From a virus: a DNA stretch of 27,912 nt. The DNA is taken from positions 1 through 27,912 of the IMG/VR virus record IMGVR_UViG_3300030450_000121; one strand, written 5' to 3'. Positions within the stretch are counted from its first letter, which is position 1. Every line of letters starts with the position of its first letter. Under the pieces are notes generated by a model, which was given only the letters and a program-made list of their open reading frames with translations, ran no database searches and was not told where the DNA came from. Positions 1-27,912 of this stretch are shown piece after piece. Both the position numbers and the translations under genes were made by a program.

Positions 1-102
1 TTTACATAACTTAAATAAATAATAATAACAAACAAAAAATAAAAAATTATGGCGTTTACTACAACATCAAATTTCGCAGGGAAAGCAGCAGGATTTTACA
101 TT
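1..102. repeat. Terminal overlap, left copy (circular contig ends)
   Basis: These 102 bases recur at 27811-27912 with a single difference (C at 99, T at 27909). The copy carries the last codons of the scaffold-like gene, which stops at 22, the leader, and the first 18 codons of the capsid gene. The simplest reading is that the contig is a closed circle of 27,810 bp, so the molecule is either circularly permuted or has direct terminal repeats. The mismatch is synonymous (Tyr17, TAC versus TAT), which suggests strain variation in the sampled population more than sequencing error. Confidence 0.95.
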
Positions 103-966
103 GCAGCAGCTCTTAAAGAAGCGAAAAGTTTAGACTACTTAACTATGATAGAAAATATCAAGTACAAGTCTAACATACAAAGAATGGCAGGAAGTTCAGT
201 AGTTGTTGATGCTACTTGTGACTTTACTGATGCAGGTACTTTAGCACTTACTGAAAAAGTTTTAGAACCTAAAAACTTACAAATCAACTTAGACCTTTGC
301 AAATCTACATTACTAGATTCTTGGGAAGCATTACAAATGAGAGCAGGAGCAGGAGCACCACCACCTGCATCTTTTGATGACTATGTTATCTCTTATATGG
401 GAGAAATCATAGCACAAGCAACTGAAGAAAGTATTTGGGAAGGTGTTAATGGTACAACAGGAGAATTTACAGGGTTTTTAGGTGCAGCAGTTGGTTACCT
501 TTTACCAGGAGTTGATGGAACAGTAATTCAATCATCTGCTTCAGGTGCTTATACAGCAGCTAACATTATTGCTAACTTACAAACTTTAACTACTGATATG
601 GCAGGTAATGTTCCTGCAATATTAGGAAAAGAAGATTTACATATCTATATGAACAATAAGACTTATGGTTACTATATCTCAGCAGTATCTACTTTAGGAT
701 ATGTTAATGCTTACAATATGAATGGTGACTATGAGCCTGTATTTGAAGGATATAAAATTGCAGTTTGTCCTGGAATGGCTGACAATCAAATGGTAGCAGC
801 AGAGAAGTCTAACTTATTCTATGGAACTGACTTACTTTCAGACGCTACTAGAATCCAGTTAATGGATATGGCAGCTTTAGACGGTTCGGATAACATGAGA
901 TTAGTAGCTAGATACTCTGGAGGTGTTCAAACAGGAGTTGGTGCTGACATCGTAAGACAGTCGTAA
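49..966 (+). CDS. Major capsid protein
   Basis: The 305-residue protein is the probable HK97-fold major capsid protein that forms the head shell. It has the usual length for this class, an Ala/Gly-rich alpha/beta composition, and an acidic helix near residues 108-130 (FDDYVISYMGEIIAQATEES). Placement supports this strongly: once the circle is closed it follows the XkdF-type protease (25715-26617) and the acidic scaffold-like protein (27143-27832), with only 26 bases between scaffold stop and capsid start. The ATG is preceded by an A-rich leader with no Shine-Dalgarno sequence, as expected in Bacteroidota. A hairpin terminator follows at 984-1013. Identification rests on gene order and overall character, since I could not align it to a reference. 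Confidence 0.85.
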   Translation: MAFTTTSNFAGKAAGFYIAAALKEAKSLDYLTMIENIKYKSNIQRMAGSSVVVDATCDFTDAGTLALTEKVLEPKNLQINLDLCKSTLLDSWEALQMRAGAGAPPPASFDDYVISYMGEIIAQATEESIWEGVNGTTGEFTGFLGAAVGYLLPGVDGTVIQSSASGAYTAANIIANLQTLTTDMAGNVPAILGKEDLHIYMNNKTYGYYISAVSTLGYVNAYNMNGDYEPVFEGYKIAVCPGMADNQMVAAEKSNLFYGTDLLSDATRIQLMDMAALDGSDNMRLVARYSGGVQTGVGADIVRQS

Positions 967-983
967 ATAACTTAATTAATAGA

Positions 984-1013
984 AGCAGGGGTGTAAAAAC
1001 CCTTGCTCCTTTA
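984..1013 (+). terminator. Intrinsic terminator or attenuator after the capsid gene
   Basis: AGCAGGGGT at 984-992 pairs with ACCCTTGCT at 999-1007 (nine pairs, one G-U) around a GTAAAA loop, followed by CCTTT. It lies 18 bases after the capsid stop. The T tract is short, so partial readthrough into 1034-1600 is likely. That gene has no copy of the late-promoter element of its own, so the hairpin may set the capsid to downstream ratio. Confidence 0.7.
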
Positions 1014-1033
1014 ACCTTTAAAAAAATAAAAAT

Positions 1034-1600
1034 ATGGCATGTACAGCTTTAACAAAAGGTAGAGGACTTGATTGTAACAGAATATCAGGCGGAATTAAGT
1101 ATATATACTTTGCAGTTTATGACCAAGTAACTTCAATACCAACAGCAAATGGTGAAATTACTGATTTAGAAATGGGTAGTAATATGTTATATAGATACAC
1201 AATGCCTTTAGGGGTTGCTAGTCTTACAGATACTATTACTGGTTCAAGAGAAAATGGAACAATCTTCTATACTCCAACGGTAAATATTATACTGAACAGA
1301 TTGACAAAAGAAGATCAAAATGAGGTAAAATTATTAGGAGCAACAAAAACAATAATCTTTGCTCAGTTAAATCAAACAGTAACAGCTACTGGACACGACG
1401 TTATAGTTTGTCTAGGTAGTGTAAATGGAATGGAATTAAATGCAGGAACTATGGATAGTGGTGCTGCATTCGGAGATAGAAATGGTTATACCCTGACTTT
1501 TGATGGGTTGGAAAATAAGCCTTTTCAGTTTGTACCAGATTATACAACAAACCCATTTGACAATTCAGGATTTACATTAGGAGGTGTTGATTCTAACTAG
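1034..1600 (+). CDS. Structural protein, probable major tail tube-like protein
   Basis: This 188-residue, beta-rich protein follows the capsid gene. It begins MACTALTKGRGLDC and has alternating strands typical of tube-forming or decoration proteins: YRYTMPLGVASLTDTITGS, then NGTIFYTPTVNIIL, then a helix LTKEDQNEVKLLG, then FGDRNGYTLTFDGLE near the C-terminus. I recall similar small proteins near capsid genes in Bacteroidota phages, usually without assigned function. A tail tube role fits the strand pattern and the absence of another clear tube candidate, but a head decoration protein is also possible. The gene appears to be read from the capsid transcript through a leaky hairpin and is closed by the strong terminator at 1635-1657. 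The coding call is secure; the function is tentative. Confidence 0.7.
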   Translation: MACTALTKGRGLDCNRISGGIKYIYFAVYDQVTSIPTANGEITDLEMGSNMLYRYTMPLGVASLTDTITGSRENGTIFYTPTVNIILNRLTKEDQNEVKLLGATKTIIFAQLNQTVTATGHDVIVCLGSVNGMELNAGTMDSGAAFGDRNGYTLTFDGLENKPFQFVPDYTTNPFDNSGFTLGGVDSN

Positions 1601-1634
1601 AATTTAATTAGTAGTTTTCATATATTCTTTGATT

Positions 1635-1657
1635 AGGGAGGCTTATGCCTCCTTTTT
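1635..1657 (+). terminator. Strong intrinsic terminator
   Basis: GGAGGC (1637-1642), loop TTAT, GCCTCC (1647-1652) is followed directly by TTTTTC. The perfect six-pair GC-rich stem is extended by two weaker pairs at its base. It ends the capsid/tube transcription unit, and a late-promoter element begins 11 bases downstream. Confidence 0.9.
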
Positions 1658-1667
1658 CTTTGATAAG

Positions 1668-1697
1668 CAAATAAAAACGTACTTTTTCTATTATATA
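1668..1697 (+). promoter_or_regulatory. Late promoter element, copy 1
   Basis: CAAATAAAAA at 1668-1677, nine bases, then TCTATTATATA at 1687-1697. It lies between the terminator at 1635-1657 and the ATG at 1700. If TATTAT (1689-1694) acts as the -10 box, the transcript would begin at or next to the start codon, so this mRNA would be nearly leaderless. It shares layout and spacing with four other copies in the window. Confidence 0.75.
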
Positions 1698-1699
1698 GT

Positions 1700-2176
1700 A
1701 TGATACAAGCAATTAGGGAAACTGACTTTACAGCTTACATTGAAACTGAAGCAAAGAGAATAGATACAAGCGTTCCTTCTTCTAATATAAGGCACTTAGT
1801 TAAATTCACAAATGACTTAAATGGCAAAGAGTTTTATGTTTATGCAGCTTTAGAAACTATTAATGATAGATATACAAAACTAGAATTTGAATATAGTGCA
1901 AGTCCTGATGTTTATACAACTGTAAATTTAATACCTGCTGGATTTTATAAGTATGAATTGTATGAGGTTAGTTGGTCAGGAGCAGCAGCAGTAAGTTCAG
2001 GAAATGCACCAGTAACAGAAACAGATGTATTACCAGTGGGACCAACTCATGGGGTTGTGCAGGGGCTTGTCGCGATAGGGATATTATACTTAGCAGAAAA
2101 ATCAGGAAGTGAGGAGGTACAATATACAGAGTATGAACCTCCAGCTTCAACAAATTATATATATTACGGACAATAA
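1700..2176 (+). CDS. Virion-associated structural protein of unknown role
   Basis: This 158-residue protein is first in the unit that runs to the connector gene. It appears beta-rich (YVYAALETINDRYTKLEFEYS, GFYKYELYEVSW) and ends in an aromatic tail, ASTNYIYYGQ. The middle holds a short hydrophobic strand, GVVQGLVAIGILYLAE. Proteins ending in similar Tyr-rich segments occur beside capsid and portal genes in marine Bacteroidota phages without a known job. It may be a head or neck accessory, or a chaperone for the adjacent small protein. The ATG lies three bases after the promoter-like TATATA, and no later in-frame ATG is plausible, which implies a leaderless transcript. Confidence 0.75.
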   Translation: MIQAIRETDFTAYIETEAKRIDTSVPSSNIRHLVKFTNDLNGKEFYVYAALETINDRYTKLEFEYSASPDVYTTVNLIPAGFYKYELYEVSWSGAAAVSSGNAPVTETDVLPVGPTHGVVQGLVAIGILYLAEKSGSEEVQYTEYEPPASTNYIYYGQ

Positions 2177-2187
2177 AAAATTAAAAA

Positions 2188-2463
2188 ATGGCAATAGAAA
2201 ACGTACAACAGCTTTTAACAGAGCAATTAGGTAAAAACGGAGATACAGTAGTCTTTACAACAGCAGCACAAACAAGCAAAGACTGGTATTGTGTTTACTT
2301 TCCTGTTGAAAGTGTAGTAGCTTCAATAACAGTAGCTGACGCAACAGGAGAAAGTGCTTTACAAACGACACTTCCTGCGGGAACTACTTTATTTATGAAT
2401 GTAACTGCAATTACTCTAACGAGTGGTATTGGAATAGGCTATCACGAAGGACCAACTACCTAG
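2188..2463 (+). CDS. Small beta-rich structural protein
   Basis: This 91-residue protein has no recognisable catalytic motif. After a short helix (VQQLLTEQLGKNG), alternating hydrophobic and Thr/Ser residues suggest a compact beta sandwich (YCVYFPVESVVASITVADA, TLPAGTTLFMNVTAITLTSG, IGIGYHEG). This is typical of small head decoration or fibre-base proteins. Start context is AAAAAATTAAAAAATG, with no Shine-Dalgarno sequence. It sits 11 bases after the preceding stop and three bases before the next ATG, so the genes are co-transcribed. A capsid decoration role is inferred from size and neighbours only. Confidence 0.7.
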   Translation: MAIENVQQLLTEQLGKNGDTVVFTTAAQTSKDWYCVYFPVESVVASITVADATGESALQTTLPAGTTLFMNVTAITLTSGIGIGYHEGPTT

Positions 2464-2466
2464 AAT

Positions 2467-3156
2467 ATGTTATCTTTAAAACAAGGTCTAAGTTTAGATT
2501 CAATAAGGCTACAAGGAAAATGGTCACCAACTGATGAAGCAAGTGTAGAGGCTTGGTATCAAAATAAGGTTGGAATATCTCTTAATACCGATACTGTTTC
2601 TAGGTGGACTGATAGCTCTGGTAATGGAATTACTATGCAACAAGCTACGGAAGATGAGCAACCATTATATAATCCGTCAACTGGTTCTCTAACTTTTGTG
2701 AGTGCTAATGACGAACACTTACAGACAACAGGACAAATTACTTTATCAGGCGACTTTACAATAGGACTTGTGTTTAATCCTTCAATCTCAGCACCAGGAA
2801 CTATTTTAGGAGATAATGCAGGGGGTTCAGCAGGACACGAATTTTTTAAATATACAAGCACTACTAATTTAAGAATGAAAATTAATAACAGCGCAGGCAA
2901 TCTTCCTTTAGATAGTGGAACTTGGGGTGATGACTATATTGTTGTAACTAGAGTTTCTAATACCTTGACTTTATGGAGAAATGGAGTGCAACAAAGTGCT
3001 TCACCTACACTTTCAGGAACGGCTGATATTGATGCAATAGGGGTAAGACAGGCTGACCAAGATTATCTTGATGGTGTAATAAAAGAAATACAAATATTTA
3101 GCAGTTCAAGTGCAGCTTTGACTACTAATGTAAACAATAGACTTTCAACTTTATAA
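2467..3156 (+). CDS. LamG/concanavalin A-like protein, possible head fibre or glycan-binding protein
   Basis: This 229-residue protein shows the pattern of a laminin-G/concanavalin-type jelly roll. It has an N-terminal segment with a W...DSSGNG motif (residues 47-54), then NPSTGSLTFVSANDEHLQ, SGDFTIGLVFNP, GTWGDDYIVVTRVSNTLTLWRNGVQQ and YLDGVIKEIQIFS. The 'trial value - variable name - W.NG' and 'G.I.EI.IF' strands are typical of this fold. Such domains bind sugars or act as adhesive modules. Its place between capsid and portal genes, away from the tail module, suggests a virion-surface decoration that could help the particle stick to host polysaccharide. The fold call is fairly firm; the ligand is unknown. 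Confidence 0.8.
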   Translation: MLSLKQGLSLDSIRLQGKWSPTDEASVEAWYQNKVGISLNTDTVSRWTDSSGNGITMQQATEDEQPLYNPSTGSLTFVSANDEHLQTTGQITLSGDFTIGLVFNPSISAPGTILGDNAGGSAGHEFFKYTSTTNLRMKINNSAGNLPLDSGTWGDDYIVVTRVSNTLTLWRNGVQQSASPTLSGTADIDAIGVRQADQDYLDGVIKEIQIFSSSSAALTTNVNNRLSTL

Positions 3157-3164
3157 AATTCATT

Positions 3165-5147
3165 ATGAAAGACAATATTATTAATATCAATTTAGAAACT
3201 AGCACAAGTCCAATAGTAGCTGAAGTACGTGGTAGAGATTGGATAGAATATGGAACAGAAGATTGGAAAAATCTTTATCCTCAGTTTCTAATTGATCTAT
3301 ACTATTCTAGTTCAATAACAGCAGCAATCGTAAATTCTACTAGCGAAATGATTGCAGCAGAGAACTTAATTATAGAAGATGAAGAAGATAGGGATTTAGA
3401 AGCTAGGGTTAGACTTCAGAACTTTATGGATAGAGCAAATGGAAACGAAAGCCTACACGAAGTCCTTAAAAAAATATCTTTTGACTTTAAACTACAGGGA
3501 GCTTTTGCTCTTAATGTGGTATGGTCTAAAGACCGTACTCAAATAGCAGAAGTCTATCACGTAGACGTTTCTAAAATAAGATGTGCTAGACCTGATGAAA
3601 TGGGCAAGACTAAAGGGTACTACATATCAGCAGATTGGGCAAACACTAGAACGAATAAACCTTACTACGTTCCTGCTTTTAATGTTAATGACAGAACAAG
3701 TCCTAATCAAATTATGTACTCAGGTCTTTATAGTCCTAATATGAACTCTTATTATACACCTGATTGGGTGTCTTGTGCAAATTGGGCTTTAATTGATGGG
3801 CGTATCTCAGAGTATCACTTAAATAATATAAGCTCAGGATTCTCAGGCTCTTTTATGGTGAACTTCAGTAATGGAATACCTACACAAGAGGAGAGGTTTC
3901 AGATAGAACAAAGTATTGCAGATAAGTTTACAGGTCAAAAAAATGCAGGTAACTTTGTATTGACTTTTTCAGATGATAAAACAAGGACTCCTGAAGTACA
4001 AGCAATAAGTCCTAGCGACTTAGATAAGCAGTATCTAGCCTTACAAGAACTTTTAACTCAGAACATCTTATCAGGGCATAGAGTAACTTCACCTATGTTA
4101 ATGGGAATAAAGTCCGACACAGGGCTTGGAAACAACGCTGATGAACTTAATTCAGCAGGGAATTTTTATCTTAATACGGTGGTAAAGCCTTTTCAAGATC
4201 AGATAGTAAAACAGCTTAGAAAAATTTTTAAGGTAAACGATATGGATATGCCTGTAAACTTTGTTCAGCTTAAACCTATTACTTTAGAGTTTACTTCTGA
4301 AGATTTAAAAGCAGTTATGACTGAAGCTGAAATAAGATCAGAATTGGGGCTTGAACCCTTAGATGTAGAAGTGAGAGAAGATTTTAGTAAAGTTGGTATG
4401 ATAGACGGAAAGCCTGTTTTTAGCACCATAGAAGAGGCTGAGGCTCACGCAAAGACTTTAGGGTGTACAGGGTATCACGAACACGAATATGAAGGTAGAA
4501 CAGCTTATATGGCTTGTGAGGGTCATGCAGAAGCAACAGAGCTTTCAAAGTTTATAGAAGAATTTGGTGAAGATGAGCCAGAAGGATATACTTTATTAGA
4601 TGAAGAAATGGTAGATGATGAACACCAAGATTTTGACTTTGAAAAAGAATTAAACGAAATAGGCAAAGTAGAACTTGCAACTGTACCAAAGTCTGACAGA
4701 GATGGTTTAGACGAACAGGATGGTTGGAGTAAAAAGGTTAGTAAGTTTTTTAAAGTAAGATACAAATATGATAGAGATCCTGCACTAACTAATAAATCAG
4801 GAACTAAAAGAGAATTTTGCAGAAAAATGATGGGTGCTAATAAGCTATATAAAAAATCTGATTTAGTTGCTTTAGATAATAAGGCAGTTAATCCTGGATT
4901 TGGTATTGATGGTGCAAATACTTATTCTATATGGTTGTACAAGGGCGGTCCACAGTGTTTCCATCGGTTCATCAGGAAGATTTATGTAATGGAATTAGAA
5001 GATGCTTGGAAAGAAAAAGATATTACAACTTATGGTAAATTAATTTCTACTGCTAAAGCTAGAAGTCAAGGCTTTTACCCTGAGCCTAACAATAAGAAAG
5101 TAGCACAAGCACCTAGAACAATGAAGAATAGAGGGTATTATAATTAA
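3165..5147 (+). CDS. Portal protein with C-terminal extension
   Basis: This 660-residue protein is the probable portal, the dodecameric ring through which DNA enters and leaves the head. The first 400 or so residues are portal-like: an N-terminal region with WKNLYPQFLIDLYYSSSITAAIV, helices rich in hydrophobic residues, and a stem-like part near 290-360 (QELLTQNILSGHRVTSPMLMG). Beyond this are two further modules. Residues 425-455 hold a short Cys/His segment (GCTGYHEHEYEGRTAYMACEGH). Residues 505-660 form a compact basic domain with FKVRYKYD, REFCRKMMGANKLYKK, VNPGFG and GGPQCFHRFIRKIYV, including C552, C598 and H600. The usual portal length is 400-550 residues, so the extension is probably a fused accessory, perhaps the counterpart of a minor head protein. 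Confidence 0.8.
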   Translation: MKDNIININLETSTSPIVAEVRGRDWIEYGTEDWKNLYPQFLIDLYYSSSITAAIVNSTSEMIAAENLIIEDEEDRDLEARVRLQNFMDRANGNESLHEVLKKISFDFKLQGAFALNVVWSKDRTQIAEVYHVDVSKIRCARPDEMGKTKGYYISADWANTRTNKPYYVPAFNVNDRTSPNQIMYSGLYSPNMNSYYTPDWVSCANWALIDGRISEYHLNNISSGFSGSFMVNFSNGIPTQEERFQIEQSIADKFTGQKNAGNFVLTFSDDKTRTPEVQAISPSDLDKQYLALQELLTQNILSGHRVTSPMLMGIKSDTGLGNNADELNSAGNFYLNTVVKPFQDQIVKQLRKIFKVNDMDMPVNFVQLKPITLEFTSEDLKAVMTEAEIRSELGLEPLDVEVREDFSKVGMIDGKPVFSTIEEAEAHAKTLGCTGYHEHEYEGRTAYMACEGHAEATELSKFIEEFGEDEPEGYTLLDEEMVDDEHQDFDFEKELNEIGKVELATVPKSDRDGLDEQDGWSKKVSKFFKVRYKYDRDPALTNKSGTKREFCRKMMGANKLYKKSDLVALDNKAVNPGFGIDGANTYSIWLYKGGPQCFHRFIRKIYVMELEDAWKEKDITTYGKLISTAKARSQGFYPEPNNKKVAQAPRTMKNRGYYN

Positions 5148-5164
5148 CTGACAATCAACAACTT

Positions 5165-5737
5165 ATGGCATACGTATTATTCATATCAGAAGAGAAACTT
5201 AAAGACGCAACGACTATTGGGCTTTCGGTTTCGCCAGAGTATTTACTTCCTTATATTAAGCAAAGTCAAAAGCTCTATGTGGAAACTAAGTTAGGTACAG
5301 ACCTTAACCAAAAATTGAAAGACTTAATTACAGCAGGTACAGTTAATAATGTAGGGAATGAAGCCTATGCAACTTTACTAAATGATTATATTGGCGAGAT
5401 GCTACCATCATTTGCTTTATATATGGCTATTCCTTTTCTTAGATTTAAGATAGAGGATGGGAATATTTACTCTAAGACTTCTGAAACAGGAAACGCATTA
5501 TCAACGGAAGAAGCTCAACATCTTAGATCAGAAGTTTTAAATACTGGTGAATACTACATGGAACGAATGATAGAGTATATAACAAACAATACGTCTAGCT
5601 TTCCTGAATACAGCACTAATAGTGGTGCAGATGTTTCTCCTGATAGAAATTCTTATTATTCAAATATGAACCTTGAAAGACCTAATCAACAAGGAACTAA
5701 ATTAACATTGAGAAATTTTTTAACGCCTGACATATAA
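5165..5737 (+). CDS. Head-tail connector (gp6/DUF6712-like)
   Basis: The 190-residue, mostly helical protein follows the portal by 17 bases, the usual position of the connector that docks under the portal ring. The N-terminal part (LLPYIKQSQKLYVETKLGTDLNQKLKDLI) resembles the helical bundle of gp6-type connectors, in which an early helix of the form 'I..aq...i...LG..L...L' is typical. The middle contains a hydrophobic helix, IGEMLPSFALYMAIPFLRF. The C-terminus is polar and rich in Asn/Tyr, which could thread into the neck. I recall related Bacteroidota phage proteins filed under DUF6712. The role is inferred from fold resemblance and gene order. Confidence 0.75.
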   Translation: MAYVLFISEEKLKDATTIGLSVSPEYLLPYIKQSQKLYVETKLGTDLNQKLKDLITAGTVNNVGNEAYATLLNDYIGEMLPSFALYMAIPFLRFKIEDGNIYSKTSETGNALSTEEAQHLRSEVLNTGEYYMERMIEYITNNTSSFPEYSTNSGADVSPDRNSYYSNMNLERPNQQGTKLTLRNFLTPDI

Positions 5738-5738
5738 G

Positions 5739-5882
5739 ATGAAGAAATACTATAAGATTAAAAAAACAAATATAACTAAACTAAAGACATACTTAAAAGA
5801 TGCCGATACCACAAATAACAAAGGAAGTAGGAAATGTTCTAGCAGTAAACGGAACAATCCTCAGCATAACAACCTTTACTAA
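5739..5882 (+). CDS. Possible small basic protein, 47 residues
   Basis: An ATG one base after the connector stop opens a 47-residue frame beginning MKKYYKIKKTNITKLKTYLK. The first half looks like a basic helical peptide. The second half overlaps the better-supported membrane-peptide gene at 5800 in another frame and looks like low-information sequence (SSSKRNNPQHNN). It may be a real small gene that overlaps its neighbour, or chance. I do not recognise it. Confidence 0.35.
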   Translation: MKKYYKIKKTNITKLKTYLKDADTTNNKGSRKCSSSKRNNPQHNNLY

Positions 5883-5970
5883 CTTAGAGATAATTTTAAA
5901 GATATTACTGTTAGTTGTATCAATAGTATATACTTTAGACAAGTGGTGGTATCATAAAAAGAATAGATAA
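5800..5970 (+). CDS. Small membrane protein in the lysis region
   Basis: This 56-residue protein starts MPIPQITKEVGNVLAVNG and carries one strong transmembrane helix (LEIILKILLLVVSIVYTL, residues 29-46), followed by a charged tail, DKWWYHKKNR. The layout is a short N-terminal segment, a single membrane span and a basic C-terminus that should face the cytoplasm. It lies just upstream of the endolysin, so a holin, antiholin or spanin-like lysis role is plausible, though no family was recognised. Its stop overlaps the next ATG (TAATG at 5968-5972), which suggests translational coupling. Confidence 0.65.
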   Translation: MPIPQITKEVGNVLAVNGTILSITTFTNLEIILKILLLVVSIVYTLDKWWYHKKNR

Positions 5971-6095
5971 TGCCTAAGAAAAGAAAACTCAACTCAAAGA
6001 ATCCTAAATACAAAAAAGTTGAAGATATTAAAGTGCGTAGAGAATTTGCACAAGAGGTTAAAGGGGTTAAAATTTACAAACTTTACTACCTCTAG
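5970..6095 (+). CDS. Possible small basic protein, 41 residues
   Basis: A 41-residue frame begins MPKKRKLNSKNPKYKK and is very rich in Lys and Arg. Its ATG overlaps the stop of the preceding membrane protein and its stop falls one base before the TTG proposed for the endolysin. That chain of tight junctions argues that it is translated. The competing reading is a longer endolysin starting at TTG 6019, which would overlap this frame for 77 bases. I do not recognise the product; it could bind nucleic acid or membrane. Confidence 0.45.
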   Translation: MPKKRKLNSKNPKYKKVEDIKVRREFAQEVKGVKIYKLYYL

Positions 6096-6096
6096 T

Positions 6097-6459
6097 TTGG
6101 ATTTAAAATACTTTAAACTTTCAGAATTTGATAGTCCTGATGAAGTTGGTTCAGGAAAAAAAATGAATAGTAAGTTCTTAGAAAAACTTGACTATGCAAG
6201 ACACAATGCAGGTATTCCTTTTAAAATAAATAGCGGTTACAGATCTAAAGCATGGAATATGCGTGTTAAGGGAAAATTACATAGCAGCCATTGTAGTGGT
6301 TTGGCTTGTGATATAGGATATACAGGAAGTAGAGAAAGGTATTTAATTTTGAATGCTTTAATGGATGTAGGAATTAATAGATTCGGAATAGCTAAGGGTT
6401 TTATACATTGTGATGTTGATAAACAAAAAGACCCTGATGTTATTTGGTTATATAATTAA
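6097..6459 (+). CDS. Endolysin, peptidase M15 (D-Ala-D-Ala carboxypeptidase-like)
   Basis: The product is a zinc peptidase that cuts peptidoglycan cross-links for lysis. The zinc-site pattern of family M15 is complete in the 120-residue form: SGYRS at 46-50, SSHCSGLACD with H65 and D72, and IHCDVD with H104, D106 and D108. The domain opens at once with KYFKLSEFDSPDEVGSGKKM, the usual start of this phage subfamily. No ATG lies upstream of the domain in this frame. TTG 6097 is chosen because it starts right at the domain and one base after the previous stop; TTG 6019 would add 26 residues of unlikely sequence. No signal peptide is seen, so release needs a holin, for which 5800-5970 and 6490-6672 are candidates. 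Confidence 0.85.
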   Translation: MDLKYFKLSEFDSPDEVGSGKKMNSKFLEKLDYARHNAGIPFKINSGYRSKAWNMRVKGKLHSSHCSGLACDIGYTGSRERYLILNALMDVGINRFGIAKGFIHCDVDKQKDPDVIWLYN

Positions 6460-6489
6460 AATAAATTTACTAACTTAAAAATTAATAAA

Positions 6490-6672
6490 ATGAAAAATTG
6501 GCTTATTTTAACAATGATGAAATCCAAGAAATTTTGGTATGCAGTAAGTTCTGTTGTAATTCCTTTAATAGTTACCTATTTAGGAGTTGATGAAGAAACT
6601 GCATCTAATCTATTTTATGCTTGTTTAACTCTTGTAGTTGGACAGGGAATTGCAGATAGTGCAAAGAAATAA
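6490..6672 (+). CDS. Small membrane protein, holin-like
   Basis: This 60-residue protein has two hydrophobic stretches, FWYAVSSVVIPLIVTYLGV and NLFYACLTLVVGQGIA, separated by a short polar turn (DEETAS), and ends in a basic tail, DSAKK. Two spans with short termini match small class II holins. Together with its place 30 bases after the endolysin this makes a membrane-pore lysis role likely. The N-terminus has three possible ATGs (residues 1, 9 and 10). A dual start, as in holin/antiholin pairs, is possible but unproven. Its last 14 bases overlap the proposed GTG start of the next gene. Confidence 0.7.
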   Translation: MKNWLILTMMKSKKFWYAVSSVVIPLIVTYLGVDEETASNLFYACLTLVVGQGIADSAKK

Positions 6673-7387
6673 TCGTTACAGATTAAAGCCACACGAAATT
6701 GTGGCATTAGAAAAAATGAGGGAAACCGACACAAGAAATGTTCTTGTCGTTGGTGACCTTCATTGTCCATGGGATTTAGACGAATATTTGCCATGGGTTG
6801 TTGAACAATATAATTTATGGAATTGCACACAAACAATCTTCATAGGTGATTTGCTAGACTCAGCAGGATATTCTTATCATGAGCAAAATCCTGATTTACC
6901 TTCAGCAGGTGACGAACTCAATTATGCTATTCAAAGAATACAAAGATGGTATAATGAATTTAACGAAATCGGAACAAAAATAATTATTGGAAACCATGAC
7001 CGTATGGCTGCTAGAAAAGCTATGACAGGTGGTATTCCTTCAGCTTGGTTAAAATCATATAGTGAAGTGTTAGGTACACCTAATTGGGAATTTGTAGAAA
7101 GATATGTGCAAGATAACGTACAATATGTGCATGGTGAAGGTGGTACTGCAAGAACTAAATGCCGTGCTGATATGATGAACACCGTTCAGGGTCACTTACA
7201 TACTCAATGTTATACAGAACATTATGTAGGTAGAAATTTTAGAGTTTATGGTTGTCAAGTAGGAACAGGCATAAATTTTTCAAATTATTCTTTCAATTAT
7301 GCAAGGGCAGGTAAAAAACCTGCGATAGGATGTGCAGTAGTCCTAAACAATGGTACACTACCTATTAATCTTTTAATGCCTTTATAA
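6659..7387 (+). CDS. Calcineurin-like metallophosphoesterase
   Basis: All metal-binding motifs of the two-metal phosphoesterase fold are present in the 242-residue form: GDLH at 32-35, GDLLD at 63-67, GNHD at 111-114, HGE at 158-160 and GHLHT at 178-182. An active enzyme is therefore expected; the substrate (phosphodiester, nucleotide or nucleic acid end) cannot be read from sequence. The start is non-ATG. GTG 6659 is chosen because it gives MQRNNRYRLKPHE, the N-terminus I expect for this phage group, whereas the first ATG would remove it. TTG 6638 and 6650 are alternatives. The gene sits between lysis genes and the early promoter, so it is probably the last gene of the incoming transcript. 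Confidence 0.85.
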   Translation: MQRNNRYRLKPHEIVALEKMRETDTRNVLVVGDLHCPWDLDEYLPWVVEQYNLWNCTQTIFIGDLLDSAGYSYHEQNPDLPSAGDELNYAIQRIQRWYNEFNEIGTKIIIGNHDRMAARKAMTGGIPSAWLKSYSEVLGTPNWEFVERYVQDNVQYVHGEGGTARTKCRADMMNTVQGHLHTQCYTEHYVGRNFRVYGCQVGTGINFSNYSFNYARAGKKPAIGCAVVLNNGTLPINLLMPL

Positions 7388-7464
7388 TGCAGCTAAAGGA
7401 CTCTACAAAGCTAACCCTATTCTATTTATTCTTAATAGTTATAGTTTTACTTTTTACCCTATAA
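7387..7464 (+). CDS. Possible 25-residue membrane peptide
   Basis: An ATG that shares its A with the preceding stop (TAATG) opens a frame starting MQLKDSTKLTLFYLFL. After eight polar residues the peptide is one continuous hydrophobic helix up to its stop, long enough to cross a membrane. The coupling junction and clear polarity favour a real micro-protein, but frames this short also arise by chance in T-rich DNA. If real, a lysis accessory or membrane modulator is possible. Confidence 0.4.
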   Translation: MQLKDSTKLTLFYLFLIVIVLLFTL

Positions 7465-7480
7465 TATATATTAACATACT

Positions 7481-7540
7481 AATTGTTAATAACTTTGTGA
7501 GTAATTGTGTGAATAACAAATTATTTTTATATCTTTGTCG
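7481..7540 (+). promoter_or_regulatory. Early promoter region, host Bacteroidota type, with inverted repeat
   Basis: Two matches to the Bacteroidota -7 consensus TAnnTTTG occur here: TAACTTTG at 7490-7497 and TATCTTTG at 7530-7537. A TTG at 7505-7507 is a reasonable -33 partner for the second. The inverted repeat TTGTTA (7483-7488) / TAACAA (7514-7519) and the near-repeat GTGAGTAA / GTGAATAA (from 7498 and 7509) lie between the two boxes and could bind a regulator. This is the only sizeable gap ahead of the 7.5-14.5 kb operon, so it is the best candidate for the early promoter recognised by the host sigma factor. Confidence 0.65.
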
Positions 7541-7564
7541 TTATTAATCAAAACATAAAAGAAA

Positions 7565-7825
7565 TTGAGAACACAATTTAAAGTAATTAACAGAGTAACA
7601 AAAGAGGAGTGGATTTTTAACTCAAAAGAATTTAAAAGATTCTTTCATTGTGAGTACGACCCCCAAACTCAGAAAGTAAAATACAACAACGATATAAGCG
7701 ACTATGCAATTAGCACACTTCAACCAAAGGAAGAAACTTGGCAAGAAGTTTTAGGTTTAAGTTTTTTAGGAATAGCAATAGTCATTCTAGTAACTAAAAT
7801 TATAATGTCATGGATAGTCATATAG
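7565..7825 (+). CDS. Early membrane-anchored protein of unknown function
   Basis: This 86-residue protein is first in the early operon, 27 bases after the TATCTTTG box. A polar N-terminal two thirds (FKVINRVTKEEWIFNSKEFKRFFHCEYD) is followed by one C-terminal transmembrane segment (VLGLSFLGIAIVILVTKII), so it would be tail-anchored with the soluble part in the cytoplasm. The start is TTG at 7565; no ATG precedes the conserved-looking FKVINRVTKEEW. First genes of early operons often encode host-takeover or exclusion proteins, but nothing in the sequence proves that. The 3' end overlaps the zinc-ribbon gene by 16 bases. Confidence 0.7.
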   Translation: MRTQFKVINRVTKEEWIFNSKEFKRFFHCEYDPQTQKVKYNNDISDYAISTLQPKEETWQEVLGLSFLGIAIVILVTKIIMSWIVI

Positions 7826-7983
7826 CAAACGACCCCAACAATCCTATAAATTGGAATGGTGAAAATGCCACTTGTAATTGTTGTGGTGAAACATTAGATA
7901 TGTCAGATTATGAAGATACTTGTAATGAGTGCTTTCAAAAAGAATTAGAAAATATAGGCGAAGCTGAAAACCTTACAGAGTAA
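7810..7983 (+). CDS. Small zinc-ribbon protein
   Basis: This 57-residue acidic protein carries two Cys pairs, CNCC (residues 22-25) and CNEC (38-41), spaced as in a zinc ribbon that would bind one zinc ion. The rest is polar with many Asp/Glu. Such proteins in phage early operons often bind polymerase or other protein partners. The ATG overlaps the end of the preceding gene, consistent with translational coupling. I do not recognise a specific family. Confidence 0.7.
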   Translation: MDSHIANDPNNPINWNGENATCNCCGETLDMSDYEDTCNECFQKELENIGEAENLTE

Positions 7984-8004
7984 GCAAATTTAAAATATGA
8001 AACA

Positions 8005-8421
8005 ATGATTAAAAAAAGTAAAGTAAAAAAAGTACAAGCCAATGGAACTTGGGAAGGTAAATTTGGTATGATGTATAAGTTTGAAGTAGAATTTGAAGAT
8101 GGTAATGCAGGTGAGTATTCATCTAAAACACAAGATCAGAATAAATTTATTGAAGGACAGGAAACTGAATATGAATTTATAGACGGTAACTTTCCTAAAG
8201 TCAAGCCTGTATATCAACAACCACAATCTTTTGGCGGTGGATTTAAAAAAGATGAAAATGTGCAAAAAATGATAGTAAAACAATCAAGTCTGAAGTCAGC
8301 AGTTGATTATTGTAGTGGTGGTAATTGCAGCACGTCAGATGTTTTAAGAGTAGCACAAGAATTTGTTGATTGGGTAATGGATGATAAGAAACCTAATGAA
8401 AATAATGAAATGCCTTTCTAA
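8005..8421 (+). CDS. Probable single-stranded DNA-binding protein
   Basis: The 138-residue protein looks like a phage SSB. Residues 5-60 alternate strands as in a small OB fold (VKKVQANGTWEGKFGMMYKFEVEFEDG, ETEYEFIDGNFPKV). A Gln/Gly-rich linker follows (YQQPQSFGGGFKK), then a helical region. The extreme C-terminus is acidic and ends NNEMPF, close to the DDDIPF tip through which bacterial SSBs recruit replication and repair partners. A Cys-containing segment (DYCSGGNCSTSDV) is unusual. It precedes the DnaA-like and winged-helix replication proteins, and its stop overlaps the next ATG, supporting a role at the replication fork. Fold assignment is by pattern only. Confidence 0.7.
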   Translation: MIKKSKVKKVQANGTWEGKFGMMYKFEVEFEDGNAGEYSSKTQDQNKFIEGQETEYEFIDGNFPKVKPVYQQPQSFGGGFKKDENVQKMIVKQSSLKSAVDYCSGGNCSTSDVLRVAQEFVDWVMDDKKPNENNEMPF

Positions 8422-8945
8422 TGACAGCAAAAGACAACTTTAAACATATATGCAACCTCACTACTAATATAATGGGGTTGCGTAAAGGTTCTCTTTCTTA
8501 TAAAAGTAGAAAGCAAGAGATACAACTAGCACGAAACATAGCAGGAGTTATAGGCATTAAGGAAGGTATTAAGAGGGAAGTAATTGCAAAACAACTTAAT
8601 AGACACCGTACTGCAATCTATCACTATGAAAAACAACACAAAGATTGGTTTGGTAGTAGGTCTTACCCTTATTATGCTAAGGCATATACTAAAGTATTTT
8701 CAGCATACCAAGAAATAGAAGATTCTAGGAAACAATTTATAGATAAATTTCATCTAAGACATTTTGTTAGAGAATTAGGATTAAAAAATTGTGAAAAGAA
8801 AGATGTAATTTTTACAATAACTTCAGGATCAGTTAGCTATCAAGTATTCTCAGATACACATAATTTTAGCAACTATTATGACACTTTGAAATTAGCTTTA
8901 AGTGGCTATAAAGCAATTTTAAACTACCAGGAATATGAAGATTAA
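8421..8945 (+). CDS. DnaA domain IV-like DNA-binding protein
   Basis: Residues 25-75 resemble the C-terminal DNA-binding domain of DnaA: LSYKSRKQEIQLARNIAGV followed by a helix-turn-helix ending LNRHRTAIYHYEKQHKD. The last part is close to the DnaA signature in which R-D-H-T-T-V precedes a helix. There is no AAA+ ATPase domain. The remaining 100 residues are unrelated and may form an effector or oligomerisation domain. Alone, such a protein could bind DnaA boxes at the phage origin, compete with host DnaA, or regulate transcription. It overlaps the SSB-like gene by one base and is followed by the winged-helix replication protein. Confidence 0.75.
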   Translation: MTAKDNFKHICNLTTNIMGLRKGSLSYKSRKQEIQLARNIAGVIGIKEGIKREVIAKQLNRHRTAIYHYEKQHKDWFGSRSYPYYAKAYTKVFSAYQEIEDSRKQFIDKFHLRHFVRELGLKNCEKKDVIFTITSGSVSYQVFSDTHNFSNYYDTLKLALSGYKAILNYQEYED

Positions 8946-8972
8946 AGAAACTTTATTACTTTCGTATCTTAA

Positions 8973-9587
8973 ATGAAAGAGAAACCAAATTACTATGCTA
9001 TTATACCTGCTGAGGTTAGGTACTCTAATTTAAAGCCTAACGCTAAACTTCTGTATGGTGAGATAACTGCACTAAGTAATAAGACAGGGTACTGCTTTGC
9101 AAGTAATAACTATTTTGCTGAATTGTATAACGTAAATAAAAACACTATCTCACGTTGGATAAGTGATTTGAAAAGATTAGGATTTATAACTATTGATATT
9201 GAAAGAGATTCTAAAAAGCAAATCATCAAAAGATGTTTAGGTATAGTCCAAAAAGTAAACACCCCTATTGACGAAAAAGTCAAAGGTAATACTACAAGTA
9301 TTAATAATACAAGTAATAATATATATATAAAGGAAAAGTTTGTTAATGAAGTTATGACTTTTGATTACCCTAAAGATATGTTAGAGGACTTTATTAATTA
9401 TTGGACTGAAGGTAAAAAGAAAATGCGTTACCAAAAACAAAACACATTTGAAATAAAATTACGATTATTGCGTTGGGCAAAAAATCAAAAGAAGTGGGAA
9501 CGACCTAAACAAACTATGAGTAAGATTCATCAGCATTTACAAAAGAACTTAAATGTTAAAGAAAGATTAAAAAAACAATTTGAATAA
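8973..9587 (+). CDS. Winged-helix replication protein (phage O/DnaD-like)
   Basis: This 204-residue protein has an N-terminal winged helix-turn-helix (residues 5-75; AIIPAEVRYSNLKPNAKLLY, CFASNNYFAELYNVNKNTISRWISDLKRLGFITI) of the type found in phage and plasmid replication initiators. A low-complexity Asn/Thr linker (100-117) leads to a helical, basic C-terminal domain (FINYWTEGKKKMRYQK) that resembles helicase-loading or DnaD-type segments. It probably binds the phage origin and recruits host helicase. The linker DNA contains repeats that could themselves be the origin. A weak -7-like TACTTTCG at 8957-8964 precedes the ATG by eight bases. The stop overlaps the next ATG. Confidence 0.8.
   Translation: MKEKPNYYAIIPAEVRYSNLKPNAKLLYGEITALSNKTGYCFASNNYFAELYNVNKNTISRWISDLKRLGFITIDIERDSKKQIIKRCLGIVQKVNTPIDEKVKGNTTSINNTSNNIYIKEKFVNEVMTFDYPKDMLEDFINYWTEGKKKMRYQKQNTFEIKLRLLRWAKNQKKWERPKQTMSKIHQHLQKNLNVKERLKKQFE
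9268..9331 (+). other. Candidate replication origin inside the replication gene
   Basis: In the linker-coding stretch there is a perfect hairpin, TTGAC (9268-9272) / GTCAA (9279-9283), then two copies of TACAAGTA (9293-9300 and 9308-9315) at a 15-base period, then a pure A/T run to about 9330. Short direct repeats beside an AT-rich unwinding tract inside an initiator gene is the arrangement of lambda ori inside gene O. The low-complexity protein linker alone could also explain the repeats. Confidence 0.35.
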
Positions 9588-9955
9588 TGAGATTAATTAA
9601 AACAATGTCAAAAGAAGATTTGATATTATGTTCAGTAGATTTAGTAAGTAAGACTTATATAGAGTTAGGACAAAATAATGTAGAAGAAGAAACTATTGAA
9701 GTAATGTCTACAAGTTTAGCTGCTGATTTGTACAGAATTTATAAGAATTTTTATTTTGAAGATGCTGAAAAAGCATTTAATTTAGGAGTAAGAAGTCCTA
9801 TTACAAGTGAATTTATACATTTGACCGTACCAACTTATATGAGATGGTTACGCAAATATAGAGATTTAATATGGGATGCAAGATCAAGAGTTGATAAAGG
9901 AGAAAACCCTAAACAAGTACCCCATTATAGACCAGAACCAAAACTATTAAAATGA
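9587..9955 (+). CDS. Unknown, possible helicase-loader partner
   Basis: This 122-residue protein is mainly helical and has a recognisable block, LYRIYKNFYFEDAEKAFNLGVRSPITSEFIHLTVPTYMRWLRKYRDLIWDAR (residues 58-108, shortened here in sense only), that I recall from replication clusters of Bacteroidota phages. Its position directly after the winged-helix initiator, with overlapping stop and start, suggests it works in replication, perhaps in helicase loading. No ATPase or zinc motif is seen. The C-terminus is Pro-rich and overlaps the next ATG. Confidence 0.65.
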   Translation: MRLIKTMSKEDLILCSVDLVSKTYIELGQNNVEEETIEVMSTSLAADLYRIYKNFYFEDAEKAFNLGVRSPITSEFIHLTVPTYMRWLRKYRDLIWDARSRVDKGENPKQVPHYRPEPKLLK

Positions 9956-10161
9956 AAACAGAAAGTAAAATACCAAAAGAAATACAAGTAATGTTAGATG
10001 CTCAAAGATGGTGTCATGAAAATAACATTGAACATTACACAAAAGAATGGATAAGACTATTTGTAGTAATAAGACAAAATAATGAAATATACGAATTTGA
10101 ATTATCACAAACCGAAATAGAATTAAGAGCAGAAGAATATAAAAACAAATTAAGAGATTAA
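9952..10161 (+). CDS. Small hypothetical early protein
   Basis: The 69-residue product is charged and predicted helical (RWCHENNIEHYTKEWIRLF, LSQTEIELRAEEYKNKL), with no recognised motif. It overlaps the preceding gene by four bases (ATGA) and ends two bases before the next ATG, so it is translated as part of the replication cluster. I cannot assign a function. Confidence 0.65.
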   Translation: MKTESKIPKEIQVMLDAQRWCHENNIEHYTKEWIRLFVVIRQNNEIYEFELSQTEIELRAEEYKNKLRD

Positions 10162-10163
10162 TT

Positions 10164-10472
10164 ATGAAAACAAAAGAAGTAGTAAAACAATTACTAACTA
10201 ATAAGCCTCACCTAAGAGATAGCGACCCTAAGCTGATAGCTACCTATTGGTTTAATGAATTAAAGAAAAAGAATATAGATCCTAATAAAATAAACGGCTT
10301 AGAGTTTATGCAAATGTTTGCTAATAGTAAACTAACCAACATTAAGACTATTGAAAGAATGCGTAGGAAACTACAAGAAGAATGTCCTGAGCTTAGAGGT
10401 AAAATGTATAAGGCAAGAAAAGAAACAATACAAGATCAATGGAAAAAGGACTTAGGCTATGAAGTCAATTAG
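10164..10472 (+). CDS. Conserved phage protein paired with NinG
   Basis: This 102-residue helical protein contains the features LRDSDPKLIATYWFNEL, LEFMQMFANSKLTNIKTIERMRRKL and QEECPELRGKMYKARKE. The 'ERxRRKLQEExPxLRG' block is familiar from small proteins beside recombination genes in many phages of Gram-positive and Bacteroidota hosts, where the function is unknown. It overlaps the NinG-like gene by 14 bases, so the two are probably made together and may act in the same recombination or DNA-processing step. Confidence 0.7.
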   Translation: MKTKEVVKQLLTNKPHLRDSDPKLIATYWFNELKKKNIDPNKINGLEFMQMFANSKLTNIKTIERMRRKLQEECPELRGKMYKARKETIQDQWKKDLGYEVN

Positions 10473-10863
10473 CAAACTTAAAAAAGAACTAGACAAATGG
10501 TTCAGTCTTTACATAAGGCTTAGAGATGCTACTGATGAAGGAATGGTACAATGTATAACTTGTGGGGTGGTAAAACATTATAAGTCAATGCACAATTCTC
10601 ACTTTCAAAGCAGGAAACATTTGGCTACAAGATGGAATGAAAAAAATTGTGATGTTGGTTGTATAAAATGTAATATTTTTAATTTTGGAGAACAGTATAA
10701 ATTCTCAATAGCTTTAGACTCAAAATACGGTGAAGGAACTGCTGCTGAATTAGAGAGTTTAGCTAGAACAATTATGAAAGTAAGCCGTATAGATTATGAA
10801 GAAAAGATAAGTTATTACAAAAACCTTGTTGATAAATTAAAAAAGGAAAAAGGAATTGAGTAG
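10459..10863 (+). CDS. NinG/Rap-like recombination nuclease
   Basis: The 134-residue protein matches the core of lambda NinG (Rap), a structure-specific Holliday-junction and D-loop endonuclease. Visible features are LDKWFSLYIRLRDAT at 11-25, a first Cys pair CITC (32-35), the HNSHFQSRKHLATRWNEKN block (45-63) with several His, and a second Cys pair CIKC (68-71). These residues form a zinc-binding HNH-like centre. Lambda NinG is about 200 residues, so this is a compact form. It would resolve recombination intermediates, as expected for a phage with concatemeric replication and a NinB-like protein nearby. Confidence 0.85.
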   Translation: MKSISKLKKELDKWFSLYIRLRDATDEGMVQCITCGVVKHYKSMHNSHFQSRKHLATRWNEKNCDVGCIKCNIFNFGEQYKFSIALDSKYGEGTAAELESLARTIMKVSRIDYEEKISYYKNLVDKLKKEKGIE

Positions 10864-10872
10864 ATATTTTTA

Positions 10873-10880
10873 TAACTTTG
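10873..10880 (+). promoter_or_regulatory. Possible internal host-type promoter
   Basis: TAACTTTG at 10873-10880 is a perfect match to the Bacteroidota -7 box TAnnTTTG. It lies in the 21-base gap before ATG 10885, so a transcript would start almost at the start codon. No convincing -33 TTG is found at the right distance, which lowers confidence. If active it would give the sigma-like gene (11234) its own early promoter. Confidence 0.35.
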
Positions 10881-10884
10881 GCAA

Positions 10885-11241
10885 ATGACAAAACCAATTT
10901 ATGCCAATAATGAACACGAAGTAATTGTAAGTGCTTATATTATAATGATAAAAGAATTTGTTAAAGATGTATCAAATGAAACTAGGTGGCATAATTTTTT
11001 AGATGTTTTAGATATTGTAATTGAGTATCATAATAATTATGGAAAAGGAGTAAGGGAAAATAACTATTGGGATTGGATAATGATATTGCCAATTAACTTA
11101 TCTGTCTTAACTAACGGTTATTTAGCAGCAATAGAAACAAAAAAGAATAGTGCAGTAGTACGATCATATAAGCTCCTTTTGAATGAAATGGTACAAGATG
11201 TTGTAGATAAGATTGAGAAACTAGAGCCAATTAATGACTGA
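10885..11241 (+). CDS. Hypothetical early protein upstream of the sigma-like gene
   Basis: This 118-residue protein is helical with moderately hydrophobic helices (EVIVSAYIIMIKEFVKDV, FLDVLDIVIEYHNNYG, NYWDWIMILPINLSVLTNGYLAAIE) but no clear membrane span. No motif was recognised. It overlaps the sigma-like gene by eight bases, and this tight coupling raises the possibility that it is a partner or regulator (for example an anti-sigma or co-activator) of that factor. That is inference from position only. Confidence 0.65.
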   Translation: MTKPIYANNEHEVIVSAYIIMIKEFVKDVSNETRWHNFLDVLDIVIEYHNNYGKGVRENNYWDWIMILPINLSVLTNGYLAAIETKKNSAVVRSYKLLLNEMVQDVVDKIEKLEPIND

Positions 11242-11809
11242 AATTTACTTAGAAATATCAAAGCTAAGTGACAAGTTCAGGACAATGTGTTACGGACTTA
11301 CTCAAAATAAAACAGATATTGATAATGCCGTTCAAGAACTTTTCTTGTATTTTATGCAGATGAATCCTGATACTTTAAAAAAAATATATGACAAAGACGG
11401 ATTAGATGGAATTACTAAATATGGTGCAGTCGTTTTACGCAGGGCTTTAACAAGTCCAAGAAGTCCATTCTATTATAAGTATGAAAAATATTATACACAT
11501 ATTGACAGTTCTTGTTATTCTGCTAGTACAACTTTTAGTAATGATGATGTGGCTTTTAATGTTGCTAATAATAAAAACATATCAAACATTCCGAATGAAA
11601 AAGTAGATAATTATCAATGGGAAAAACTTGAACAAATAGATAAGGAACTTGATAAGCTGCATTGGTACGATAGAGAATTATTTAAGTTGTATTATTCAGG
11701 AGAAACTTTAGATAGTCTTGCAGAGAAAACTAGGATAAGTCGTAACAGCCTTTTCACTACAATAGACAAAGTAAGAACAATACTTAAAAAAGAATTAGCA
11801 GATGAATAA
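11234..11809 (+). CDS. Sigma-70/ECF-like RNA polymerase sigma factor
   Basis: This 191-residue protein has the two-domain build of ECF sigma factors. Residues 8-75 resemble region 2 (DKFRTMCYGLTQNKTDIDNAVQELFLYF, then YGAVVLRRAL). Residues 130-188 resemble region 4, with LDKLHWYDRELFKLYYSGETLDSLAEKT and ISRNSLFTTIDKVRTILKKEL, which looks like the -35-binding helix-turn-helix. A longer linker (76-128) separates them, and length fits the 160-200 residue norm. In other phages small proteins of this kind redirect host RNA polymerase. The five identical promoter-like elements before the late genes are its natural candidate targets. Region 2 is weakly matched, so a plain DNA-binding regulator remains possible. 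Confidence 0.7.
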   Translation: MTEIYLEISKLSDKFRTMCYGLTQNKTDIDNAVQELFLYFMQMNPDTLKKIYDKDGLDGITKYGAVVLRRALTSPRSPFYYKYEKYYTHIDSSCYSASTTFSNDDVAFNVANNKNISNIPNEKVDNYQWEKLEQIDKELDKLHWYDRELFKLYYSGETLDSLAEKTRISRNSLFTTIDKVRTILKKELADE

Positions 11810-12203
11810 GTTTTTTGTCCCTAATGAAATATATGAAGATAGAATTGCTATCTGCAAGGAATGTGTTTACTATTCTAAGACTTTAGGACAATGTAAAAGA
11901 TGTTTATGTTTTATGAAAATCAAAGCTAGGATAGCACCAATGGAATGTCCTCAAGGTTATTGGCAAAAGACTAGAGAAATAGAAACCCCAGATGACTTAC
12001 CTCAAGAGATTATAGATGAAATATTAGATATGTGGAAAGACTTAAAAACAGGAAAAGCAAAAAATCAAACAGCTAAAAAGAGAATGATAGAAACCTATAA
12101 CACTATTTTCAATACTAGTTACTCAGGAACTACCAATTGTAGCTCTTGCTTATCAACTTGCTTTAATGGAATTAAAAAACTATACAACAAATACAATGAA
12201 TAA
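11802..12203 (+). CDS. Cys-rich putative zinc-binding protein
   Basis: The 133-residue protein has an N-terminal cluster (CKECVYYSKTLGQCKRCLC, residues 18-36, then MECPQGYW at 48-55) and a C-terminal cluster (CSSCLSTCFNG near 108-118), joined by an acidic helical middle (PDDLPQEIIDEILDMWKDL). The Cys spacing suggests one or two structural zinc sites. Similar small double-cluster proteins appear in marine phages without known function. It overlaps the sigma-like gene by eight bases and so is co-expressed; a role in transcription is possible. Confidence 0.7.
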   Translation: MNKFFVPNEIYEDRIAICKECVYYSKTLGQCKRCLCFMKIKARIAPMECPQGYWQKTREIETPDDLPQEIIDEILDMWKDLKTGKAKNQTAKKRMIETYNTIFNTSYSGTTNCSSCLSTCFNGIKKLYNKYNE

Positions 12204-12390
12204 AAAAACTTACAAAACAATTAAGTGGGTGCTAAAACAACAAATTGACAAAGGGCTTAAAACTTTGTGGACTTGGGAGAAAGGTAAAAATGAAAACTTT
12301 ACTTGCATTTACGAAAACTTTGATGACAAACTACCAATCTTTACACCTACTCAATTACTAAAAGAAATAGAAAATGCCAATACCAAATAA
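12196..12390 (+). CDS. Small hypothetical early protein
   Basis: This 64-residue product starts MNKKTYKTIKWVLKQQIDKG and contains KTLWTWEKGKNENFTCIYE. It is basic at the N-terminus and acidic at the C-terminus. ATG 12196 is preferred over the in-frame ATG at 12166 because it gives an eight-base overlap with the preceding gene, in line with neighbouring junctions. No family was recognised. Confidence 0.6.
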   Translation: MNKKTYKTIKWVLKQQIDKGLKTLWTWEKGKNENFTCIYENFDDKLPIFTPTQLLKEIENANTK

Positions 12391-12652
12391 TTACTATACT
12401 ATGAAAGATGAAACAATACCTGAATACTACAAAGGCAAAAATGGTTACATGGCAAAAGATGTTGTTGCCAATTTTGATCTAAGCTATAATATCGGAACAG
12501 CAGTAACTTACCTTTTGCGTTCAAAGAACAAGCATAATGACGGTGGGCTTGAAGATATTAGAAAAGCTATTAACCACCTGCACTTTGAATTAGATGTACT
12601 AACTTCTAAGACTAGAACAGGTGCGTTATCACCAACAGGCACTAAGAAATGA
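12374..12652 (+). CDS. DUF3310-like protein
   Basis: The 92-residue protein carries the DUF3310 pattern, in which a hydrophobic segment is followed by a GxAxxYLLRxxxK block and an 'edl.KA..hL' helix: FDLSYNIGTAVTYLLRSKNKH (42-62) and LEDIRKAINHLHFEL (67-81). This family is widespread in phages and is sometimes annotated as a nucleotide kinase-related protein, but its function is not settled. The gene overlaps both neighbours and lies just ahead of the methyltransferase, in a group of nucleotide and DNA metabolism genes. Confidence 0.75.
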   Translation: MPIPNNYYTMKDETIPEYYKGKNGYMAKDVVANFDLSYNIGTAVTYLLRSKNKHNDGGLEDIRKAINHLHFELDVLTSKTRTGALSPTGTKK

Positions 12653-12912
12653 TAAAGTATATTTGCAATACTTGTAATGACACCAAGTCGCTTCAAAAAG
12701 CTATTATTAAAGTAATAGATGGTAAGGTAAGAACACAAGAAGCGTATTGTGAAAAGTGTAAGGATTGGATGCAAGAGATAGAAAAGGACTTTGACGGTTT
12801 CCCTAGTCTTATAAGAACTGAACCTTCACTAAGTAAAAAACGAGATAAACTTTGGGATAGTGCTAAAGAAAAGTTATGTGGGGAAAGAGGTATAAACGAA
12901 TCCTTTGATTAA
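12649..12912 (+). CDS. Zinc-ribbon protein
   Basis: This 87-residue protein has two Cys pairs, CNTC (6-9) and CEKC (35-38), separated by a strand-turn-strand region (KAIIKVIDGKVRTQEAY), as in a zinc ribbon. The C-terminal half (FPSLIRTEPSLSKKRDKLWDSAKEKL) is helical and polar. Related small proteins occur in marine phages. It overlaps the DUF3310-like gene by four bases (ATGA) and its stop shares a base with the methyltransferase start (TAATG). The binding partner is unknown. Confidence 0.75.
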   Translation: MIKYICNTCNDTKSLQKAIIKVIDGKVRTQEAYCEKCKDWMQEIEKDFDGFPSLIRTEPSLSKKRDKLWDSAKEKLCGERGINESFD

Positions 12913-14153
12913 TGATAATAAACGGCAATAGCTTAGAAGAACTAAAGAAGTTTCCTGATAACTACTTTCATTCGGTAGTTACTGATCCTCCTTATGGACT
13001 TTCGTTTATGGGAAAGAAGTGGGATTATGATGTACCAAGTGTAGAACTATGGACAGAGGTCTTTAGAGTATTAAAGCCAGGTGGCTATCTTTTAAGTTTT
13101 GCAGGAACAAGAACACAGCATAGAATGGCAGTAAATATAGAAGATGCAGGATTTGAAATCCGAGATATGATTGCTTGGGTTTATGGTAGTGGCTTCCCTA
13201 AAAGTCATAACATAGGTAAAGCAGTTGATAAGTTGCAGGGAAATGAAAGAGAATCAAAAATAATAACAGGAAAAGTATTTACAGGAAGCAATAATAATAT
13301 AAATGGAGAAGCAGGGCAATATGAAGTATCAAAAGGAACTTCAGAATGGGAAGGTTGGGGTACTGCATTAAAACCTGCACTAGAACCTATTACAATGGCT
13401 CGTAAGCCCTTTAAAACAACTGTAGCTGAAAATGTCTTGACTAATGGAGTAGGTGGTATTAATATAGATGGCTGTAGGGTAGGTAATGAGAAAATAGAAA
13501 CTTCAAATGGTGATGGTTTTGGTATGAAAGGAATATACGGAACAGGTATAAATAATAATAAAGGCGAAATAAGAAACGGCAGATTTCCTGCTAACTTTAT
13601 ACACGATGGAAGTGATGAAGTAACAGATTTATTTCCTGATACTACAAGTGGTGGTGGTGTAAAAGCAAATAAAAAAACAGAATGGGGTTTTGAGAATAAC
13701 AAACCTTTATCAAACTCAAAAACAAATTACAATATTGATAAGGGGAACGCAAGTAGATTTTTCTATTGTGCAAAAGCAAGTAAGAAAGATAGGAATGAGG
13801 GGTTGGATGATTTTGAAGATAAGAAATTAGAAAACCATAGTGCTACCTTTAAGGTAAGAATAGAGAATGGAGTAGCTACAAATACAAGAACAGATACAGA
13901 AAGAAAGAACAATCACCCAACAGTAAAACCTACTGACTTAATGAGATACTTAGTGCGACTTGTAACACCTAAGAATGGAATAGTATTAGATTGCTTTATG
14001 GGTAGCGGCTCAACAGGCAAAGCTTGTGCCTTAGAAGGATTTGAATTTGTAGGCATAGACTTAGACAAAGACTATTGCGAAATAGCAAAGGCAAGAATAG
14101 ACAAAGCACTAGAAGATAAGAAACAAGCTGACGCACAAACTAAGTTATTTTGA
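12912..14153 (+). CDS. DNA methyltransferase, beta class (N6-adenine or N4-cytosine)
   Basis: The 413-residue enzyme transfers a methyl group from S-adenosylmethionine to an amino group of a base in DNA. The catalytic motif DPPYG is at 25-29. The SAM-binding motif FMGSGSTGKA is near 362-371, followed by GIDLDKDYCEIAKARI. This order, catalytic motif first and SAM motif last, defines the beta class. The region between (about 100-330) is the target-recognition part and contains GSGFPKSHNIGKAVDK, GGINIDGCRVG and ASRFFYCAKASKKDRNEG, typical of phage solitary methylases. No restriction endonuclease lies nearby, so it probably protects phage DNA from host restriction or marks it for another purpose. 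The target sequence cannot be read from the protein. Confidence 0.9.
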   Translation: MIINGNSLEELKKFPDNYFHSVVTDPPYGLSFMGKKWDYDVPSVELWTEVFRVLKPGGYLLSFAGTRTQHRMAVNIEDAGFEIRDMIAWVYGSGFPKSHNIGKAVDKLQGNERESKIITGKVFTGSNNNINGEAGQYEVSKGTSEWEGWGTALKPALEPITMARKPFKTTVAENVLTNGVGGINIDGCRVGNEKIETSNGDGFGMKGIYGTGINNNKGEIRNGRFPANFIHDGSDEVTDLFPDTTSGGGVKANKKTEWGFENNKPLSNSKTNYNIDKGNASRFFYCAKASKKDRNEGLDDFEDKKLENHSATFKVRIENGVATNTRTDTERKNNHPTVKPTDLMRYLVRLVTPKNGIVLDCFMGSGSTGKACALEGFEFVGIDLDKDYCEIAKARIDKALEDKKQADAQTKLF

Positions 14154-14533
14154 AATTTGTAATAAAGGATAAGCGAGATAAACAAAGCCTAATAAACTAT
14201 TTAAAAGAGTTAGGTAATGACTATATAGTAGATGTAAAGAAGCAAAGAAACAATAGGTCTAATATGCAAAACAATTACTATTGGAAATGTATAGTACAAA
14301 CACTATCAGAAGAACTTGGTTATTTTCCAAATGAGATTCATGATATACTCAGGGCTAAGTTTTTAAATGAATGGGAAATGTTAGAAATAAACGATAAGAA
14401 AATAGGAATAAATAAAATAGGAAGTACAGCTACATTAGACACTAAGGCATTTGAGATATATGCAGACCAAATAAGGATATGGGCTTTAACTGAACTAGGT
14501 ATAAGACTAATGCTACCAAATGAATACGAGTAA
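14150..14533 (+). CDS. NinB-like recombination protein
   Basis: This 127-residue protein resembles NinB-type single-strand DNA-binding and annealing proteins. It has KKQRNNRSNMQNNYYWKCIVQ (residues 32-52), matching the 'RS..QN..yw' signature, then GYFPNEIHDILRAKFL and IRIWALTELGIRLMLPNEYE. It starts at TTG 14150, which overlaps the TGA stop of the methyltransferase (TTTTGA), so translation is coupled. With the NinG-like nuclease it would form a small recombination set. Its last codons (from 14517) double as the upstream half of late-promoter copy 2. Confidence 0.75.
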   Translation: MKFVIKDKRDKQSLINYLKELGNDYIVDVKKQRNNRSNMQNNYYWKCIVQTLSEELGYFPNEIHDILRAKFLNEWEMLEINDKKIGINKIGSTATLDTKAFEIYADQIRIWALTELGIRLMLPNEYE

Positions 14534-14546
14534 TTTCTATTATATA
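14517..14546 (+). promoter_or_regulatory. Late promoter element, copy 2
   Basis: CAAATGAATA at 14517-14526 lies inside the end of the NinB-like gene; TCTATTATATA is at 14536-14546. Spacing equals the other four copies. It precedes the terminase genes by 32 bases to ATG 14579. Conservation of the upstream half within coding sequence, where the codons are also constrained, adds weight. Confidence 0.7.
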
Positions 14547-14578
14547 ACATAGGATTGAATAATCAATCTTTTTCAATT

Positions 14579-14848
14579 ATGGATAAACGAACAAATAACG
14601 GTGGAGCAAGAAAAGGTGCAGGGCGTAAGTCTAAGGCAGCAGAACAAAAGTTAATAGAGAATTTAACACCTATGAATAGTATGGCTTTAGAGTCCTTAGA
14701 AAAAGGATTAGAAAAGAAAGAACAATGGGCAGTTAAGTTATTCTTTGAATACTTTTATGGTAAACCTCAGCAAAGAGTAGATGTTACTTCAAATGAAGAA
14801 ACTCTTAATATGCCTGTAATAACATTTGTAGAAACTGAAACTGAATAG
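14579..14848 (+). CDS. Terminase small subunit-like protein
   Basis: The 89-residue product begins MDKRTNNGGARKGAGRKSKA. The G-A-R-K-G-A-G-R-K motif is common at the N-terminus of small terminase-type DNA-binding proteins in Bacteroidota phages. Helical segments follow (MALESLEKGLEKKEQWAVKLFFEYFYGKPQQ) and an acidic tail. It sits directly before the large terminase and would recognise the packaging site. ATG 14579 is preferred; a TTG at 14555 in the same frame would add eight residues. The stop overlaps the proposed start of the large subunit, suggesting coupling. Confidence 0.75.
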   Translation: MDKRTNNGGARKGAGRKSKAAEQKLIENLTPMNSMALESLEKGLEKKEQWAVKLFFEYFYGKPQQRVDVTSNEETLNMPVITFVETETE

Positions 14849-16037
14849 TAAATATAACGCACTATTTTCTTCTGATGCTAGATACTTCATTATAACAGGG
14901 GGTAGAGGATCAGGAAAGTCCTTTGCAGTTACAGTCTTTCTTACTTTACTTACAATGACTGAAGGAATTAGAATACTATTCACAAGATACACTATGACTT
15001 CAGCACGTCTTTCAATAATACCTGAGTTCTTAGAAAAGATAAGCCTATTAGGATATGAGAATATTTTTAGCGTAAACAAAGCTGAGGTTGTAAACTTAAA
15101 GAACAAATCAGATATACTATTTAGAGGTATCAAGACATCAGCAGGGAATCAAACTGCAAGTCTAAAATCTTTAACAGGTGTTTCAACTTGGGTACTTGAT
15201 GAGGCTGAAGAACTTGTAGATGAAAACATCTTTGATACAATAGACCTTAGTATTAGAGAAAAGGAAATACAGAATAGAATTATATTAGTCTTAAATCCTG
15301 TTACTAAAGACAACTGGATATATGAAAGGTTCTTTGAAGGTAAAGGAATAGAAGCAGGTTTTAATGGCGTTAAAGACAATGTATGCTATATCCACAGTAC
15401 ATACCTAGACAACAAAGAAAACCTCTCAGAGAGCTTCTTAGGGCGTGTAGAGGCTATGAAACATACTAACTTTAAAAAATATACTCAAAAACTTTTAGGT
15501 CAATGGTTAGATAGAGCTGAAGGTGTAGTATTTGATAATTGGAGTGTAGGTGAGTTTAATCCTGACAACTTACAGACTTCATGCGGAATGGATTTTGGTT
15601 TTAGTATTGATCCTGATAGCCTTACAGAAGTAGCAATAGATAAGAAGCATAAGAAGATTTATTTAAAAGAACACATATACAAGAATGGTTTAAAGTCGCA
15701 AGAACTTGCTCAGATAGTTTTAGATAAAGTAGCTGATAAGTTAATCATAGCTGATAGTGCAGAGCCTAGACTTATTGCAGACCTCAAGCACTTAGGAGTT
15801 AATATCAAGCCTGTTAAAAAAGGAACTATTGAAAGTGGTATAACAAGAATGCAAGATTATCATTTGGTAGTAAGTCCTGAAAGTACAAACATAGCTAAAG
15901 AATTAAACAACTATGTATATGCAGATAAGGGTTCAAAGTTGTATGTAGACAATTACAATCATGCAATAGATTCTGCAAGATATAACATAATATATCACTT
16001 AGACAATCCAAATGCAGGCAAGTATTTTGTGCAATAA
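14841..16037 (+). CDS. Terminase large subunit (PBSX/XtmB type), probable CTG start
   Basis: This is the ATP-driven DNA packaging motor and headful or site-specific nuclease. In the 398-residue form the Walker A motif GGRGSGKS is at 20-27, Walker B WVLDEAEE at 117-124, and the nuclease acidic residues are D251 (CGMDFGF), D305 (IIADSAEPR) and D377 (NHAIDSARY). The first ATG (14955) lies after the Walker A motif and cannot be the start. The frame is open back to 14832 and has no ATG, GTG or TTG, so the likely start is CTG 14841, which overlaps the small-subunit stop, or CTG 14835. Ribosomal frameshift from the small-subunit gene is an alternative. The expected family N-terminus, KYNALFSSDARYFIITGG, is intact. 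Confidence 0.85.
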   Translation: MNSKYNALFSSDARYFIITGGRGSGKSFAVTVFLTLLTMTEGIRILFTRYTMTSARLSIIPEFLEKISLLGYENIFSVNKAEVVNLKNKSDILFRGIKTSAGNQTASLKSLTGVSTWVLDEAEELVDENIFDTIDLSIREKEIQNRIILVLNPVTKDNWIYERFFEGKGIEAGFNGVKDNVCYIHSTYLDNKENLSESFLGRVEAMKHTNFKKYTQKLLGQWLDRAEGVVFDNWSVGEFNPDNLQTSCGMDFGFSIDPDSLTEVAIDKKHKKIYLKEHIYKNGLKSQELAQIVLDKVADKLIIADSAEPRLIADLKHLGVNIKPVKKGTIESGITRMQDYHLVVSPESTNIAKELNNYVYADKGSKLYVDNYNHAIDSARYNIIYHLDNPNAGKYFVQ

Positions 16038-16038
16038 A

Positions 16039-16072
16039 AAAAGGGGCGAGAACAACAATCTCAACCCCTTTT
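16039..16072 (+). terminator. Intrinsic terminator after the terminase genes
   Basis: AAAAGGGG (16039-16046), c, GAGA, loop ACAACAA, TCTC, aa, CCCCTTTT (16065-16072) forms a long stem ending in a T tract. Symmetric A and T tracts would let it work in both directions. It follows the terminase stop by one base and separates packaging from tail transcription. Confidence 0.9.
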
Positions 16073-16115
16073 AAAACAAGAAAGAATATGAAGAACTCGG
16101 CAAATATACATTAAT

Positions 16116-16145
16116 AAACTAAATAACAACATTTTCTATTATATA
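16116..16145 (+). promoter_or_regulatory. Late promoter element, copy 3
   Basis: AAACTAAATA at 16116-16125 is the least conserved upstream half (8 of 10), followed after nine bases by the invariant TCTATTATATA at 16135-16145. It lies between the terminator at 16039-16072 and ATG 16150 of the tail module. The -10-like TATTAT (16137-16142) puts the start of transcription at or near the ATG. Confidence 0.7.
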
Positions 16146-16149
16146 ATAT

Positions 16150-16791
16150 ATGAAAGTAAAGATTAAAAGAAAAGGAAAACAAAAGACGTACAATTTAATT
16201 GATTCTTGGTCAGATGTAACACTTGAAAAATGGATGCAAGTAATTGACATTGAAACAGGAAGCAAGACTAAGGAAGCAGAAGAAACAATAACAGCACTTT
16301 CAGATATTCCTAAGAAATTAGTAAAGGAATTATCATTAAGAGATGTGGCAGTTATAATGGGTAAGATAGCGGAGTTACAAGCAAAGCAAAGCACCGTATT
16401 AAGAAAGGTGGTTAAAATAGATGGGGTTGAATACGGTATGCATCCTGATTTGAATAGTATAACTTTAGGTGAGTATGCCGATATTGAAACTATGATAAAA
16501 AATGGGCTTGAACAGAATATGCCTGAATTGATGGCAATACTATTTAGACCTATTACGGAAAGGAATGGAGAAGTCTATACGATTGAAGCCTATAATGGTG
16601 AGATAAGTATTAGGGCGGAACAAATGAAGAAGATGTCAGCAGAACAAGTGCAAAGTGCATTGGTTTTTTTTTACAATTTAGGGAAGGAATTGTCAGAGAT
16701 TTTGCCATTGTATTTAATGGAACTACTGAGCAAGAAGGGGAAGGATTTACAGACGAAAACTTTGCCGAAAAATGGGGTTGGTTCGGAGTAA
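16150..16791 (+). CDS. Tail assembly chaperone (short form)
   Basis: This 213-residue protein begins the tail operon. It has the shape of lambda gpG-type chaperones: a charged N-terminus, then helical segments (SWSDVTLEKWMQVIDIE, SLRDVAVIMGKIAELQ, LGEYADIETMIKNGLE). A run of nine T at 16664-16672 lies near the 3' end. A -1 shift there leaves this frame and enters a second open frame that carries a typical chaperone C-terminal domain, so 16150-16791 is expected to be the short product. Such chaperones coat the tape measure protein during tail assembly. Start is nearly leaderless behind promoter copy 3. Confidence 0.8.
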   Translation: MKVKIKRKGKQKTYNLIDSWSDVTLEKWMQVIDIETGSKTKEAEETITALSDIPKKLVKELSLRDVAVIMGKIAELQAKQSTVLRKVVKIDGVEYGMHPDLNSITLGEYADIETMIKNGLEQNMPELMAILFRPITERNGEVYTIEAYNGEISIRAEQMKKMSAEQVQSALVFFYNLGKELSEILPLYLMELLSKKGKDLQTKTLPKNGVGSE

Positions 16792-16925
16792 TGCACAGGC
16801 TCTGTAACCAAGATATAAGTAAATTAGAAAGCATTACAAAACTTAACTTGTTAGAATGCTTGACTTGGTTAAGTTATGAAACAGATTTGAATTTAAGTAA
16901 TACAGTAAAAACACATGATAGCTAA
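16150..16925 (+). CDS. Tail assembly chaperone, predicted -1 frameshift product
   Basis: Reading 16150-16671, then slipping back one base and continuing from 16671 to the TAA at 16923-16925, gives a 258-residue protein. The second frame has no stop over 84 codons and encodes FAEKWGWFGVMHRLCNQDIS and ESITKLNLLECLTWLSYE, the domain I expect at the C-terminus of phage tail chaperones. The slip site is T TTT TTT inside T9, allowing full re-pairing of tRNA. The second frame ends inside the next gene, overlapping its ATG at 16915. This mirrors gpG/gpGT of lambda. The same picture would arise if the true DNA has T10 and one continuous gene, so the homopolymer length needs confirming. Confidence 0.7.
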
Positions 16926-17445
16926 CAAGACATACAATAATGCAATAGACACCTTAAAACAATTAGGTGCTGAACATGAACAAATAGCAACTACAACAAC
17001 TGGAGATATTTGGAAAATTGATCTTGCTAAAAATACTAAGTTTCCTTTGTTTCATATTAACCCAATAAATGTAACAACTGGTCAGTCTAGTCTTACTTAT
17101 AACTTTCAACTCTTTGTTATGGATTCTGTAACAGAGAAAGAGAATTGGACAGAAGCTAATATACAGTCAGCAAATTACCTAAGTAACGAGCAAGAAGTTA
17201 TGTCAAGTTGTTTGCAGATTTGTACCGACATTATAGGAATGATGCGACATAGTAAATGGCAAGGAGCAGGTGAATTAGATATTAACGACCCTGTTTATTT
17301 TACAGAAGGTGAGTACACTTTAGAGCCTTTTCAAGAACGCTTTGACAATCTTTTAACAGGATGGGTATTCTCAATAGGGATAGTAGTTCAAAATGACTTT
17401 CAAACTTGTACAATACCTGTTGCAAATAATCCAATAGGTAAATAA
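16915..17445 (+). CDS. Probable tail completion or terminator protein
   Basis: The 176-residue protein follows the chaperone. The N-terminal part is helical (NAIDTLKQLGAEHEQIATT). The middle contains FPLFHINPINVTTGQSSLTYNFQLFVMD, then a helix, NEQEVMSSCLQICTDIIGMMRH. The C-terminal part (LEPFQERFDNLLTGWVFSIGIVV) is beta-rich. The alternating helix-strand pattern with 'W.f.i.i' at the end resembles tail terminator proteins that close the top of the tail tube. The function is inferred by pattern and by its tail-operon position. Its stop overlaps the small ORF at 17445. Confidence 0.7.
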   Translation: MIANKTYNNAIDTLKQLGAEHEQIATTTTGDIWKIDLAKNTKFPLFHINPINVTTGQSSLTYNFQLFVMDSVTEKENWTEANIQSANYLSNEQEVMSSCLQICTDIIGMMRHSKWQGAGELDINDPVYFTEGEYTLEPFQERFDNLLTGWVFSIGIVVQNDFQTCTIPVANNPIGK

Positions 17446-17510
17446 TGAAATTCAAAATAGGAAAATATAAAATAGAAATAGGATTTTTTAAAATAACAAT
17501 AAACATATAA
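17445..17510 (+). CDS. Possible 21-residue peptide
   Basis: An ATG overlapping the preceding stop (TAATG) opens MKFKIGKYKIEIGFFKITI and stops two bases before the next ATG at 17513. The alternating basic and hydrophobic residues could form a small amphipathic strand. It fills the gap between genes exactly, which is suggestive, but it is too short to judge with confidence. Confidence 0.3.
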   Translation: MKFKIGKYKIEIGFFKITINI

Positions 17511-17512
17511 AT

Positions 17513-17962
17513 ATGGCAGATTTAACAACAACAATTATTGAGTCGGTAGTCTTGAATGGGGCTTTACGAGGAAATACAAATGTAGTAACAACATCAGGAA
17601 TTAACAATGTATTTGAAAGAATAGTAACTTGTTCTCATTCTAATACAACGACAGTAGCAGTTTTTGCTGCAAGTCCTCATACATCAGCAGGGGCTATTGA
17701 TTTAGATAGAACAAAGTATATAAGAATTACTAACTTAGATGAAGCAGCAGTAATGGACATAGCTGTAGTTACAACCAATACAAATTATCAAGTAGTAATA
17801 ACCCCAGGAAATTCGCACATTTTATGTCAAGCAGATACTACAGCAATAGGTGAAGAAGATACTAGCCCTGCTTTTGGTACACTAGAAAATATTACAAGTA
17901 TTCAAGTAAGACCTAGAGGCACAGATGACGTGCAAGTATCTATGTTTGTAGCTTTGACATAA
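17513..17962 (+). CDS. Beta-rich tail structural protein
   Basis: This 149-residue protein has long runs of Thr, Val and Ile in alternating pattern (TTTIIESVVLNGALRG, TTVAVFAASPHTSAG, DLDRTKYIRITNLDEAAVMDIAVVTTNTNYQVVITPG) with hardly any Lys, typical of secreted or virion beta sandwich proteins. The YIRITNLD segment is familiar from several marine phage virion proteins without known role. It could be the tube protein, a tube decoration, or a fibre. Its stop overlaps the next ATG (TAATG). Confidence 0.7.
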   Translation: MADLTTTIIESVVLNGALRGNTNVVTTSGINNVFERIVTCSHSNTTTVAVFAASPHTSAGAIDLDRTKYIRITNLDEAAVMDIAVVTTNTNYQVVITPGNSHILCQADTTAIGEEDTSPAFGTLENITSIQVRPRGTDDVQVSMFVALT

Positions 17963-18507
17963 TGGAAACTAAGAGTCTAAAAAACTTCTTAGATGCCTTT
18001 GGTAAAAGAGTTGTAGATAAGGCTGAGGCTAAGTTATATAAAGAAAAAGGAAATACGGCTTTAGGACAGTCAATAAGATTTGAAGTAGTGCGTACTCCTG
18101 AAGGCTTTAGTACGAAGTTTTATATGTATGACTATGGAACATTTCTTGACAAAGGAGTTTCAGGAAATAAAAAAAAGCGTTCTTATAAAAACTATAAAGG
18201 TACAACAGAATCAAGTCCTTATAGTTATACAACCAAAGGACCTCCTATTGACATTCTTTCTAAGTGGGTTAAAATGAAAGGCTTGAAACCAAAAGGATGG
18301 GGTAGAGGTAGAGATAAAGATACAGGAAGATATTTATCAGGACTTGCTATTTATATAAGTCACAAGATCAAAGTAAGAGGAATACCAAGCCTAAGTTTCT
18401 TTCAACAACCTTTAGGGGTGGAATATGAAAAACTAAAAGACGGAATGTTAAACGAATTAAAATTAGATATAGAAAGTTATTTAACGACATTTTATAGACC
18501 AAAGTAA
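17962..18507 (+). CDS. Neck/tail completion protein (HK97 gp10-like)
   Basis: The 181-residue protein has YDYGTFLDKGVSGNKKKRSY (residues 56-75), then PPIDILSKWVKMKGLKPKGWGRG, and HKIKVRGIPSLSFFQQPLG near the C-terminus. The pattern 'G.fvdkGv.g...' followed by 'l..Wi..kg' and 'I...Gi....ff..pl' is seen in tail-completion proteins of this phage group, related in layout to HK97 gp10. The protein is basic. It would sit at the head-proximal end of the tail. The assignment is by resemblance. Confidence 0.75.
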   Translation: METKSLKNFLDAFGKRVVDKAEAKLYKEKGNTALGQSIRFEVVRTPEGFSTKFYMYDYGTFLDKGVSGNKKKRSYKNYKGTTESSPYSYTTKGPPIDILSKWVKMKGLKPKGWGRGRDKDTGRYLSGLAIYISHKIKVRGIPSLSFFQQPLGVEYEKLKDGMLNELKLDIESYLTTFYRPK

Positions 18508-18518
18508 ATTAAAAAAAT

Positions 18519-19934
18519 ATGGCATTATATATAGTACAACAACCTTTAAATAGTACAGAATTTAAACCAACTCCAGTTGGACAACAATTAATATTTGCAG
18601 TCCGAGATACTTGGGCTGTAACTAATAGATTTAATGTAAAATATATAGCTGATGTTCATATTAGTACAGGAGCAATAGACTTAAATACAACTACTGATAG
18701 AATAGGAGTTTTTAAAACTACACCAAACAATAAAGGGGTAGGTATTTTTGACTTTAGACCTGTTGTAGAAACTTTTTTGAAGTCAGATAATGAAGGTTCT
18801 ACTGAAGGAGATGGTAGCACATATAAAACAAGTGATGTAACCCATCCAATACATCTTATTGACAAGTATGCAATGAGTGAAAATGCTACTCGTTTTATGG
18901 CTATTAATTTCAAACGTGAATATTCTATGACAGAAACTTCAGGAATAATTACATCAACAACTACGGAGCCTAGTGATTTATACATACTATTCAATGGAGT
19001 TTTACAATATGATAACGTCTTAACTTTAAAAAACGGAAATTATGGATATAATCTAGCTAGACCTAGTAACTTTTTCGCCCCTGGTAATGCTTCTCAATTT
19101 TTAAGCAATGCTCCTTCTACTCAATATGCAACAATTACTGATTATGGGACTTTGCCATTTCTAAATTTCTTACCTACTACTGATGACAAACTAAGTAAAA
19201 TTAGAATCACTTATTATTGGGATGGAGGTTCAAGTTCAGAAGATGTAACGCAAAGCACCGCTAATGGTGGAGTTACAACACCCTTTACAAATGTATATAA
19301 ATACTTAATGTACTTTGGTGGGTTTCCTGCAAACTTAAGAAATTGGTCAAGCACTTTTCAGACTGCTGTAACTAATGGCTTAACACATTACACAATTCAA
19401 GGAAGTAATACTGGTGCAGGAACTACAATGGACACTTACACAATACAAATAATCTGTCCTAATGGACAAGGATATAACAGAGGTTATGAAATGATTAGAC
19501 TTGCTTGGCTTAATCAATGGGGTACTTGGGATTACTATACGTTCACAATGAAGTCTACAAGATCTGTGTCAACAAAAAGAATACCGTACCAACAACAGGC
19601 AGGAACTTGGAATGAAAGTAGATTTAAGATTCGTGGTTATAAAGGGGGTAAGAAAAACTTTAGAGTAAACTCAACTGAAAAGATTAAAATAAACACCGAC
19701 TTTGTTACTGAAGCTGAAGGCGTTTGGCTAGAAGAACTTGTTAATAGTCCTGAAGTTTATATTATAAATGGCTTTCAAGCTGACATAAGCAGCGAAGTGA
19801 TTACCAATAAATATGTAGAACCAGTAACTGTTACTACTTCTAACTATATTAGAAAGACAAAAGCGAACGATAGACTTATGCAATACACTTTTGAAATTGA
19901 AAAAAGTAAAATGAAAAGAACACAAGCTATATAA
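18519..19934 (+). CDS. Tail/baseplate structural protein
   Basis: This 471-residue protein begins with LYIVQQPLNSTEFKPTPVGQ, and is largely beta (NRFNVKYIADVHISTGAIDL, FKTTPNNKGVGIFDFRPVVE). A block at about 325-355 (CPNGQGYNRGYEMIRLAWLNQWGTWDYYTFTMKS, given here by its edges CPNGQGY and YYTFTMKS) is characteristic of a conserved tail protein in Bacteroidota phages. The C-terminal region has TEAEGVWLEELVNSPEVYII, reminiscent of domains that pack around the tail tip. A distal tail (Dit-like) or baseplate hub role is likely. It overlaps the next gene by one base. Confidence 0.75.
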   Translation: MALYIVQQPLNSTEFKPTPVGQQLIFAVRDTWAVTNRFNVKYIADVHISTGAIDLNTTTDRIGVFKTTPNNKGVGIFDFRPVVETFLKSDNEGSTEGDGSTYKTSDVTHPIHLIDKYAMSENATRFMAINFKREYSMTETSGIITSTTTEPSDLYILFNGVLQYDNVLTLKNGNYGYNLARPSNFFAPGNASQFLSNAPSTQYATITDYGTLPFLNFLPTTDDKLSKIRITYYWDGGSSSEDVTQSTANGGVTTPFTNVYKYLMYFGGFPANLRNWSSTFQTAVTNGLTHYTIQGSNTGAGTTMDTYTIQIICPNGQGYNRGYEMIRLAWLNQWGTWDYYTFTMKSTRSVSTKRIPYQQQAGTWNESRFKIRGYKGGKKNFRVNSTEKIKINTDFVTEAEGVWLEELVNSPEVYIINGFQADISSEVITNKYVEPVTVTTSNYIRKTKANDRLMQYTFEIEKSKMKRTQAI

Positions 19935-22762
19935 TGAGTACACAATTAATATTATATCCGCAATACTATAAGGGTTATGTAGAAACTGTAACTAATGTTT
20001 ATGGGGCTACTAATGAATATATGGTAGACGCTATAAATTTCAATACTGTTAATGCATCACCTACTTATGAAGATGGAGCAGTTGCAGCAACTTATGTAGT
20101 TAGTACTGCTGTGGCTTATCAGAATGCACAAACTGGAGGGATTGCTCCTAACAGTTGGTATAGAGTTAGAAATATTTTAGGAGGGGCTACTCCTACTTAT
20201 CCGACTGAAATATCAAACGACTTATTTATATATAATACCGCAGGAATATATCAGCACGTTACAGGTTTGACAGGTCAATTTTATGACATAACTATTAATA
20301 TGACGGATGTTGCACCATTAACAGGTAAAACATTAAGAATTTTTCAAATTGCGACCCCTATCCAAACAGGAGTTGGTTCTTATAATCCTGCTTACTGGAT
20401 TGATATACCTGACCCTGGCACTACAGAGGTCGTTCAATTTGTTCCTGTTAGTGCTGACCCTATTATTGGATTCTGGGTAGAGGAGAGTGGAGCAGGAGTT
20501 GCGGTATCTGTTCATATAAATAGTATATCTATAAAAGAATCTTCAACTCCAATTGTTGGAACTACTACTGATATAAGTGATGGGCAAGTTGTTTGTGATT
20601 TATACCAAGAAGAAGATATACCATTGACTTTGAGTGTTGATGACTTTAAAAATGTAGCAGAACAAGTTAAATCATATTCAAAAAACTTTAGTTTACCTGC
20701 AACAAAAAGAAACAATCAAATCTTTAACAATATGTTTGAGATTACAAGATCTATTGATAGAACTTTAATTTTTAATCCTTATGTAAGAACTAGATGTGTA
20801 TTAAAACAAGATGGCTTTATAATATTTGAAGGCTTTTTAAGACTTATAGACGTAAAAGACAAAGAAGGAGAAATAAGCTATAATGTAAATTTATATTCTG
20901 AAGTTGTAACCATAGCAGATGCTTTAAAAGACAGGAAATTTTCAGACTTAAATTTTACTGAGTTAGAACACGATTATACTAGAACGCAAATTAAGAATAG
21001 TTGGAATGATTCAGGAACAGGTATAACTTATCTTAATGCAAGTACGTCAGGCTTTAGAAATGCTTATGATACAGTAAAATATCCTTTTATAAATTGGAAT
21101 CAACAATTCTCCTATGACCACGCTAGTGAGATTCTTAAATTAACTAATCTATCAACAGCTTTCAGACCTTGTATTCAATTAAAGTATTTAATAGATAGAA
21201 TATTTGCAGACACTGAATTTGGATATAGTTCTGAGTTCTTTAATACAGAAGATTTCCAAAAACTGTATATGGATTTTAACTGGGGAAAAGATGTAAGTGC
21301 AAATGATATTTTGCCTATTTTAGGAGTAGCTACATTTCCTATAGAACAAAACCCACCACCTAATACTGTTACGCAAGTATTTGATGGAACTTTTAGAAAT
21401 ATAGATACTTCAGATGCTAATGTGCCTGATGAACAAGGATATAGCAATACATCAGGTTGGACTTCACAATATAATGATGCTGTTTATAGTATAGTAGCTA
21501 AGATTCAAGTTAAAATGGAGATAGGTTCAAGCTATGCAACCTTTCATCACCGTTGGCTTCATACAGAAGCAGCAACAGGAGATACTACTGTTTATGGTGG
21601 TGGAACACATACTTGGACAGCTTCTAGTCCTGTAGCACCTCCTAATTTTACTTCACAAATTATCATTACTATGGCTGTTGGTGATACACTACAATTTCAA
21701 GGTAAAAAGACAGGCGGTACAAATGTTGTAAGGATTGAAAATGCTCCATATCCAGGTTATCCTTTTGCCCCAGTAAATTATTTTTCAACTGTATCTGCTG
21801 ACTTAACAACAGACAATTCACTTTTACAAACCCTAAGAGGTGAAATAGGACAATGGGATTTCTTAAAAGGGATTTTTACTATGTTCAATTTAGTAAGTAT
21901 GCCTGATGAAAATAATCCTAATAACATTAAGATAGAACCGTATAAGGATGTCTTTGTAAATATTACAAATAGTGGCGGAAATACAAATGATTTAACACTA
22001 GCTTCTAGGAGTATTCAGCAAGATTGGACAGAGAAGGTAGATGTATCACAAATGGACTTGAAACCTCTTGCAGACTTAAATAAAAAAACAGTCTTTAAAT
22101 TTGTAGAAGATGAAGATGACTTTGCTTTTAATGTATTTAAACAAGCCCAAAATGGACATCTGTACGGAAGCCTAGAACATGACGCTTCAGGATTTACTAT
22201 ATTAGAGGGTGAAAAGGAAATAATAGCTGAACCTTTTGCAGCTACAGTAGTCAAGCCTGTAGTTTATGGTCTTAATGATTTTATAGTTCCTCAATTGTAT
22301 GCTAAGAATGATGACGGAAGTTGGGGAGGATTTGAGAACTCACCAAGAATATTTTATAACAATGGAATAAAAACTTTACAAAGTGGTCAATATAAACTAA
22401 AAGCTGCAAATGGAGATACAGCAGAAGACTTGAACACATTTTTACAATTTAGTCATTTGTCAGAAGTTCCTAGTGGTTCTTCTACTAATAAGGATTTTGT
22501 ATTTAAAAGCCACCAATTAATGGCAGCAGTAGGAAGTCCACCAACGGACAATTTATATTCTACTTATTGGCAACCTTATTTTAATGAACTTTACCATCCT
22601 GATACAAGAATAATGACTTTAAAAGTAAATCTAACTGCTGCTGATATTAATACTTTTAAATTTACAGATGTTGTAATGATTAAAAACAGGAGTTTTAGAG
22701 TTAATAAAATTGAATACAAACCTAACAGCTTGTCAAAAGTTGAATTTATTTTAATACCATAA
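19934..22762 (+). CDS. Large tail tip/baseplate protein
   Basis: At 942 residues this is the largest protein of the window and probably the tail tip hub. The first 25 residues (LILYPQYYKGYVETV) are separated from the conserved part by a beta-sandwich insert (about 30-210) with the look of a carbohydrate-binding module (SWYRVRNILGG, QFYDITINMTDV, FWVEESGAGVAVSVHINSISI). The conserved part starts near 222 with DLYQEEDIPLTLSVDDFK and VKSYSKNFSLPATKRNNQIF, a block I associate with Bacteroidota phage tip proteins. The inserted domain may bind host surface sugars. The C-terminus (FKFTDVVMIKNRSFRVNKIEY) is beta-rich. It overlaps the following fibre gene by one base. Confidence 0.75.
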   Translation: MSTQLILYPQYYKGYVETVTNVYGATNEYMVDAINFNTVNASPTYEDGAVAATYVVSTAVAYQNAQTGGIAPNSWYRVRNILGGATPTYPTEISNDLFIYNTAGIYQHVTGLTGQFYDITINMTDVAPLTGKTLRIFQIATPIQTGVGSYNPAYWIDIPDPGTTEVVQFVPVSADPIIGFWVEESGAGVAVSVHINSISIKESSTPIVGTTTDISDGQVVCDLYQEEDIPLTLSVDDFKNVAEQVKSYSKNFSLPATKRNNQIFNNMFEITRSIDRTLIFNPYVRTRCVLKQDGFIIFEGFLRLIDVKDKEGEISYNVNLYSEVVTIADALKDRKFSDLNFTELEHDYTRTQIKNSWNDSGTGITYLNASTSGFRNAYDTVKYPFINWNQQFSYDHASEILKLTNLSTAFRPCIQLKYLIDRIFADTEFGYSSEFFNTEDFQKLYMDFNWGKDVSANDILPILGVATFPIEQNPPPNTVTQVFDGTFRNIDTSDANVPDEQGYSNTSGWTSQYNDAVYSIVAKIQVKMEIGSSYATFHHRWLHTEAATGDTTVYGGGTHTWTASSPVAPPNFTSQIIITMAVGDTLQFQGKKTGGTNVVRIENAPYPGYPFAPVNYFSTVSADLTTDNSLLQTLRGEIGQWDFLKGIFTMFNLVSMPDENNPNNIKIEPYKDVFVNITNSGGNTNDLTLASRSIQQDWTEKVDVSQMDLKPLADLNKKTVFKFVEDEDDFAFNVFKQAQNGHLYGSLEHDASGFTILEGEKEIIAEPFAATVVKPVVYGLNDFIVPQLYAKNDDGSWGGFENSPRIFYNNGIKTLQSGQYKLKAANGDTAEDLNTFLQFSHLSEVPSGSSTNKDFVFKSHQLMAAVGSPPTDNLYSTYWQPYFNELYHPDTRIMTLKVNLTAADINTFKFTDVVMIKNRSFRVNKIEYKPNSLSKVEFILIP

Positions 22763-23592
22763 TGGGCTACTTAACAGGATATACAATAAAACCTTATAAT
22801 ATTAATCTTATAGGTGAAGTTTTTTTTACAGATGGAACTAATAATGAAATAAGAGCCAATCAAACTCAATGTGAAGCTTACGGATATACATACGACAGAG
22901 CATCAGGAACTTGTATGGCTTTTAAACAAAATTTCACTTTAGATACAAGATTAAATAATACAAACAATAAGTTTAATGGCGTAGGCAATACGACTCAATT
23001 TGCAACTAATAACGTACAAATTAATGGTACTGACAATACAACTCAGGGTTATAACACTAACTGCTTTATTAGTGGGATAGATAATACAATAGGAAGTAGT
23101 GTAGACAATGCAACAGTTGTAGGTATGAGTGGAACAGCTTTAAGAGAAGGTGAATTTGTTGTAGGTGCAGGAGTTGGGGAAGGGGGTGAAACTATCCAAA
23201 CATCCACTTTCTTTCTAAACAAAGCAACAACAGATGGTTCAACTGTAGCAATGCTTCTTAATGCAGAAAAAGACCGTACTCCAAGCGTTACAGTTATACC
23301 AAGAGATAGTTCTGCTATTATTACCTACACAATAGATATAACAGCTTACAGAACAGGTGGATCTTCAGGTTCAGGAGCAACAGGGGATAGAGCTGTTTTT
23401 AAACTACAAGGAATATTAAAAACCAATACAGCAACAGAAGGTTTAACAACAGTAGCTTCTAGTGGAACAATAACAGGATGGAATGTAGGCAGTAGCTTTT
23501 CAGGAAGCGACTGGTCTATTTCAGTAAGAGGTGCTGCAAGTATGAATATAACTTGGACAGCAAAAGCGAATTTTTACGAAATGAAATTATAA
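22762..23592 (+). CDS. Tail fibre or spike-like protein
   Basis: This 276-residue protein has an N-terminal segment with Cys36 and Cys51 (TQCEAYGYTYDRASGTCMAF), then an Asn/Thr-rich repetitive part (60-115; NNTNNKFNGVGNTTQF, NGTDNTTQGYNTNCFISG, DNTIGSSVDNATVVGM) that looks like rungs of a beta solenoid. The C-terminal domain (AVFKLQGILKT, GTITGWNVGSSFSGSDWSIS, GAASMNITWTAKANFYEMKL) is a beta sandwich typical of fibre tips. It is probably a trimeric receptor-binding fibre. Its C-terminal half, being exposed, is the part most likely to differ between relatives. Confidence 0.7.
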   Translation: MGYLTGYTIKPYNINLIGEVFFTDGTNNEIRANQTQCEAYGYTYDRASGTCMAFKQNFTLDTRLNNTNNKFNGVGNTTQFATNNVQINGTDNTTQGYNTNCFISGIDNTIGSSVDNATVVGMSGTALREGEFVVGAGVGEGGETIQTSTFFLNKATTDGSTVAMLLNAEKDRTPSVTVIPRDSSAIITYTIDITAYRTGGSSGSGATGDRAVFKLQGILKTNTATEGLTTVASSGTITGWNVGSSFSGSDWSISVRGAASMNITWTAKANFYEMKL

Positions 23593-23596
23593 AACA

Positions 23597-24967
23597 ATGG
23601 CAAAGAAAGAGGTATTAGATTTAGAAGTAAAATCAAACATAAAGTCTGTAACAAAAGATACAGAAAAATTAGGAAAAGCAACAGAAGGGGCTAGTAAAGA
23701 CGTAAAAAAACTTTCAGTCAGTTTTGGTAGTTTGTTAAAGGCAACAGGGTTTGTAGCCTTGATAACTAAAGGATTTGAAGTATTGCAAGAAACTTTTAGG
23801 CAAAATCAAAAAGTAGTAGACTTTTTCAACACAACCTTTAGAGCAACTTCTATTGTATTTAATGACTTATTTAAATTCTTAGATAACAACTTTGCAACTA
23901 TACAGGGCTATCTTAAAGGGCTTTTTACTGATCCTATTGGTCAGCTTTATATATTAGGTCAAGCTATACAAAAATATTTTGTAGATAGTTTAGGAGGTGT
24001 TGTAGATTTAATCTCAGCAGTTGGTAAATTATTAGCAGAAATTACAAGTCCAAAAAAATTCTTAGAAAATATGGCTTTAGTGTCTATTGCAGCACAAAAT
24101 GCCTCTAAGGATATATCCACCGAATTTGATAAACTTTCTAGTGGTATAATAGAATATACAAGTGGTATAATAGCTAGCGCAACAGCTATGGTTGAGTTAG
24201 ATAAAGCAGCACAATTAGCGGTTGCTCAAAATCAAAAAATTCTAGAACAAAAAGACAGGGAAGCTGAAATACAAAGACAAATAAGAGATGATGTAACAAA
24301 AACTTTTGCTGAAAGAATAGAAGCTAATAATCAATTAAATACTATTTTAGACGAACAAGAAAAGTTGATGTTAGCAAATGCAGCTATTGTAAAAGAAGCA
24401 GCTAGGGTACAAAAAGAATTAACAGGAAATGATGCTGATAGAATAGCTTTCATACAAGCAGAAGCCGAAGAACTTGGTATATTAGCTCAAATAGAAGGGT
24501 TCAGGTCAGAACAAAAAACAAATGCAATATCTTTACAAGAAGAAGAAAAAGCAGTAGCAATGGAAAATGCACAAGCACAATTAGCAGCATTTTCAGGACT
24601 TGCAGGTGCATTAAGTTCCTTAGCAGGTGATAATAAAGAATTGGCAGCCGCAAGTGCAATCATAGACACTTATGCAGGTGCGACTAAAGCCTTTGCACAA
24701 GGTGGTGTAGCAGGATTTGTTACAGGAGCAGCAATTATAGCAGCAGGACTTGCTAATGTTCAAAAGATATACGCAACAGATATTCCTACAGGAGGTGGCG
24801 GAGGTGGAACAGTATCAGCACAACCCCCTGCACCTCAAATGATGTCAGGTGCTTTTGAATTAACAGGCGGTACAGAACCTCAACCAATTCAGGCTTATGT
24901 CGTAAGTGATGAAATAACAGATAGTCAAAATTCTTTAGAAATAATAAGAAGAAGAGCAACAATATAA
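23597..24967 (+). CDS. Tape measure-like tail protein
   Basis: The 456-residue protein is helical with coiled-coil heptads (residues 205-330; AQNQKILEQKDREAEIQRQ, ERIEANNQLNTILDEQEK) and a hydrophobic Gly/Ala stretch (about 330-400; LAGALSSLAGDNKELAAASAI, FVTGAAIIAAGLANVQKI). It ends with a Gly-rich linker and IQAYVVSDEITDSQ...LEIIRRRATI, a C-terminal signature of tape-measure-type proteins in several phage groups. If it is the tape measure, the length implies a short tail. The order is unusual because it follows the fibre gene, 6.7 kb from the chaperone. A tail-lumen or other internal protein is the alternative. Confidence 0.75.
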   Translation: MAKKEVLDLEVKSNIKSVTKDTEKLGKATEGASKDVKKLSVSFGSLLKATGFVALITKGFEVLQETFRQNQKVVDFFNTTFRATSIVFNDLFKFLDNNFATIQGYLKGLFTDPIGQLYILGQAIQKYFVDSLGGVVDLISAVGKLLAEITSPKKFLENMALVSIAAQNASKDISTEFDKLSSGIIEYTSGIIASATAMVELDKAAQLAVAQNQKILEQKDREAEIQRQIRDDVTKTFAERIEANNQLNTILDEQEKLMLANAAIVKEAARVQKELTGNDADRIAFIQAEAEELGILAQIEGFRSEQKTNAISLQEEEKAVAMENAQAQLAAFSGLAGALSSLAGDNKELAAASAIIDTYAGATKAFAQGGVAGFVTGAAIIAAGLANVQKIYATDIPTGGGGGGTVSAQPPAPQMMSGAFELTGGTEPQPIQAYVVSDEITDSQNSLEIIRRRATI

Positions 24968-24970
24968 AAT

Positions 24971-25000
24971 CAAATAAATACTAACTTAATCTATTATATA
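24971..25000 (+). promoter_or_regulatory. Late promoter element, copy 4
   Basis: CAAATAAATA at 24971-24980 (perfect match to the consensus) and TCTATTATATA at 24990-25000, nine bases apart. It begins three bases after the tape-measure-like stop and precedes ATG 25021 of the protease/coiled-coil unit, leaving a leader of roughly 15-20 bases. Confidence 0.75.
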
Positions 25001-25020
25001 ATATACTAAATACTTTAATT

Positions 25021-25710
25021 ATGCCATGTACTAAATGCGAAGAAGGAAAATACAAATGGGGTAAAACAGGAGAATGTGAATACGACTCCAAAGAAGCCTG
25101 TGAATCAGCTAACTCTAAATACAGCAAAATGAAACCAACACCACTAGGAAAGAAAACGTATGAAGAATACGCTAAAGAATTAAAAGAATATAATTTAAGT
25201 ACACAAAGATTTGATTTTGAAAGCATTAAAACCTTAGATGCTTTGGTGGACAATATTAAAAAAAGAGAAACTGAAGGTACAAAAATAATTAAAGATTATT
25301 TACAAGTAAAAAAGGTGCTAGAAAAAGACAGGAAACTTAAAGAAAAAAAAAGCGATTTGCAATATAAAGAAGTAGGCAAAGTAAAAAAAATAGAAGATGC
25401 TTTTTTTAAAGCTAAAGGTAGATTAGAAGATGCAGAAGAAAAATTAAGAAGAATGAATAATGATTTAGAAGAAACAGAAAAAAGAGTAGAAAGAGTAGAA
25501 AAAGAAGATTTAGGAATAAGAAAAAATATGCAAAAGTTAGCTGATAATTTAGATAAGTTTTTAAATGCTTTTGACAAGCAATTATCAGCATTCAAGAAAA
25601 ATGCTAAAGCATTAGGTGTTGATGTACCTACAAGTAAATATGATAAAATATTTTCAAGTGCTTTTGCTACTAGAAATAAATTAATTAAAGGACAAACAGG
25701 GAATCTATAA
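25021..25710 (+). CDS. Cys-motif coiled-coil protein in head-assembly cluster
   Basis: The 229-residue protein has an N-terminal Cys motif (PCTKCEEGKYKWGKTGECEY, residues 2-21) of the form CxxCxxGKxKWGxxGxC, common at the start of small head-cluster proteins in marine Bacteroidota phages. A short MKPTPLGKKTYEEYAKELKEY follows, then a long charged coiled coil (95-190) and an end module with KKNAKALGVDVPTSKYDKI. The RFDFESIKTLDAL segment and the ALGVD motif recur in the two following genes. A scaffold or internal head role is inferred from the cluster with the protease. Confidence 0.75.
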   Translation: MPCTKCEEGKYKWGKTGECEYDSKEACESANSKYSKMKPTPLGKKTYEEYAKELKEYNLSTQRFDFESIKTLDALVDNIKKRETEGTKIIKDYLQVKKVLEKDRKLKEKKSDLQYKEVGKVKKIEDAFFKAKGRLEDAEEKLRRMNNDLEETEKRVERVEKEDLGIRKNMQKLADNLDKFLNAFDKQLSAFKKNAKALGVDVPTSKYDKIFSSAFATRNKLIKGQTGNL

Positions 25711-25714
25711 AATT

Positions 25715-26617
25715 ATGAAAGAAACTAAAATAGTAGAATTAGTAATAGAAGATAATAACCAAGAGTTAGCTATTGATGCTATCTCTTTAGTATCAGCTCC
25801 TGCAATAGAACAAGACTTTGTTTTCTTTGGAAAAGAGAAAAACAACTTGACATTTGCAAAGATAGATGAAGAAAAACGTATGCTTGTAAGTCCTGCACTT
25901 ATTCCTAACAAACAAATCTTTAGATATGATCCTAACACCGATTCGGACTACTATGTTTACTTTAGTCCTGAAACAGTACGTAAGGCTTCTGAGTTATATT
26001 TAAAACATAACAATCACCACAAAGCTACCTATGAACACCAAGATAGAGTGTCAGGAGTTTTAACAGTTGAGTCTTGGATTAAAGAAGGTGATAGTGATAA
26101 GTCTAAAATGTATGGATTTGATTTACCTAATGGTACTTGGTTTGTAAAAATGAGAATTGAGAATGATGACCTTTGGAATAAAATTAAAGATGGCGAACTT
26201 AAAGGACTTTCAATAGAGGGCTACTTTACTAATAAATTTGAACAAATGCAAAATCAAGAACCAACATCAGAAGAAATAAGAACTGCATTAAAAGAATTGT
26301 TAAGTGTTCAGAAAGTAGAGTTGGGTTTAATTGATGATATTGAAAAGCTACACAAAGAAGCCTCTAAATTAAGTAGTGAAGCAAATGGCTCAGGATTAAG
26401 TGCTGTAAGAAAAGCAATACAAAAAGCAGATAAAGATTTTACTCAATTATCAAGAAAGTCTGAAGATGGAATTGATAAAGCAGAAAAATTTATAAAAGCA
26501 GCTAAGGAGCTTGGAGTAGATGCTAAACAAGTTCAGGGGTATTTGAATAATTTTAAAAGCTGGGAAAATGATGCTGATTATTGGATAAAAGAATTAAATG
26601 CTGACCAATACAACTAA
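25715..26617 (+). CDS. XkdF-like prohead protease with coiled-coil tail
   Basis: This 300-residue protein opens with VIEDNNQELAIDAISLVSAP, the usual start of the XkdF/S78-type phage serine protease, which matures the prohead by cutting scaffold and capsid delta regions. Catalytic candidates are H108 (TYEHQDRVSGV) and S166 (LKGLSIEGYF). RMLVSPALIPNKQIFRYD and TWFVKMRIENDDLWNKIKDGE complete the domain (1-175). Residues 195-300 are extra: KVELGLIDDIEKL, a coiled coil, then KAAKELGVDAKQVQGYLN. That module is shared with both neighbours and could be a built-in scaffold. Four bases separate it from the preceding stop. It is expected to act on the scaffold-like (27143) and capsid (49) proteins. Confidence 0.85.
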   Translation: MKETKIVELVIEDNNQELAIDAISLVSAPAIEQDFVFFGKEKNNLTFAKIDEEKRMLVSPALIPNKQIFRYDPNTDSDYYVYFSPETVRKASELYLKHNNHHKATYEHQDRVSGVLTVESWIKEGDSDKSKMYGFDLPNGTWFVKMRIENDDLWNKIKDGELKGLSIEGYFTNKFEQMQNQEPTSEEIRTALKELLSVQKVELGLIDDIEKLHKEASKLSSEANGSGLSAVRKAIQKADKDFTQLSRKSEDGIDKAEKFIKAAKELGVDAKQVQGYLNNFKSWENDADYWIKELNADQYN

Positions 26618-26629
26618 AAATCAAATAAT

Positions 26630-27079
26630 ATGAAACCAACACCACAACAAATACTAAGTGCTTTAAATAAGATAATAAGTGAAAACAAAACTAAACTTAA
26701 AACTGAAAAGGTAGAGTTGGGTGAAATAGATGATTTACGAAAGTTTATATCTAATGCTGAACAAAAATTAAAAACTGCTAATAATTTTTCAAAATCACAC
26801 CAAAAAGAAACTAAAGGTTATGATACAATATTAGAAAAGCAAGAAGATTTAGAAATTAAAAAAGAAAAATCAGTAAAAGAATTAAATAATATAACTAAAG
26901 CATACCAAAAAATTAAAAAAGAAATCAAAGCAGATTTAACAAAGGCAAAAAAGTCTGCAAAAACAATAACAAAACAATTAAAAGATTTAGGTTTAGATGC
27001 AGGTGTAATGAAAACAGAAAATAACCAAATACAAAAAATACAAGATAAATTAGATGACTTATTTATTGATAAAAACTAA
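26630..27079 (+). CDS. Coiled-coil protein related to the protease C-terminal module
   Basis: This 149-residue protein begins MKPTPQQILSALNKII and has KVELGEIDDLRKF (residues 26-38), a Lys/Glu-rich coiled coil, and KQLKDLGLDAGVMKTENNQI near the C-terminus. It matches the C-terminal half of the XkdF-like protein in order and key residues, so the two probably share a duplicated scaffold-type module. The preceding 17 bases (26612-26628) are identical to those after its own stop (27074-27090), which supports duplication. No enzymatic motif is present. Confidence 0.75.
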   Translation: MKPTPQQILSALNKIISENKTKLKTEKVELGEIDDLRKFISNAEQKLKTANNFSKSHQKETKGYDTILEKQEDLEIKKEKSVKELNNITKAYQKIKKEIKADLTKAKKSAKTITKQLKDLGLDAGVMKTENNQIQKIQDKLDDLFIDKN

Positions 27080-27083
27080 AAAT

Positions 27084-27113
27084 CAAATAAATAAATAACT
27101 ATTCTATTATATA
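27084..27113 (+). promoter_or_regulatory. Late promoter element, copy 5
   Basis: CAAATAAATA at 27084-27093 (perfect) and TCTATTATATA at 27103-27113. It drives the scaffold-like gene at 27143 and, after circular closure, the capsid gene. The leader of about 25-30 bases is A-rich. Confidence 0.75.
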
Positions 27114-27142
27114 ATACAAACTTACTCTAAATAAAAATTACT

Positions 27143-27832
27143 ATGGATTTAAAAGAAAAAATATTAGTTGCTTTAGGACTTGACAAAGAAGTTCAATTAG
27201 GTTGGCAAGGAAAATCAGAAGATGGTACAATTTTTGTATCTACTGCTGAAGAATTAGAATCAGGTGTAGACATTTCTGTTTTAACCGAAGATGGCACTAC
27301 AATCTTATTACCTGTCGGAACTTACAAGACTGATGCAGGTGTTTCTTTCAGAGTTGAAGAAGAAGGTATTGTAGGTGAGGTTATTGAAAGTGAAACTGAA
27401 GAAAAAGAAGAAGCATCTGAGCAAGTAAAAGAAGAAGAAATGGGAGAAGACAGAGGCGAAGATGATGACGAAGCATCAGTTGATGACTGGGAGGGAATGG
27501 AGAAACGCATCAAGAACCTAGAAGATGCAGTATCTGATCTTAAAAGACAAATAGGTGAAAAAGGTGATGTAGAAGAAATGACTGAAGAAGTAACTGAGCC
27601 TGGCACAAATCCAAAAACTATAACCACTAAAGAAGTAGTAGAATTTTCAGCAGAAGAAGAATTAGAAAATCTAAAAGCTGAGAATGAAAAACTTAAAACG
27701 GAATTAGCAGAAACTCCTGCTGATGCACCGATTAACACAAATAAATTTAGTTCAGAAAGACCTGCACTAAGTAGAAAAGAATACAACAAGTTATCTAAGC
27801 AAGAAAGATTTTTACATAACTTAAATAAATAA
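27143..27832 (+). CDS. Acidic scaffold-like protein upstream of capsid
   Basis: The 229-residue protein lies directly before the capsid gene across the contig junction. The N-terminal part holds TAEELESGVDISVLTEDGTTILLPVGTY and DAGVSFRVEEEGIVGEVIE, a small beta domain I recognise from the start of similar Bacteroidota phage proteins. The rest is strongly acidic (EEKEEASEQVKEEEMGEDRG) with two coiled-coil segments (EKRIKNLEDAVSDLKRQ and ELENLKAENEKLKTELAE) and a basic end (SRKEYNKLSKQERFLHNLNK). A scaffold that guides capsid assembly and is removed by the XkdF-like protease is the best fit. Its final bases are repeated at 1-22. Confidence 0.8.
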   Translation: MDLKEKILVALGLDKEVQLGWQGKSEDGTIFVSTAEELESGVDISVLTEDGTTILLPVGTYKTDAGVSFRVEEEGIVGEVIESETEEKEEASEQVKEEEMGEDRGEDDDEASVDDWEGMEKRIKNLEDAVSDLKRQIGEKGDVEEMTEEVTEPGTNPKTITTKEVVEFSAEEELENLKAENEKLKTELAETPADAPINTNKFSSERPALSRKEYNKLSKQERFLHNLNK

Positions 27833-27912
27833 TAATAACAAACAAAAAATAAAAAATTATGGCGTTTACTACAACATCAAATTTCGCAGGGAAAGCAGCA
27901 GGATTTTATATT
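27811..27912. repeat. Terminal overlap, right copy, with 5' part of capsid gene
   Basis: This is the right-hand copy of the first 102 bases. It contains the end of the scaffold-like gene (stop at 27832) and, from ATG 27859 to the window end, the first 18 codons of the major capsid gene that is complete at 49-966. It should not be counted as a second capsid gene. Confidence 0.95.

Follow-up and report, generated by a model that had tools for sequence, protein, structure and literature searches.

Phage T4 encodes a sigma factor, gp55, that brings the host polymerase to late promoters with an AT-rich −10-like sequence; this protein has no region 4 and works together with gp33 and the gp45 clamp. 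Other phages place a late regulator before their packaging genes, such as Q in lambda-like phages or RinA and ArpU in Gram-positive phages. Mechanistically, RinA, ArpU, and LtrC act as activators and bind to repeats that lie ahead of a single host-type promoter (PMC13123087). The closest described systems are those of phage 7-11 (SaPh711_gp47) and phage phiEco32 (gp36), for which phage sigma factors with late promoters have been experimentally proven (PMC8948821, PMC4331800). Host sigma-70 reads the early genes of these phages while the phage sigma factor reads a few promoters before late genes (PMC8948821, PMC4331800), and the late promoters of 7-11 are bipartite (PMC8948821). The two sigma factors are 15% identical, recognize different promoters, and occupy similar genome positions (PMC8948821, PMC4331800).

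A sequence-only reading of the DNA described here had proposed a phage-encoded sigma-like factor as reader of late elements and considered such a pairing new for a 28-kb Bacteroidota phage. This overestimated its novelty, because pairings of a phage sigma factor with late promoters are already established for phiEco32 and 7-11 (PMC8948821) and sigma region 2 is already annotated in the cultured phage P12024S. The scheme is thus known, and it is the setting that is new, as well as abundant. On the combined basis of sequence comparisons and a structure model, we consider it very probable that the protein is an ECF-like sigma factor and guides the host's RNA polymerase to a late promoter peculiar to the phage.

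Genome context and the sigma operon

The window, i.e., the whole stretch of DNA that was analysed, is a single virus record of 27,912 bases (IMGVR_UViG_3300030450_000121) from a small marine phage of ca. 28 kb whose probable hosts are Bacteroidota. By eye, its last 80 nt (27833–27912) repeat part of its start (ca. 1–105) with one mismatch, which makes a nearly complete circular genome of ca. 27.8 kb probable; the ends suggest a circular or terminally redundant molecule, and a search of the window for an exact terminal repeat found none. With a NinG-like gene on one side and the terminase genes on the other, the sigma-like gene is preceded by a short gene with which it overlaps by 8 nt:

10873 to 10880, plus strand: putative host-type −7 box TAACTTTG of the Bacteroidota sigma-A kind, separated by 4 nt from the ATG of gene 10885 and conserved in relatives
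10885 to 11241, plus strand: first gene of the sigma operon, 118 aa, found in 9/9 complete relatives
11234 to 11809, plus strand: putative sigma-70-family (ECF-like) protein of 191 aa, from profile, relatives, AlphaFold model, and the viral structure library BFVD

Further downstream, the TerL frame (14840–14960) has no ATG, GTG, or TTG upstream of the Walker A motif, and a CTG overlaps the TerS stop. Judging from the sequence, TerL translation must use a non-standard start codon or be coupled to, or frameshifted from, TerS.

Flavobacterial sigma-A promoters carry TAnnTTTG at −12 to −5 (PMC9723704). This motif lies a few nucleotides upstream of the ATG of gene 10885 in 155 of 157 relatives (background 4.8% per 60 nt) and is at background directly before the sigma-like gene itself as well as before late gene 16150 (4/81), whose promoter would therefore not be a host promoter. 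The sigma operon thus looks host-read while the late genes do not, and the conserved box supports the earlier view, at the level of sequence, that the sigma-like gene is an early gene made by host RNA polymerase. The 118-aa product of gene 10885 has no family match and its gene stands directly before the sigma-like gene in nearly all relatives; the protein is a candidate sigma partner or anti-sigma factor, and a role in polymerase takeover would be a guess.

The sigma-like protein

The open reading frame runs from the ATG at 11234 to the stop codon at 11807–11809 and is conserved over its full length in more than 590 IMG/VR stretches. An alignment of relatives shows two conserved blocks (residues ca. 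1–92 and 127–188) with a variable linker between them:

11234 to 11509, plus strand: putative sigma region 2-like domain, residues 1–92, with a VQE motif at 33–35; from pLDDT and conserved columns, weak by sequence alone
11510 to 11611, plus strand: variable linker, residues 93–126, divergent in the alignment and of low pLDDT
11612 to 11797, plus strand: putative sigma region 4-like helix-turn-helix domain, residues 127–188, matching region 4 of E. coli sigma-E

The NCBIfam model sigma70-ECF (TIGR02937) matches the window protein over residues 12–188 (E 1.5e-6). Its scores lie under the curated cut-offs of this model (27.9 versus 42.9 bits) and of Pfam Sigma70_r4_2 (15.1 versus 25.7), which are bookkeeping thresholds rather than biological features; we therefore file the protein as sigma-like by architecture and context, outside any curated subfamily. 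Among the relatives, TIGR02937 matches 33 of 34 (best E 4e-10), followed in frequency by the model of a Bacteroidetes sigma-70 subfamily. PHROGs yields phrog_36 (“transcriptional regulator”) for 42/44 relatives and phrog_1740 (“RNA polymerase sigma factor”) for 38/44. Region 4-like features had been noticed at residues 130–188 and a weaker region 2 at 8–75, and this asymmetry recurs when the halves are searched separately: the C-terminal part alone matches TIGR02937 with E 9e-5 (8e-9 in the relative L083), while the N-terminal part reaches E 0.02 at best in the window family and is the weak half by sequence.

The better AlphaFold model is all-helical with a pLDDT of 77 overall and ca. 90 over residues 1–70. 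When it is compared to the PDB with Foldseek, nearly all matches are sigma factors aligned along the entire length of the model, none with an E-value below 0.001 and with a large rmsd that reflects the undefined orientation of the domains. VIA-align gives Z 10.3 to E. coli sigma-E over residues 1–191 in the sigma domain order and Z 9.8 to sigma-E region 4 alone (2h27_D; rmsd 1.8 over 66 residues), values that are moderate for helical proteins, with almost all matches shown being sigma factors. Many named matches in BFVD are phage sigma factors, and the best match (E 2.3e-7) is an unnamed protein. Phmmer and profile searches against PDB sequences retrieved no sigma factor, which leaves fold and family profiles as the basis of the structural link; when aligned directly to E. 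coli sigma-E with hhalign, the protein gave only a weak match to region 4, and tblastn with the window protein against the cultured phage collection gave no match. Both elements of an ECF-like architecture are retrieved by profile and fold, region 4 directly and region 2 through the profile match over 12–188 and the fold over 1–191. Profile and modelled fold together thus confirm a predicted sigma-2/linker/sigma-4 layout, and the comparison with sigma regions 2 and 4 proposed earlier comes out in favour of the proposal.

A bipartite late element and its association with the sigma-like gene

Upstream regions of the window share a recurrent TTTCTATTATATA, and across relatives the element is bipartite, with AAAMTRAAT followed by a free stretch and then TTTCTATTATATA. 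The first block is placed around −20 to −11 relative to the C of CTATTATATA, and with 17 nt between AAMTRA and TATATA the pair fits a sigma-type −35/−10 geometry. A weight matrix trained on relatives with a sigma-like protein only ca. 54% identical, and with the window left out, finds exactly five sites in the window (18.9 to 32.9 bits), all on the plus strand and none in the early region; the next best scores 2.7, and shuffled windows lead to an expectation of 0.02 sites at or above 14 bits. The five sites precede structural and packaging genes:

1668 to 1697, plus strand: putative late promoter element 1 (18.9 bits), 12 nt before the ATG of gene 1700
14517 to 14546, plus strand: putative late promoter element 2 (32.7 bits), before TerS (14555, TTG start) and TerL
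16116 to 16145, plus strand: putative late promoter element 3 (32.9 bits), 14 nt before the ATG of gene 16150 at the start of the tail region
24971 to 25000, plus strand: putative late promoter element 4 (27.5 bits), before gene 25021
27084 to 27113, plus strand: putative late promoter element 5 (31.8 bits), upstream of the scaffold-like gene 27143 and, when read on across the ends of the contig, of the major capsid gene at 49

The shared class of non-host promoters postulated from the letters of the window is real, bipartite, and sharper than claimed. A dimer operator was considered for the perfect palindrome TATTATATAATA found at some sites and rejected, since its right half is not fully conserved in relatives and the motif occupies one strand only and has another block ahead of it. 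Start codons follow 9 to 48 nt after the C of the −10-like block in complete relatives, often at 12 to 14 nt. An ATG 9 to 12 nt past this C would put a standard transcription start at or inside the start codon, which is unusual, and from the closeness of element or box to start codons we predict that the late mRNAs and likewise the 10885 transcript are leaderless or near-leaderless. In Flavobacterium psychrophilum, leaderless mRNAs make up only 5.5% (PMC9723704).

Gene and element accompany each other in both directions, as the check suggested with the original proposal had called for. In nine further complete relatives the element stands before these genes as well and does not occur on the other strand, and each of the 46 sigma loci with at least 6.5 kb of downstream sequence has a site in it. 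All sigma loci fetched by protein together hold 209 sites on the sigma strand and 0 on the opposite one, and the 4 kb upstream of the sigma-like gene (506 kb in total) contain 0. Conversely, when the bipartite pattern alone was scanned against IMG/VR, each of the 10 pattern-selected records of 27 to 32 kb that were checked carried the sigma-like gene; shorter partial contigs came with or without it, and absence from a partial contig is uninformative. Two pattern matches in contigs of 77 kb and 176 kb lacking the gene were discarded since they look like chance, being AT-rich with no reading frame after them. NinG, gene 10885, DUF6171, and gene 8421 are also co-inherited with the sigma lineage, and the co-occurrence is partly owed to common descent because gene and motif share one lineage.

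Several relatives show peculiarities of their own. Searches with the window proteins do not detect TerL in G003, G004, G010, and G011, which keep the sigma-like gene and the elements, nor NinB in G003, G010, and G011 (this does not apply to G004). One 31-kb record (G001, the record of L172) has two different sigma copies, one near each end (698–1252 and 29148–29711); this contig may be chimeric or over-long. The phage family of the window is also carried by MAG contigs with the labels Euryarchaeota and Pseudooceanicola (L082 and L083), which are probably mis-binned phage DNA.

The nearest cultured relatives are the Nonlabens phages P12024S and P12024L (NC_018271, NC_018272), with a TerL 63% identical to that of the window. 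At the same position upstream of TerS and TerL they encode a 159-aa protein (P12024S gp33, P12024L gp35) already annotated with sigma-70 region 2, and the P12024S counterpart passes Pfam Sigma70_r2 (25.2 versus a cut-off of 24). Tblastn with the window protein did not find it in either phage, and profile comparison gives a weak match over the first 50 residues only. CTATTATATA is absent from P12024S and P12024L, where seven late genes are instead preceded by AAAACAAA-N13/14-CGTTAAT or a close variant at near-constant spacing. Written as AAAACAAA-N14-CGTTAATA, this element compares to AAAMTRAAT...CTATTATATA in the window family, and the two types line up as TTTTC-GTTAA-TATAGTATG versus TTTTC-TATTA-TATAGTATG. 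The P12024 type is kept in relatives whose sigma-like protein is 48% to 92% identical, and among nine records selected by this motif four contain the P12024-type sigma-like gene, the rest being short fragments or very large contigs. NinG, 10885, DUF6171, 8421, and Rep are all undetectable in P12024S, which leaves the sigma-like protein as the shared candidate factor. Sigma factor and promoter thus appear to have co-diverged between the window family and P12024, in line with the co-variation expected from the earlier proposal, in a contrast that is independent once only. A Riemerella phage with a TerL of 46% identity has no annotated sigma-like gene before TerL. The literature searched contains no description of a late promoter set for P12024S, P12024L, or the marine phages of the window family.

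The proposed late switch and known systems

In the mechanism that we propose, the host sigma-A holoenzyme would transcribe the 10885–sigma operon early, as the conserved host-type box suggests. The sigma product would then bind host core polymerase via region 2, to judge from its fold and conservation, and regions 4 and 2 would read AAAMTRAAT (−35-like) and CTATTATATA (−10-like), respectively, before five late operons: terminase, tail, the genes from 25021 on, scaffold and capsid, and the genes from 1700 on with the portal. Transcription would then probably begin at the start codon or a few bases away from it. Reading of the element by the sigma factor has strong support in the co-occurrence, the restriction to one strand, the gene positions, and the co-divergence; binding to core polymerase, melting of the promoters, timing, and transcript starts close to or at the start codon are what we infer beyond this. 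Co-occurrence, late-only placement, and the host box before the operon also favour the self-contained early-to-late switch envisaged by the sequence-only reading.

The main competitor, which we regard as improbable, is a RinA/ArpU/LtrC-like activator that has merely a sigma-4-like helix-turn-helix, binds the element, and helps the host sigma-A holoenzyme. The genome position is the same as that of these regulators, PHROG_36 matches 42/44 relatives as a “transcriptional regulator,” and region 4 is the stronger half of the protein. However, TAnnTTTG is not above background before late gene 16150 (4/81), and a host-read operon beside late genes that are not argues against an activator of host sigma-A. 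Just 9 to 48 nt separate the element from the start codon, and five dispersed bipartite elements differ from the one repeat array at a single promoter of Ltr proteins (PMC13123087). The N-terminal domain, moreover, is conserved and folds as sigma 2 in the model.

Less probable still is that another phage DNA-binding protein reads the element while the sigma-like protein acts otherwise, for example the product of 8421–8945, whose gene occurs in 9/9 complete relatives and has a weak DnaA-C-like helix-turn-helix match. This gene is located in the replication module, though, and its product retains 24% to 43% identity where the sigma-like protein keeps 50% to 71% and the element hardly changes; it is also undetectable in P12024S, which preserves promoter architecture and sigma-like gene. 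We give hardly any credence to the element being a translation or RNA-processing signal instead of a promoter: a location 9 to 48 nt ahead of start codons would suit such a signal, but the element is absent from early genes and stands before only five of ca. 20 late genes, with a second block ca. 20 nt upstream at fixed spacing while the spacing to the start codon varies.

With the sigma factor as the preferred reader, a broader synthesis can be offered tentatively, as a possibility that we would not bet on in its entirety. It would comprise a self-contained sigma/promoter pair abundant in marine Bacteroidota phages, −10 and −35 blocks re-specified between sister lineages under fixed geometry to form natural orthogonal pairs, leaderless or nearly leaderless late mRNAs, and a co-transcribed 118-aa 10885 protein that aids the sigma factor's polymerase takeover. 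The analysis provides a concrete transcription programme for an abundant marine phage group without a sigma match in the cultured phage collection searched, and a proposed promoter set for the two cultured phages P12024S and P12024L. Two sister sigma/promoter pairs that share their geometry and differ in sequence constitute a natural experiment in the evolution of sigma specificity and could serve as orthogonal expression parts for Bacteroidota.

Compared to T4 gp55, the window protein carries both sigma domains, and its element includes a −35-like block. With RinA, ArpU, and LtrC it has in common the gene position before the packaging genes and a role in switching on late genes, but these regulators lack a phage-specific bipartite promoter set such as the window has, and the window shows no array of repeats ahead of a host sigma-A promoter downstream of the regulator gene. 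The likeness is greatest to phiEco32 and 7-11, with phage-specific promoter-like elements before late genes only and a sigma operon behind a host-type promoter, here from sequence (155/157 relatives). Those are enterobacterial podophages with larger genomes and the promoters GTAAtg-16-aCTA and tAATGTAtA, whereas the window phage has ca. 28 kb, probable Bacteroidota hosts, and promoters abutting start codons.
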